This document shows positions 1 to 54,808 of a DNA stretch of 54,808 nt, one piece after another (the first letter of the stretch is position 1; every line of letters starts with the position of its first letter). The stretch is from Marinicella sp. (lineage in GTDB: Bacteria; Pseudomonadota; Gammaproteobacteria; Xanthomonadales; Marinicellaceae), in assembly GCA_028284365.1 (NCBI GenBank), contig JANQRW010000047.1:1-54808 (forward strand). The letters run 5' to 3'. A program made the translations under genes and the position numbers. Under the pieces are notes generated by a model. The model did not search any database. It saw nothing but the letters and a program-made list of their open reading frames with translations, and was not told the DNA's origin.

Positions 1-117
1 GCCTTCCCGATAATGCCTGCTCAATGATAAAGCCATTCGGATAAATAGAGTTAATCTGATTGATGTATTTGGCTTTATGGACTTAATATACAAGGTTGGA
101 CTTTCTCCGTTAAGGCA

Positions 118-270
118 ACTGCACTCAAGCAAGTCTTATTGCCTTACAGGCAAACCGACTTACTTTCATCGCCTGCACGCGCTATGGCACTCAAGCAAGT
201 CTTATTGCCTTACAGGCAAACCGACTTGCTTTCATCGCCTGCGCTGGTGGAGTGGGTCATTGGTTCTCCA
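118..270 (+). repeat. Dispersed structured repeat, copy A (two 66-bp tandem units)
   Basis: Two nearly identical units start at about 121 and 187, exactly 66 bp apart. Each contains a hairpin TTGCCT-TAC-AGGCAA (139-153 and 205-219). The element ends with a degenerate form of the palindrome seen in other copies (250-266) and the shared CTCCA end. It lies just 3' of the PagL-like gene, which runs on the opposite strand. Related copies are at 11811, 15218, 26253 and 54774. The open reading frame through it is a by-product of the repeat and not a gene. Confidence 0.85.
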
Positions 271-276
271 TTGAGA

Positions 277-786
277 TTATTTTAGTGCAAAATAATAGTT
301 CAAGCCTAACATCTCTGTACCAGGGTTTTTGTTCGATAATTTGCTATTTGACAAATGAGAGATTGAAACACCAAACCTATGAAAGTTATTTAACTCATAA
401 GCAATTGTTAATTTTGATCGAAATTCAACAGTATGACCAAGATCAAGCAATTTGTTGTTGTCAAACAATCCAATGCTGACACTGGTGCTTAGAATAAATG
501 GCTCTTTTATATACCAATCCCGATTAAGGCCATAATATAGATACTTGTTATGCCTTTGGCTGACTAACGCGCCAAAGATGTTATCTAAATTCCAACCAAT
601 GGTACTTCTGTTTTGATACTCTATTCCATAGGTGCTATTTCTGAATTTGCTATCGAAAACAGCAATCTTTCCATATTCAATGTTGATAAATGACTCTGGT
701 TTATTCAAGCTTTGATGTTTCTCTGAATATGAGGCAAAGGAAAACAAAATCATCATGAGAACAATGGACTTTTTCATTGTGGCCAT
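277..786 (-). CDS. PagL-like lipid A 3-O-deacylase (acyloxyacyl hydrolase family)
   Basis: This is a predicted outer-membrane beta-barrel enzyme that would remove the 3-O-linked acyl chain from lipid A. The 169 residues begin with a signal peptide (about 4-21). The C-terminus carries the PagL catalytic signature: His144 and Ser146 in SHLSNSK, then Glu158 after NPGT. The spacing (H-x-S, then 12 residues to E) matches the His/Ser/Glu triad of Pseudomonas PagL. The length is normal for the family. The start overlaps the TAA of the DoxX gene by one base, so the two are probably co-transcribed; a second ATG at 777 is an alternative start. Family assignment is good, lipid A activity is inferred. 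Confidence 0.72.
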   Translation of the reverse strand: MATMKKSIVLMMILFSFASYSEKHQSLNKPESFINIEYGKIAVFDSKFRNSTYGIEYQNRSTIGWNLDNIFGALVSQRHNKYLYYGLNRDWYIKEPFILSTSVSIGLFDNNKLLDLGHTVEFRSKLTIAYELNNFHRFGVSISHLSNSKLSNKNPGTEMLGLNYYFALK

Positions 787-1445
787 TACCCTTGAAGCGT
801 TTTCAATACAACCAATCCCATTCCTGCTAATAGGAGCAATACACCTAAAACTGGTATGAGAAAGACCAATGGAAGCCCCATGACTATCAGCACCAAACCC
901 TTAGATAAAGAATCTGAAATAACATTATTTGAAGTGGTACCTGTAAATTGATTTGTTAAATAGTGATCAACACTCAATTTCCCAGCACCTGAAAAGATCA
1001 ATGGGAAGAGCATCAAAATATATAACAAGGGCAGTTTAAAATTACCAAAACCTTTATCTGAAATCGCATAACCCCTCCAAAGTTCAGTTAAGGAGCCCCA
1101 ATCGGCTGGCCAATGTACAGCTGCAGTTGCCACTGCTGTTAAAATAAGCAAGACCACCGATGATAAACGAGTAGTAAACCCCAACAGTAAAAAGACAGCA
1201 AAAATCAACTCACTCCATGTGGCTAAAAACCATGACACTTCAACTGGAATTGCATTAAAAGGAAATGGAAAATCATCATGTATATGAGCAAACCAATTTG
1301 AACCTTCGAGTTTTATGATACCAGATTCCCAAAACTCCCAAAACAGGATAAGTCTGAGAAAAAGAGGTGGAATCCATTGACCACCTGCATTTAAACGGGC
1401 AGTTAAAGCTGACCAAATAGTCACTGTTTTATCTATTGATGACAT
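786..1445 (-). CDS. DoxX family membrane protein
   Basis: This 219-residue protein has about four hydrophobic helices (near 27-40, 68-85, 91-110 and 137-152) plus a very hydrophobic C-terminal segment near 180-212. The N-terminal pattern LRLILFWEFWESGIIKLEG is typical of the DoxX/SURF4 fold. DoxX proteins are small inner-membrane proteins linked in several bacteria to thiol and redox-stress complexes. Their exact reaction is not settled. The gene follows the YHS and AhpD-like genes and overlaps the PagL-like gene by one base, in a cluster probably controlled by the divergent TetR regulator at 2769. Confidence 0.85.
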   Translation of the reverse strand: MSSIDKTVTIWSALTARLNAGGQWIPPLFLRLILFWEFWESGIIKLEGSNWFAHIHDDFPFPFNAIPVEVSWFLATWSELIFAVFLLLGFTTRLSSVVLLILTAVATAAVHWPADWGSLTELWRGYAISDKGFGNFKLPLLYILMLFPLIFSGAGKLSVDHYLTNQFTGTTSNNVISDSLSKGLVLIVMGLPLVFLIPVLGVLLLLAGMGLVVLKTLQG

Positions 1446-1546
1446 GATGTACTCCTATTTATATTGTGTTAGTTAATATTTTTTGGTGCAAAAAAAAACG
1501 AAGCAATACAAGGGTAAATATCACTCCGCTCTCACTGGCTATTTGT

Positions 1547-2002
1547 TTATAAAGATGCTGCTGGTTTATTTTTGATTTTTTTCCAGTTTTTATTGGCTTT
1601 CTTGATGTTGCCGGGAATGTCTTTTACCCATGTGGCTTTGATGCCATTATCCAAGTTGAAATACAACTTACCATCAACAACTTCCCAAACATTTGGGTCG
1701 CCAATGAATTTCTTGCCTACTGATGCCCCAAAAGCGCAATATCCGCCATACTGAGGCATATATTTTTTTGGGTTTTTATTGAAAGTATCTAAGTTCTCTT
1801 GGTTGGCAAAAATGTAATTTACCTGATCTATGGTTGCAACAAAATTTCCATTGCCGGGCAGCGGTTTTTTATCTGTTTGGTATGAAACCAGGTCGTAGCC
1901 TCCAGCGCCAACTGTACTGTTAGTGACATAATCTGCATTTGCACTTAAACTGAATAAAGTAAAAAACGCGCCCGCCAAAAATAAAGATTTAAAGTTTTTC
2001 AT
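1547..2002 (-). CDS. Secreted YHS domain protein
   Basis: This 151-residue protein has a clear signal peptide (MKNFKSLFLAG to about residue 23). A YHS-type domain follows, with YDLVSYQ near 36-42, a YIFANQENLDTF core, then NPKKYMPQYGGYCAFG with one conserved cysteine. YHS domains are small modules often associated with metal binding; in secreted forms the ligand is usually unknown. The gene lies 45 nt downstream of the AhpD-like gene and about 100 nt upstream of DoxX on the same strand. This suggests a shared role in redox or metal stress, which is an inference from context. Confidence 0.85.
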   Translation of the reverse strand: MKNFKSLFLAGAFFTLFSLSANADYVTNSTVGAGGYDLVSYQTDKKPLPGNGNFVATIDQVNYIFANQENLDTFNKNPKKYMPQYGGYCAFGASVGKKFIGDPNVWEVVDGKLYFNLDNGIKATWVKDIPGNIKKANKNWKKIKNKPAASL

Positions 2003-2047
2003 GATTTTTCTCGTGTTGTTAAAAATAAAAGATAGTTAAATTGTTAA

Positions 2048-2587
2048 TTAAGCGGCTTTGACATTTACGACAGGAAAGTCAATTTCCGTTCCAGCTATGT
2101 GGTTAAAGTAATTTGTAAAAATATTCATCCCAATATGAGCAATAATCTCTACTATTTCTGCATCACTTACACCTGCTTCTCGCAAAGAATCAGTAGACAA
2201 AGGATCAATCAATCCTTTTTTAGATACCACTTCTTTGACGTAACTGAGAATGACTGAGGTTTTTGGATCCAATGACTTGGCCTCTAGGTTTTGTCTGATT
2301 TCGGACTTGCTTACACCGGCATGTTGTGCCAGATAAGTATGTGCTGAAGCACAATAATCGCATTCATTTTGACCAGCAACAGCCAAAGCAATTTGTTCTT
2401 TTACCGCGGTACTTAGGGTGCCAGATGCTAAAGCACCGTTAAATGCTAAATAGCCTTCTAGTACTGCAGGCGAATTTGCCATGGTGGCAAAAATATGAGG
2501 AACCGTTCCCATTTGTTTTTGTACTGCATCAATCAAAGGTTGGGCTTGGCCAGCGTTATTGGTATCTAATCGACCTATGTTTTGCAT
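2048..2587 (-). CDS. AhpD-like carboxymuconolactone decarboxylase family protein
   Basis: This 179-residue all-helical protein belongs to the alkylhydroperoxidase-like AhpD fold. It has the active-site pattern Cys76-x-x-Cys79 with His83 in ECDYCASAHT, which in AhpD relatives supports peroxide or disulfide reduction. The ATG is preceded by AGGAG at good spacing. It is the first gene of the minus-strand cluster and its promoter region contains the TetR operator pair at 2614-2662. This gives a regulated oxidative or electrophile-stress operon. The substrate cannot be read from the sequence. Confidence 0.86.
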   Translation of the reverse strand: MQNIGRLDTNNAGQAQPLIDAVQKQMGTVPHIFATMANSPAVLEGYLAFNGALASGTLSTAVKEQIALAVAGQNECDYCASAHTYLAQHAGVSKSEIRQNLEAKSLDPKTSVILSYVKEVVSKKGLIDPLSTDSLREAGVSDAEIVEIIAHIGMNIFTNYFNHIAGTEIDFPVVNVKAA

Positions 2588-2613
2588 AAAGTGTCTCCTG
2601 TTAAATTAAAAAA

Positions 2614-2662
2614 GTATACTGATCTGTTTAGTGTTGAGCATATGGTACACAGATCAGTTTAC
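2614..2662. promoter_or_regulatory. Paired TetR-type operators in a divergent promoter
   Basis: Two 14-nt blocks at 2614-2627 and 2649-2662 form an inverted repeat with 13 of 14 matches. Each block also sits in a 16-bp imperfect palindrome of the form TAnACwGATCwGTnTA. The two centres are about 31 bp apart, or three helical turns. The pair lies between the AhpD-like gene (minus) and the TetR gene (plus). Layout and dyad form resemble NemR/QacR-class operators, so the TetR protein at 2769 probably binds here and controls both directions. Confidence 0.7.
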
Positions 2663-2768
2663 TGAGTCAAGAACTTATTTGATTAATTCTTTAAAAATAA
2701 ACACCATTATTGCTATTAAATTATGTATGATTTAAGATAAACTTAAATAAACATATCGGTATATATTC

Positions 2769-3332
2769 ATGTCAAAAAAAAGACAGCAGTTGGTTGATAC
2801 AGCCATAAAACTATTTTCAGCTCATGGCTATCACGGAGTTGGAATAGACTGGATTTCTCGAGAAGCAGGAGTAACGAAGAAAACCATGTATCACCACTTT
2901 CATTCTAAAAATGAATTGATACTTGCTGCTCTAAAACATCATGATGGTTTGTTTAGAAATGAATTCATGAATGCAGTCAAAGCTTTTCATGAAGACCCGT
3001 ATGAAAGACTGCTTGGTATATTTGATGTGGCTCATCATTGGTTCTCTGATAAGAAGTTTTATGGGTGTATGTTTATCAATGCCATTGGCGAGTATTCAGA
3101 ACCAGATTCATCAATAAGAAATGTTTGCCAGGAGTTTAAAAGCTTGATGCGCAAGTACATTGCCCAATTGGCCGAGGATGCTGGGATCAAAGATACCGAA
3201 TCTATTGCAACTTCTTTGGCTATATTATTGGAAGGTTCTATTGTAACTGCACAAGTCTCGGGAACACCTGACAGTGCCATAGAAGCAAAAAAAGCAGCTA
3301 AATTATTAGTAGACTTGGCCTTACAAAATTAA
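2769..3332 (+). CDS. TetR/AcrR family transcriptional regulator
   Basis: This 187-residue regulator has an N-terminal helix-turn-helix at about 24-45 (IDWISREAGVTKKTMYHHF), followed by the family hallmark FHSKNELI. The C-terminal helical domain would bind a small ligand. It is divergent from the AhpD/YHS/DoxX/PagL cluster and separated from it by the two-site operator at 2614-2662. The simplest model is a repressor of that cluster and of itself, released by an electrophile or oxidant; the ligand is unknown. Confidence 0.9.
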   Translation: MSKKRQQLVDTAIKLFSAHGYHGVGIDWISREAGVTKKTMYHHFHSKNELILAALKHHDGLFRNEFMNAVKAFHEDPYERLLGIFDVAHHWFSDKKFYGCMFINAIGEYSEPDSSIRNVCQEFKSLMRKYIAQLAEDAGIKDTESIATSLAILLEGSIVTAQVSGTPDSAIEAKKAAKLLVDLALQN

Positions 3333-3927
3333 GGGAGTCACTCAGGTTATTGACACCATGTATTTTCCTTTAATGGCATCATGTCCTTTCGTGGAAAAAA
3401 TCTTGAAATAAATTATGTTTGTGCATGTTGTTAGGCTTCGCTTTGCTCAGTGCCAACCTACTAACTTTCGAATAACCTGTCATTTTATTGGATGTTGTTT
3501 GTAGTCAGTTTTCGAATCCGTTACTGAATATCAACTCGTGAGTCCTGATGGGAAGTTTCTAATCTATGAGCGAGGTGAAAACACTGTGAAACCAAATCTT
3601 AAATTAAGGTCGCTCCTTTTTGACCTCAACAAAGACATTAGTTCTACAAAACCCTTTCAAACCAACTTCAACACAAACTGCATAATCCGTAAATTAAGCC
3701 TGTTTTGGCTTCAAAACCTGTGCCAAATCCATCACTTTTGTTCCTTATTCGATGACTGTCCTTGATTACCATTACCGCTTGATTACACTTCCAAGAGTAG
3801 ATTTTGAAAATGTTTGATCAAGAACTGGAAACAGTGAAAATGGTATCAATCCTCCATGTGCACCACTTGAATTTTCTACATATTCGACCGGATTAAAATA
3901 AGATGCGTTTTAATGGACAGCATAATT
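3333..3927. other. Intergenic region with a possible decayed beta-propeller (PD40) fragment
   Basis: This is a 595-bp gap between TetR and the response regulator. In one plus frame, from about 3507 after a TAG to about 3630, it encodes YQLVSPDGKFLIYERGEN. That matches the SPDGK..I.. core of TolB/WD40-like PD40 repeats. The rest of the frame to 3765 looks random and there is no convincing start codon. I read this as a leftover of a lost gene, at low confidence. I see no RNA gene or clear terminator. Confidence 0.35.
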
Positions 3928-4542
3928 TTATTCACCAGGAGGAAGCCAGCCATAACTACTGGCTTTGTTTACAGCATTTAAGCGACTGTTTACATGTAGT
4001 TTTTCCATAATAACTGAAAGATGATTTCTGACCGTTCCGTTTGATAAACTTAGTTTTTTTGCTATCTGTTTGTTGCTTAAACCTAACTTCACCAATTCTA
4101 ATACTCTTATATCTTTCATAGTCAATGGGTTTGGATTTATTTTGCTTTCGAAGCGAAGTTTTTCTGAATAAACCAATTGACCATTAGCAACTTTAATAAT
4201 TGATTTTACTAAATGATCAATTGACATGTCTTTGGTCAAATATCCTCTTACATTCAAATCCAAGGCTCGCTCAAAATAACCAGGCTTGGCAAATGTTGTT
4301 AGCATGATGATGCTTATATGTGGATACTTTAATGAAACTTGTTCAATTAATTGAAACCCTGAAATTTCAGGAATTTCAACATCGCAGATTATAATGTCTA
4401 CGTCATCATAATTATATTTTAAGGCATCACAGGATGATTCAAACGATGCCTTAACTTGAACAGATTCAGATTGGTTCAAAAGAATTTCCATTGCATTCAG
4501 GATCGTAACTTGATCATCGATTAAAACAACAGGAATTTTCAC
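3928..4542 (-). CDS. NarL/FixJ-type response regulator (DesR-like)
   Basis: This 204-residue protein has a receiver domain (1-115) with acidic Asp9/Asp10, phospho-acceptor Asp54 in IICDVEIP, Thr82/83 and Lys104. A LuxR-type helix-turn-helix follows at about 152-190 (LGLSNKQIAKKLSLSNGTVR). The GTG start overlaps the kinase TGA (GTGA, 4 nt), so translation is coupled. The receiver and domain order resemble DesR/LiaR regulators, which often answer membrane or envelope stress. Its targets are not visible here; the upstream DUF2306 and TPR genes are candidates. Confidence 0.92.
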   Translation of the reverse strand: MKIPVVLIDDQVTILNAMEILLNQSESVQVKASFESSCDALKYNYDDVDIIICDVEIPEISGFQLIEQVSLKYPHISIIMLTTFAKPGYFERALDLNVRGYLTKDMSIDHLVKSIIKVANGQLVYSEKLRFESKINPNPLTMKDIRVLELVKLGLSNKQIAKKLSLSNGTVRNHLSVIMEKLHVNSRLNAVNKASSYGWLPPGE

Positions 4543-5612
4543 GGCTTAAAATCCAATTCCAGCTTAAATCCGTTGACTGTTGAAATCTGTAGGTTTCCAT
4601 TCATTTCCTGCGCCCTGGATTTTATATTTTTGATCCCATTGCCTTTTGTACTATCAATATGCACACTGCCCTCACATTTGATAATAAGATTCACTTTTTG
4701 TCCTTTAGGCAATAAACTGATACGACACTTTTTACCATCGGAGTGCTTGACCATGTTTGTGACCACCTCATTGATGATATATACCAGGTTTTTTCGGTGG
4801 TTTTCAGAATAAATTTTTTCGCATTTAACATCAATAATCGCGTCGATATTAGCCAAAAGTAAAACTTTTCTGAGTTTTTCAATCTCATCATGAAAAGATA
4901 TATTTTGTGAGTTATTGATGACTAATCTGATTTGATCCAGTGAATCTCTTGATAAATCTTCCAGTTGTCGGAATAGTTTTTCTCTATGATTATCATTGCT
5001 TTGTCTGTAACCTAATTGACTCAACAATACTGCAGTAGAAAGCTTCACCCCAAGTGCATCATGTAAATCTGCACTGATTCTATTTCTTTCAATTAATTGA
5101 ACTTCAACCAAACTTTGTTTTTTTATTTCTGCTCTGTGCTTAGATCTTTCCTTTTCATAATATATCCTCATTAAGACTATAAAAAGAATAAAAAAGGTGA
5201 AAGTGATCCAGAAGATCGAAATGGAAAAATAAAGATTCAAAATCAATAATATGGCTATCAAAATAGCCAGCGAAATTATATATGGTAATTTTTTTAGATT
5301 TTCACATGCAGCTACCGCAAAAAAAACAAATAGTACAGTGGATCCATAGTTTTTATTTAAAATACTAAATACAGCAATACCTAGCATAAATATCAGAAAT
5401 AAGCTTTTTAGCTTGTTAAATTTATAACTGTAAATAAAACACAGTATAAATAGAGACAAAAGCAATAAATCAGTGACTAGTTCATGAGCTGTAAAAGGTT
5501 GATAACCGTATTTTACGAAATAGAATCCTAGATAAAAAAAATAAAGAAAATCTTGTTTAGGAAATTTGTTAAAAAAATCAGGTCTAGAGTTCTTTGTTGT
5601 ACCTTTTTCCAT
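4539..5612 (-). CDS. Membrane sensor histidine kinase, HisKA_3 (DesK-like)
   Basis: I chose the ATG at 5612 (357 residues), 29 nt inside the upstream gene, with GGAG about 12 nt before it. The longer form would begin at a TTG. About five or six membrane helices fill residues 20-150. The dimerisation/phospho-acceptor motif ERNRISADLHDALG puts the phosphorylated His at 184. The ATPase N-box is NEVVTNM (281-287) and a glycine box GNGIKN lies at 324-329. The usual D-x-G motif of the G1 box is degenerate (IKCEGS near 311-316, Glu instead of Asp). ATP binding may therefore be altered. The partner is the overlapping response regulator. Confidence 0.88.
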   Translation of the reverse strand: MEKGTTKNSRPDFFNKFPKQDFLYFFYLGFYFVKYGYQPFTAHELVTDLLLLSLFILCFIYSYKFNKLKSLFLIFMLGIAVFSILNKNYGSTVLFVFFAVAACENLKKLPYIISLAILIAILLILNLYFSISIFWITFTFFILFIVLMRIYYEKERSKHRAEIKKQSLVEVQLIERNRISADLHDALGVKLSTAVLLSQLGYRQSNDNHREKLFRQLEDLSRDSLDQIRLVINNSQNISFHDEIEKLRKVLLLANIDAIIDVKCEKIYSENHRKNLVYIINEVVTNMVKHSDGKKCRISLLPKGQKVNLIIKCEGSVHIDSTKGNGIKNIKSRAQEMNGNLQISTVNGFKLELDFKP

Positions 5613-6078
5613 AAATAAAATAAGCTCCAATTAAACATACTATAAATGATGCGCTGGTTGTTGCTACCCAGAAAAAACTCAGTGGGATCCAGTTTTCAAT
5701 TTCTGGATAAATCAAAGGAACCCGGACACTGAGTTCGGAAAAAGCAGCGGCTAATAAACCAACATAGGACCACTTCATGTATTGATGATGATTCTTATAC
5801 CATTTTTTTTGGGGCTTTTTAAGACGCACAGACAAGTAGCCCACTGTCAGAGAAAAACAGCCAATAACTGCAGCCCAATGAAAAATTCCCCATGAACCAA
5901 ATAAATCATATATCATAAATGCTGTACTCAAAGTGATTAACATACAAAGCACATATCCTCTTCCAATTTTAATATGAATGTTTGAGCCTTTCTGAGTAAA
6001 CATCAGTGCAGTACCTAGAACAAGTGCCGCTGTAGCACTGAATGTATGTAACGGGCCAAGGTCGTTATAAAATTCCAT
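5584..6078 (-). CDS. DUF2306-type small membrane protein
   Basis: This 164-residue protein has four predicted membrane helices (about 13-28, 37-56, 63-82 and 105-120), with a further hydrophobic stretch near 133-155. The HIKIGRGYV and HHQYMKWSY segments and the helix layout match the DUF2306 family. Members occur beside two-component systems, but no reaction is known. Its 3' end overlaps the histidine kinase start by 29 nt, so it may form part of the sensing unit. An upstream ATG in good context supports this start. Confidence 0.72.
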   Translation of the reverse strand: MEFYNDLGPLHTFSATAALVLGTALMFTQKGSNIHIKIGRGYVLCMLITLSTAFMIYDLFGSWGIFHWAAVIGCFSLTVGYLSVRLKKPQKKWYKNHHQYMKWSYVGLLAAAFSELSVRVPLIYPEIENWIPLSFFWVATTSASFIVCLIGAYFIYGKRYNKEL

Positions 6079-6086
6079 AAATTTTC

Positions 6087-6794
6087 CTATTGTTTTTTAA
6101 TTTCAAGCCAAATTTCTTTGGCCCACTGATGCTTTGGATTTTTTTCAAGCACCTGTAAAATCAGTCTTTCCGCAGCTATGTTGTTATCATCTTTAAGATT
6201 AATGATAGCCCGCCAAATCAATGATTCTGCATTTCCCCACGAATAAACAACATTTAAATCAGAAGAACGATACAAATTTATAGCTTTATCTAGATATTTA
6301 GCTGCAGTTTTATTACTACCACCAAACAGCATCGGGGTATGATAAGCACTAACCCCTTTTACTAAAAATACTTGGGGATTTTGGGGGTCTAGTTTTTCAG
6401 CCTGCTTAATGGCTTTTGAAGACTTAGCTCCATAAACAGGACCATTAAGAGCTCCTGTGCCTGCCCAAAGCGAATATACTGATGCCAGCAAGCTGAAGTC
6501 TCTTGATTTTGGATTTTGAATCGTCTTTAGGGCTTTTTCAGCAGCAGTTAGTAGTTTGACAGTATCTTCTTTTTTACCTTTTTTCAGGGTGTTAAAGGCA
6601 AGTCTGTAGTGTATGTAAGCAGTTTCATATGGAGACTTTGGCAAATTAATTTGGCTTTTTAAGTTAAAAATTTCTTGGAAATTTCCGACTTGAAAATGTT
6701 GGGTAACTTTTTTTATTAAATCCTCACTCGCAAAGGCACTTTGGCAAAATACCAACATGTAAAAGCTAATTTGCATTAAATTAATTCTAGACAT
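6087..6794 (-). CDS. Secreted tetratricopeptide-repeat-like protein
   Basis: This 235-residue protein has a signal peptide (1-22, cleavage near AFA-SED) and a helical body with TPR-like spacing: AYIHYRLAFNTLKKGKKEDT near 58, KLDPQNPQVFLVKGVSAY near 137, and a final helix pair at 195-232. It is probably periplasmic. It is the first gene of a four-gene minus-strand run with DUF2306, kinase and regulator, separated from DUF2306 by only 8 nt. I infer a role in envelope sensing or protein interaction, with no direct evidence. Confidence 0.72.
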   Translation of the reverse strand: MSRINLMQISFYMLVFCQSAFASEDLIKKVTQHFQVGNFQEIFNLKSQINLPKSPYETAYIHYRLAFNTLKKGKKEDTVKLLTAAEKALKTIQNPKSRDFSLLASVYSLWAGTGALNGPVYGAKSSKAIKQAEKLDPQNPQVFLVKGVSAYHTPMLFGGSNKTAAKYLDKAINLYRSSDLNVVYSWGNAESLIWRAIINLKDDNNIAAERLILQVLEKNPKHQWAKEIWLEIKKQ

Positions 6795-6922
6795 ATTTTA
6801 TTTCGATTTTTAGTGTGTCTATTTTTGAGCGGAATAGACTTGTTTAGAAGTTACAAATGTCATTTTATTATTTAAATCTTCGATCAAAGTGATTATTAGA
6901 CCTGTTACATATAGGTTATAAT

Positions 6923-6952
6923 TTGACAAGGAATGGTTGACTCATCTAGATA
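6923..6952 (+). promoter_or_regulatory. Candidate sigma-70 promoter of the broken TetR gene
   Basis: A perfect -35 box TTGACA (6923-6928) is followed after 18 nt by TAGATA (6947-6952). It is about 100 nt upstream of the ATG at 7056. An inverted repeat TTGACTCA/TGAGTCAA (6937-6944 and 6986-6993) starts inside the spacer and ends downstream of the expected start site, and could be an autoregulatory operator. Confidence 0.45.
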
Positions 6953-7055
6953 AAGTCGTAAGAAAATGGATTTCATCCTGTTGAGTGAGTCAATCCTGAA
7001 ATAGATAGGGTTAGGTGTTGCCATCATCTTAATACAAAAGTTTAGGAAATAATTC

Positions 7056-7622
7056 ATGCTGAATAATACAAAAGTCAATGATGAACATAACAAGGCAAAA
7101 GACTTGATGCTTACATTTGCCCAATATGGGTTTAAAAAGACATCAATGGAAGATATCGGTAGCGCAGTGGGGGTTACACGTCAGTCCATTTACAAGAAGT
7201 TTGGCTCTAAAGAAAAATGTTATCAGTGAACATTAAATACGTATCTTGCAGGGATGTATGCTCAGATCTTTTCTGCACTAGAAAGCGATGAAAATCCGCC
7301 ATTACAAACATTGATAAGTGTTTTTGATATTTTCATTGGTGAGGCTGTGGGTATTGTTAGCAACTCACATGGTGCAGAGATCTTAAGGGACTCGTTGAAA
7401 ACAACATACTCTTCGCCAGAGGATTGGCCATTAAGATTCAGAGCCAGGCTCGCAGGCTTTTTAGTCAGATATGAATTTGCGCCAAAAGAGAGGGCCGAAG
7501 GTATGGCTTTTGGATTGATTTCAGCAGGAAAAGGTTTACTACTTGAGGAGTCTCACAGAGAAGAATTTCTTGAGCACATGACCGTCATTTTAAAAAGTGT
7601 CATTCAAGTTCAATCCGATTGA
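7056..7622 (+). pseudogene. TetR family regulator, broken by an in-frame TGA
   Basis: The reading frame starts at the ATG at 7056 and would encode 188 residues. Codon 58 (7227-7229) is TGA where the paralogue at 9145-9702 has TGG (CYEWTINTY there, CYQ-stop-TLNTY here). Both sides of the stop align with the paralogue without a frame change: KKTSMEDIG and RQSIYKKFGSKE before it, DWPLRFRARLAGFL and SAGKGLLLEE after it. Only an HTH-domain stub or, by restart at 7254, a ligand domain without HTH could be made. Neighbouring genes end in TGA, so recoding is unlikely. A sequencing error cannot be excluded. Confidence 0.85.
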
Positions 7623-7638
7623 TCTTGATCTATGCCTA

Positions 7639-7663
7639 AGGAAAGCTGCTGAGCAGCTTTCCT
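7639..7663. terminator. Bidirectional terminator-like hairpin
   Basis: A perfect 12-bp inverted repeat (arms 7639-7650 and 7652-7663) folds into an 11-bp stem with a TGA loop. It sits between the convergent TetR pseudogene (ends 7622) and aldehyde dehydrogenase gene (ends 7673). AT-rich sequence follows on the plus side, without a clean U-run. Confidence 0.7.
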
Positions 7664-7672
7664 AAATAAAAA

Positions 7673-9103
7673 TTATTTTAATAAAAATCTGCGCAATGCT
7701 TTGAATACAAAGTCACGGTTTTTCAAAATGAAGCTGTTTTTGGGCAACCAAGCTTTTGAATACAGTACAGTTTTGGCTTTTGAAAAAGTCAAAAATCCTT
7801 CGTGACCATGATAATGGCCCATGCCTGAATTTCCGATACCGCCAAAAGGGGCGTCATCAGCAGCCACATGCATGGCTGTGTCATTGATTGATACCCCGCC
7901 ACTGTGAGTATTTTGCAACAGGTTATTGATTAAACCTTTGTCTGTAGCCATGATGTAAAGGGCCAATGGTCTGGGGCGTTCATTGATGTACTTGATCACT
8001 TCGTCAATGCGCTTGTATGTTTTGACTGGCAAGATGGAGCCAAAGATTTCTTCTTGCATCACTTTCATGTTGTCATCAACATTGGTGACAAGGTGGGGAT
8101 AGATCCGTCGACCATCTTTTTCTTCATGTTTTTTAACGGGATGAATGATGGCCCCTTTTCCTTCAGCATCTTGCAAAAAGCCTTGCAATCGTTCAAATTG
8201 ACGATTGGTGACGATATTGGTTTGGATGTTTTTGTTTTTGCCTGGCAGGTGGTATTCGGCGTAACGCTTTTTGAATGTTTCGACGAATTCTTGTTCACGG
8301 TGTTCAGGAACAAATACATAATCTGGGGATACACAAATTTGGCCGGAATTGATTGATTTGCCAATGATTATCGCATCAACTGCTACATCCATATTGATTT
8401 CATTAGAAATGATGGTTGGGGACTTTCCACCCATTTCCAAAGTGATTGGAGTCAAGTTGTCAGCAGCCGCTCGTGCCACCAGTTTGCCAACATTGGTAGA
8501 GCCAGTGAAGATTAAGTGGTCAAATGGCAATGCTGAGAATGCCGCGCCAGTTTTAGCTTCACCTTCTACGATGATGACGTGACTTGAAATTGGCTCCACA
8601 ACTTGACGCAATGCTTTGTTGGCATTGGGAGTAAATTCGCTCATTTTGATCATCACGCGATTGCCGGCTGCCAATGCTTGGATAGCAGGGCCCAGAGCAA
8701 GGAACACAGGAAAGTTCCAAGGCGTGATGACACCGACAACCCCCAATGGCTGATAGTGCACTTTGACTTTGGAGGGTACAAGCATCAATCCAGAGTGACG
8801 TTTGGATGGTTTCATCCATTTTTTCAACTTTTTCAAAGCGTAATTGATGCCAGCCACACTGGGTAAAACATCAGCAATCAAAGTGTCAAATTCGCTGCGG
8901 TAGCCATAGTCTTTTTTTAATGCTTGGTAGATGTTTTGTTCATTGACGATCAATGATTTTTTCAATGTTTGTAATACAGCTTTTCGATCCTCATAACTTG
9001 GAGCTGGTTTCTTGTTATAAAGCGTCCTCATAGCTTCGAAGTCAGCTTGTAACTGAGCTTTTGAAGTGTTGTTGTCTGTTTCAATATTGATTACTGTGTT
9101 CAT
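7673..9103 (-). CDS. Coniferyl-aldehyde-dehydrogenase-type NAD(P) aldehyde dehydrogenase
   Basis: This 476-residue enzyme would oxidise an aldehyde to the carboxylic acid with NAD(P)+. It shows the oxyanion Asn130 in TPWNFP, the nucleotide-binding FTGSTNVG near 199-206, catalytic base Glu223 in LEMGGKSP and nucleophile Cys257 in SGQICVSPDY. The short length and C-terminal hydrophobic tail are typical of the CalB-like/class-3-like branch, which acts on aromatic or fatty aldehydes. It is the last gene of the alcohol dehydrogenase - TetR - ALDH operon. The pair could convert an alcohol to an acid in two steps. The substrate is not determined. Confidence 0.9.
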   Translation of the reverse strand: MNTVINIETDNNTSKAQLQADFEAMRTLYNKKPAPSYEDRKAVLQTLKKSLIVNEQNIYQALKKDYGYRSEFDTLIADVLPSVAGINYALKKLKKWMKPSKRHSGLMLVPSKVKVHYQPLGVVGVITPWNFPVFLALGPAIQALAAGNRVMIKMSEFTPNANKALRQVVEPISSHVIIVEGEAKTGAAFSALPFDHLIFTGSTNVGKLVARAAADNLTPITLEMGGKSPTIISNEINMDVAVDAIIIGKSINSGQICVSPDYVFVPEHREQEFVETFKKRYAEYHLPGKNKNIQTNIVTNRQFERLQGFLQDAEGKGAIIHPVKKHEEKDGRRIYPHLVTNVDDNMKVMQEEIFGSILPVKTYKRIDEVIKYINERPRPLALYIMATDKGLINNLLQNTHSGGVSINDTAMHVAADDAPFGGIGNSGMGHYHGHEGFLTFSKAKTVLYSKAWLPKNSFILKNRDFVFKALRRFLLK

Positions 9104-9144
9104 GATATTTCTCTGTTGATGTTCTGTTTAAAATGAAAAAATGG

Positions 9145-9702
9145 TTATTCTTTATGCTTGATGAGACAATCGATAATGAGTGTCATGTCTTCAACAAACT
9201 GTGTTCTGGATGTTTGTTCGAGTAACAGTCCTTTGCCAACTGAAATTAAAGCAAAAGCCATCACATTTGCATTGTTGCTTGATACATAGTTGTGTCTTTC
9301 CAGGAAGTCAGCCAGTCTGGTTCGAAACCTCAATGGCCAGTCTTCGTCGGAATTGTTGGTCATTCGCAGAACGTCATCTAAAATTTCAGTTCCATGGGCC
9401 TGGCTCACAATTTCAATGGCTTCACCAATAACGATGTCGAATACCCGAATTAAAGTATATTTCATAGACAATTCGTCATTGTTTAAGATGGTGAAAACCC
9501 GGTTATACATACCATTCAGGTAAGTGTTGATCGTCCACTCATAGCATTGCTCTTTTGAGCCAAACTTATTGTAGATTGACTGTCTCGAAAGGCCGATGGT
9601 GTGGGCAATGTTTTCCATGGAAGTTTTTTGAAAGCCATATTTGGAAAATGTTGTCAAAACACCTTTGGCGTTTGAGTTTTCGTTTTTTGTTGTCTTGAAC
9701 AT
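9145..9702 (-). CDS. TetR family regulator of the alcohol/aldehyde dehydrogenase operon
   Basis: This 185-residue regulator has its helix-turn-helix at about 27-48 (MENIAHTIGLSRQSIYNKFG), the following KEQCYEW, and a C-terminal ligand domain with DWPLRFRTRLADFL. It lies 16 nt after the alcohol dehydrogenase and 41 nt before the aldehyde dehydrogenase on the same strand. It is therefore part of the operon it probably controls, most likely through the dyad at 10945-10975. It is a clear paralogue of the broken gene at 7056-7622. Confidence 0.9.
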   Translation of the reverse strand: MFKTTKNENSNAKGVLTTFSKYGFQKTSMENIAHTIGLSRQSIYNKFGSKEQCYEWTINTYLNGMYNRVFTILNNDELSMKYTLIRVFDIVIGEAIEIVSQAHGTEILDDVLRMTNNSDEDWPLRFRTRLADFLERHNYVSSNNANVMAFALISVGKGLLLEQTSRTQFVEDMTLIIDCLIKHKE

Positions 9703-9718
9703 TTTTATGAATCCTTCA

Positions 9719-10918
9719 TCAAGCAGTTTGTTCGTTCGATACTGAGTTCAAAATGGCCTCCACATCTTTTCGTCTCATTACTTTTGGAACGGCATAAGAT
9801 GCACGCGCTTCAGCCAAAGCATCTTTTGTGATTTTTTTAAAATCACTTTGCTTTATCTCTGGCAAGCTCGATGGAATGCCGATAGTTTTGGCCAAGTCGT
9901 TGACTCGACCAAGGAAGTTTTCAGCCAACGTTTGAATGTCTTTGGATTCTTGTTTACCACTAAGCATCAACTCAAGTTTGGCCAAACGTTTTGCAGATGT
10001 CACTTTGTTGAATTCCAAAACCCTGGGTAAGATGACTGCATTGGCCAAGCCATGAGGGGTGTTATAGTGTGCACTGATTTGATGTGAAATGGCATGGACA
10101 TAACCCAAGCTAGACTTAGAAAATGAATATCCTGCCAAGAATGATGCTTGAGCAACGGTTTCACGGGCATGCAAATCATTTCCATCAGCACATACTTTAG
10201 GTAAATGATCAAAGAGTAGTTTGATCGCAAGTGCAGCATCACGGTCCACCTCTGCTGAGTTCACTTTTGATGTAAAAGCTTCGATGGCATGGGTCAATGC
10301 ATCCATACCCACGGCAGCAGTGATGTGCGCTGGCAATGATTTCAACAGCTCGGGATCCAAGGCAGCTGCAATGGGCAAGTACTGAGAATCAACAAAAAAT
10401 TTCTTTTTGTGTGTTTCAGTGTCTGAAATCACTGCCGCATTGGTAACTTCTGAACCAGTACCTGATGTGGTTGGTGTGATGTACAGGGGTAATGGTGGTG
10501 TTTTTACCTTTAACAGGCCGGTTAATTTGTGCAAGCTTTTATCGTTGGTAACAGCTGCTGCTACGACTTTTGCAACATCAATAACTGAGCCGCCGCCGAT
10601 AGCAAAAATACTGTCACATGAGTTTTGCTTTGTGGCTTTGATGGCTTTTTCTACATGTTGAAAAGTTGGGTTTGGGACAATGTCATCAAAAACAATGACT
10701 TCACAACCTTTGTCTTTTAAATGTGCGATGGTCTCATCCAGCATACCACTGGTTAACAAAAAATTGTCTGTAATCAGTAATGGTTTTGATTGTCCAGCTG
10801 CAACCATGAGGTTGGCTAATTTTTGCGTAGAACCAACACCAGAAAAAACCAATGGTTTTTGTGTTGGGTAAAGTCTGGTAAAGACTCTCAGTGCGTATGT
10901 AATAGGTGTAGATAGCAT
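9719..10918 (-). CDS. Iron-containing (group III) alcohol dehydrogenase
   Basis: This 399-residue enzyme would oxidise a primary alcohol to the aldehyde with NAD+. It has the cofactor motif GGGS at 108-111, ITPTTSGTGSE at 147-157, and metal ligands Asp206 and His210 in GMDALTHAIEAF, His275 in GYVHAISH and His289 in TPHG. The spacing matches the Fe-ADH family. AGGAG lies 7 nt before the ATG. It heads the operon with TetR and the aldehyde dehydrogenase, behind a promoter at 10986-11014. Confidence 0.93.
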   Translation of the reverse strand: MLSTPITYALRVFTRLYPTQKPLVFSGVGSTQKLANLMVAAGQSKPLLITDNFLLTSGMLDETIAHLKDKGCEVIVFDDIVPNPTFQHVEKAIKATKQNSCDSIFAIGGGSVIDVAKVVAAAVTNDKSLHKLTGLLKVKTPPLPLYITPTTSGTGSEVTNAAVISDTETHKKKFFVDSQYLPIAAALDPELLKSLPAHITAAVGMDALTHAIEAFTSKVNSAEVDRDAALAIKLLFDHLPKVCADGNDLHARETVAQASFLAGYSFSKSSLGYVHAISHQISAHYNTPHGLANAVILPRVLEFNKVTSAKRLAKLELMLSGKQESKDIQTLAENFLGRVNDLAKTIGIPSSLPEIKQSDFKKITKDALAEARASYAVPKVMRRKDVEAILNSVSNEQTA

Positions 10919-10944
10919 AATAATCTCCTGTTTTGTTAATTTAT

Positions 10945-10975
10945 AGATTGCATATTAATTTATATATGTAAATCT
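10945..10975 (-). promoter_or_regulatory. Candidate repressor operator of the alcohol dehydrogenase operon
   Basis: An imperfect dyad, AGATTGCATAT (10945-10955) facing ATATGTAAATCT (10964-10975), sits between the predicted -10 box and the alcohol dehydrogenase start, over the expected transcription start. This is where a TetR repressor such as the one at 9145-9702 would act. Confidence 0.45.
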
Positions 10976-10985
10976 TATGTTGACA

Positions 10986-11014
10986 AATATATCAAACATG
11001 CAACATTAGGTCAA
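10986..11014 (-). promoter_or_regulatory. Candidate sigma-70 promoter of the alcohol dehydrogenase operon
   Basis: Read on the minus strand, TTGACC (11014-11009) is followed after exactly 17 nt by TATATT (10991-10986). The -10 box is 67 nt upstream of the ATG at 10918, leaving room for the dyad at 10945-10975. Confidence 0.55.
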
Positions 11015-11113
11015 TAAAAAGTTGACAAAATATCTATTATTTGTAAATCAAAAGGAGATTTTTTGAATATGTTTGTATGAATTAGAGCTAGGTTAACCTA
11101 ACACTCACGATTT

Positions 11114-11206
11114 TGATTGCTTAATCAAGCTGCAAAAGATGTAGATACTATAGGAATTCAAAAGGGCTTAATTTTCAGTCCTGGGGCAGTGATTGAAATG
11201 CGTTAA
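11114..11206 (+). pseudogene. Possible remnant of a regulator or PLP-enzyme C-terminus
   Basis: The 327-bp gap 10919-11245 holds the promoter and operator of the alcohol dehydrogenase operon. It also holds a 29-codon stretch after a TGA that reads LNQAAKDVDTIGIQKGLIFS then PGAVIEMR and stop. The GIQKGLIFSPG pattern loosely recalls the end of MocR/aminotransferase-like proteins. There is no proper start. This may be a gene fossil or chance. Confidence 0.22.
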
Positions 11207-11245
11207 TTGCTTATTTTGACAACTGTTATTTAAAGTAAAGTGTAT

Positions 11246-11743
11246 TTACTGATCTACTTTATTGAAATAGTCTGGGTACTTTTCGGATAACTTATTATTG
11301 AGATTGATTTCTTCATTTGAAAGCTTTTCAGCATCATCGATATTAATGATATCCATAGCTAACCAATAACCATATGCTGAAAAATATCCGTTTTCCTTGA
11401 TATCATTCGCAACTAACTTCTTCACATTCACTGACTCATTTTTAAAGAATTCTAGTTTTTCATCTGCATTAAATGATTTGTAATGTTTAATTTCTAACTT
11501 TCTCAAAATAGTTGAAATGAGATGGCTTATCACTAATATCAAAATGGCTGAATACAATCCATAAGAATAGTTTGTAAGTAATGACTCAACTTGAGGTACA
11601 GAATTTTTAGTGATTCTATACACGATATAGGCCATTAAAAAAATGGCAACAACCACATATGCTGCACCATTCACAAGGTCGAAAAGTGGGTGCTGATTTT
11701 GAAATTTTGGTTTCTTATCCAGATATTCATTATTAAAGATCAT
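11246..11743 (-). CDS. Hypothetical protein with two membrane helices
   Basis: This 165-residue protein belongs to no family I recognise. It has a polar N-terminus, two membrane helices (about 30-48 and 64-81), and a charged cytosolic-type tail rich in Asp, Glu, Asn and Lys. The composition is more AT-rich than its neighbours. It stands alone: the upstream side is a repeat (copy B) and the downstream side is the alcohol dehydrogenase promoter region. Confidence 0.6.
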   Translation of the reverse strand: MIFNNEYLDKKPKFQNQHPLFDLVNGAAYVVVAIFLMAYIVYRITKNSVPQVESLLTNYSYGLYSAILILVISHLISTILRKLEIKHYKSFNADEKLEFFKNESVNVKKLVANDIKENGYFSAYGYWLAMDIINIDDAEKLSNEEINLNNKLSEKYPDYFNKVDQ

Positions 11744-11810
11744 TAGAAACTCCTAAGTTATCTCGCTTTCATAAGTTGAATTTAATACTTAGCCACAGTC
11801 TATATTATAA

Positions 11811-11910
11811 CCTCGGACGAGCCACGGCATTCAAGCAGGGCTTCTTACCTTTCAGGTAAACCGCCATGCGCTCATTGCCTGCGCTGGTCGAGTCGATCAT
11901 CGGCTCTCCA
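11811..11910 (+). repeat. Dispersed structured repeat, copy B
   Basis: This single unit has the shared 5' end (CCTCGGACGAGCCACGGCAT), the hairpin TTACCT-TTC-AGGTAA at 11845-11859, the CCTGCGCTGGTCGAG segment and a near-palindrome at 11890-11906. Relative to copy A, one stem pair is A:T instead of G:C. Confidence 0.88.
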
Positions 11911-11972
11911 CTGTGCCCCAGCTTTGGCTAATGGCATGTATGTGGAGGTTTTTGCAGATCCAGACCTGCTGT

Positions 11973-12194
11973 TCACAGCTGGATCAGTATTAAGTACGCC
12001 ATGCTATCGGGCCAAGACCTTAATGTTTTGTGATTGATGTGATTCTCAAACAAACCAGATCGATTCCAGGTTAATTGAAAAGTTTCATGGTAGTGCGGTG
12101 CAAACTTGTTTTGAAAATTAACGGCATCCAAAGCCGATAAACCATCAAATGCCTTGAGGGAGTAATAAGAGGCAGTTGTGATTTTATTGACCAA
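11973..12194 (-). pseudogene. Possible AraC-type N-terminal fragment
   Basis: This is a short frame of 73 codons containing FAPHYHETFQLTWNRSG, which resembles the cupin-like start of AraC-family sensor domains (PHxHExFxL). No DNA-binding domain follows before the repeat at 11811. The frame ends in a stop just after the cupin-like part. It could be a truncated AraC regulator or chance. The remainder of the gap 11744-12203 holds repeat copy B and nothing else I can name. Confidence 0.33.
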
Positions 12195-12203
12195 GGATAC
12201 GCT

Positions 12204-12794
12204 TCAATATTCCAAGGCGTCGAATTCTTGCACGTTTTTTAATAGCAACAAGGTGTTTTTTTCGATTTGAGGCCGGTCATTGGAATCAGCTAAATGACGC
12301 ATGGAGTCAGTAATTGCTATCCACCAGCGCATGTGGTTGGCACTGAGTTGGGCAGCCACTGGCACCAGGTCTCGCACCAAAGCCAAAGAGTGTATACAGG
12401 TTTTTTTTAAATAAACCATGCTTTCTAAATCCAGTTGTTGGCTTTCAATCTGGTCAATAAATCGCTGAATGATTTTAGGGTCTTTTTCCAACACCACCGA
12501 AGGCATAGGTTCAGCATGTTGGTCGAGAAAACCTATGTCCAGGTAGGATAAAAAACTACGCAGTGAGCCACGCAGTGATAGCCACAACTCTTTTTTGCGT
12601 TGCATTTCACGAGATTTTTGAAAGTATGACAACAAACCAATCCAGAAAAAACCTTCCAGACAGAAACCAATCAATTCAGGAACCAGATTATCACGAAAGG
12701 CAAACGGTACGTTTTGATGCATGAAGTACTGAAACAGAAAAAAAGCCGTCAAGCCAAACACCCCCATTGGTGCGTACATCAGGTATTTATTCAT
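12204..12794 (-). CDS. Hypothetical membrane-anchored protein
   Basis: I chose the ATG at 12794 (196 residues). It has GGAG 6 nt upstream and overlaps the preceding gene's stop by 8 nt, which implies coupled translation. Two N-terminal hydrophobic segments (about 4-22 and 38-55) are followed by a helical, probably cytosolic domain of about 140 residues with many Leu and charged residues (WLSLRGSLRSFLSYLDIGFL). No known family is recognised. Confidence 0.6.
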   Translation of the reverse strand: MNKYLMYAPMGVFGLTAFFLFQYFMHQNVPFAFRDNLVPELIGFCLEGFFWIGLLSYFQKSREMQRKKELWLSLRGSLRSFLSYLDIGFLDQHAEPMPSVVLEKDPKIIQRFIDQIESQQLDLESMVYLKKTCIHSLALVRDLVPVAAQLSANHMRWWIAITDSMRHLADSNDRPQIEKNTLLLLKNVQEFDALEY

Positions 12795-13338
12795 CACTGG
12801 CTCCATCTTCATATTGGACATAGGCTTTAACTACATTCACTATCTTATTAGCCTCTGCTTGGGTCAGGTTTAAAGGCAGCCCCTGTAAGTAAACAATTAA
12901 ACCTTCTCGCAATGGAATCGGGATGATGTCATCTTGAGTGCCGGCATGATGCAGCGCAATTGATTCCAGTGCTTTTTGTTCTTCTTGGTCGCGCTTTTGT
13001 ACCTGTTTAACTGGTGCTAAATTACTTCCGGTTGAAGTAAAAGTTTCTGGAGATTTGAGGTAGTTGAAATAGTCATCCAAGGCTGATTTTAAACGCGCAT
13101 TGTAAAGATTAATGGCTTCTTCTCTGATGGATGAATCTTCGAGTTTATGAATGCGTGAACACAGTTCATCCACATCCAATTGACGCAAGTTAATCCGTTC
13201 TTCTGCAGTGAGGTGACCCAATAGTTTTTCAGCCGCGGTTTTGCGACTTCTGGCTACTCCGGGATTCATGATGCCAGATACGGCTGATTCCTTCAGAAAA
13301 TTCAAAAGACCTTCTTTACTGTAGTTTTGGCTGGCCAT
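12787..13338 (-). CDS. Hypothetical protein resembling an integrase core-binding (SAM-like) domain
   Basis: This soluble, helical 183-residue protein has an N-terminal half, with RSRKTAAEKLLGHL near 30, LDVDELCSRI near 73, and YNARLKSALDDYFNYL near 100-115, that resembles the helical core-binding domain of tyrosine recombinases. No catalytic domain (Arg...His-x-x-Arg...Tyr) is present, so it is not an active recombinase. It overlaps the following membrane-protein gene by 8 nt, and the two products may act together. Function unknown. Confidence 0.62.
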   Translation of the reverse strand: MASQNYSKEGLLNFLKESAVSGIMNPGVARSRKTAAEKLLGHLTAEERINLRQLDVDELCSRIHKLEDSSIREEAINLYNARLKSALDDYFNYLKSPETFTSTGSNLAPVKQVQKRDQEEQKALESIALHHAGTQDDIIPIPLREGLIVYLQGLPLNLTQAEANKIVNVVKAYVQYEDGASDE

Positions 13339-13409
13339 GTTTACACCATCAATTAAAAGATAGATTATAATCTCTACGATTCAGATGAGCAAAAGTAACA
13401 GCTACTACC

Positions 13410-15116
13410 ATGATCCAAATTAAAATCCAAAAATCATCAATATTCCTGGTCGCATTTTTTCTGACCACAGCCAGCTACAGTGCTGATCGAGTGACTGGCT
13501 TTGAATTTGCCACCCGCTCACCAGTTTTAGCAACTGAAGCAATGGCAGCTACGTCCCAACCGTTGGCCACACAAGTGGCTTTGGATGTGATGCGTCAAGG
13601 CGGTAACGCCATAGATGCCGCAATTGCAGCCAATGCGATGCTGGGCTTGGTTGAGCCAACGGGAAATGGCATTGGAGGTGACATATTCGCCATCGTTTGG
13701 GATGCCAAAAATGAAAAGCTCTATGGCTTAAATGGTTCTGGCCGTTCACCAAAATCCTTGTCTCTGAAATGGTTTAAAGACAATGGTCATGACAAAATTC
13801 CATCGCATGGACCCTTACCAGTTTCAGTGCCTGGCGCAGTAGATGGTTGGTTTATGCTACATCAAAAATTTGGCAAATTACCTATGAAACAAATACTACA
13901 ACCGACCATAGACTATGCCAACAAAGGCTTCCCTGTCTCACAATTGATTGCCTATTACTGGAACCGCTCTGTCCCTATTTTAAGTAAATGGCCTGGCTTC
14001 AGCGAACAGTTCACAACCAACGGCCAAGCACCGAAAGAAGGTGAAATTTGGCGCAACCCAAATTTAGCCAATACCCTCAGAACCATTGCAGAAGGTGGCC
14101 GGGAAGCATTTTACGAGGGAGAAATAGCACATACCATTGCAAATTATATGCAAGCCAATAACGGTTTTTTAAGTTATGAGGATTTAGCCTCTCACCAAGG
14201 TGAATGGGTTGATCCAGTCAGCACCAATTACCGAGGTTACGATGTTTGGGAGTTACCACCAAATGGTCAAGGTATTGCGGCTTTGCAGATATTAAATATC
14301 ATGGAGCAACACGATGTTGCTAAGATGAACCATGATTCGGCCGAGTATGTACACCTATTCACAGAGGCGAAGAAGGTGGTTTTCGAAGACCGAGCAAAAT
14401 ACTACGCAGATCCTGCCTACAATAAAATTCCAGTACAAAAACTGATTTCAAAAGCATATGCAAAAAAACGTGCACAGTTAATAAACCTTAAAAAAGCCGG
14501 CAAGCATTATCCAGCAGGCAACCCTGCTTTGGATCATGGTGATACCATTTATCTAACCACTGCTGACAAAGATGGCAACATGGTTTCTTTGATACAAAGC
14601 AATTACCGTGGTATGGGCTCTGGTATGACACCACCTGGGCTGGGTTTTATCTTACAAGACCGAGGTGAAATGTTTTCTTTGCAAGAAGGACATTTCAATG
14701 TGTTTGAAGGTGGTAAAAGACCTTTTCACACCATCATTCCCGCTTTTGTAACCAGGGATGGCAAGCCATGGATGAGTTTTGGTTTGATGGGCGGTGCCAT
14801 GCAACCACAAGGACACGCACAAATTATCATTAACATGATAGATTTCGGTATGGACATTCAAGCAGCCGGAGATGCACCAAGGATTCATCACACCGGCTCA
14901 TCTGAGCCGACCGATGAAGTGATGGCTGACGGGGGTATTTTGAATTTAGAAACTGGTTTTTCCTACAGCACCATACGCGCTTTGATGCGCCTGGGACACA
15001 GGATTCAATTTGCCAATGGGCCTTATGGTGGTTACCAAGCCATCAAACGGGCTGAAAATGGTGTTTATTGGGGTGCCTCAGAATCACGTAAAGACGGCCA
15101 CGCAGCTGGTTACTGA
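13410..15116 (+). CDS. ggt: Periplasmic gamma-glutamyltransferase (glutathione hydrolase family)
   Basis: This 568-residue Ntn-hydrolase precursor would cleave gamma-glutamyl bonds such as that of glutathione. The signal peptide covers about 1-25. The N-terminal half has GGNAIDAAIAA near 64-74 and PTGNGIGGD near 83-91. Autoprocessing should occur before Thr379 in HGDTIYLTTADKDGN, the residue that becomes the nucleophile of the small subunit. The glycine-rich loop and the GPYGGYQAI region follow. The active-site surroundings (DTIYLT, not the classic TTHFS) suggest a divergent branch, so substrate preference may differ from E. coli Ggt. It is transcribed alone, divergent from the 12787 gene. 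Confidence 0.9.
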   Translation: MIQIKIQKSSIFLVAFFLTTASYSADRVTGFEFATRSPVLATEAMAATSQPLATQVALDVMRQGGNAIDAAIAANAMLGLVEPTGNGIGGDIFAIVWDAKNEKLYGLNGSGRSPKSLSLKWFKDNGHDKIPSHGPLPVSVPGAVDGWFMLHQKFGKLPMKQILQPTIDYANKGFPVSQLIAYYWNRSVPILSKWPGFSEQFTTNGQAPKEGEIWRNPNLANTLRTIAEGGREAFYEGEIAHTIANYMQANNGFLSYEDLASHQGEWVDPVSTNYRGYDVWELPPNGQGIAALQILNIMEQHDVAKMNHDSAEYVHLFTEAKKVVFEDRAKYYADPAYNKIPVQKLISKAYAKKRAQLINLKKAGKHYPAGNPALDHGDTIYLTTADKDGNMVSLIQSNYRGMGSGMTPPGLGFILQDRGEMFSLQEGHFNVFEGGKRPFHTIIPAFVTRDGKPWMSFGLMGGAMQPQGHAQIIINMIDFGMDIQAAGDAPRIHHTGSSEPTDEVMADGGILNLETGFSYSTIRALMRLGHRIQFANGPYGGYQAIKRAENGVYWGASESRKDGHAAGY

Positions 15117-15217
15117 GTTCAAAATATACGATTAGAAATACCAGAGGAATTGTATAAACCAATGCAGTTGGTGGGTTTGAGCCCACCAACCAAGATAATT
15201 TTCATTGGTTCTAATAA

Positions 15218-15316
15218 GGAGAGCCGATGATCGGCTCGACCAGCTCAGGCAATGAGGGCATGGCGGTTTACCTGAAAGGTAAGAAGCCCTGCTTGAATGC
15301 CGTAGCTCGTCCGAAG
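15218..15316 (-). repeat. Dispersed structured repeat, copy C (inverted)
   Basis: This is the same element as copy B on the opposite strand, about 100 nt after the gamma-glutamyltransferase stop. It carries the hairpin at 15268-15282 (arms TTACCT and AGGTAA) and a perfect palindrome GAGCCGATGATCGGCTC at 15221-15237, with only its central base unpaired. Confidence 0.88.
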
Positions 15317-15569
15317 TAGAAAGCCATGCTCTTGGGCCTTCCTTTTAAAACTTGCTTGGTGTTATTTGGGTGTTTGCTCATTTGGGTCAATAGTATTCTT
15401 TAAACTCAGCAGTTGCAAAAACAAACCAAAATCAAGAAAGGTTAACAATGGTCTTTGGTGGCTTTAAAACAGCTTACTTAACAAAAAAATAAATAAACTT
15501 GTATTTCAATAACTTACGCAATTTATTTAAAAAATATGTTAAAATAGTTAATTTAAAACTTGCATTAAG

Positions 15570-15678
15570 AATATTCTGTATGTTATTGTTTTAATTATCA
15601 AATGTGCCCTATAACCGATTTCTCAAACATTCGGTTTATACCTCTTAATCCCAAACCTCAAATTTGGGATTTTTTTTG
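15570..15678 (+). ncRNA. Candidate small RNA ending in a strong terminator
   Basis: The 602-bp gap 15117-15718 contains repeat copy C and then an AT-rich stretch. Its end holds two hairpins in a row: AACCGA/TCGGTT at 15613-15618 and 15631-15636, then the terminator at 15647-15671 with a U-run. No open reading frame feeds this terminator and the gene after it is on the other strand. A short transcript starting near 15570-15600 would have the form of an sRNA. I see no convincing promoter. It could instead be the far 3' end of the gamma-glutamyltransferase mRNA. Confidence 0.3.
15647..15678 (+). terminator. Rho-independent terminator
   Basis: Stem AATCCCAAA (15647-15655) pairs perfectly with TTTGGGATT (15663-15671), with a 7-nt loop, and is followed by a run of T. 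It reads on the plus strand only. Confidence 0.85.
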
Positions 15679-15718
15679 TTTGTTTTCGGGGCATTTCTTT
15701 GGCATTATCTTCTGGTGC

Positions 15719-18250
15719 TTATTGAGTCTTTCTGATCAAGTCTGCTAAGAATATCGAGTTGATGATCCACCTTTGTGTACCATACCAAAAAGCACGAAAA
15801 TTGGGGTTGAATCCAAATTTGATGATGCTGCCTCGACCTGATTTCTGTGCCAAAACAAGAGGAGCGTCTTCCAGTTTTTCTGCCCAATATTCTGAAATGT
15901 AGCCAGCTGCTTTAAGCTGCTTTGATACCTGTAAAGGCACGTTATAAAACGTTTTGCTTTTTACTTCAGGTTTGGCTAAAACAGCATTGCCTTTCATCAA
16001 TACATGCTGAGTAGATAAATGAGTACCAAAGGCCAATGGGTGGGTTAAATCAGCATCTGCGGCAATGATCGCTCCACCCAGCACTTTTTCAGCATAATCC
16101 GTTTCATAATCGCCATAAGCTTTACGCTCTGTACTTTGGTCTTTTTGGGTTTGTTTTTCTTCCTTGGTCTTCGCTGACTTTTTAGAACCCTGTTTGTCAC
16201 CACTTTGTAGGTTTTTCTCAACCCAGTTCGCTGCTTTTTGTAATGCAATCAAATGACCACCACCTTTCACCCATGTATCCAGTTTTTTGGTGATTTTGTC
16301 ATTCAGTGCGGATTTGTAATTGCCACTAGGCATGATGATGTGGGTGTAATCATGTAGGTCTACCTGATTAATGTGTGACAAGCGAACTTTAGTAATAGGC
16401 ATATACACTTGTGTATCGAATAAATGCCATAGGCTTCCAGCTTGATAGGCATCCACGCCCATACCTACCATCATCATAACTTTGGGTGTTTCCAGTTTTT
16501 GCACTTTGGGCGAACCCAAGTCCACACCTTTGTCTGCCAATGAAGTATTCAGCGGGTACCATTGAACGGCAAACACATCGGTGATGGTACTCAGTGTTGA
16601 AAACAATTCATCTTCATTGCTTTGTTCTGTAATTGGTAAGATGAAACTGCCAGCTGGAACTGTAACACCATCAATGTTAAGCGCCTTGCCAGTGATAAAC
16701 ACTTCTTTGTTCTGCTGGCTCAAATAATGTAAGGCTGCGGGGGCATTCCCACTGCTCCAATCAAACACATAAGCTTTGGCATTTTTCACATAACCATTGT
16801 TCGGTTTGTGGGCTATAGCCTCGCTACTGGTGTCAAGGCTGGAAGTCACTTTTGCCCAAGGCAATCCCCATGCCATACCAAGGTTCCAGGCAGACACATC
16901 ATAAAAAGTATTGTCATTGAAAGAAGTGTCGGTGTTAAACAAAGATTGAACCAGGGTGGTTTGATCTTGATTCAGTGGAATGTATACCGATGTGTTTTTC
17001 TTGAATGTATGCCCTTTAATGGTTTTGTCAGAAGCTAAAGTCATAAAAGAAATGCGGTGCGAAGAAAGGTATTGTTGCAGCTTGTTTGCTGTATAAGTAT
17101 TGTGACTGACATCCAATAAATAGCCTCGGTGCGCTAATTTTGAAGCATCTCGTTTGGCTTGTTTGAAGAAGTTTTTCTTGTAGTCAATGAAGTCTTGCCG
17201 ATGTGCTTGTGCGCCACGTAAAGTTGAGCGTGCAGTGAGAAACTGGTTGCGTATGCCGTTAGCTAATGTGGTTTGACCGTTTTGGGTATCAATCACACCA
17301 CCCATGGCGCGGGCTTGTTCAAATAAGATACCAATGCTGCCTTGTAAGTCGGGGTAGGTTGAACCTTTTCCTGGATAAAAATCATCAAAGCTTTCTTCGT
17401 TGTAGTAGCGTTGACCAACTTGGTCTAAAGCTTCAGCATGAAATTTAGCCAGTTCGTTGGTGAGCTCTACATTCTTATCTGAAATCAATGGGTTTTTGCG
17501 ACTGGGAACACCTGGCTGAAAGAAAAAAGTGGCCGCTGAACCCATTTCGTGATGATCGGTGAGAATGTGTGGTTGCCAGTCATGGAATTGTTGAATGCGC
17601 GCTTTGGACTCAGTTTGGGTCAGTAACAACCAATCACGGTTTAAATCGAACCAGTAATGATTGGTACGACCATTGGGCCATTGTTCTACATGTGAGATGT
17701 CGTTGGCATCGGTTACGGTAGTGAGTGAGCGATTGTTATTGACATAGGTAGTGAATCGAGACAAACCATCTGGGTTAAAACTGGGGTCGATCAAGACCAC
17801 AGTATCTTGTAACGCATCTTGAATGCCCTGATTGTTGGTGGCCAATAAGTACCAAGCGAAAAGTACCGAAGCATTGGAACCGCTGGATTCATTACCATGG
17901 ACACTGAAACCGTTAAGAATTTTTAAGACGTTAGGATCTGACTTGACTTGCTCTATGTTTTGTATATTCTCTGCTGAGCTGATGGCCAACATAACTAAGC
18001 GTCGTCCCTCATTACTGCGTCCATAATCAATGAGTTTGGCATTGGGTCTGGAAGCCGCCAGCATGCTTAAATAACTGATTAATTGATCATGGCGTAAGTG
18101 TCTTTCACCCAGCTGTTGATCCAGTACAGTCTCTGGTGGTGGAATGCTGGCATCAAACATTTCACCTTCGGGTAAGTAAAACTCAAGTGGCTTGGCAAAG
18201 TTGGCAGGTGCGATCAACACCATGGTGAGCAAAATAAAGATTTTTTTCAT
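15719..18250 (-). CDS. Secreted M14 family zinc carboxypeptidase
   Basis: This 843-residue protein has a signal peptide (1-19). The M14 domain spans roughly residues 50-350, with zinc ligands His118 and Glu121 in SVHGNESSG, the third His at 233/234 in TDHHEMGS, and catalytic Glu311 in GILFEQAR. The NPDGLSRFT and LNRDW segments are typical. A long C-terminal part (about 480-843) includes a low-complexity Lys/Glu/Gln linker near 680-705, and is not assigned. It is the last gene of the rdgC operon, starting 1 nt after the cca stop. A periplasmic or outer-surface peptidase with scavenging function is likely. Confidence 0.88.
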   Translation of the reverse strand: MKKIFILLTMVLIAPANFAKPLEFYLPEGEMFDASIPPPETVLDQQLGERHLRHDQLISYLSMLAASRPNAKLIDYGRSNEGRRLVMLAISSAENIQNIEQVKSDPNVLKILNGFSVHGNESSGSNASVLFAWYLLATNNQGIQDALQDTVVLIDPSFNPDGLSRFTTYVNNNRSLTTVTDANDISHVEQWPNGRTNHYWFDLNRDWLLLTQTESKARIQQFHDWQPHILTDHHEMGSAATFFFQPGVPSRKNPLISDKNVELTNELAKFHAEALDQVGQRYYNEESFDDFYPGKGSTYPDLQGSIGILFEQARAMGGVIDTQNGQTTLANGIRNQFLTARSTLRGAQAHRQDFIDYKKNFFKQAKRDASKLAHRGYLLDVSHNTYTANKLQQYLSSHRISFMTLASDKTIKGHTFKKNTSVYIPLNQDQTTLVQSLFNTDTSFNDNTFYDVSAWNLGMAWGLPWAKVTSSLDTSSEAIAHKPNNGYVKNAKAYVFDWSSGNAPAALHYLSQQNKEVFITGKALNIDGVTVPAGSFILPITEQSNEDELFSTLSTITDVFAVQWYPLNTSLADKGVDLGSPKVQKLETPKVMMMVGMGVDAYQAGSLWHLFDTQVYMPITKVRLSHINQVDLHDYTHIIMPSGNYKSALNDKITKKLDTWVKGGGHLIALQKAANWVEKNLQSGDKQGSKKSAKTKEEKQTQKDQSTERKAYGDYETDYAEKVLGGAIIAADADLTHPLAFGTHLSTQHVLMKGNAVLAKPEVKSKTFYNVPLQVSKQLKAAGYISEYWAEKLEDAPLVLAQKSGRGSIIKFGFNPNFRAFWYGTQRWIINSIFLADLIRKTQ

Positions 18251-18251
18251 G

Positions 18252-19499
18252 TTATTTTTGTATCAGTTCTTGTTTCTTTGATTGTAAGGCAGATATGCGC
18301 AGTTGTCTAATTTGTTGGCCCAACTCTTCGCCCTGATAACCATGTTCAAACAGTGGTTGTTTATCGATGTTACGTGCTGCCTGATACAAGCTCCTAATAT
18401 AATCGGCTTGAGGGTAAGTTTGGAATGCCTCACCCCAACGCCCGGTGGCGTCAGCTTCACAGGCCAGAACAAATTTTTCCAATAATTTTGGCTGTCGATA
18501 AGCATTTAAGCGGCTGAAAAGTTTTTCTATGGTGGTGGCACGCAGCTCCATAATGGTGTGTGCGTGCAAATGCCACTGACACACCAACAATGCCAGTTTT
18601 TTATAGTGGTTGGGTACTTTCAAACGCTGGCTAACTGCCTTGACCAATGGGACGCCAGCTGATTCATGGCCGCGGTGACTGGGTAGAATGTCTTTGGGTG
18701 TGATGCCTTTGCCCAAATCGTGCACCATCACCGCGTAGGCTACATCATTGTCTAAATCTTTGGCTTGGTCGATGGCCAGCATGGCATGTAATCCGGTATC
18801 TATTTCCGGGTGCCATTTTTTGGTTTGGGGAATACCAAATAAACAATCAATTTCTGGTAACAGCCTCGCTAAAGCGCCACATTCACGCAAAGTCATAAAA
18901 AAAACCGAAGGCGTTTTCTGATTCAATGCGTTTTTGATTTCTTGCCAAACCCGTTCGGCCACTAACGTTTCCATTTCATCAGAATCTACTAACTTTTGCA
19001 TCAGCGCTAAAGTGTCAGGATGAACTTTGAAACCGAGATGAGCAAAGCGACTCATAAACCGTGCCACTCGCAAAACCCGAACAGGATCTTCGGCAAAGGC
19101 AGATGAAACATGTCTCAACACACCATTTTTAAGGTCATCTGCGCCACCAAATGGATCAATCAGCTCCCCATCATGGCTCAGAGCCATGGCATTGATGGTT
19201 AAATCGCGGCGTAACAGATCATCTTTTAAAGTTACGCTGGGATCTGTGTTAAAAACAAACCCATGGTAACCTTTGCCAGATTTACGTTCAGTTCTGGCCA
19301 AGGCATACTCATCCTTGGTTTCAGGGTGTAAAAACACAGGGAAATCTTTGCCGATGGGCAAAAAGCCTTGCGCCGCCATGGCTTCAGGGGTGGAGCCAAC
19401 CACCACATAATCTTTGTCCTTGATGGTCAAGCCAAGCAAGTTATCACGCACAGCACCACCTACCAGATAAGTACCTGTCTGTGGCATACCTTTACTCAT
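18252..19499 (-). CDS. cca: Multifunctional CCA tRNA nucleotidyltransferase
   Basis: This enzyme adds or repairs the CCA end of tRNAs. I use the ATG at 19499 (415 residues), whose ATGA overlaps the slt stop. The class II nucleotidyltransferase head shows YLVGGAVRDNLLG and catalytic DKDYVVVG. RRDLTINAMA and the RVLRVARFMSRF motif follow. An HD domain (VMVHDLGKG) near 250-265 marks the gammaproteobacterial multifunctional form with phosphatase and phosphodiesterase activity. Length agrees with E. coli Cca (412). Confidence 0.96.
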   Translation of the reverse strand: MSKGMPQTGTYLVGGAVRDNLLGLTIKDKDYVVVGSTPEAMAAQGFLPIGKDFPVFLHPETKDEYALARTERKSGKGYHGFVFNTDPSVTLKDDLLRRDLTINAMALSHDGELIDPFGGADDLKNGVLRHVSSAFAEDPVRVLRVARFMSRFAHLGFKVHPDTLALMQKLVDSDEMETLVAERVWQEIKNALNQKTPSVFFMTLRECGALARLLPEIDCLFGIPQTKKWHPEIDTGLHAMLAIDQAKDLDNDVAYAVMVHDLGKGITPKDILPSHRGHESAGVPLVKAVSQRLKVPNHYKKLALLVCQWHLHAHTIMELRATTIEKLFSRLNAYRQPKLLEKFVLACEADATGRWGEAFQTYPQADYIRSLYQAARNIDKQPLFEHGYQGEELGQQIRQLRISALQSKKQELIQK

Positions 19500-21481
19500 G
19501 GTCCGCAAGTGGCGTTGACGGTTTGTTGACTGACTGTGCTGTTAGGCCAGGCTTGGGGTATGGCTCCATCAATAGGCATGGTCGGCATCCAGCTCGAAAT
19601 TCTTCTGGGTGTTTGGTTAGTCAACCAATCATAGATGGTGACATTGGACAAAATTTTAGTGATGTAATTTCTGGTTTCTTTGAAAGGAATGGTTTCAATC
19701 CAAATATCCGGAGATGTGGAGAAACCGGTACTCCAGTCAATTGATTTACCTTCACCTGCATTGTAGGCGGCGGCGACTAAAATGGGGTGGTTGAACTGTT
19801 TGTACAGGTTTTTTTGATATTGAACCCCAAGTTTGATATTCAAAGCGGGTCGATGCAAGTCACTGTTGTTACCGATGCTCAAGCCTAGTTGCTTGGCCAC
19901 TGATTTGGCAGTTGGAGGGATCAACTGCATCAGGCCATGGGCATTGGCATGTGATACAGCGTCTTTGGCCCAGGCGCTTTCCTGTTTGATGATGGCCATC
20001 ACCCATTGTGGCAGCGGGTTGGTGCTGTTGGTCTCATTTTTGATAATGGATTGATGCGCAATTGGGTAACGCCAATCATAGTTATGCCACAAACCCAAAT
20101 CAGCCATTGTGGTGATGGCTTTGGCATACCAACCTTCATTTTTTACTCGTTCTGCCAATGCAATTTTTTGATCTCGAGTGAGGCTTTTGTACTGGGTGTT
20201 CCATTCACGCCGTGCCGATGTTAACAAACCTGCGTGGTGTAACTCAATGGCTCTGATGATTGCATCAGGTGGTGTGAAGTTTTTTATTTGCACTGTTACT
20301 GGTTTTTTACACATGCGATAAGGTTGGCGTAAATGATCAGCAGCAAGGAAACCATAGTAGTTGGTTTTTTTGCTCAAAGCATTGAAAATCTTTTTCGCTT
20401 CTTCCTGTTTGCCAGTTTTTGCCATGGCTCTGGCACTCCAGTACTGCCAACGATCCTGGGAGAGCTGGCGCAGGGTCATTTGTTTTAAGGAATCCAATAC
20501 ACTGTGCCACTGCCCAAGGTTCAAATAATAGCGCACTATCCATGCCATAATTTGATCATCTTTCATTGTGGCAGGTAGTTGTTGCATGGCATTGATTGAA
20601 AAAGGTTCATAGTCAGTGGCTGCAAACAGTGCCATGGTGCGCTCGATTTGATGGCGATGCTCTTCAGATAATCTGTGTGAAGCTCTGATGTTTGGCCATA
20701 TTTGGTATAAAGTTGCAGGCATTTTTTTTGCCATGCGCATACTGGTTTTGTATATCAACCAGGGTAATTCAGGGTTACTGGGCCATCGAAAGGACTTTTC
20801 AATACCGGCTTTAGGGTCGCGCATCAAATCAATGGCTTGGTCTACCCAGTCAGGAGCTTTGGAGAGTTGTTTCTTGAGATGCTGTGCCAATGAGATGTTG
20901 TTGCTTTCAAAGGTTAGCTTTATTCTTTGGAGTATCAATGCATCAGTCAAATGGCCTTGTTTTTGCCACCATTTAAACGCTGGATTGCAGCTACTTGGTG
21001 CTGATAAACCCGACATCCACATGGTTTGAATCAAGGGGGCTAAACCTTGGGTTTGTTGTTGTTTGATTCTGGCGCGTAAGTACCAGCATTGGCGCTTACC
21101 TTGGTCAAATCCTTTATGGTATTTAAGGTAGGTCTGCCATTTCTTTTGTTCACCTAAGGCATCCAACAAATGTTTTTTGAGTTGTCTATTCAATGGACTA
21201 TCGGGATGCTTCAGTTTGAAATCGGCAATCGCTTTTTCAGGTAAGTTTTTGATGTCACTGCGAACCAGTGCGTAGTCCAGATAATGGGTGAGCGGATAGT
21301 TAGCTAATGCCCCTCTGCGCTGGCTCACTTGTTTTTTATCACCTTTTAGTGCCTGGCTGTAAAGTGTTCGGAAAAGTTTACGTTCATTGTCAGTGGCGCT
21401 AAAAACTGGTTGGTGTTGGAACAACAGGCACATCGTGGTGATTATCATGAAGGTTAACGAATGGCTGTTTTTGTGGGTCAT
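19496..21481 (-). CDS. slt: Soluble lytic murein transglycosylase (Slt70-like)
   Basis: This periplasmic enzyme would cleave the MurNAc-GlcNAc bond and form 1,6-anhydro ends. The 661 residues start with a signal peptide (about 1-29). A long helical superhelix (35-460) follows, typical of the Slt70 doughnut. The C-terminal catalytic domain has Glu501 in KQESAWAKDAVS, HGLMQLIPPTA near 515-525, and AAYNAGEG. It starts 2 nt after the HD gene and overlaps cca by 4 nt. Confidence 0.94.
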   Translation of the reverse strand: MTHKNSHSLTFMIITTMCLLFQHQPVFSATDNERKLFRTLYSQALKGDKKQVSQRRGALANYPLTHYLDYALVRSDIKNLPEKAIADFKLKHPDSPLNRQLKKHLLDALGEQKKWQTYLKYHKGFDQGKRQCWYLRARIKQQQTQGLAPLIQTMWMSGLSAPSSCNPAFKWWQKQGHLTDALILQRIKLTFESNNISLAQHLKKQLSKAPDWVDQAIDLMRDPKAGIEKSFRWPSNPELPWLIYKTSMRMAKKMPATLYQIWPNIRASHRLSEEHRHQIERTMALFAATDYEPFSINAMQQLPATMKDDQIMAWIVRYYLNLGQWHSVLDSLKQMTLRQLSQDRWQYWSARAMAKTGKQEEAKKIFNALSKKTNYYGFLAADHLRQPYRMCKKPVTVQIKNFTPPDAIIRAIELHHAGLLTSARREWNTQYKSLTRDQKIALAERVKNEGWYAKAITTMADLGLWHNYDWRYPIAHQSIIKNETNSTNPLPQWVMAIIKQESAWAKDAVSHANAHGLMQLIPPTAKSVAKQLGLSIGNNSDLHRPALNIKLGVQYQKNLYKQFNHPILVAAAYNAGEGKSIDWSTGFSTSPDIWIETIPFKETRNYITKILSNVTIYDWLTNQTPRRISSWMPTMPIDGAIPQAWPNSTVSQQTVNATCGP

Positions 21482-21483
21482 GT

Positions 21484-22155
21484 TTATGTGATTTCCTGTT
21501 CTAATTGTTGTAAAAATGAACGCATATAATCATGCCTTTGGATTGCTTCCTTTTTTCCTGAGGCCGTTTGGAATGTATCCTTCAAGGTCAACAGTTTAGT
21601 ATAAAAGTGATCGATTATAGCCGCCTGATCATCAGGTTTTCTATGGTAACAAAAAGGGTCTTCACGAAATGTTAAAGGATGACCAAACATTGCACCAACC
21701 AACATGGTTCTGGCTATACCTATGGCACCCAAGGCATCCATGCGATCAGCATCTTGTACCACTTTGGCCTCAAGCGACTCACAAATGACGTTCGCTGAAA
21801 AACTGTGAGCCATGATGGCATGGTGAATTTGTTGCAGCTCGGCATGCGGGTAGTGCCATTTTTTTAACAATCTGACAGCCTTGTCAGCAGCCATTTTTGA
21901 AGCTTGGTTGCGAAGAGGTGAATCTTTGGCCACTTGCACACAATCGTGTAACCATGCCGCTGGCAACACCACCCACATATTGGCTTGTTCAGTGGCACAA
22001 AACTGCTTGGCAGATTTAACCACGCGTTTGATGTGGGAGATGTCATGACCAGCATCAACTGCTTCTATGGATACCACATGCCCTTCAAAAACAGCTTCCC
22101 AGTGTTTCAGTTCTTTTTGTGTCATCACATTGTCAGACAGTGTTTTTTTCGACAT
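21484..22155 (-). CDS. HD domain phosphohydrolase (YedJ-like)
   Basis: I use the ATG at 22155 (223 residues), one base after the rdgC stop; the longer TTG start would lie inside rdgC. Metal-binding HD motifs are visible: His in GHDISHIKRVV, the HD pair in WLHDCVQVA, His residues in HHAIMAHSF and Asp in VQDADRMDALG. This order matches the YedJ/YpgQ group, which hydrolyses phosphate esters or nucleotides. The substrate is not known. The link with rdgC and slt is by operon only. Confidence 0.88.
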   Translation of the reverse strand: MSKKTLSDNVMTQKELKHWEAVFEGHVVSIEAVDAGHDISHIKRVVKSAKQFCATEQANMWVVLPAAWLHDCVQVAKDSPLRNQASKMAADKAVRLLKKWHYPHAELQQIHHAIMAHSFSANVICESLEAKVVQDADRMDALGAIGIARTMLVGAMFGHPLTFREDPFCYHRKPDDQAAIIDHFYTKLLTLKDTFQTASGKKEAIQRHDYMRSFLQQLEQEIT

Positions 22156-22156
22156 T

Positions 22157-23056
22157 TCAGTGGCTTCCAAAAATCTCAAATATTGATTTCAATAGTGCCC
22201 TTAATTCTAGACTGAACAAGGTGAAACGGCTGTCTAATAATTGCCACTCTGATTCAATCGACTCATCATCCAATTGGTCTAATACGATGTCAGTGAACTT
22301 GATCTTTTTAATACCCATATCATGTGCCAGCACCAGCTCAATCCGATCATGATATGCCAAACCCAGTTCAGTTACCAAATATCCGTTGTCAATGTGTAAC
22401 TTCATCTGATCATCCAAATGAGCAATATTCCTGCCCCTGACCACGCCTTTACTGTCATCTAAGGTTTCCAGTACAATTTCATTGTCCAACTCGAAACCAC
22501 CATCGCCTTGGGCCTTGATTACCCACCCAGTTAATACTTGAGCCACAGACGATGATGGTCCAAAAGCGGAAGCTTTGAATGAACCTAAAGTTTGACGCAA
22601 CTGTGATACCAAATCCTCAGCAACATTTTGGCTGGCGCAATCTACAACTAATAAATTAAGTTTTAAATCAATATAAGCACTGATGGTTTTTGGTTTAACA
22701 AATGCCTGTGGCAGCATTTCCAACATCAACTGTTGCTTCATGTCGGTTTGTTGTTTGCGGCCTGGTTTCTGTCCAGATTCCACTTTGATTGATTCTAGTT
22801 GTTGGTTCAGTTGGTGATTGACAACTGCTGCCGGCAACACTTTTTCTTCAACACCAAGGGTGAATAAAAGGGCTTCTCCACTTTGTAATACAAACAACTC
22901 ACTGTCCGTACCAAAAGGGGAAACCCAACCTTTAGAAACTGCTTCCATGGGGGCACAGGCTTTGAGGGCATCACTTTTCAAAGCATCAGAAAGCTGTTCA
23001 GCATTCAGTGCAAAATTTTCGTTGAGTTGAAACAAACGGGCATTTTTAAACCACAT
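22157..23056 (-). CDS. rdgC: Recombination-associated protein RdgC
   Basis: RdgC is a ring-shaped, sequence-independent DNA-binding protein of the nucleoid that restrains RecA. The 299 residues begin MWFKNARLFQL and continue with GWVSPFG near 44-50, both classic for the family. SYIDLKLNLL-like and AYHDRIELVL segments also fit. Length is as in E. coli (303). It is the first gene of the five-gene operon, behind a palindrome-rich region shared with the divergent small gene at 23220. Confidence 0.95.
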   Translation of the reverse strand: MWFKNARLFQLNENFALNAEQLSDALKSDALKACAPMEAVSKGWVSPFGTDSELFVLQSGEALLFTLGVEEKVLPAAVVNHQLNQQLESIKVESGQKPGRKQQTDMKQQLMLEMLPQAFVKPKTISAYIDLKLNLLVVDCASQNVAEDLVSQLRQTLGSFKASAFGPSSSVAQVLTGWVIKAQGDGGFELDNEIVLETLDDSKGVVRGRNIAHLDDQMKLHIDNGYLVTELGLAYHDRIELVLAHDMGIKKIKFTDIVLDQLDDESIESEWQLLDSRFTLFSLELRALLKSIFEIFGSH

Positions 23057-23092
23057 AAATTATCCACTATTAAAAACCAGCTATTTTAGTCA

Positions 23093-23123
23093 ATTATGTC
23101 CGTCTTGGCTGACATAATGTCAG
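23093..23123. promoter_or_regulatory. Overlapping palindromes between rdgC and the first DRR gene
   Basis: CTGACAT-A-ATGTCAG (23109-23123) is a perfect palindrome around one base. Its left arm also pairs with an upstream copy: ATTATGTC (23093-23100) and GACATAAT (23111-23118). Three half-sites of the form ATGTC/GACAT thus lie in the divergent intergenic region. A dimeric regulator site is likely; the protein is unknown. Confidence 0.45.
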
Positions 23124-23219
23124 TATTTCTGGTGCAAAAAATCACGTTGTGTTATTTTAATACGAGGTATGCTGAGAATATCAGTTCTGAAATAAATACA
23201 GCAGAAAAAAGGTGGAGGC

Positions 23220-23402
23220 ATGTTCGGTTTTTTTAAGAAGAAAAAAAAAGAAGTTAAAAGAGTAGATAGACGAAAAAAACAAAGGCGCTCAGGACAACAA
23301 AGGCGAGAAGAGTTTCGCTGGGAAGACGGTAAACAAGACCGACGGTCAAATACTGATCGTCGAAAGAGCAACAACACTTGGGATGAGACAAACACTAAAT
23401 AA
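23220..23402 (+). CDS. Small Arg/Lys/Asp-rich DRR-repeat protein 1
   Basis: This 60-residue basic protein starts MFGFFKKKKK and then carries repeated DRR or QRR blocks: VDRRKKQRRS, GQQRREEF, KQDRRSNTDRRK. A GGAGG lies just before the ATG. No known domain is recognised. A second gene of the same style follows 117 nt later (23520), and the endings (NTDRRK) are nearly the same. This argues that both are real and related. Nucleic-acid binding or binding to an acidic partner is possible. The complementary-strand frame is a shadow. Confidence 0.6.
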   Translation: MFGFFKKKKKEVKRVDRRKKQRRSGQQRREEFRWEDGKQDRRSNTDRRKSNNTWDETNTK

Positions 23403-23519
23403 TCTTTAATTTTATTAAAAACCGTGCACTTTTTACTGAAATTGAGCCGATCTTATGGTAATTTTAACCTGTGTGAATCCATTGATGGATTAATAATAAT
23501 TAGAGAAAAGGTATAAAGT

Positions 23520-23687
23520 ATGTTTGAGAACAGAACTGCATCAGATGGTGGTGCCAGAAAAAAAGTCAGATACGAGCCAATTGAAAGAAGGCGTGGTGAT
23601 CGTCGAAGTGCTGCGTCTGATCGTCGTTCAGAACCTCGGAATGATGGGTCATCTGATCGTCGTAAAAACACCGACAGACGTAAGTAA
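23520..23687 (+). CDS. Small Arg/Asp-rich DRR-repeat protein 2
   Basis: This is a 55-residue frame. It starts MFENRTASDGGARKKVRYEP, continues IERRRGDRRSAASDRRSEPR, and ends SSDRRKNTDRRK. The four DRR motifs are spaced 6-11 residues apart in an otherwise hydrophilic, likely disordered chain. An AAGG lies 9 nt before the ATG. It shares the MF start, the DRR motifs and the NTDRRK end with its neighbour at 23220. I take the pair as a duplicated small-protein family. Longer overlapping frames (23524-23706 plus, 23453-23671 minus) lack such a pattern. Confidence 0.6.
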   Translation: MFENRTASDGGARKKVRYEPIERRRGDRRSAASDRRSEPRNDGSSDRRKNTDRRK

Positions 23688-23716
23688 TATTGGTAAAAAC
23701 AATTAAGGCATATGCA

Positions 23717-24841
23717 CTATCCGTGGATGGTGGTGTGTATGTCGAAAGCTTCAAGCTCGTTCAAAAATGCTTCTAAAGTGATTAAATTCACACAAGGCAT
23801 CATGCCAGATTGACAACCTAAACTTAATATCTTATCTGCCATAATGATGGCGGGAATAGCTGGGATTTGTGGCCCATGGTTCCCAAAGGCCTCTATGAAC
23901 CAGGTTTTCTCAATCTGTTCACCAGTAACATTCAGGGCTTTCATTGCAACATGCATTCCACCGTCCGTGGTACCGAATCGGTCGAACCAACGACTGGCCC
24001 GCAGCAGGCCTGCTGCACGTTTTTTGGGCTCTATGGGTAAGCCCATTTTGATTAACCAAGCCAAGAAACTGATACACCTGTGTAACAATTTACTTTCCAT
24101 ACCAGCAGCAAATCTGAGTTTTTCAATGTCATAGTAATCCGGTAATAAATCCAAATCTGGAGCCTCACAGTTACTCATCAAGCGGTTTTTAATACTTGGA
24201 TAGGATTGTAAGTAGGTATCACCCCAACCGTACTTTTTTCCTTTTACCGAAGGCCAAGGCTTCATCGGTTTGCCGATGTATGAGAGCACGGCTTCGGTGG
24301 TGGCTAAACCACGAGGTGTTCTTTGCCCTGGTGATATACCAATTTTTACTTGTGTAAAACTTTGGATTTGAAATTGTTGTTGTAAATGGGTCAATACTGC
24401 AGAAGACAGCGCTGGTACTGTACTGGCAGCTGTAATTGCAGTTAAGTTTTTAGTTTTAGCCAAATCATCAAAAGCCATCATGTGTTGAACATAATCACGA
24501 GAATCAGCTAAATCAATGTAGTGCGCACCGGCATTCAAAACCAATTCTACAATGTGAGTTTGCTGATCTTGAAAAGGGCCGCAGGTATGAATGACAAGAT
24601 CTGGGCTGAGTTTGTTTAGATGCACTCCTAATTGTTGGTTAACATCAAAACAAGACACCTTGATTTTAGCGTGGATATTATCTTGCATGATGTTGTTTTT
24701 TAAAGCTTCGGCTTGATGAAAATGGCGACCATTGATTGTGACCAGATAACCCTTATCACACAATGCCCGTACGATGCGGCTGCCAAAGGTGCCATAACCA
24801 CCGAGTACCAGAACATGTCCATTTTTAGCTCTGGTGTTCAT
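23717..24841 (-). CDS. Saccharopine-dehydrogenase-like NAD(P)-binding protein
   Basis: This 374-residue protein has an N-terminal Rossmann fold, with the dinucleotide motif GGYGTFGSRIVRAL at about 14-27 and NGRH near 35. DLVIHTCGPFQ near 80-90 and YIDLADSRDYV near 108-118 are typical of saccharopine dehydrogenase-like proteins. These are usually not lysine enzymes and their reaction is unknown. The gene overlaps the DUF4166 gene upstream by 17 nt. The same two families are found next to each other or fused in other bacteria, which suggests one functional unit. Confidence 0.84.
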   Translation of the reverse strand: MNTRAKNGHVLVLGGYGTFGSRIVRALCDKGYLVTINGRHFHQAEALKNNIMQDNIHAKIKVSCFDVNQQLGVHLNKLSPDLVIHTCGPFQDQQTHIVELVLNAGAHYIDLADSRDYVQHMMAFDDLAKTKNLTAITAASTVPALSSAVLTHLQQQFQIQSFTQVKIGISPGQRTPRGLATTEAVLSYIGKPMKPWPSVKGKKYGWGDTYLQSYPSIKNRLMSNCEAPDLDLLPDYYDIEKLRFAAGMESKLLHRCISFLAWLIKMGLPIEPKKRAAGLLRASRWFDRFGTTDGGMHVAMKALNVTGEQIEKTWFIEAFGNHGPQIPAIPAIIMADKILSLGCQSGMMPCVNLITLEAFLNELEAFDIHTTIHG

Positions 24842-25430
24842 GAAAGACGCCTGTTTGGTAGAAAGTCCGTTTTAAAATTGGATGGTCCATGGTGATGGTA
24901 AAGCGAAAATTGCCGAGTCCTAAGTCCTGATGAATGACGTGGGTTTTGCCTGGACTTAGCCAATGTGGCAAGGGTAGGTACCATTTGATAAATTTCCATA
25001 CATATCGAGTGCTTTTAAAATGCAGTTCACCATTTTCAGCCAATACATCCAAAAACATCCCAAAGCCACCACCAACCATTTCCATCATTTGGCCACAGTT
25101 GTCCTTCTTTACTGAAGTTACACTGAACGGTTTTTTGCCCGGAAAATGATAGGTGCGACACCAATAAACACCTGGCTTGTTTTGGTGTGTTGTTAAGACC
25201 ACATCCATCGGGATGTTTTTGCCTTGATATGGGCTTAAAGGATTGCCAATGATTTTGGTTAAAAAGGCAAACAGCCAACCTGCTCTCGAACAGGCAACAA
25301 CTTCCATTATGCCTTTATAAATGATGGGGTTCTCTGTGGTTGGTAAACGGTTAAAACGCTGTTGAACAGCCGGATGAAGTTGGTGCCAATTTTTTCCAAG
25401 GTGCCATTTGATGTGGTTGGGTTTTTGCAC
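24825..25430 (-). CDS. DUF4166 domain protein
   Basis: This 201-residue protein shows the DUF4166 pattern: LHPAVQQRFNR near 18-28, MEVVACSRAGWLFAFLTK near 42-59, YWCRTYHFPGKK, and MVGGGFGMFLDV near 118-129. The closing segment has HQDLGLGNFRFTITM and HPILKRTFYQTGVF. It starts with GTG at 25430 and has no clear Shine-Dalgarno site, so the exact start is uncertain. The 17-nt overlap with the saccharopine-dehydrogenase-like gene suggests coupled expression. Biochemical role unknown. Confidence 0.78.
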   Translation of the reverse strand: MQKPNHIKWHLGKNWHQLHPAVQQRFNRLPTTENPIIYKGIMEVVACSRAGWLFAFLTKIIGNPLSPYQGKNIPMDVVLTTHQNKPGVYWCRTYHFPGKKPFSVTSVKKDNCGQMMEMVGGGFGMFLDVLAENGELHFKSTRYVWKFIKWYLPLPHWLSPGKTHVIHQDLGLGNFRFTITMDHPILKRTFYQTGVFHEHQS

Positions 25431-25496
25431 AGAATGATGCCAGCCATTTGATATTTACATTATACTACAATGCTTTAACTTTAGGTTGATGACCAA

Positions 25497-26105
25497 TTGT
25501 TTGAAGCTTACTCTTCCTTAATCATTTTTGGCCTGTTGATGTTGGGCTCTCCTGGGCCTGCTCCCTTGGCAGTTGCGGCTACTGGTGCTGTGTTTGGTGT
25601 TCGTAAAGGGTTCACTTTTTTGTTGGGTCTGGTGCTGGGTTTTGCCTTGGTGTTAGTGATTCAAGGTTTGGCTTTGTTTTTTTTGGTAGGTGAAAATGCT
25701 TTATTGATGGATGCATTACAGGTGTTTGGTTTTCTTTACGTCTTGTTTATTGCCTATAAAATTGCCAATGCACCTATTCATCAAGCCGATAATGTATTAA
25801 GTGCTCCTCCCAGCCTGTTAGATGGTTTGATCCTTAATGCAACCAACCCTAAGGCTTATGCCGCAATGACGATCATTTACAGTCAGATGCTGTTGCCATA
25901 TAGCCGGCTTGAGTTAGCATATGTAATGACGGCTTTGGTGTGTTTTTTGGTGGTGGTTCTCATTGATTTTTTGTGGTTGTTTTTAGGTAAATTAATTCGA
26001 CCAATGTTGCAAGACCCCAAAGTGGGCAGATTGGTGCGATGGGTTTTTGCTGTGCTGATGGTTGTTGCCGTATTTGTGGCAATGTATAAAAATTTTTCTA
26101 AGTAA
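25497..26105 (+). CDS. LysE/RhtB family amino-acid exporter
   Basis: This 202-residue membrane protein has six predicted helices and the family N-terminal signature GSPGPAPLAVAATGAVFG near 17-34. NATNPKAYAAM near 115-125 is the second conserved block. Such proteins export amino acids or related metabolites with proton exchange. The cargo cannot be told. The start is a TTG, since no in-frame ATG precedes the first helix. It is divergent from the DUF4166 gene and followed by repeat copy D. Confidence 0.88.
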   Translation: MFEAYSSLIIFGLLMLGSPGPAPLAVAATGAVFGVRKGFTFLLGLVLGFALVLVIQGLALFFLVGENALLMDALQVFGFLYVLFIAYKIANAPIHQADNVLSAPPSLLDGLILNATNPKAYAAMTIIYSQMLLPYSRLELAYVMTALVCFLVVVLIDFLWLFLGKLIRPMLQDPKVGRLVRWVFAVLMVVAVFVAMYKNFSK

Positions 26106-26159
26106 AAAAGGAATGCTCTTTCTGATTCACGGCCTATCGCCCATTCCATAATGGCGCAG

Positions 26160-26217
26160 CTTCCACTCCAAATTCACGCTAAGCACCTCCGTCCATGGCG
26201 GTGTCTTTGCTTCGCAA
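26160..26217 (+). repeat. Second repeat module, copy 1 (stem-loop array)
   Basis: It begins CTTCCACTCCAAATTCACGC (26160-26179), which matches the module at 54553 in 17 of 20 bases. A stem-loop CCTCCG-TCCA-TGGCGG (26186-26201) follows, with a mismatch at the third pair. A second perfect hairpin CTTTGC-TTC-GCAAAG comes next. It lies directly upstream of repeat copy D in the 26106-26615 gap. Confidence 0.65.
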
Positions 26218-26252
26218 AGCCACCACCACTTCATGGTCTGCCTAACCAAGAG

Positions 26253-26414
26253 CACGCGCCACGGTATTCAAGACAGGCTTCTTTATCTCTGATAAAATCG
26301 CCTATCTTTCATTACCTGCACGCGCCACGGCATTCAAGTCAGGCTTCTTTATCTCAGATAAAACCACCAGCCTTTCATTGCCTGCGCTGGTCGAGCCAAT
26401 CATCGGCTCTCCAA
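26253..26414 (+). repeat. Dispersed structured repeat, copy D (two 66-bp tandem units)
   Basis: Two units start at 26253 and 26319, exactly 66 bp apart, each with CACGCGCCACGG. The hairpins are TTTATC-TCT-GATAAA (26282-26296) and TTTATC-TCA-GATAAA (26348-26362). Four stem pairs differ from those of copies B and C, yet all remain paired. The near-palindrome at 26393-26409 and CTCTCCA end close the element. The rest of the 26106-26615 gap is AT-rich and holds no gene I can support. Confidence 0.88.
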
Positions 26415-26615
26415 CAAATCCAGTGTTGTGTTATGGACAATGTTTTTAAGCGTATGTTTCCACTGGTAGAACTGTCAAAATCATTTAACTTGTGGCTGAT
26501 AAACTGTAAGATAGAATTTTCAATCAGTGCTCTAAAACAAAAACCCATTAAACTTTTTCGGTGTGGTAAAAGGTGTGGAGATTTTTGTTTACTCCAAAAA
26601 AACTGATCCACAAAT

Positions 26616-28427
26616 ATGGAAAATAATTTAAAAATAGCCAACACCCATATTCCTGCTTTTTTAATTTGGTTGTTACCTTCACTCATTTTGATATTTGGCG
26701 CATTCTTTAGTTATGCCAATGTTGATTCAGTTCGTGATTTCATTGAAGCTCACAGAATAGCATCAGGAGAAGGTTATACTTTGGTTGGGCCTCAAATGGC
26801 ATTTAGTTTTCGAATTGGGCCGTGGTGGTTTTACGTGTTATCTACAGTTGCATCATCTGATTATTCGTGGTTGTTTACCTCACTCCTGACTGCCTCGCTC
26901 AATGCGCTCAAATTCTTTTTGGCGTATAAGTTGGGTTTGCATCTGGGAGGTAAATTACTTGGCATATTGATGGTTTTATGCCTTTTATTGATTTCATTTT
27001 CGACGATGCAAACCATTACCTTCACACACACCAACTTGGTTGAAACTGTGATGTTGTTAGTGCTGTTTTTGGTATACCGCAAAGACTCATCAATTGATCC
27101 CAGTAAGCGATTGTGGGTGGTATTGGGTTTCATTTGTGGATTGGCTTTTCATGTGCACCCAACCGCGTTGCTGGTGGGTTATTTTGTTTTCATCAAGTGG
27201 CTTAAAAGCAGCAATAAAATTTTACATTCGCTGCTGTTTATAATGGGCTTTGTGGTGGTTTTTATACCCTTGATTATCTATGGTCTGAACTCAGAGGGAG
27301 GAATACTGTCAGGTGTGGTTAGCTATGCAGATAGAAATTTTTCAGGTTTCAATGTGATTGAATTCTTGAGGCTGTTTGTGGGACTTGTTTTTATGGCCCC
27401 ATACACACAGCTACTCGCTTTATTCAACCAACAAACAGCAATGTTTTTGGCCTTGATTCAAACTGCTTTGGTGATACTGGCACTTGTTTCGCCCTTACTC
27501 ACTTGGAGAAATATCAACCAACATCACAGAAACATCTTCTCTCATATGTGGTTGTTCTTTTTGTTGTCTTGCATTGGTTTAATTTTAATCAGGGAGCAAA
27601 CACGATGGTATATGACCTATGGTGTGTGTTTAACGATCTCTATCTTGGTTGCAATGGGTATTTTTCACCTCCAAAAAAACTTTAAAATAAACAAGATAAT
27701 CTTTTTTCAGGGGCTTTGGATTTTTGTTGTTTTCATTATGGTGCAAGCTAAGCTTATCAGTCATTTAAATACCAATGAACTTGTTGTCACCAGTAATGCT
27801 TTGAAGGATGTGAAGAGTTTTGATGTTGAATTGTCTGGGTTCAGTTATGAAATCACAGCACACCAGGCTAAAAACCATGGGCAATTCACATGTAAAAATC
27901 GGCCAGTGGCATTGCATGGACCATACAGTCAATTAATATTCAGTCACAGTGGAATTGAGCATTTAAGCAACTGCGGTGATGGCTTGGCTTATGGCCCTGT
28001 TGAAAAAGCTTTCAATGTGTTAGGTGTACCGCCTGAATACGCAGAACTCATTGCGTTTGAACCAGTTGAAACCATCGGCGGCACTTCTTTTTATTACCCA
28101 ATTGATACTTCTAAGAAACAAAAAGCTTTTGTTGAAACTTTTACTCACGATTATGAACGAGCTTTTAAAAGGAAAGACAATTGGAACAATGAAACCATAA
28201 CTGACTCACTACAGGGAGGAAATAATTTGGTCATAACCAATCTAGCAGGATTTAAGATGCGCCAAGCAATTCTGAGTGTACAGCTTAATGGCAATGAAAT
28301 AAAACCAATCAAAACCAGATCACATTCGGCCTTGTATAACTGTATTGATTGCATACCAACTAAAAACACCTGGACCATTCAATACAAGGAGTCAATTGAT
28401 GGTATGACAAATATCGTAAGCTTTTAA
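26616..28427 (+). CDS. GT-C-type membrane glycosyltransferase-like protein
   Basis: This 603-residue protein has about 10-12 membrane helices over the first 375 residues and a soluble C-terminal domain of about 220 residues. The first extracytoplasmic loop has VDSVRDFIEAHRIASGEGY near 32-50, with the acidic residue expected of polyprenyl-phosphate-sugar-dependent GT-C enzymes (PMT/ArnT style). The C-terminal region has paired cysteines (near 433, 458, 587 and 590). Donor and acceptor are unknown. It stands alone between repeat copy D and the sigma factor operon. Confidence 0.62.
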   Translation: MENNLKIANTHIPAFLIWLLPSLILIFGAFFSYANVDSVRDFIEAHRIASGEGYTLVGPQMAFSFRIGPWWFYVLSTVASSDYSWLFTSLLTASLNALKFFLAYKLGLHLGGKLLGILMVLCLLLISFSTMQTITFTHTNLVETVMLLVLFLVYRKDSSIDPSKRLWVVLGFICGLAFHVHPTALLVGYFVFIKWLKSSNKILHSLLFIMGFVVVFIPLIIYGLNSEGGILSGVVSYADRNFSGFNVIEFLRLFVGLVFMAPYTQLLALFNQQTAMFLALIQTALVILALVSPLLTWRNINQHHRNIFSHMWLFFLLSCIGLILIREQTRWYMTYGVCLTISILVAMGIFHLQKNFKINKIIFFQGLWIFVVFIMVQAKLISHLNTNELVVTSNALKDVKSFDVELSGFSYEITAHQAKNHGQFTCKNRPVALHGPYSQLIFSHSGIEHLSNCGDGLAYGPVEKAFNVLGVPPEYAELIAFEPVETIGGTSFYYPIDTSKKQKAFVETFTHDYERAFKRKDNWNNETITDSLQGGNNLVITNLAGFKMRQAILSVQLNGNEIKPIKTRSHSALYNCIDCIPTKNTWTIQYKESIDGMTNIVSF

Positions 28428-28505
28428 ATCAGCCACCAACTCTGGTTCTTTTAAAAACTTTTTAAAAAATATAACCAAATACAATTCCGCTGCGTTTAAG
28501 CTCAC

Positions 28506-29057
28506 ATGATGAATGAAATCGATAAGCAAACCGTGCAGCGTGCCTCGCAAGGTGACAAACAAGCTTTCCGCTTGATCGTGTTGCATTATGCACAGGCTGT
28601 GAACCGCCTGGCTTATCGTTACACTGCAGATGCCAGCTATGCTGAGGACATCGCACAAGAAACCTTCATTAAGGCATTTCAAGCCATCAACAGGTATCAA
28701 CCACAGGCTAAATTTTCTACTTGGTTGCTCAGGATAACCACCAACAGCGCCATTGACTATTTACGTAAAGCGAATCGCCAGATGGCCACCTCTTTGGATA
28801 CCGAGGATCTGCAACATGACATTCCGGATCATGGTTTGAATACGGAAGATCATTTGGATTTGAACCAACGGTTGAGCAAGGCCATGTCTGACTTAAGTGA
28901 TGTAGAACGCCTGGCCATTACCATGAAACACCATCAGGGTTACTCCATTGATGAAACAGCAAAAGTACTTAATATCAAAAGCAATGCCTGTAAACAAACC
29001 ATATTCCGTGCCGTACAAAAACTACGCAAACAACTGACTGTTGAGGTAACAGTATGA
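28506..29057 (+). CDS. ECF-type RNA polymerase sigma factor (RpoE-like)
   Basis: This 183-residue sigma-70 family factor has region 2 at about 22-92 (AEDIAQETFIKAFQAINRYQ, then FSTWLLRITTNSAIDYLRK). Region 4 follows at about 125-178 (LSDVERLAITMKHHQGYSID, then AKVLNIKSNACKQTIFRAVQ). The linker between them holds an acidic segment. Its stop overlaps the next gene by 4 nt (ATGA). That gene has the layout of an anti-sigma factor. It probably directs transcription of the four-gene operon containing two secreted HEAT-repeat proteins, perhaps including its own promoter. Confidence 0.92.
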   Translation: MMNEIDKQTVQRASQGDKQAFRLIVLHYAQAVNRLAYRYTADASYAEDIAQETFIKAFQAINRYQPQAKFSTWLLRITTNSAIDYLRKANRQMATSLDTEDLQHDIPDHGLNTEDHLDLNQRLSKAMSDLSDVERLAITMKHHQGYSIDETAKVLNIKSNACKQTIFRAVQKLRKQLTVEVTV

Positions 29058-29779
29058 AACCCACCGATGACGAAAAATTACTCATGGTCTTGTTCAAAGA
29101 AGCAGATCAAGATGATGTTGATTCCGTATTGCACTCGCCAACTGCTTGTGCGCAATTAGATCAACTGGAGGCTGATATGCAAGCCATAAACAATGCCCAA
29201 AACACCTATGAATTACCATCAGATTATGGTCAACAACTGTGGCATAAAATTGCCGACCAGTTAGAAAGCCCTGCTGATAATGTCAGTACTTTAGGTTGGT
29301 GGCAAAAACTACAAAACTTTCTGTTACAACCACAATATTCACTGGCCAGCTTTGCTCTGGTGTCGGCACTGGTGATGCTGGCATATTTTACCGGGCGTCA
29401 GCACAGTGCTGATGGTATCGATGGTCAGCTTCAAGAACAGTTGCTGGCCCAGAACATTCAATTGCATTTGACCCAAAGTGAAATCTTTTTAACTCAGGTG
29501 AGCAATGGGAACGGCAGTAACATGCAAGCAACAGCGCAAAGATTATTGTCTTCAAATCGCATTTTTAAACAAGCACTGGCCAATCATGACGGCCAGTTTA
29601 CTCAACAAATTTTACAAAATTTGGAACCTGTTTTGTTGGAGTATGCCAACAGTACACCAAACCAAATCCATGGCCAACAACCCCAAGCCAATTGGGTCAA
29701 TAACACCCAATCAAACGACCTCTTGTTTCAAATCAAAGCCATGAAACAACAATTGGCACAGAAGAGCGATATTATTTAG
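29054..29779 (+). CDS. Putative membrane anti-sigma factor
   Basis: This 241-residue protein has a cytosolic N-terminal part (1-95) and one membrane helix at about 96-113 (SLASFALVSALVMLAYFTG). The periplasmic C-terminal part is Gln/Asn-rich and about 125 residues long. There is no obvious zinc-binding His-Cys-Cys motif, so it is not a classic ZAS anti-sigma factor. The 4-nt overlap with the sigma gene and the topology support the role. It is followed after 10 nt by the first HEAT-repeat gene. The signal sensed is unknown. Confidence 0.72.
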   Translation: MKPTDDEKLLMVLFKEADQDDVDSVLHSPTACAQLDQLEADMQAINNAQNTYELPSDYGQQLWHKIADQLESPADNVSTLGWWQKLQNFLLQPQYSLASFALVSALVMLAYFTGRQHSADGIDGQLQEQLLAQNIQLHLTQSEIFLTQVSNGNGSNMQATAQRLLSSNRIFKQALANHDGQFTQQILQNLEPVLLEYANSTPNQIHGQQPQANWVNNTQSNDLLFQIKAMKQQLAQKSDII

Positions 29780-29789
29780 GAGCATAACC

Positions 29790-31316
29790 ATGCGTTTATC
29801 AATAAAAACAATGACCATGCTGATACTTTTAATCAGCCACACAATGTCCTTCGCAGCGGTAGAAGAAGCTGCCGAAGCCTATGAATTTGGCCATGTGGCC
29901 ATGACCAGTAAAGATTGGCGTGATGCCATTGAAGCTTTCGAAAAAGCGGCCAAAGAAAAAAAATTCAAAGCCGCCGCAAATTATTGGCAAGCTTTTTCCC
30001 ACTATAAAATAAAACAAAATGCCCAAGCCAAAAGATTACTTGAGCGCTTGATTAAGAATCACCCCGACAGCGAGTGGGCTGATGATGCTCAAGTGTTGTT
30101 GTTTGAGCATGGTGATGGTGGTGAAACATCAAAATACCAAGCGGTATTGGATGAAGAGCTGAAGTTGTTTACCCTACAACAGATCATGTTCAACAATCCA
30201 GAAAAGGCCCTACCCAAAATCAAAGCGATGTTGAAAGAGTCTGAATCAATGCAAGTTAAACAAAATGCCATTCAACTGTTAGGACTGAGCGACAGTGAAC
30301 AAGTGGTTGATTACCTGTTTCAATTCATACAAGGTGAGCGCAACCACGGCTTACAACACCAAGCCATTCAGATGTTGAGTTTGCGTGACAGTGTATCGAG
30401 TCGTCAGAAACTCAAAAAACTATATGATAAAAGTGATGATAAAGAGGTTAAGTCAGCGATTATTCAAGGTTTTATTCACCACGATGACAATGAACAATTG
30501 ATTGCCATGCTGAAAGAGGAAACCGATCCCGAATTGAATCGTTATTTGATTCAAATGTTAGGCATCAAAGGTGAGTCAGCGGCATTAAAAGACATGTATA
30601 AAAAATCTCAAGGCGATAACCGTCGAGCCATTTTAGAAGCTTTGGCTCTCTCAGGTGATGCCGACTATTTATATTATTTGATTGACAACGAAAGTGATCA
30701 GAACATCCGTAACCAAGCCATCCACTCACTGATTATGGTTGATGATGACAACATGGGCGACTATCTGGCACGCTTGTATGAGAAGGCCAGAGACAGCTCT
30801 GAAAAAGATGTGATCAGCAGTGTGTTTATTGCCACTGATGTTGACGCCGAAGTGATTGTAAAAATCCTGAAAAAAGAACAGGACACCGAACGAAAACACA
30901 GTTTACTAAACACTTTAATGGCAATGGATGAAGTGACTGCTTTACAACAAATTTATGAAGACGAATCTGATACCGAAATCAAAAGTGCCATCATTCGCCA
31001 CCTGGGAGTTATGGATGCCACTGATGTATTGATGGATATGTATAAAGATGACCCAAGCCTGGTAAACAACGATGCTTTTTTCCAAGCCTTCGGGATGTCA
31101 TCAACTGAGTTAGATGAAGGTTTTTTGATCGCCAGATTTAAAGAAGGCAACCATGATGTCAAACACGGTGTACTTAATGCACTGATGATGCAAGGCAATG
31201 CTGAGGTCATGGTTAAACTTTTAAAAACTGAAACCGACCATGAAGTCAAAAAACAAATCATCAAAATGATTGGCATCACCGATGCAGATGCCCTGATTGA
31301 TGCCATTGAAGATTGA
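29790..31316 (+). CDS. Secreted TPR/HEAT-repeat protein 1
   Basis: This 508-residue protein has a signal peptide (1-23, cleavage near SFA-AVE). A TPR-like block follows (about 26-105: AYEFGHVAMTSKDWRDAIEA, then KNHPDSEWADDAQVL). Then come about 12 HEAT-like helical repeats of roughly 30-32 residues. Acidic turns such as EETD, ESD and DDPS recur between the helices. It is probably a periplasmic or surface scaffold for protein binding. It is strongly charged, and its position after a sigma/anti-sigma pair suggests envelope-stress control. Confidence 0.82.
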   Translation: MRLSIKTMTMLILLISHTMSFAAVEEAAEAYEFGHVAMTSKDWRDAIEAFEKAAKEKKFKAAANYWQAFSHYKIKQNAQAKRLLERLIKNHPDSEWADDAQVLLFEHGDGGETSKYQAVLDEELKLFTLQQIMFNNPEKALPKIKAMLKESESMQVKQNAIQLLGLSDSEQVVDYLFQFIQGERNHGLQHQAIQMLSLRDSVSSRQKLKKLYDKSDDKEVKSAIIQGFIHHDDNEQLIAMLKEETDPELNRYLIQMLGIKGESAALKDMYKKSQGDNRRAILEALALSGDADYLYYLIDNESDQNIRNQAIHSLIMVDDDNMGDYLARLYEKARDSSEKDVISSVFIATDVDAEVIVKILKKEQDTERKHSLLNTLMAMDEVTALQQIYEDESDTEIKSAIIRHLGVMDATDVLMDMYKDDPSLVNNDAFFQAFGMSSTELDEGFLIARFKEGNHDVKHGVLNALMMQGNAEVMVKLLKTETDHEVKKQIIKMIGITDADALIDAIED

Positions 31317-31377
31317 ACCACCTTCAAACAAAATTTAATAAGCACGCCAGAATGTGGTGTGTTAACAGGAGTCCATT

Positions 31378-32571
31378 ATGAACAAAATTAAACAGTTAAC
31401 TCAAATAACCTGCCTGACAATCATTGCGTTTGGTCATGCAACAGCCCAACCTTTCACAAACCTACAAACACAGATTGTGCCAGAGGATCTCTCAACTTAT
31501 TTGAAACAGCATGATGATGGTTGGTTCGCATACAGCGTTCCAGCACAAAGCAATACCCGTTCCATGTGTTGTTACGACAAGGGCAAACAGGCAGTGTGTG
31601 ACTTAACCACAAGGAACTATGGTTATGGTTCATCAAGCGACAGTCCGTACACTGATAATGTTAATGTTTTTGTGCAGTTAAATGATGGTGAAGTTGAACA
31701 AATCATGCCCATAGGTGATCACTGCGATGTCAAAGCAGAAGGACTCACCGTTGCTTGGTTGACAGATGTAAGTAATAACCAGAGTATCCAATGGTTACAA
31801 CAACAGGCCATTCAATCCGGTGATGATCACAATGGAAGCATGTATGTTCTGGGTTTACACCAAGGAGATGAAGCTGCTGAGGCTTTGATGGACTTGGCTG
31901 AAGACAATGCTGGTGAATACTCGGAACAAGCCGTGTTCTGGTTGGGTCAGCGTCAAAGTGATGGCTATCAATATTTGGCAGAATTATATGAATCCTTACC
32001 TGTGGGTGATGTGCGTCGTAAGTTGAACTTTGCTTTGAGTCAAAACCACACTGATGAAGCTGTAGCGTTATTGAAAACCATTGCTTTAGGTGATCGGGAT
32101 AGTGAACAACAAGCAGATGCCATTTTTTGGTTGAGTCAGACCGATGATGTCGCAGATTTGCCTGAATTTTTAATTGACTTAATGAGTAATACCAGCAGCA
32201 ATAAAGTGCAGGAAAGGGCCATTTTTTCATTGTCCCAGATTAATACAAGCCAAGCCAATCAACAGTTGGCTATGTTGGTGAAAGATCACAAGGATGCACA
32301 AGTGCGTGAGAAGTCATTGTTCTGGCTGGCTCAGAACAGTCCAGAACAAGCCAGAACAGCGGCCATGGATTTATTGAAATCATCTCACCGTGAGTCAGAA
32401 CAGGAAAATGCTGTATTTGTTTTATCCCAACTGCCCAGTGAACAATCCTCAACCGCTTTGTTTGAAGTGATAAAAGGTGATTATAAGCGCGGTATCAAAA
32501 AGAAAGCCCTGTTCTGGTTAAGCCAGTCAGATGACCCTGAAACCATCAGTCAGCTGGAAGATTTGTTGTAA
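31378..32571 (+). CDS. Secreted HEAT-repeat protein 2 with FWLSQ repeats
   Basis: This 397-residue protein has a signal peptide (1-23) and an N-terminal domain of about 115 residues with MCCYDKG and a further Cys pair. At least six regular HEAT-like repeats follow, about 30-35 residues each. Most carry a core FWLxQ motif: AVFWLGQRQ, IFWLSQTDD, SLFWLAQNS, ALFWLSQSDD, with variants AIFSLSQ and AVFVLSQ. The regularity suggests a rod-like binding surface outside the cytosol. It is the last gene of the sigma-led operon, 61 nt after HEAT protein 1. Confidence 0.82.
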   Translation: MNKIKQLTQITCLTIIAFGHATAQPFTNLQTQIVPEDLSTYLKQHDDGWFAYSVPAQSNTRSMCCYDKGKQAVCDLTTRNYGYGSSSDSPYTDNVNVFVQLNDGEVEQIMPIGDHCDVKAEGLTVAWLTDVSNNQSIQWLQQQAIQSGDDHNGSMYVLGLHQGDEAAEALMDLAEDNAGEYSEQAVFWLGQRQSDGYQYLAELYESLPVGDVRRKLNFALSQNHTDEAVALLKTIALGDRDSEQQADAIFWLSQTDDVADLPEFLIDLMSNTSSNKVQERAIFSLSQINTSQANQQLAMLVKDHKDAQVREKSLFWLAQNSPEQARTAAMDLLKSSHRESEQENAVFVLSQLPSEQSSTALFEVIKGDYKRGIKKKALFWLSQSDDPETISQLEDLL

Positions 32572-32594
32572 ATAATTTTATATGATGAGCGACT

Positions 32595-32620
32595 CGAAGC
32601 CTGAAATTTATCAGGCTTCG
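32595..32620 (+). terminator. Perfect 10-bp hairpin after the HEAT operon
   Basis: CGAAGCCTGA (32595-32604) pairs fully with TCAGGCTTCG (32611-32620) around a 6-nt loop, 23 nt after the stop of HEAT protein 2. No U-run follows, so it may be an mRNA-stabilising or Rho-assisted 3' end and not a simple terminator. Confidence 0.5.
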
Positions 32621-32783
32621 GTTGCAGTTGATAGGCGTTATTGTAACTTAGACATAAGTCATCAAATTTTTTAGTGTTGAAAATAAAGGTTTTTGTGAAT
32701 CAAGTTGTGTTCGTATATTGAATAAAAAGTTTAAATCATTATAATGAACCCTAAGTGGATTGGGGGTGCCCGGTCGGCGCTAT

Positions 32784-32815
32784 AGCTTCGGTGGGTTTCA
32801 TCGGAGCTTTTCGCT
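32784..32815 (+). terminator. Terminator-like hairpin at the 3' end of the DUF3800 gene
   Basis: AGCTTCGGTG (32784-32793) pairs with CATCGGAGCT (32799-32808) using two G:T pairs, with loop GGTTT, and is followed by TTTCGCTTTTTA on the plus strand. It would stop plus-strand transcripts coming from the HEAT operon. It overlaps the stop codon of the minus-strand DUF3800 gene. The G-rich stretch just before it (about 32758-32780) differs in composition from its surroundings. Confidence 0.5.
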
Positions 32816-33664
32816 TTTTAGAGGCGGGTAAATAATCAAACCTTTCCCTTCATACTCATTTCCAAGATTTTCCCTACCCCCTTTACAGTAAAACTTTTCT
32901 TTTAAAACTTCGAAAGCTCGATTTTTCTGGTACTTCCTTAGTACATGCAAGCCAATAGGCCTAGCAACCAAATCAGCAAACTGTAAACCAGAGGACATGG
33001 CTTTTTTGTCTGAGAAAATGACATCAAAGGGTAGTTTGAAATTAAACTTATTTTGTCCATCACAAATACGTCTAAACTCAAGTTCAAGTTCTCTATCCTC
33101 TTTATTTCCACGACACTCCACAACTACATGAGAAACTAAATTGTGTTGGTTTTTTTCTTTCAAAAACTCGTAAAACTGTTCTAAACAATATGACAAAGCA
33201 ACATGGTAAGGGTTTTGAGTTTTTTCACCTGTACTTTTTAGTCGCCTTTTGTCAATCACACAACTTATCAGAATAAAGTTACTGTATTCAATTATTGAAG
33301 TTAATTCATTATAAAAAAGATCTCTTTGTTGAGGACCCTTAAAAATATTAAAAGGAGCTTTTTCTTTTCTGATTTCATGCTCATGTAAAATCACTTGATC
33401 ATGACCAAAATGATTGAACTTAAATTTTTCTAATGCAGCAACTACCTTTTCACTATAATGTATTTTATGAAATACACAGAAAGCCAAAACGAATAAAGGG
33501 TAATTTTCATCAATGTTTTTTAAATTGTGGTCACCACTTTCATCTACATAAACTACATATTTGCTGAATGGTGAACTTTCGTCTTTGATATTATGCTTTT
33601 TTGATTCAGTCTTGTCTCTTTTATCACCAAATAGTGGTAATTGTTTGTTATCTTCTCTATTCAT
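32798..33664 (-). CDS. DUF3800 domain protein
   Basis: This 288-residue protein shows the DUF3800 pattern: YVVYVDESGDHNL near 34-46, a mid segment with LHEHEIRKEKA near 95-105, VIDKRRLKS, and the closing SGLQFADLVARPIG with conserved acidic Asp. Conserved Asp/Glu residues suggest an RNase H-like nuclease fold. Family members are frequent near mobile elements and defence islands. Here it is a single AT-rich gene between the HEAT operon and the RND pump, with no integrase or transposase nearby. I infer horizontal acquisition with low certainty. Confidence 0.85.
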   Translation of the reverse strand: MNREDNKQLPLFGDKRDKTESKKHNIKDESSPFSKYVVYVDESGDHNLKNIDENYPLFVLAFCVFHKIHYSEKVVAALEKFKFNHFGHDQVILHEHEIRKEKAPFNIFKGPQQRDLFYNELTSIIEYSNFILISCVIDKRRLKSTGEKTQNPYHVALSYCLEQFYEFLKEKNQHNLVSHVVVECRGNKEDRELELEFRRICDGQNKFNFKLPFDVIFSDKKAMSSGLQFADLVARPIGLHVLRKYQKNRAFEVLKEKFYCKGGRENLGNEYEGKGLIIYPPLKSEKLR

Positions 33665-33690
33665 TAGACTCTATAGTTACCTTAGTTAAA

Positions 33691-36600
33691 TCACACCTTG
33701 ATGTGATGCTTCATAAACTGTCGATACAGTACTGGCACCATAAACAAGGTCAGCAAAGAAGAAAACGCCAGACCAAAAACAATTGATGAGGCCACTGGTC
33801 CCCACAGCAATGATTTACCGCCCAAACCCGCTGCCAAAGAAAACAGCCCAGCTATGGTTGTGGTGGTGGTCATGATGATGGGTACCACGCGACGGCGGGC
33901 GGCATAGACTGTCGCCAGTAATGGCCGCTTGCCATTTTTGATGCGTTCATTGGCGGCATCAATCAATACAATGGCACCATTGACCGCGATACCAGTCAAT
34001 GCAATAATCCCGTATAAGGTATATAAACTCAGTGGGTTATTGGTCGCAAACAGACCAAAAACCACACCAGTAAAAGCCATCGGCACGGTCACTAAAATCA
34101 AAAAGGGTTGAAAATAACTGCGCATTTGTGTAGCCAGAATTAAATAGATCAAACCCAAACCCAATAGAAACAGTGCGCCCATGGCACCTAAGCTTTCATT
34201 GACATCATCCAGTTCACCGGAAAAGTCCAAATCGGTATTGGGGTATTGGCTGCGTATTTCGTTCCACGCCGTAACAATGTCGGCATTGATTTTGGCAGTG
34301 TTGGTTAATTCGGGATTGATTTCAGCTTCAACGGTGATGGCGCGTCGAAGGTTGTAATGGCGGATGGTACTGCGCCCCACACTGGTGGATTGGGTGAACA
34401 GGTTGGCAAATGTGGTTTGACCACCACCAGGCAGAGCCACTGGGTCATCCATGATTTCATCAATGGCTTGCAGGTTACGTTTTTGTGCCCGAACCCGCAA
34501 CTCAACTTTTTCGCCTTCATCTCGCATCAAGGCCACAATTTCACCATCCAAATGCAAGCGCAGTAAGCGCGATACTGTACCAGGGTCTAGCCCCAGGTTG
34601 CGGATGTTTTGGTGGTTCAACTCCAGTACCAACTCAGAGCGACCTGGGACATCGTTGTCATTCACATCTTTGGCGCCAACACGGGTTTCAACAATCTCTT
34701 TGACGGCGGTTGCGGCCGCACGCAATTCTACGAAGTCATCACTGCGCACTTTGACGCTGACAGGTTTACCTGCAGGTGGCCCCCCTGATAATTCTAAAAA
34801 TGAAATGATGCCATCCCCTGGCGTATTAACCAAGGTTTCGCGCATGCTTTCAACCACTTCAGAGACCGAACGCATGTCACCTTTTTTTGGTAGCAAGGCC
34901 ACTTGAATCTGACCGTATTGGTCGCCGAATAATATTTCCAGTTCGGTGAATTTAATGCCTGAGAGTGACGTGATGGCGCGGATTTCCTCATCATCAACAA
35001 ACTGTCGCAATCGTTTTTCCACTTCGATGGTATGTGCCAATGTTTGTTCCAGCGGTGTGTTTGAAGGCATATCAACGTTGACATAAAATAAACGGAAGGG
35101 ATCAAAGGTAAAAAATTCCGTTTTAACCTTTTCTTTTTGCATGATGACGATCGCACCGAAAAAGCACAGGATCCCAAAGATGATGATGACATAAGGTCGG
35201 CGCATCATGAAACACAGTGCTTGGGTGTATTTGGTGCGCAGCTTGCGGGTCCAGTTGTTGCGCCAATGCTGGGTACGGTCAGCACCACGGCCCATGGCAT
35301 TTTTAATTGGCGACTTGAAACGGTTCCAGCCTGCGCTGATGTATTTTACTGGATTGTATCGACTGCGAATTTTAATCGGTTTGTTTTTATGAGCGCCTTC
35401 ACTGCCAATCACATGGGCAGGAAGAATCCAAAATGCTTCGATCAAACTGATGGCCAAACCCAAAGTAACCACAAATGGAATGACAAACATAAATGCACCC
35501 AAAATACCTGGTAATAGCATCAAAGGCAAGAAAGCAGCGATGGTGGTTAACACACCAGCGGTCACTGGTGCGCCGACTTCTCGCAGAGAATCAACTGCAG
35601 CTGTTAAAGCATCGACACCGCGTTGCATGCGATAGTAGATGGCTTCAACGACCACCACCGCATCATCAACCAACATCCCCAGCACAATCACGATACCCAA
35701 CAGCACTGAAACATTCAGGGTATTACCTGTCATGTTCAAAATCCACAGGGTACCAGTGATTGAAAATGCGATCCCCAAGGTGACAAAGAATGCAATTTTG
35801 AAACCCAAGAACAACCAACAAACCAACAACACCAAAATCATACCCAGTGCGGCATTGGTCTGCATAATTGACAGGGCATTGCGTGTCATGATGGTTTGGT
35901 CATCGGCGAGGATTAGCTTAATGCCAATACTGGCCACTTGTTTGTTTTTGTCCTCAATGTAGGCATTGATGCGATCAACCAACTGTAAGGTGTTCACCAT
36001 GGAAACTTTGGTTACTGCCATTGATACAGCAGGTTTACCGTTATAAGCCGCCAGTTGTGAAGCGTCTTCACGCCCTCTGGAAATGGTCGCGATGTTGTCC
36101 AAAGCAATTGCTGTATCCCCTATTGCCGGTAATTGAATTTGAGCCACCAAGTCTGGATTATCGGTGGTTCCAGCCACCCGAACCAGCCATTCATTGCCAA
36201 CAACTTGAGCACTACCTGCAGAAACATCCCTGAAGGCGCCACGTACGGTTTCAGCCAATTGCACCGCATTCAAGCCATGGGCAGCCAATAAATCAGGATC
36301 AAATTCAACATGTAACTCAGGGTCATGTAAACCTGATGGTGTGACTTGGTCGACGCCGCGCAAGCCTTCTAAATCCTCTTTAATTTTCCGTGCCTGAGAG
36401 CGCAACACTTCATCATTGGCTTGGCCGGTAACCACCACCAAAGCAGTTGGGAACCCATTGGAAGTGGTGAGTTCAATAATCAACGGATCATCAGCATCAT
36501 CTGGCAATTCGGCACTGGCTTTGTTTTGAATTTCTCGGCGTAGATCGTTGATGCGTTTATCAAAATTACGATCACCAATGTCACGAAAACGAACCAGGAT

Positions 36601-36870
36601 ATTTGACACAGATTCACGTGAAGTTGAGTTGGTGAAACTGATGTCCTGGACATTTTTAATGGCATCTTCCAAAGGTGAAGTCACCAGCTTTTCCACATCC
36701 TCTGCCGAGGCACCTGGTAACACAGTATTGATGTTGACCCAATAAAAGTTAATCTCAGGATCCTGTTCTCGCGGCATGATGAAATAAGAAGTCAGGCCCA
36801 TTAAAACCACCACCGCGAACAAGATGTTCACCAGCGGGTGATTGGTTAACATTTTGGCAAAGAGTTTCAT
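33691..36870 (-). CDS. RND (HAE1/AcrB-type) efflux transporter
   Basis: This 1059-residue inner-membrane proton-driven pump starts MKLFAKMLTNHPLVNILFAV. It has the two large periplasmic loops, twelve helices, and the paired acidic residues of the proton relay helix in GMLVDDAVVVVEAIYYRMQ. The tail has GIIALTGIAVNGAIVLIDAA. It follows the membrane fusion protein by 15 nt. No outer-membrane channel gene is in the window, so a TolC encoded elsewhere is likely. It may export drugs or lipophilic compounds. Confidence 0.94.
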   Translation of the reverse strand: MKLFAKMLTNHPLVNILFAVVVLMGLTSYFIMPREQDPEINFYWVNINTVLPGASAEDVEKLVTSPLEDAIKNVQDISFTNSTSRESVSNILVRFRDIGDRNFDKRINDLRREIQNKASAELPDDADDPLIIELTTSNGFPTALVVVTGQANDEVLRSQARKIKEDLEGLRGVDQVTPSGLHDPELHVEFDPDLLAAHGLNAVQLAETVRGAFRDVSAGSAQVVGNEWLVRVAGTTDNPDLVAQIQLPAIGDTAIALDNIATISRGREDASQLAAYNGKPAVSMAVTKVSMVNTLQLVDRINAYIEDKNKQVASIGIKLILADDQTIMTRNALSIMQTNAALGMILVLLVCWLFLGFKIAFFVTLGIAFSITGTLWILNMTGNTLNVSVLLGIVIVLGMLVDDAVVVVEAIYYRMQRGVDALTAAVDSLREVGAPVTAGVLTTIAAFLPLMLLPGILGAFMFVIPFVVTLGLAISLIEAFWILPAHVIGSEGAHKNKPIKIRSRYNPVKYISAGWNRFKSPIKNAMGRGADRTQHWRNNWTRKLRTKYTQALCFMMRRPYVIIIFGILCFFGAIVIMQKEKVKTEFFTFDPFRLFYVNVDMPSNTPLEQTLAHTIEVEKRLRQFVDDEEIRAITSLSGIKFTELEILFGDQYGQIQVALLPKKGDMRSVSEVVESMRETLVNTPGDGIISFLELSGGPPAGKPVSVKVRSDDFVELRAAATAVKEIVETRVGAKDVNDNDVPGRSELVLELNHQNIRNLGLDPGTVSRLLRLHLDGEIVALMRDEGEKVELRVRAQKRNLQAIDEIMDDPVALPGGGQTTFANLFTQSTSVGRSTIRHYNLRRAITVEAEINPELTNTAKINADIVTAWNEIRSQYPNTDLDFSGELDDVNESLGAMGALFLLGLGLIYLILATQMRSYFQPFLILVTVPMAFTGVVFGLFATNNPLSLYTLYGIIALTGIAVNGAIVLIDAANERIKNGKRPLLATVYAARRRVVPIIMTTTTTIAGLFSLAAGLGGKSLLWGPVASSIVFGLAFSSLLTLFMVPVLYRQFMKHHIKV

Positions 36871-36885
36871 AACAGTTTCCTCAGC

Positions 36886-37902
36886 CTATTTAAGCCGAAT
36901 GGTTTGACCATCTTGGAGTCGCTCACGCCCGCCGATGATCACTTGCCAGTCATTTTCACCTTCAATGGTTGCTGGCCGCCCTTCTTGGGCCTTGGGCAGA
37001 GGGATGAATTTGGCCTGATTGTTTTGGGCAATAAACACCCCCAGCTTCCCAGCACGTTTGGTGATTAGATCCGCAGACAGCGATTGGCCATTTAAGTACC
37101 ACACCAACTGTCCAGTCTGACCAACCAGAGGTGTTAATGGTGCTGTTGTTTCAGTTACTTTGAAGCGAGCCACCTGCACCGCCGCTTGTGCTTCAACCAC
37201 ATCGGTGAGTTGTACCAGCTCAACCGCATGGGTTTGTGATTGGGTCGTAAACTCAAAACGGCTGGCTGAACCCAGTTGTGCTGCCAGATGACTGGGAATG
37301 TTGGCATGAATTTCTGCACCGTAAACCTGAACCAGATTAAGTACCGGAGTACCTGAGGTCAGCAGTTGTCCCACTTGTGCCTGACGCACTGTGACAACAC
37401 CTGAAAAGGGCGCAGTGATTTTGGTTTTAGCCACTTGTCTCTGGGCTGTTTTTTCCGCTACCTTCAAACGCAAAAGCTCCGCTTTCAGTACCGCAACATC
37501 AGTATTTCTGGCCAATAAATCGTCTGCTGAAATATATTGGCTGGTCTCTAATTCTTTGGCTCGATCCAAACGGATTTGTGCCTGTTTTAAACGGGCTTGA
37601 GCGGCTTTGGTATTGGCTGCTGCTTGTTCGGCTTGTAGTTTCCAATCCACCGCATCCAGGCTCACCATTAACTCACCAGCAGCCACATCATCACCAATGT
37701 CCACATGCACTTGACTCACAACTGCAGTTACTTCAGCAGCCACTTGTGCCGCGTTTTTAGCCATGACTTGAGCATTGGCAGTCAGGCGCCGTTCCACCAG
37801 TACCTCGGACAATGGTTTTACAGTAACGGGAATGGTGAATGGTTCTTGACTGTGGGCGAATACAGAGAAAAAGACAGCTGATACGAGCAGGAACAGGCGC
37901 AT
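36886..37902 (-). CDS. RND efflux membrane fusion (adaptor) protein
   Basis: I start at the ATG at 37902 (338 residues), with GGA 8-10 nt upstream, and not at the TTG at 37914. A signal peptide covers about 1-19. The order is that of HlyD/AcrA adaptors: VVSQVHVDIGDDVAAGELMV (half-lipoyl), a coiled-coil hairpin rich in Ala/Gln/Lys (QAEQAAANTKAAQARLKQAQ and on), then ITAPFSGVVTVRQAQVGQLL (second half-lipoyl) and beta-barrel. It connects the pump at 33691 to an outer-membrane channel. Confidence 0.92.
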   Translation of the reverse strand: MRLFLLVSAVFFSVFAHSQEPFTIPVTVKPLSEVLVERRLTANAQVMAKNAAQVAAEVTAVVSQVHVDIGDDVAAGELMVSLDAVDWKLQAEQAAANTKAAQARLKQAQIRLDRAKELETSQYISADDLLARNTDVAVLKAELLRLKVAEKTAQRQVAKTKITAPFSGVVTVRQAQVGQLLTSGTPVLNLVQVYGAEIHANIPSHLAAQLGSASRFEFTTQSQTHAVELVQLTDVVEAQAAVQVARFKVTETTAPLTPLVGQTGQLVWYLNGQSLSADLITKRAGKLGVFIAQNNQAKFIPLPKAQEGRPATIEGENDWQVIIGGRERLQDGQTIRLK

Positions 37903-38028
37903 ATTAAATTCCAAATTTTAATTAAGTATGATGTGACAACATCGCCAACCATTTTATCTTAATTGTGTGTCTAGATGTGTTAATCAGTGCTAAAATTTAT
38001 AGGAAATAATAAAAGCCAGGGGTCAAAA

Positions 38029-38526
38029 ATGACAGCGCAAGCAACAGAACAGTTCATACAACAAGGTGGTTGTGCTTGTGGTCATGTGCGTTATGAGGTA
38101 ATTGCAGAACCGTTGTATGTGCACTGTTGCCATTGTACTTGGTGCCAGCGTGAAAGCGGTGCTGCTTTTGCATTGAATGCCATGGTTGAATCAAATTGTA
38201 TCAACCTTTTAAAGACACCTCCGATTTTGATAGATACACCCAGTGAAAGCGGTCAAGGGCAAAAAATAGCACGATGTCCTCAGTGTCAAGTAGCCCTTTG
38301 GAGCCATTACGGGGGTTTGGGTGAATTACTGAGCTTTATCAAGGTAGGTACACTTGATGACCCCGACACCATGCCACCAGATATTCACATCTTTACACAG
38401 TCCAAACAAGACTGGATAAGATTACCTGCTGATGGTCTTATTTTTGAACGTTATTACAACCGAAAAGAACTTTGGCCAGAATCAAGCTTAACCAGGTTTA
38501 ATGCCTTATTGGAACAACGACAATGA
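38029..38526 (+). CDS. GFA family (CENP-V/GFA domain) zinc protein
   Basis: I choose the ATG at 38029 (165 residues), preceded by a strong AGGGG; the longer GTG start is less likely. Zinc ligands are the CxC pair at 15/17 in GGCACGHVRYE, the cluster CHCTWC at 34-39, and CPQC further on. The family is named after glutathione-dependent formaldehyde-activating enzyme, but many members have other or unknown substrates. It heads a plus-strand operon and overlaps the cupin gene by ATGA. Confidence 0.88.
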   Translation: MTAQATEQFIQQGGCACGHVRYEVIAEPLYVHCCHCTWCQRESGAAFALNAMVESNCINLLKTPPILIDTPSESGQGQKIARCPQCQVALWSHYGGLGELLSFIKVGTLDDPDTMPPDIHIFTQSKQDWIRLPADGLIFERYYNRKELWPESSLTRFNALLEQRQ

Positions 38527-38852
38527 AACATCGTTTAACCCCCAAAAGCGCCTTAAGGGTTTTACAAGAACACGATCACCCATTTATTGAACTGTTCAAA
38601 CATGGTTCTTTGGTAATCGAGATGTACAAACCCGATAAAATTGATTTGCAGACACCACATAGCAGAGATGAGTTGTATGTGGTGGTGGCTGGTTCGGGTA
38701 TGTTTTTAAATGGCGATTCTCGTCAAGCATTTGAAGCTGGAGAAGTGCTGTTTGTGCCAGCTGGTGTTGAGCACCGTTTTGAAGACTTTACCGATGATTT
38801 TGCCACTTGGGTGATGTTTTATGGGCCAGAGGGCGGAGAGTCTAGCACCTAA
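38523..38852 (+). CDS. Single-domain cupin protein
   Basis: This 109-residue beta-barrel protein has the two cupin motifs: HSRDELYVVVAGSGMFLNG (about 46-64) and GEVLFVPAGVEHRFEDF (about 72-88). The metal-binding residues His46, Glu50 and His83 fit the usual layout. It starts inside the GFA stop (4-nt overlap) and ends 2 nt before the acetyltransferase. Substrate and role are unknown; it may be an enzyme or a small-molecule sensor. Confidence 0.9.
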   Translation: MKHRLTPKSALRVLQEHDHPFIELFKHGSLVIEMYKPDKIDLQTPHSRDELYVVVAGSGMFLNGDSRQAFEAGEVLFVPAGVEHRFEDFTDDFATWVMFYGPEGGESST

Positions 38853-38854
38853 AA

Positions 38855-39322
38855 ATGATGCAGATCAGAAAAGCTGTTGAAAGTGATTTATATGATTGGG
38901 CTGCCATGCGCGCTGAATTATGGCCCGATGAAAGGCACACGCATGTTTCAGAGTTATTGGATTTCTTTGCAGGTAATTCAATGGACATAGAGGAGTGTTT
39001 TGTATTACAAAACCCAGATAATGAGTTGTGTGGCTTCATTGAATTAAATATCCGGAATTTTGCAGAAGGCAGTCGCCAGGCTGCTGTTCCCTACGTTGAG
39101 GCTTGGTTTATTAAAGCTGGATTTCGCAGTCAAGGTTATGGCTTACAATTGATGAAAGAAGCGGAAAAATGGGCACAATCTCAGGGTTATGATGAACTGG
39201 CAAGTGACACCGAAATAGAAAATCTGAGAAGCATCGAGTTACACAAACTAATGGGTTTTTTGGAAACTGAACGCGTGGTTTGTTTTTTAAAAACACTAGA
39301 AAAAAGTGGAGGTAGCAAATGA
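38855..39322 (+). CDS. AAC(6')-I-like N-acetyltransferase (GNAT fold)
   Basis: This 155-residue protein resembles the chromosomal aminoglycoside 6'-N-acetyltransferases of Acinetobacter and Stenotrophomonas. Shared features visible are AMRAELWPDERHTH (family LR..LWPD...H), the CoA-binding region near FRSQGYGLQLMKEAEKWA, ELASDTEIENLRS, and the C-terminal GFLETERVVCFLK. It would acetylate an amine with acetyl-CoA; whether this is an aminoglycoside or a cell metabolite is unknown. A second ATG at codon 2 is equally possible as start. It overlaps the amidohydrolase gene by ATGA. Confidence 0.82.
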   Translation: MMQIRKAVESDLYDWAAMRAELWPDERHTHVSELLDFFAGNSMDIEECFVLQNPDNELCGFIELNIRNFAEGSRQAAVPYVEAWFIKAGFRSQGYGLQLMKEAEKWAQSQGYDELASDTEIENLRSIELHKLMGFLETERVVCFLKTLEKSGGSK

Positions 39323-40647
39323 AAATTAAACTTATATTGGTGACGTTGCTGTTTCAGCTTGCGGCACAAGCGGAAAGTACCAAAGCCCTGGTTGGTGGTA
39401 TGTTGATCGATGGTTTTAAAGATCAACCCATTCAAAATTCTGTAGTCATCATTGAAGGTGAAAAAATCACTGCTGTGGGAGAAATGGGCACAGTTGATAT
39501 ACCTGAAGGTGCTGAAGTCATATCAACTGAAGGCATGACAGTATTGCCGGGATTGTGGGACATGCATGTGCATTTGATGATCAATGGCCATGCCGATTAT
39601 GGACATTGGCACAGCACTTATCCTGACCGATTTGAAAAAGAAATTATGCCAGCTTCAGCCCATCAGCTGCTGATGGCTGGTGTTACATCTGCTCGTGATT
39701 TAGGTGCACCACTGGAAGCAAGTATCAATGTGCGGGACGCAATCAACAGCGGTGATATTCCAGGTCCAACCATGTACATGTCAGGTCCGTTTATTCAGAA
39801 AAAACCATATGAAGGCACCGACATTTATCGCTGGGGTGTTGATGGTGCCAGGGATGCCAGAGCCAAGGTAAAAAAACTGGCTGATGCTGGTGTTGATGTG
39901 ATTAAACTGATTGATCAGGATCAAATGACTGAGGAAGAGCTGATGGCAGTTGTGGATGAGGCACACAAACATAATTTACCGGTGGTGGCGCACGCCCATC
40001 GTCCCAAAGAAATTTTATTGGGTTTAAAAGCAGGCGTGGATAATTTTGAGCACACAGGGCTATCAACCGCACCAGAATACCCACCAGAAGTGATCGCAGG
40101 TTTGCGAGAGCGGGCGGCACAAATGAATCTTGGGCCGCTGTTTTGGACCCCAACTGTTGAAGGCTTATTTAATTATGATTACGTCAAAAACAACACTGAA
40201 AAACTGGATAACACCAGCTGGCATTTGGACATGCCCGAGGACATCATTGCTGATATTAAACAATCCATCACCCACCCGGAACGATTGCCTTATTTTCAAA
40301 TCACCAGCAAGCGCAAACCCACATTAAAACGAAAAATACACCAATTACTGGATGCTGGGGTGGTGTTGATGATAGGAACTGACAGCGGCATTCCATTGAA
40401 ATTTCATAGCCAGTCAACTTGGAATGAGCTTGATATTTGGGTAAGAGAAATGGGCATCTCACCCATGGATGCGATCCGCGGAGCCAGTTATTGGCCCTCA
40501 GTGATGATGAAGGTTGACCATAAAGTGGGCACCATCACTGAAGGTAAATACGCGGATATCATCGCTGTCAAAGGTGATGTCCTGCGCTACATCAACCTGT
40601 TACAAAACGTTGATATGGTGATTAAACATGGAAAGCGGGTTAAGTGA
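39319..40647 (+). CDS. Secreted metal-dependent amidohydrolase (imidazolonepropionase-like)
   Basis: This 442-residue protein has a signal peptide (1-18). Metal ligands are His83 and His85 in WDMHVHL, the Lys in GVDVIKLIDQ, the His pair in PVVAHAH, and Asp in MIGTDSGIPLK. The ISTEGMTVLPGLWD entry motif is typical of exported amidohydrolases that act on peptides or small amides. It ends the GFA - cupin - acetyltransferase operon, so the four genes may process a common amine or amide compound. The specific substrate is open. Confidence 0.9.
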   Translation: MKIKLILVTLLFQLAAQAESTKALVGGMLIDGFKDQPIQNSVVIIEGEKITAVGEMGTVDIPEGAEVISTEGMTVLPGLWDMHVHLMINGHADYGHWHSTYPDRFEKEIMPASAHQLLMAGVTSARDLGAPLEASINVRDAINSGDIPGPTMYMSGPFIQKKPYEGTDIYRWGVDGARDARAKVKKLADAGVDVIKLIDQDQMTEEELMAVVDEAHKHNLPVVAHAHRPKEILLGLKAGVDNFEHTGLSTAPEYPPEVIAGLRERAAQMNLGPLFWTPTVEGLFNYDYVKNNTEKLDNTSWHLDMPEDIIADIKQSITHPERLPYFQITSKRKPTLKRKIHQLLDAGVVLMIGTDSGIPLKFHSQSTWNELDIWVREMGISPMDAIRGASYWPSVMMKVDHKVGTITEGKYADIIAVKGDVLRYINLLQNVDMVIKHGKRVK

Positions 40648-40891
40648 GTTTAATGTGGTTTTTTTGATATAAAATCATTTCCAACCCGGTTGCCAAATTC
40701 TGGGGGTTTTGAAGGTCTTGCCACTGAACAAAGAACTTGCGTTTAGTCATGATGGCCTGCATTTGAATCTGACTAATTGAATGGTCTTTTTTTAGCTGTA
40801 GTCTGGTGATTATAAAGTGTTTTTCTTTATTAATTGGCTTCACTGTAGTCCACTTACTGTTACCCAGCTTTTTAGGGTTAATGGTTACCAT
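40640..40891 (-). CDS. TIGR02450 family small Trp-rich protein
   Basis: This 83-residue protein starts at the ATG at 40891, whose first base is the last base of the plsB stop (TGATG). The family pattern is clear: INPKKLGNSKWTTVKPINKE near 3-22, KHFIITRL, IMTKRKFFVQWQDL near 47-60, and NLATG. No function is known for the family. The coupled start suggests co-expression with plsB. Its end overlaps the convergent amidohydrolase gene by 8 nt. Confidence 0.85.
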   Translation of the reverse strand: MVTINPKKLGNSKWTTVKPINKEKHFIITRLQLKKDHSISQIQMQAIMTKRKFFVQWQDLQNPQNLATGLEMILYQKNHIKLT

Positions 40892-43302
40892 CAAAGCAGG
40901 TATAAAATGCTGTGACGTATGCGCCGTGAGAGAATGTTTTTGGCACCCAAATACATAGGTTCTAAATTATCAGAGTGGACAATTTTACCTGCCGGGTCGG
41001 TTTTGATAATTTGTTCATCTTTCAGGACATTAATGAACTGGCGGAACAGGTTTTTATCAAAAAAGTCTGGTGAATTAAATTCGTACAACAACGAAAGTTG
41101 GCTCGCAACTTGGTGACACAAAGATTCCAGTTCCTTGCTGGTTAACGTACCAGAGCCACGTTTTTTTAATAAAGCAATTACAATAAAGAAGCGCTCATAA
41201 GTCTGCATCAAAGCATTCGCCAGCACCCGCAGCTGTGCCGCTTGTATAGAACCGCCTTTGTGACGTTCCAAATTACGACCCACAGAGACCATTAAATCTA
41301 ATTCTTTTAACAGTTTCAGGGTTTTTCTTCCGTATTCAACAAACTCTTCTCGTGTCCATTTAAGGAACAGCTCATTTTTAATAAATGGATAAACAATAGC
41401 CATCAAACGCAAAACTTCACGGCGAGGCTGTTTCAAGTCATTGACAAAAAACATGGCTATAAATGAACTGGCAGCAAATAGATGTAAAACGTTATTGCGG
41501 TAATAAGTCATCAACACACCCATTTCATCTTTGACTTGGATCACATCACCCAAAACATGTTCAACCCGTTGGATGAAGCCAAGAAAAACACCTTTCTCGA
41601 TGATTTCATCAACCGTTAAATCAGTCACAGTGGTTCGAGCTGAATAAGGTAATTTTAGAATGATGTTGCGATACAGTTCTATTTGAGCCCTCAGGTTCTT
41701 TTCAGAAGCAGCACGATTAGGTGTAGACAATAGGGTGATTGCCAGCAAATTGATGGGATTAACATGCGAGGCTTCGTTGATGTTAGTTAGAATTTCAGCA
41801 CCAACTTCAGACACTACATTTTTAAACCACTGTGGTTTTTCTTTAACACCCAGTTTTATTTTTCGCCAATCTGGTTGGTGCTTGTCTAAAACATCATCCA
41901 ACTCAATGTGTTCTGAGAAATTAACCGTCAGACGTCCATAGTCTTCTTTCAGTAATTTCAATGTTTTAAACAAACCACCGATTGATTCTTTTTTCTTGCC
42001 TTTGCCACCCAACTCACTTTTATAAGAAGCACCTTCCATTAATTTTTCATAATTCAAAGATGAGGGCACAAACACCAAAGGCTTACTGCGTTCATTCAGA
42101 TAACTGCGCACTGTCATGGCCAACATGCCCGCCTTAGGGTGTAACAAGCGTCCAGTTCGAGAACGTGTGCCTTCGATAAAGTATTCTATTGATACACCGT
42201 GAGCAATCAATGAGCTTAGGTACTCAGAAAATATGGTGGAATAGAGTGCTGAATTAAATGAACGGCGTAAGAAAAAAGCACCAGAACCACGCAGCACACG
42301 CCCTACGATGGGTAAGTTTAAATTAATGCCTGCAGCTATATGTGGAGGTACGATACCACGTTCATAAAGTGAATAAGACAGGATTAAATAGTCAATGTGG
42401 CTGCGATGACAAGGGGTATAGATGATTTCTTTTTCGGTGGCTAAATTTCTCAATTCATCAAAAAAGTTAAGTTTGACACCGTCATATACCTTGGTCCAAA
42501 ACCAGCGAAAAATCCCGCTCATGAACTTAATAGCTGAATAAGAATAATCAGCCGCTATTTCTCGAATGATTTTTTCGGCTTCTTTTTGGGCTTTTTCTAC
42601 GGGTATTTTCCTGCGATTGGCATAACTGTTTATTTCTTGTTGTACGATGGGTCTTTTGATGATGTTTTTGGCGATGGTTCGTCGATGCGATAAATCCCGC
42701 CCAACCACTGATGTTTTAACTCGATTGTTATGCAGTCTTAAAACCCTAGATAACTTGTGTGCCATTTTCTCAGGGTTATCTTGGGTGTCCAAATCTTGAT
42801 TGACCAGAATTGGTTGACTCAATCTAACCAAGGTGTGTTTGCCATGAATCAGCACAGATATGAATTTTCTGAAGCGGCCAGTAATGCCCCACTTTTCTGA
42901 AAATATGACCTTAAAGAAACCGTGATCGCGATCTGGAGCCCGACCCAGAAAGACTGAGATAGGGATCAATTGTAATTGTTTACTTGAGTCGCCTTTGATT
43001 TGTTTGATTAAATCTTCAAGTTGTAATTCGAAGTCTTTGTAATCAATTTTCTGGTTCCAAAAACCCACGGTTTTTTCCGAAGCCAGGATGCTTTTTTTGA
43101 GGTCAAATTCCGCCTCTAACTTAAAAGGTTTGGGTAATTTGCCACGACTGATTTCTTCCCACAAAATGCTGCGAGAGATGGTTGATTCACTGGATAGGAC
43201 ATATACAAACGGTATGTCTGGGTCGATGCCCAAACTTTTGAGTTTGGTCGGACTGTATTCGACTTTAACTCGTAGGTACAGTAGTTTACTGAGTAAAGAC
43301 AT
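40891..43302 (-). CDS. plsB: Glycerol-3-phosphate 1-O-acyltransferase
   Basis: PlsB makes lysophosphatidic acid from glycerol-3-phosphate and acyl-ACP or acyl-CoA, the first step of phospholipid synthesis at the inner membrane. The 803 residues match the E. coli length (807). The catalytic HX4D motif is at 299-304 in CHRSHIDYLILSY. The GSGAFFLRRSF, EYFIEGTRSRTGR and FVPSSLNYE blocks follow in order. The start has no close upstream gene and the terminator of the lipoprotein precedes it. Confidence 0.97.
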   Translation of the reverse strand: MSLLSKLLYLRVKVEYSPTKLKSLGIDPDIPFVYVLSSESTISRSILWEEISRGKLPKPFKLEAEFDLKKSILASEKTVGFWNQKIDYKDFELQLEDLIKQIKGDSSKQLQLIPISVFLGRAPDRDHGFFKVIFSEKWGITGRFRKFISVLIHGKHTLVRLSQPILVNQDLDTQDNPEKMAHKLSRVLRLHNNRVKTSVVGRDLSHRRTIAKNIIKRPIVQQEINSYANRRKIPVEKAQKEAEKIIREIAADYSYSAIKFMSGIFRWFWTKVYDGVKLNFFDELRNLATEKEIIYTPCHRSHIDYLILSYSLYERGIVPPHIAAGINLNLPIVGRVLRGSGAFFLRRSFNSALYSTIFSEYLSSLIAHGVSIEYFIEGTRSRTGRLLHPKAGMLAMTVRSYLNERSKPLVFVPSSLNYEKLMEGASYKSELGGKGKKKESIGGLFKTLKLLKEDYGRLTVNFSEHIELDDVLDKHQPDWRKIKLGVKEKPQWFKNVVSEVGAEILTNINEASHVNPINLLAITLLSTPNRAASEKNLRAQIELYRNIILKLPYSARTTVTDLTVDEIIEKGVFLGFIQRVEHVLGDVIQVKDEMGVLMTYYRNNVLHLFAASSFIAMFFVNDLKQPRREVLRLMAIVYPFIKNELFLKWTREEFVEYGRKTLKLLKELDLMVSVGRNLERHKGGSIQAAQLRVLANALMQTYERFFIVIALLKKRGSGTLTSKELESLCHQVASQLSLLYEFNSPDFFDKNLFRQFINVLKDEQIIKTDPAGKIVHSDNLEPMYLGAKNILSRRIRHSILYLL

Positions 43303-43327
43303 GCGTTTAGCTGTGCATCACCTAGCT

Positions 43328-43353
43328 AAAAAAGGGCCGCATAACGACCCTTT
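43328..43353 (-). terminator. Rho-independent terminator after the lipoprotein gene
   Basis: On the minus strand AAAGGGTCG pairs with CGGCCCTTT (one G:T) around a 5-nt loop TTATG, followed by TTT. It lies 24 nt after the lipoprotein stop and before plsB, so it separates the two. Confidence 0.8.
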
Positions 43354-43376
43354 GCAATTTGCTGATTGATAGAAAA

Positions 43377-44213
43377 TTATTTTTCGCCAACCCAAACACC
43401 GTCTTTCTTAACCATGTTCATCACTTGTTTAACTTCTTCGCCAAACACATCAAATTTAACATTCATGGTGGCTTTATCGCCTTGCACATCAACAGTTTCA
43501 ACTTCAACCGAATCCAGCATGTCATTCATCGAAATACCGTATGCGCCTAAAACGTCTTTGACACCACCAAACACGACAGAACCTTTCTCTAAGGCTTGAT
43601 CAAAACTCATGTTTTGTACTTCATCCAAAGAAGTCATGTTTAAAGCCTTGGCAGTGCTGACTACCGCAGCAATGGCGGCTTTGGTTTTATCTTCGCTTAA
43701 GATGTCATTTTCACCAGCCCAATCCATTGCAGCACCAACCACAGTGGCCGCTGAATCGCGTTGGGCTTCTGGTAACATTGGGTTGTTCTTAATGCCTTGA
43801 ATCACCTGATCCTTACCCATCATCAACATCATTGGCAACATGGCACGTGCTTGTTCCAATTGAGGTGCAGCCATAGCAAACAAAGTATCTTCAGCACCAT
43901 CAGATGTCAACATTCCCATGGTTTGAGCAAATTGCGCTTTGTCAGCTTCAGAAAAACTGGTCGACTTGTTGTTCTCAAACTCTGTGACCAATTCATTGTA
44001 TTGTTCAGCACTTAATGAGTTTTTGATCAATGAAGCCAAATCATTAGATTTCATAGCAGCAACTGATGCCATGAAAGCACCATCAGGGCTGTTGGTATCT
44101 AATTCAGCAATTTCTTTGGCTGCTGAATTCGCACCTTTTTCATCGCCACCGCAGGCAACCAATCCAATGGCTGCTATCAACAACAGCGATATCAATTTAA
44201 ATTGTTTTTTCAT
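43377..44213 (-). CDS. Putative lipoprotein
   Basis: This 278-residue protein has a lipoprotein signal peptide with lipobox LVAC (Cys21 after MKKQFKLISLLLIAAIGLVA). The helical middle is rich in Met, Ala, Asp and Glu (TMGMLTSDGAEDTLFAMAAP, then MLPMMLMMGKDQVIQG). The C-terminal beta-rich end reads VQGDKATMNVKFDVFG and WVGEK. No known family is recognised with confidence; the last 60 residues recall DUF4878-like lumazine-binding folds. It sits 73 nt after hslU and ends at a terminator. Confidence 0.75.
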   Translation of the reverse strand: MKKQFKLISLLLIAAIGLVACGGDEKGANSAAKEIAELDTNSPDGAFMASVAAMKSNDLASLIKNSLSAEQYNELVTEFENNKSTSFSEADKAQFAQTMGMLTSDGAEDTLFAMAAPQLEQARAMLPMMLMMGKDQVIQGIKNNPMLPEAQRDSAATVVGAAMDWAGENDILSEDKTKAAIAAVVSTAKALNMTSLDEVQNMSFDQALEKGSVVFGGVKDVLGAYGISMNDMLDSVEVETVDVQGDKATMNVKFDVFGEEVKQVMNMVKKDGVWVGEK

Positions 44214-44286
44214 GTTATTCCTCTTCTCTGATTATCTATGTAAACCGCATATTATCTCTTGAATATGACCAATTCACAACATTACT

Positions 44287-45612
44287 CTACAAAATGTAGC
44301 GACTCAAGTCTTCATCTTGAGCTAATTCACCTAAAGCTGCATCCACATGTTCTGCGTCAATGATGTATTCTTGACCGGATTTATCTGAAGCATCAAAGGC
44401 CACTTCATCTAACAGGTTTTCCAATACAGTATGCAAACGGCGAGCACCAATATTTTCAGTTTTTTCATTCACAGACCATGATATTTCAGCGATGCGTTTG
44501 ATACCAGCTTTGGTGAACTGAAGGTCCACATTTTCGGTTCCAATCAAAGCTTTGTATTGCTCAGTCAATGAGTGTTCAGGTTCAGTTAAAATACGTTCAA
44601 AGTCTTCGCTGGTTAACGCCCTTAATTCTACCCGAATGGGTAAGCGGCCTTGTAGTTCAGGGATCAAATCTGATGGTTTGCTCAAATGAAATGCACCGGA
44701 TGCGATGAACAAAATATAGTCAGTTTTGATTGGGCCGTATTTGGTATTGACCACAGAGCCTTCAATCATTGGTAACAAATCTCGTTGTACACCTTCTCTC
44801 GAGACTTGACCTGATCCACCCATGCCCCCGCTTTTGGCAACTTTGTCGATTTCATCGATAAATACAATGCCATTTTGTTCTGCTTGATTCAGCGCTTGTT
44901 GCCTGATTTCATCTTCATTCACTAACTTTTGTGCTTCTTGCTCGGCTAAGATGGGTAATGCTTGTTTAATGGCCATTTTTTTGCTTTGTTGCTTTTTCTT
45001 GCCCAGGTTTTCAAACATGCTTTGCAGCTGGTCGGTCATTTCTTCCATACCTGGTGGGCCCATGATATCCACACCCATATTCATGTTGACCTTGATTTCA
45101 ATTTCCTTATCATCCAACTTTCCTTCACGCAAACGAGTTAGAAATTTAGCACGTGTTTTTGAATCATCAACGGTTTCGTCAGGAATGGGGGATTCTCGCT
45201 TAGGCAACAAATAATCCAGAACACGTTGTTCGGCAGCATCTTCGGCTTTTTTGGTCACTTGACGCATGGCTGCTTCGCGGGTGCGTTTCATAGAAGATTC
45301 AACCAAATCACGAATGATGGATTCAACATCTTTGCCCACGTAACCAACTTCCGTGAATTTAGTGGCTTCAACTTTGATAAATGGTGCATCTGCCAATATG
45401 GCTAAACGACGAGCAATTTCAGTTTTACCTACGCCTGTAGGACCAATCATAAGGATATTTTTAGGTGTAATCTCTTTGGCTATGGCATCATCCAATTGCA
45501 TACGCCGCCAACGATTTCTTAAAGCTATGGCCACGGAACGCTTGGCTTTTTGTTGACCTATGATGTGTTTGTCCAACTCTTGGACAATTTCTCTGGGAGT
45601 CATGTTCGACAT
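44287..45612 (-). CDS. hslU: ATP-dependent protease ATPase subunit HslU
   Basis: HslU is the AAA+ unfoldase of the HslVU protease. Walker A is GPTGVGKT at 57-64; [10 protein letters not shown] is Walker B. The [20 protein letters not shown] block and the closing [13 protein letters not shown] plus DLSRYIL tail, which docks in HslV, are all present. The 441 residues match the normal length. Start at the ATG at 45612; a second ATG at 45603 is possible. It follows hslV by 21 nt. Confidence 0.98.
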
Positions 45613-45633
45613 AGTGATTCCTTTATTATTTTT

Positions 45634-46188
45634 CTACTTGAGTGCTAATGTTTCGATGGTGTGGTTGCGGTTGGTATAAATGCATATATCAGCGGCAATG
45701 TTCAAAGCTTCTTTAACTAAGTTTTCGGCTGGTAACTTTGAGTTCTTGATCATGGCCAACGCAGCTGCTTGAGCAAAAGGTCCCCCCGAACCAATGGCAA
45801 TCAAACCATGTTCAGGCTCAATCACATCACCGTTGCCTGAAATAATTAATGAAGTTTCTTTATCGGCGACAGCCAACAAAGCTTCAAGGCGACCAAGACG
45901 GCGGTCGGTACGCCACTCTTTGGCCATTTCAACCGCTGAACGAACCAAGTGTCCCGAGTGTTTTTCAAGTTTGGCTTCAAACACTTCAAATAAAGTAAAA
46001 GCATCGGCCGTGGCACCAGCGAAACCAGCCAATACTTCATTACGGTATAACCTTCTGACTTTACGAGCATTGGATTTCATAACAGTGTTGCCTAAAGTGA
46101 CTTGGCCGTCACCTCCTATAACCACTTGCTTATCGTCGCGGTAACTAACAATGGTGGTACCCCGGTAGTTGTGCATGGATTCTTTCAT
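45634..46188 (-). CDS. hslV: ATP-dependent protease proteolytic subunit HslV
   Basis: HslV is the threonine peptidase of the HslVU complex. The catalytic Thr lies in [11 protein letters not shown] (residue 11 from the first ATG), with [10 protein letters not shown] following, [13 protein letters not shown] and SGNGDVIEP further on. The Thr is preceded by a propeptide of 10 residues, or of 6 if the second ATG at 46176 is used. Many HslV proteins start nearly at the Thr, so removal of this extension would be needed. The second ATG has no clear ribosome site. Confidence 0.96.
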
Positions 46189-46284
46189 GAATTTTTGTGT
46201 TTAATGGTAAGTTGTTAGAGATGGGTTGTAACTTTGAAAATTCAATCATTATGCATTGAGTTTTCTCAGGCATAATTTTTAAGG

Positions 46285-46317
46285 CAAAAAAAACACCTCT
46301 ATGACAAGAGGTGTTTT
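46285..46317 (-). terminator. Rho-independent terminator after the DUF1232 gene
   Basis: AACACCTCT (46292-46300) pairs with AGAGGTGTT (46307-46315), loop of six. On the minus strand it is followed by eight T. It lies 34 nt after the stop at 46351. Confidence 0.88.
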
Positions 46318-46350
46318 GGGTGTAACAGAATAGATCTGTAAGGGTGTGGT

Positions 46351-46866
46351 TTACCAGCCACGTTTGCGCTTGGCTTTTCTGAATCGACGATTTCTGGCCC
46401 TGCTAACGGCTTCCTGATCTTTGATTTCAGACCAGTCATCTAAACTGAAAGGGCCGTTTTTTGCATATACCAAACGGGCACGACAGAAATCTTTGTATTC
46501 CATCATCTCGTCTTCAACCGCATCCATAGTGCCATCGATCACAATACAATCATCGACATAACCAATTCCTGGAATGTGGTCAGGAATGACGTCATTGTCA
46601 TCGATGAAATACTTGATCGTGGCATTGATTTTTTCTTTGTTGCTGTCTTCAATCACCCAAGTCTGGTCTTCCACCATACTGAGCATCATCTGTAAACAAC
46701 CAACCTGGTCAACTACGTAACCATCATCAACGTTGGCCCGGACCTCCTTGACTTTCGCCAAAGCTTCTTTGACATCACTGGCATCGATGTTAGTGCCATG
46801 CTCTTTGATGAATTTATTAAAATGGGCTTTGACTTGATCATCAATGTCTATTGAAACTGTTGCCAT
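46351..46866 (-). CDS. DUF1232 domain protein with basic tail
   Basis: This 171-residue protein has an N-terminal helical part (1-85). A DUF1232/YkvA-like core follows at about 80-115 (IKYFIDDNDVIPDHIPGIGY with VDDCIVI). The C-terminus is very basic (RARNRRFRKAKRKRGW). DUF1232 proteins are small, sometimes membrane-attached, and of unknown function; the basic tail could touch nucleic acid or membrane lipids. It has its own terminator and is separated from hslV by about 160 nt. Confidence 0.8.
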   Translation of the reverse strand: MATVSIDIDDQVKAHFNKFIKEHGTNIDASDVKEALAKVKEVRANVDDGYVVDQVGCLQMMLSMVEDQTWVIEDSNKEKINATIKYFIDDNDVIPDHIPGIGYVDDCIVIDGTMDAVEDEMMEYKDFCRARLVYAKNGPFSLDDWSEIKDQEAVSRARNRRFRKAKRKRGW

Positions 46867-46950
46867 GAGTTATCCTCTGTCAAAAATTAAGTTATTATAA
46901 ACAGCCTGATTGATAAATCAAATGGCCGTAACGGATCATTTATATTATCA

Positions 46951-47625
46951 TTGCTGTGCTTTAATGCGAGTAATAATATCAAAAATATTCAACTCATTTA
47001 CATTTACTACGTTTTATTTGGTCTTTTGTTACTGGACCCATTGACCGTATTGGCACAAAAACAACTTGATACCGAGCAGTTGTTCCACAGTGCACAAACA
47101 CAGGAAGTGCAACTGATTGAAAAATACAGCCTGCTGGAACAGCCCGTTTGGCAACAAAAATGTACAGAACTTATTGCTGAGTTGAATTTGACTCAGTTTG
47201 AGCAATGTCTGTTAATCAATGCCAAGTTTGCCAACGCGTATTCACTGGCTCATGGTCATGTGATTTTGACCAAAGGCTTGTTACAAAACATCCGTAATGA
47301 CGATCAACTGGCTCATGTTCTGGCTCATGAGCATGCACACCTCAAACTTAAACATCATCAACAAGTACAGCAGCTACTTAATAAACCACCTGTGTTTTTC
47401 ACTAAATCCAGAATCAAAAAATTCTACCGCCAAATCGAGAAGCAAGCGGATATTGAAGCTGATGAACTGTTGTTACAAGTCAATCGAGACCCTTTACAAG
47501 TTCAACACTACCTGCTGCGCATAAAAAGTCATGGCGATGAACAATCATCCGATCACCAGAAGCTCAAACACCGAATAAAGAAAACTGATTTGCCAGTAGA
47601 GCTTGTTGAGGACTTTTGGCAGTAA
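46951..47625 (+). CDS. Small M48 family metallopeptidase
   Basis: This 224-residue protein has a short hydrophobic N-terminus (about 13-34) that could be a signal or anchor. The zinc motif is HEHAH at 126-130 in VLAHEHAHLKLKHH, with the third ligand likely Glu163 in EKQADIEADELL. It lacks the extra helices and TPR part of BepA/LoiP relatives, so it is near the minimal size. The start at TTG 46951 is uncertain because no in-frame ATG precedes the core. A periplasmic quality-control role is an inference. Confidence 0.75.
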   Translation: MLCFNASNNIKNIQLIYIYYVLFGLLLLDPLTVLAQKQLDTEQLFHSAQTQEVQLIEKYSLLEQPVWQQKCTELIAELNLTQFEQCLLINAKFANAYSLAHGHVILTKGLLQNIRNDDQLAHVLAHEHAHLKLKHHQQVQQLLNKPPVFFTKSRIKKFYRQIEKQADIEADELLLQVNRDPLQVQHYLLRIKSHGDEQSSDHQKLKHRIKKTDLPVELVEDFWQ

Positions 47626-47703
47626 CGATTTAAACCATTGAAAGGTTGGTTGATCAGTCATGAGTTATAATGCCTCCTGCCTTAACGAGTTGTCTAACCA
47701 GTT

Positions 47704-48852
47704 ATGAATTTATCAGACATAGACTTGATTAACATCAGCCAGTTTTTAATCAGCATCATGATGGTGGTGGTATTTATATTGGCATGGCGGATAGTTGAGC
47801 AAAAAAAGTATGTCTTATATTGGGCGATATTTTATGCCTTCGCAGCACTCAACGGCATACTGAATGCTACCAGTGATGTTTTTCCTGATCGAAATGTTTA
47901 TTGGGTGGTGGTTAATGCATGCTCTTTGGTGACTCAATTGTTGGCCTTGGGTGGGTTTCGGTCAAGAGCGGGTAAAGCACCTTTTCCAATTTTTCTTGTT
48001 GGCTATTTCGTGGTGGTTGAATTGTTGGTTATTTATTTCACCATGATTAATCCACATATGGGTTTGCGGATGGTTTTTATTCCCTATTCAGGTGCGTTGA
48101 CAGTGGTACTTATTGCGGTGCAGATCATACAGGTGAATCGCCCTTTGAGAACTGCCGAAAAAAGTGCGGCCTTTGTCTTTGTGCTGTATTCTTTGGTTCA
48201 GCTATCAGCAGGTACTCTGGCCTTGTTGCAAGGAGCAGCACGCAACGAGCACTACCTTAGTCTGTACTCCCAAGTTAACTTTTTGTTCATGCCAGCCTTT
48301 TTTACAGGGCTTGGTTTATTTACCTTATTAATTTTGGTCGATGACTTGGCCAGCAAACTGAAACAACAAGTCATCACTGATTATCTGACGGGTTTATTAA
48401 ATCGCCGAGGATTTAAGCAAAAAGCAGATGCACTGATACAACAACAAAGCAGAACAGGAGTATCTTTGGCTGTGATTGTTGCTGATATTGACCGTTTTAA
48501 AAGCATCAACGACCAGTACGGCCACCAAGTTGGTGATGAAGTGTTACAACATGTGTCCAAGTGGATGCACAGGTTGTTGTTGCCACCTGCGGTCATGGGT
48601 CGCACTGGTGGTGAAGAGTTTGCTGCGGTGGTGCCAGCGGCCAACATCGATGCCGCCTGGCAACTGGCAGAGCACTTGCGCCAACAATTGTCTCAACAAA
48701 GCCGTAATACCAACCCTGATTTACACATCACGGGTAGTTTTGGTGTTGCTATGGTACAGGACAGTCTGGAACAGGCTTTGATTCAGGCTGACCAAGCCAT
48801 GTACCAAGCCAAAGCTGAAGGTCGTAATCGAGTGGTGGTTGGTGATCATTAA
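47704..48852 (+). CDS. Membrane GGDEF diguanylate cyclase
   Basis: This 382-residue protein has about seven membrane helices in residues 8-210. The GGDEF domain covers 225-380: TDYLTGLLNRRGF, VADIDRFKSINDQYGHQVGD, and active site GGEEF at 302-306 with upstream MGRT. It should make cyclic di-GMP. The residues where the inhibitory I-site RxxD would be read PPAV, so product feedback by that site is absent. It is transcribed alone, 78 nt after the M48 gene. Confidence 0.92.
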   Translation: MNLSDIDLINISQFLISIMMVVVFILAWRIVEQKKYVLYWAIFYAFAALNGILNATSDVFPDRNVYWVVVNACSLVTQLLALGGFRSRAGKAPFPIFLVGYFVVVELLVIYFTMINPHMGLRMVFIPYSGALTVVLIAVQIIQVNRPLRTAEKSAAFVFVLYSLVQLSAGTLALLQGAARNEHYLSLYSQVNFLFMPAFFTGLGLFTLLILVDDLASKLKQQVITDYLTGLLNRRGFKQKADALIQQQSRTGVSLAVIVADIDRFKSINDQYGHQVGDEVLQHVSKWMHRLLLPPAVMGRTGGEEFAAVVPAANIDAAWQLAEHLRQQLSQQSRNTNPDLHITGSFGVAMVQDSLEQALIQADQAMYQAKAEGRNRVVVGDH

Positions 48853-48874
48853 CGGCTTGACATCACCACAGGTA

Positions 48875-48900
48875 AAAGGGACGATGGTGTTTATCCCTTT
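48875..48900. terminator. Weak hairpin between convergent genes
   Basis: AAAGGGA (48875-48881) pairs with TCCCTTT (48894-48900) with a 12-nt loop, between the cyclase (plus) and the secreted protein (minus). It has no U-run beyond the stem and may act only weakly. Confidence 0.35.
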
Positions 48901-48916
48901 GGCCTCAGAAACTGAA

Positions 48917-50323
48917 TTAATTTTCAGCTATTTTGGTGATGTGTTTCACTGGATGAGAACTGCCGTATTGTGCCAGCAATCCTTCCATGGCACCAGCATT
49001 GGTGTACTTTTGTAGGGTGAGGCCTAACAAGGGAGTGCCCAAAATTTCAACTGGTTCATCGTTGTCATTGCGACCGATAATTGAGCGATCTCCAATGAAA
49101 TCTGTACGAATAAAGCCGCTGTCAATTGAAAGTTGCTCCAGGTCAACAACCACATTTATGAAATTCCGAGAGCCTGTCAAAATTGATTGTGTTGCTGCTG
49201 TTGCTTCAGAACTGATGGAGTAACTAAATACAGCACCGCAGGCTGGTGGCTCGGGTGGTCGTAATACATGGCCACCAAGTTCTTCTTGGAAGTTGCCTTC
49301 ACGATCAAAAATCTTTAATTCAAACTGTGATCCGCCATAGGTATTCATATCACAATTCAGTGCTTGAGCTGAATCAGAAAAAGGGGCGCTGATGTTGTCG
49401 TCATTCACATAAAAACGTCGGGTGGGTTGGGCAATTATGGTTTCACTTTCGCTGGCGACAACCGGCGTTAACTCATAGTTGCTGATTAAATAATCAGCCA
49501 TAAACAGCGCACTGACCGCATCTGTGCCTGTGTCAAAACCAAGGTCAAAAACACCATCCTCAGTAACAACATATGCCTCTGGTTTGGCAGCATCAAATGA
49601 CAAAGAAGTATCGGCTGGATTCGAGTGAGCTATGCTGCCCTCAGCAAAAAAATCAGCCAATGTCGTCACTGGAATGGAGTAGTTGATACCCTCAGCGACA
49701 TTGATGATATTGACCTCTGCAGATAGACCACCTGTTACCGGGTTCATTTGTTCAGGTGATAATTGACCAACCTCATCATTCCAAAAGCCATTTGTCCAGG
49801 CCAAATCCAGTGCTGCACAGTTTTCTGCCAGCGTGGAGTTTGAAGAAAAATTCAGGGCTTCAGCCAGGCTTTCAGAAAGTTCACCCATTTCAATGATTTC
49901 TATATAGCCCTCTCGTGCCCTTTGCATGTCTTGAGAACCATCCAACAACTCAAATGGCAGAAACTCTTGTCTGGATTTGTTTAAGAAAGGGGCACATGAC
50001 TGATCCATAGTTATTTGGAATGCTGAGTCTTGACCCACAAAACCTGGTACTGTTGAATTAGTTGCAATTAGCCCAAAAGTCCACGAGTCATAAGCATCTA
50101 AATAAACGTTGTAGCTCAAAACCGCATGACCGTTAAGACCTTCGCGGAAATTAATTTTAACGGCCTTGCCTTTTTCAGTGGTGTTGGTGACATTTACAAG
50201 TGTGTTTAAACCATTATTTACCGTATAGTATGGGATTACTAGGAACTCACCAACACCTTTGGGGTTGATCAAAACTGCTGACGCTTGGCAAGACAGTAAA
50301 AGAAGCAACAAATATTTTTTCAT
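48917..50323 (-). CDS. Hypothetical secreted protein
   Basis: This 468-residue protein has a signal peptide (MKKYLLLLLLSCQASA, 1-16). The mature part begins VLINPKGVGEFLVIPYYTVN and continues with NGLNTLVNVTNTTEKGKAVK, beta-rich text resembling a surface or outer-membrane-associated protein. Two or three cysteine pairs are present (near 112, 169, 324 and 364). I do not recognise a named domain, though proteins with this start seem common in environmental gammaproteobacteria. It is a single gene between the cyclase and glcB. Confidence 0.7.
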   Translation of the reverse strand: MKKYLLLLLLSCQASAVLINPKGVGEFLVIPYYTVNNGLNTLVNVTNTTEKGKAVKINFREGLNGHAVLSYNVYLDAYDSWTFGLIATNSTVPGFVGQDSAFQITMDQSCAPFLNKSRQEFLPFELLDGSQDMQRAREGYIEIIEMGELSESLAEALNFSSNSTLAENCAALDLAWTNGFWNDEVGQLSPEQMNPVTGGLSAEVNIINVAEGINYSIPVTTLADFFAEGSIAHSNPADTSLSFDAAKPEAYVVTEDGVFDLGFDTGTDAVSALFMADYLISNYELTPVVASESETIIAQPTRRFYVNDDNISAPFSDSAQALNCDMNTYGGSQFELKIFDREGNFQEELGGHVLRPPEPPACGAVFSYSISSEATAATQSILTGSRNFINVVVDLEQLSIDSGFIRTDFIGDRSIIGRNDNDEPVEILGTPLLGLTLQKYTNAGAMEGLLAQYGSSHPVKHITKIAEN

Positions 50324-50449
50324 AACAAATTTCCATTTTTAAGAAAGTGGATCATTTTATTGGCACGACAATTAAAAAATCGTTATTTGTAGTTAATTCA
50401 TGTGTTGTTACTGATTGTCACATTCTCATGGATTACTCTTTGAGTAATT

Positions 50450-52618
50450 TTATCTTTTACTTTTTAGTTTCAAGCGGTAGGCGTGTAACAGTGGTTCAGT
50501 GTAGCCTGAAGGCTGTTTTTTGCCTTTAAACACCAGGTCCAATGCTGCATGATAAGCGGTGTTATTGGCTAAATCATCGGACATGTTTTGGTATGCTGTA
50601 TCACTGGCATTTTGTTGATCGACCATTTTGGCCATGCGTTCGAATGTTTCTTTAACTTGTGCTTCAGTACAAATGCCATGAACCAGCCAATTGCAGATAT
50701 GCTGACTGGAAATTCGCAACGTGGCGCGGTCTTCCATCAAGCCCACATCATTGATGTCAGGTACTTTTGAACAACCCACACCTTGATCAATCCATCGCAC
50801 CACATACCCCAAAATGCCTTGGGCGTTGTTGTCTAATTCGTGTTGGATTTGTGGTGGAGTTAGGGCAATAGGATCTGGGCATAGGGGCATGGTTAAAATA
50901 TCATTGATCTCAGCACGTTGACGCTGTTTTAATTGTGCTTGTACATCAAAGACATTGGTTTGGTGATAATGTATGGCATGTAATGTTGCGCCATTGGGCG
51001 AAGGTACCCAGGCACAATTGGCACCAGACTCTGGGTGTTCGGTTTTGATGGCCATCATTTTGCTCATTTCATCTGGCATGGCCCACATGCCTTTGCCGAT
51101 TTGCGCTTTGCCTGTGAAACCACATTCAAGGCCAATATCAACATTCCAATCTTCATAGGCTTTGATCCATTGCATGGTTTTGATGTCAGCTTTTGGAGCC
51201 ATTGGGCCCAATAACATGCTGGTGTGGATTTCATCACCAGTACGATCTAGAAAGCCTGTGTTGATGAAAACAATGCGATCTTTGACCTGGCGAATGCACT
51301 CTTTCAGGTTGATTGTGGTGCGCCGTTCTTCGTCCATCACACCAATTTTGACCGTATTTCTGGCTAGGCCCAACGCATCTTCTACACGATCGAAGAGTGT
51401 GTTGGCAAAAGCCACTTCCTCCGGGCCGTGCATCTTGGGTTTAACAATGTATACGCTGCCTGTTCTGGAGTTTGTAAGCTGACCTAAACCATTCAGATCA
51501 TGCATGGCAATCAGGACACTAACCATGGCATCCATGATGCCTTCTGGCACTTCCTGATTTTCATTATACAAAATGGCTGGATTGGTCATTAAATGACCTA
51601 CATTGCGACAAAATAATAAGCTTCTCCCTGGTAAGGTCATTGAATTACCTGTTGAAGCAGTAAAGGTCTTGTCTGGAGCCAGTACACGAGTGATCTGTTG
51701 ACCGCCTTTCTCGAAAGTGTCAGACAAGTCACCACACATCAAACCGAGCCAATTGCGATAAACCTCAACTTTATCTTGACCATCAACAGCCGCCACTGAA
51801 TCCTCGAAATCTTGAATGGTGGTTACCGCAGCTTCAAAGGTTAAGTCACTGACACCGGCATTATCAGCCTGACCAATCGGTGAGTTGGCATCAATTTCAA
51901 TGATCACATGTAAGCCATTATTTTTTAGCAATACTTGAGTGGGGGTCGATATTTCACCGTTGTATCCGATTAACTGTGATGCATCTTGTAGAGAGGTGTT
52001 CGTGGTATCGATAGTGGCCAGTAATTGACCATCAACAATGGCATATTTGCTGACATCATGGTGGCTGCCATTATTAAGTGGGAAATTGGTATCCAAAAAA
52101 TCGCGACCATAAGCAATTACTTTTTTGCCACGAACAGGGTTATAACTGCCTGATTTTATGGCTCCATCATCCTCGTTAATGACATCAGTGCCATACAAGG
52201 CATCGTATAAACTGCCCCAGCGTGCATTGGTGGCATTCAGGGCAAAGCGTGCATTTGAAGTTGGCACCACCAACTGTGGTCCTGCTTGTAAGGCGATTTC
52301 ATCGTCCACATTCGTCGTTCCAATGGTGAATTTATCGCCTTCTTCAACCAAATACCCAATCTCTTTTAAATACTTAATGTAACGTTCATGGTTGAAGTCC
52401 CCGCGGTTTTTCATTAACCACTGGTCTATGTTTGTTTGTAGCACATCTCGCTGGTTAAGAAGTTTTTGATTAAGTGGTGCCAAATCATGAATAACATTGG
52501 CGAAAAACTGCCAAAAACTGGCTTGGTTGATGTTCAAACCAGGTAAAACTTCCTGATCTATAAAATCAGCCAAAATGGGGTCGACTTTGAGGGTGTTTTT
52601 ATTACAGTATTGGGTCAT
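50450..52618 (-). CDS. glcB: Malate synthase G
   Basis: This enzyme condenses glyoxylate and acetyl-CoA to malate in the glyoxylate shunt. I use the ATG at 52618 (722 residues), with AGGA 6 nt upstream, and not the TTG one codon earlier. Diagnostic blocks are [35 protein letters not shown] (catalytic Arg), [16 protein letters not shown], the catalytic CoA-side [11 protein letters not shown], and the closing region. The length equals E. coli GlcB (723). It is divergent from aceA across a palindrome-rich control region. Confidence 0.98.
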
Positions 52619-52777
52619 CAAGATTCCTGTTTAGGTGAAAGATGAAAGCATAAAACCTTTTTATCTTATAACAGCTTTTTAGACTAAAAACTCTAATTTC
52701 ATCAAAAATCAAACAAAAGTATCAAAAAAGAATATTTTAAAAAAATACTGTAAAAAAGTGTTTAAAAGTCGCGAAAA

Positions 52778-52821
52778 CGTGCTTAATATGCACGAACGTG
52801 CTATTCAAACGTTTGTTCGAA
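52778..52821. promoter_or_regulatory. Palindrome cluster in the glcB-aceA control region
   Basis: Three half-sites CGTGC/GCACG lie at 52778-52782, 52790-52794 and 52797-52801. The last two form the palindrome GCACGAACGTGC. Then come perfect palindromes CAAACGTTTG (52806-52815) and TTCGAA (52816-52821). The whole set lies between the divergent shunt genes in a very AT-rich stretch. It probably binds the regulator of both genes. Confidence 0.55.
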
Positions 52822-52854
52822 TGATCGTCAAAAAGAGAGATTTTTTAATTAAAA

Positions 52855-52867
52855 GGTGTCTGACACC
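52855..52867. promoter_or_regulatory. Inverted repeat in the aceA leader
   Basis: GGTGTC-T-GACACC is a perfect inverted repeat, 26 nt before the aceA ATG. It could be an operator or an RNA hairpin that affects translation. No function can be assigned. Confidence 0.4.
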
Positions 52868-52893
52868 CTCATTAACACAACAGGATTTTAACC

Positions 52894-54489
52894 ATGTTAA
52901 ATTACCAGACAGAAGTGAACTCAGCCGATGGACTTATCAGAGACAACCGGTCTCCCTGGTCATCAATTAATCCAGAATTTGTCGCTAGAATGAAGCTGCA
53001 AAATCGTTTCAAAACCGGTTTGGACATTGCTAAATATACAGCATCCATCATGCGCCAGGACATGCAGGACTATGACCTTGATTCGTCCAACTATACCCAA
53101 TCATTGGGTTGTTGGCATGGTTTTATCGGTCAACAAAAAATGATTGCTGTTAAAAAACATCATGGCACCACCGCAAAACGATATTTATACCTCTCTGGCT
53201 GGATGATTGCTGCCTTAAGGTCTGAGTTTGGTCCATTGCCTGATCAATCGATGCATGAGAAAACCAGCGTTCCTGCCTTAATTAAGGAGTTATATGATTT
53301 TCTTAAACAGGCAGATGCCCGTGAATTACATCACTTGTTCAAAACATTAGATGCCGCCAAAGCTGCTGGTGATGAAGTAAAAACACAAAGAATACAGGAA
53401 ACGATTGATAACTTTCAAACTCATGTAGTGCCTATCATTGCTGACATTGATGCAGGTTTTGGTAACGAAGAGGCCACCTATTTGTTGGCCAAGAAAATGA
53501 TTGAGGCAGGTGCTTGTGCGATCCAAATTGAAAATCAGGTTTCTGATGAAAAACAGTGTGGTCACCAAGATGGGAAAGTCACGGTTCCTCATGCCGACTT
53601 TTTGGCTAAAATTCGAGCGGTTCGCTATGCTTTCCTTGAGCTTGGAGTCGATGATGGCGTGATCGTGGCGAGAACCGATTCATTGGGTGCAGGGTTGACC
53701 AAACAAATAGCAGTAACCAATAAGCCTGGCGATTTAGGTGATCAATACAACTCTTTTTTGGATTGTGATGATATTGGGTTGGAAGATCTGGACAATGGAG
53801 ATGTCATAATCAAACAAAATGGTAAGCTTCTGAAACCAAAACGGCTGACCAGCGGTTTGTTCCAATTCAAAAAAGGCACAGGTGAGGATCGTTGTGTTTT
53901 GGACTGCATCACCAGTTTACAAAATGGTGCTGATTTGTTGTGGATTGAAACTTCAACACCACATATTGGACAAATCGGCGGTATGGTCAAACGCATCCGC
54001 GAAGCCGTTCCTAATGCTAAATTGGTTTACAACAATTCGCCTTCATTTAACTGGACCTTAAATTTCCGCCAACAGGCTTATGACTTGATGGTTGAAGCTG
54101 GTGAAGATGTTTCGACCTATGACAGAGATGGCTTAATGGACAGTCAATACGATGATACAGAGTTGGGTAAAAAAGCTGACAAAATGATTCAATCGTTTCA
54201 AAAAGATGCCGCCCGCGAAGCGGGTGTGTTCCACCACCTGATTACGCTACCAACATATCACACTGCAGCCTTGTCAACTGATCAGTTGGCCAAAGGATAT
54301 TATGGTGAAGCGGGTATGTTAGCCTACGTGCAAGGTGTACAGCGCAAAGAAATCCGTGAAGGTTTGGCCTGTGTAAAACATCAGGATATGGCAGGTTCAA
54401 ACATCGGTGATGATCACAAAGAGTATTTCTCTGGCGATGCTGCTCTGAAAGCCTCAGGTAAGGACAACACCATGAATCAGTTTGATTGA
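52894..54489 (+). CDS. aceA: Isocitrate lyase (long form)
   Basis: This enzyme splits isocitrate to glyoxylate and succinate, the first step of the glyoxylate shunt. The 531 residues match the long Pseudomonas-type lyase and not the 434-residue E. coli form. Key parts are IIADIDAGFGNEEATYLL (metal-binding Asp), the signature EKQCGH with catalytic Cys222, VARTDSLGA, and YNNSPSFNW. With glcB on the other side it allows growth on acetate or fatty acids. This fits the alcohol and aldehyde oxidation operon at 7.7-10.9 kb. Confidence 0.97.
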   Translation: MLNYQTEVNSADGLIRDNRSPWSSINPEFVARMKLQNRFKTGLDIAKYTASIMRQDMQDYDLDSSNYTQSLGCWHGFIGQQKMIAVKKHHGTTAKRYLYLSGWMIAALRSEFGPLPDQSMHEKTSVPALIKELYDFLKQADARELHHLFKTLDAAKAAGDEVKTQRIQETIDNFQTHVVPIIADIDAGFGNEEATYLLAKKMIEAGACAIQIENQVSDEKQCGHQDGKVTVPHADFLAKIRAVRYAFLELGVDDGVIVARTDSLGAGLTKQIAVTNKPGDLGDQYNSFLDCDDIGLEDLDNGDVIIKQNGKLLKPKRLTSGLFQFKKGTGEDRCVLDCITSLQNGADLLWIETSTPHIGQIGGMVKRIREAVPNAKLVYNNSPSFNWTLNFRQQAYDLMVEAGEDVSTYDRDGLMDSQYDDTELGKKADKMIQSFQKDAAREAGVFHHLITLPTYHTAALSTDQLAKGYYGEAGMLAYVQGVQRKEIREGLACVKHQDMAGSNIGDDHKEYFSGDAALKASGKDNTMNQFD

Positions 54490-54552
54490 TACTGCGATCA
54501 GTATTTAGCTTGAAATCGCTAGTATTGAGAAGGAATACTCTTGGGTCTTACA

Positions 54553-54665
54553 CTTCCGCTCCAAGCTCACGCAGCACACCTATATCCGTATAGGCGTCGG
54601 TCTCCGTTCCAAACTCGCCTCTACCTCCTGCATCCTTGCAGTCGTCATTCAAATTTGCGTTGCAC
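54553..54665 (+). repeat. Second repeat module, copy 2 (stem-loop array)
   Basis: It begins CTTCCGCTCCAAGCTCACGC (54553-54572) and is followed by the perfect stem-loop CCTATA-TCCG-TATAGG (54579-54594). The related module at 26160 has a different stem in the same place with a TCCA loop. Another hairpin CTGCA-TCCT-TGCAG follows. Further on, GCCATC and GATGGC pair near 54701-54718. No gene is visible in 54490-54808. Confidence 0.62.
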
Positions 54666-54773
54666 TGAGCTCAGTCGAAGTGTTCTTGACAAAAGTGAAA
54701 GCCATCGCCAAGGATGGCGGTGTTAGAATCGAGACTGGATCAGAGATCGAGACCACAGCGAGCATGTCTTACT

Positions 54774-54808
54774 ACCTCGGACGAGCTACGGCATTCAAGC
54801 AAGACTTC
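54774..54808 (+). repeat. Dispersed structured repeat, copy E (cut by window end)
   Basis: The last 35 bases begin CTACCTCGGACGAGCTACGG and run on through GCATTCAAGCA, the same 5' end as copies B and C. The hairpin part lies outside the window. Confidence 0.8.

Follow-up and report, generated by a model that had tools for sequence, protein, structure and literature searches.

Introduction

TnpA-REP cuts folded single strands at a CT located 5′ or 3′ of the palindrome, according to a source that also counts IntI among the proteins acting on folded single strands and that calls the dissemination mechanisms of REP-like palindromes poorly understood (PMC8266576). CGTC REPs are described as having stems of 8-9 bp, loops of 4-5 nt, a CGTC tag and no dedicated transposase (PMC3733652). 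BOX elements from Streptococcus pneumoniae are reported to consist of left, tandem middle and right modules, all of them foldable, and insertion into or next to IS elements has been proposed for RUP, a MITE (PMC3049150).

Here we describe a dispersed hairpin of 66 nt from Marinicella sp., hereafter the unit, many copies of which lie in larger composite repeats. By form the unit is closest to REP sequences, yet the tests of tag and length place it outside the GTAG and CGTC REPs. Like REP, BIME and REPIN sequences it is a short dispersed palindrome, mostly intergenic, sometimes located in genes and found in mosaics. Unlike REPs, which have 20-50 nt, it measures 63-71 nt in relatives and has conserved interior loops. 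It lacks an unpaired GTAG or CGTC; CAC precedes the unit in the set of 66 distinct units from relatives, and the interrupted genes described below assign this CAC to the target. It further differs in that no flanking or tracking RAYT was found and that single units have exact empty sites. Y1/RAYT-like homologues do exist, some of them interrupted, and their presence does not follow that of the units, as far as the clade of the interrupted gene and PF01797, a weak profile here, can tell. With CGTC REPs the unit has in common that no dedicated transposase is assigned to the palindrome family, but it has none of their 8-9 bp stems, 4-5 nt loops or CGTC tag.

Insertion at a fixed short target (CAC^T) without duplication, exact in three genes (L122, L120 and L090), resembles single-strand insertion of the IS200/IS605 type, which takes place 3′ of such a target. 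Like MITEs and RUP the unit is small and non-autonomous with some copies in or near IS elements; in contrast to MITEs, its exact sites lack target duplication and its ends are just a 4-bp foot of variable sequence. The composites share with BOX the plan of a left, a variable tandem middle and a right module, a resemblance of plan only, whereas their middle module is itself an insertion element. S. pneumoniae is a distant host. Searches of the literature on Marinicella repeats and on Wenzhouxiangella and repeats gave nothing on the hairpin unit among the matches listed. Single units with exact empty sites in genes, a defined target and many compensatory variants make the letters that are read, the strand and the enzyme testable.

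Copies of the repeat in the window

The window is a 54,808-nt stretch of Marinicella sp. DNA that makes up an entire contig (C6; JANQRW010000047.1), one of 91 in a genome of 3.11 Mb. A first-pass annotation of the window had described five copies of a repeat with one shared layout and a central hairpin kept by compensatory changes. Direct reading and a repeat search returned the same stems, TTGCCT/AGGCAA in copy A, TTACCT/AGGTAA in copies B and C and TTTATC/GATAAA in both units of copy D, with inner-hairpin loops of 3 nt in copies A-D. The layout therefore stands for four of the five copies, while the one at 54774 ends with the contig (54808) ahead of the stem and is uninformative on pairing. 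As annotated, four of six pairs differ between B and D, all four still being paired, and a single pair differs between A and B. The hairpin is present, but it is merely the inner tip of the 66-nt imperfect hairpin; 3′ of the latter lies a second, separate hairpin (GAGCC..GGCTC). This terminal hairpin lies within 11885-11909, after the unit, in copy B and within 15218-15242 in copy C. In copy A, GCAC at 175-178 directly precedes the second unit. The composite of copy D starts 3 nt past the stop codon of a LysE-like gene. A 151-codon open frame (26151-26606) spans this composite; it has no Pfam match and is probably spurious.

Table 1. Coordinates of units and composites in the window, and of units in two other genomes compared with GC skew.
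Feature	Position	Strand	Basis or remark
Copy A, first hairpin unit	118-174	+	R1 match 118-174 and sequence; 5′ part unrecognizable
Copy A, second hairpin unit (GCGC..GCGC, 66 nt)	about 179-244	+	R1 match 175-269 and sequence
Copy B, hairpin unit (66 nt)	about 11819-11884	+	R1 match 11815-11909
Copy C, hairpin unit	15243-15308	-	R1 match 15218-15312, minus
Copy D, whole composite element	26109-26412	+	Left end AGGAATGCTCTT, right end ..GGCTCTCC
Copy D, tandem unit 1	about 26256-26321	+	Sequence, repeat search, R1 match; last four letters GCAC in tandem
Copy D, tandem unit 2 (GCGC..GCGC)	about 26322-26387	+	Sequence, R1 match, ssDNA folding of both strands
Copy D, 3′ terminal hairpin of composite, GAGCCAATCATCGGCTC	26393-26409	+	Helix 5 of alignment A1
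Composite at contig end, partial unit from ~54783	54531-54808	+	Left-end pattern with 0 mismatches; sequence
Unit orientation agrees with skew, genome G113	857605, 882618, 948536, 1227822		
Unit orientation agrees with skew, genome G075	645260, 1493066, 2786565, 2844527, 2858410		
Unit orientation disagrees with skew, genome G075	1478946 (near-identical copy 1480430); second unit beside 645260 (L121)		

The repeat is indeed dispersed. In the 3.11-Mb genome we obtained 54 blastn matches and, from 150 candidates scored, 120 matches at E 0.01 to covariance model R1, partial matches and diverged related modules included. R1 was built from the 95-nt copies of the own genome and includes flank letters. 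Many R1 matches are located within about 100 bases of contig ends, which accounts for the copies at both ends of the window. For this repeat, found at contig ends and within split genes, a covariance model is now available. No named family had been recognized in the first-pass annotation, in agreement with an Rfam scan of the window that returned nothing over the gathering threshold. A search of four loci against Rfam up to E 5 gave three sub-threshold matches, each to an animal or eukaryotic family.

Fold and covariation of the unit

The full unit is an imperfect hairpin composed of a 4-bp foot, two further stems, conserved interior loops and the annotated hairpin at the tip. Alignment A1 holds 33 distinct 95-nt copies from the Marinicella sp. 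genome, each with the unit and the separate 3′ hairpin; of 34 distinct copies the incomplete L033 was omitted. Two-sided changes were found in 15 of 27 pairs, and 93.5% of cells were paired compared with 27.6-41.9% when the partners were slid by 1-3 columns. None of 500 shuffles reached the percentage of paired cells or the covariation score, one reached the number of two-sided pairs and seven the number of pair types. In helix 5 of A1, the 3′ terminal hairpin, 90.5% of cells were paired, with a two-sided change in four of seven pairs.

Units from relatives were collected as 66 distinct sequences from 69 of 75 R1 matches, five partial matches and the weakest full match being left out. For the 42 of these that have exactly 66 nt, tested with one fixed pair layout and with shuffles blind to relatedness, 736 of 840 paired cells were Watson-Crick, whereas 1000 shuffles averaged 504 and did not exceed 537; all four Watson-Crick types occurred at 9 of 20 pairs. 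The own genome entered the same test with 27 distinct units. Compensatory change is thus real, and with 33 own copies and 42 relatives' units it is stronger than five copies could show. RNA folding exceeded that of shuffles in all six stretches (z -2.3 to -4.4), with z -3.79 for the stretch of copy B (11810-11911) and -4.37 for that of copy C (15216-15317).

Not every part of the unit is free to vary. Almost no variation is seen in the GGCA/TGCC stem or in two TT/AA pairs. Of the feet of the 66 distinct units, 53 are fully complementary, and these come in eleven different sequences. Across units from three bacterial families, conservation reaches 90% or more for the unpaired letters AC, TTC, A.C, C.T and T of the 66-nt layout. 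Such fixed unpaired letters amid turnover of stem pairs argue for recognition of the fold, and conserved unpaired letters with covarying stems would be the expected outcome of an enzyme that recognizes a folded strand by its unpaired letters.

Insertion of the unit at CAC^T

In three loci, L122 (G075), L120 (G113) and L090 (G013), a 68-nt unit interrupts a Y1-transposase-like gene, a label for which the scores stay below the cut-offs of both PF01797 (20.6 bits in L122 and 22.2 in L120; cut-off 23) and NF047646 (42.8 and 35.8 bits; cut-off 80). The flanks in all three align to intact homologues with zero gap at the junction. The insertion site is CAC^T, and because each of its letters is present once there is neither target duplication nor loss. 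L090 contains a second unit further on. As judged from these alignments, the unit can stand between CAC and T of its target without duplication. In a fourth locus, L118 (G113), a reading frame continues uninterrupted through a 69-nt unit; its IS91-type match (PF04986, 22.7 bits against a cut-off of 20.9) is confined to one side of the junction.

Among the 66 distinct units of relatives the three preceding letters are C in 62, A in 65 and C in 66, and T comes next after the unit in 60; these counts lean toward CAC^T, as R1 holds flank letters and the 3′ foot was set by the best complement with a small bonus for GCC/T. The interrupted genes are independent of this bias in model and script. Six other joined places (L117, L119, L125, L126, L130 and L132) also end at CAC^T, with no convincing intact frame.

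Positions next to host genes were compared within the genus. At the gamma-glutamyltranspeptidase gene beside copy C, 15 of 16 other loci had no R1 match. An ancestral insertion at this gene shared with G015, the one locus with a match, was rejected, since the build of the element and the sequence beyond it differ by eye. The isocitrate-lyase-like gene that adjoins the composite at 54531 had no R1 unit in nine other loci, and four plus-strand loci of this gene had no composite left end in 400 bases. The gene next to copy D has matches in only 3 of 18 genomes, Marinicella sp. included, and is of no use for a comparison of shared sites. The unit behaves like an insertion element and unlike a fixed regulatory RNA, and that it is a mobile hairpin inserting at CAC^T appears very probable to us.

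Distribution across genomes

Within the genus, R1 matches were present in 16 of 18 genomes, that of Marinicella sp. included, and their number per genome swings from 120, 55, 22 and 12 down to 0 and 0. Of 121 genomes sampled across the order, 27 had matches at E 0.001, representing 6 of 56 genera and three families; the other sampled genera of the own family had none at this threshold. The unit is solitary, without a composite, in both of the other families and in some genomes of the genus. Two unit patterns searched in viral contigs and a 321-base region of copy D searched in plasmid and phage collections gave no match. Two hits to a single pattern in genome collections, in Algoriphagus and Gaoshiqia, were discarded as chance since neither had an R1 match.

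Composite repeats

In the Marinicella sp. genome a common composite left end, AGGAATRCTCTTGGG, was found at 140 places with up to 3 mismatches, about 100 of them with positions among the matches listed, compared with 3 places for the reversed pattern. The right end is a hairpin that ends in CTCTCC or alike. Loose patterns for the two ends delimited 39 complete composites of 98-624 nt, including one probable false pairing (L026). Many units of this genome lie near the 3′ end of composites, single or in tandem, and 8 of the 39 are minimal composites of 148-150 nt without the 66-nt unit. Composites show tandem and swapped modules; in the window, copies A and B have no recognizable composite left end. 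Taken together, these patterns indicate that a larger BOX-like composite, now present with 140 left ends through its own multiplication, has apparently taken up many units.

The CAC^T rule of the unit was not seen in composites. In a set of 89 left ends, defined with up to 4 mismatches and therefore containing some doubtful members, A precedes the left end in 81. For fifteen of the 89, an open frame on the same strand with 100 codons or more has its stop codon no further than 25 nt upstream of the left end, and targeting of stop codons was rejected on this count. Target duplication was lacking in 38 of 39 composites, whose flanks agreed no better than mismatched flanks. A lone composite on the minus strand of L137 (2850-2982; G000:C44) is flanked by a 17-bp direct repeat. 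L179 and L186 (G000:C2 and C47) contain look-alike composites that differ by an extra short hairpin, GCACTGAGCTCAGTCGAAGTG, inside the loop of the left hairpin, a repeat within a repeat.

Which strand folds

A fold tolerates G.T pairs, yet on the strand shown A.C mismatches dominate, which makes the complement the likelier folded strand. Units of relatives have 56 A.C and 16 G.T cells, own units 25 and 19, alignment A1 38 and 24 and alignment A2 74 and 32; the counts are not independent, one pair supplying 16 of the 56 A.C cells and some places being present twice in A2 through overlapping loci. Folded as single-stranded DNA, the complement was better in three of three units, with modest z values of -1.2 to -2.2.

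We also compared unit orientation with GC skew in G113 and G075, using ten 19-kb stretches per genome, on which the assignment of replication arms rests. Among the matches listed, the two were alike at 9 of 11 places (9 of 12 with a near-identical copy), with 4 of 4 clear places in G113 and 5 of 7 (5 of 8) in G075, where the three places at 2.79-2.86 Mb were assigned via the nearest skew sample. The count covers genomes with skew samples and places other than the two G113 arrays at 2.37 Mb, which lie near the skew switch. In the agreeing orientation the unit reads on the lagging-strand side. Mismatch bias and replication-strand orientation are suggestive only of the complementary strand, as single-stranded DNA, being the folded form, and we lean slightly toward single-stranded DNA as the form under selection.

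Candidate enzymes

Homologues of the interrupted Y1 gene occur in 37 of 55 genomes. They are present in the unit-free genomes G027, G034 and G038, missing from the unit-bearing G031, G041, G056, G062, G074 and G112, and seldom near units: R1 at E 1 gave 5 matches among 31 loci, all in three of them, two being interrupted ones. No enzyme of the clade searched tracks the presence of the unit. In the own genome PF01797, a weak profile for this clade, detected no RAYT. The own Y1/RAYT-like homologue on contig C1 (L227, ~955-1922; G000:C1), missed by PF01797, is broken by an opposite-strand unit (R1 E 8e-5); this gene is decayed and its unit junction is inexact. Spread as a SINE-like retroelement was rejected for lack of a PF00078 reverse transcriptase match in the own genome at E 0.001. 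A REP-type (Y1) nuclease remains the best guess because the cutting of TnpA-REP at CT suits C^T, and an HUH/Y1-type enzyme as the mover of the unit is a tentative assignment to which we give slightly less than an even chance.

Origin of the covarying hairpin

Overall, the data are best explained by a self-contained, non-coding mobile DNA hairpin, which we consider likely. A candidate enzyme would recognize the fold via its unpaired letters and would cut and join single-stranded DNA at C^T; it would most likely be an HUH (Y1, REP/IS200-type) nuclease that acts on the complementary strand during replication. If only folding copies spread, the stems would stay paired. The first-pass annotation had listed a REP/MITE-like mobile element among its options, and with units splitting genes this option fits best. 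Its other options, a 3′-end mRNA structure or a protein-binding RNA made from the strand shown, fall under the wider idea of a structured RNA (riboregulator or mRNA 3′-end element) that is kept for a host function, dispersal being secondary. Such an RNA would account for the strong covariation, the folding beyond shuffles in all six stretches and the 15 of 89 left ends close behind same-strand stop codons. However, the place of the element is unshared at the two genes compared, one genus ranges from 0 to 120 matches per genome, copies split transposase-like genes, and A.C exceeds G.T on the strand shown. Moreover, the units of copy D lack a terminator-like site, the single terminator-like match in this copy being upstream in the composite and no more than shuffles give. 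We regard a structured RNA as improbable here; the case cautions that an intergenic repeat may covary cleanly for reasons other than RNA structure. A mobile hairpin is also favored over a passenger that is copied only with larger composites and spreads by homologous exchange among them. Many own-genome units do lie in composites with common left and right ends and with tandem and swapped modules, but copies A and B have no recognizable left end and composite-free single units occur in other families and split genes exactly, which leaves the passenger with very little probability.

Covariation had also been taken to mean that the folded form is selected. The covariation is real, but the conclusion was too quick. 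Template switching in quasi-palindromes is a known mutational route to two-sided changes without selection, and the changes observed are mostly from Watson-Crick to Watson-Crick and come in runs (four of six adjacent pairs between B and D). Against this, unpaired letters are fixed across three families despite the turnover of many stem pairs, and the interior loops are kept although correction would tend to remove them. Template switching could add two-sided changes, yet it fails to explain the fixed unpaired letters, which argue for recognition in its stead; as the maker of the paired changes in place of selection for the fold it is unlikely. Folded DNA of the mobile hairpin might instead be the substrate of a non-HUH enzyme, such as an integron-type tyrosine recombinase. 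The unit recalls attC sites, hairpins in which unpaired letters are conserved and the stem sequence varies, and no Y1 gene of the clade searched tracks the units. But no cassette was seen and, to our knowledge, CAC^T is not an attI/attC core, so this kind of enzyme is quite unlikely. Within the reading as a mobile hairpin, the unit may even be a complete transposable unit of ~66 nt, a single ssDNA hairpin whose unpaired letters are recognized, whose stem sequence is largely free and which is cut and joined at CAC^T by a novel enzyme, also in lineages without an intact REP-type transposase of the clade searched. This possibility is worth considering, although we give it clearly less than an even chance.

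Arrays and close pairs of units

Tandem arrays of three and six units lie ~5 kb apart in L116 (G113:C1:2367600-2375600). They are open in several reading frames, 66 being a multiple of three. The list of open reading frames between the two arrays revealed no transposase by eye. Close pairs of units in opposite orientation, resembling REPINs, are located in L121 (G075:C1:644100-646500) and in L090 (G013:C12:241217-244310), where the pair lies inside the Y1-like gene.
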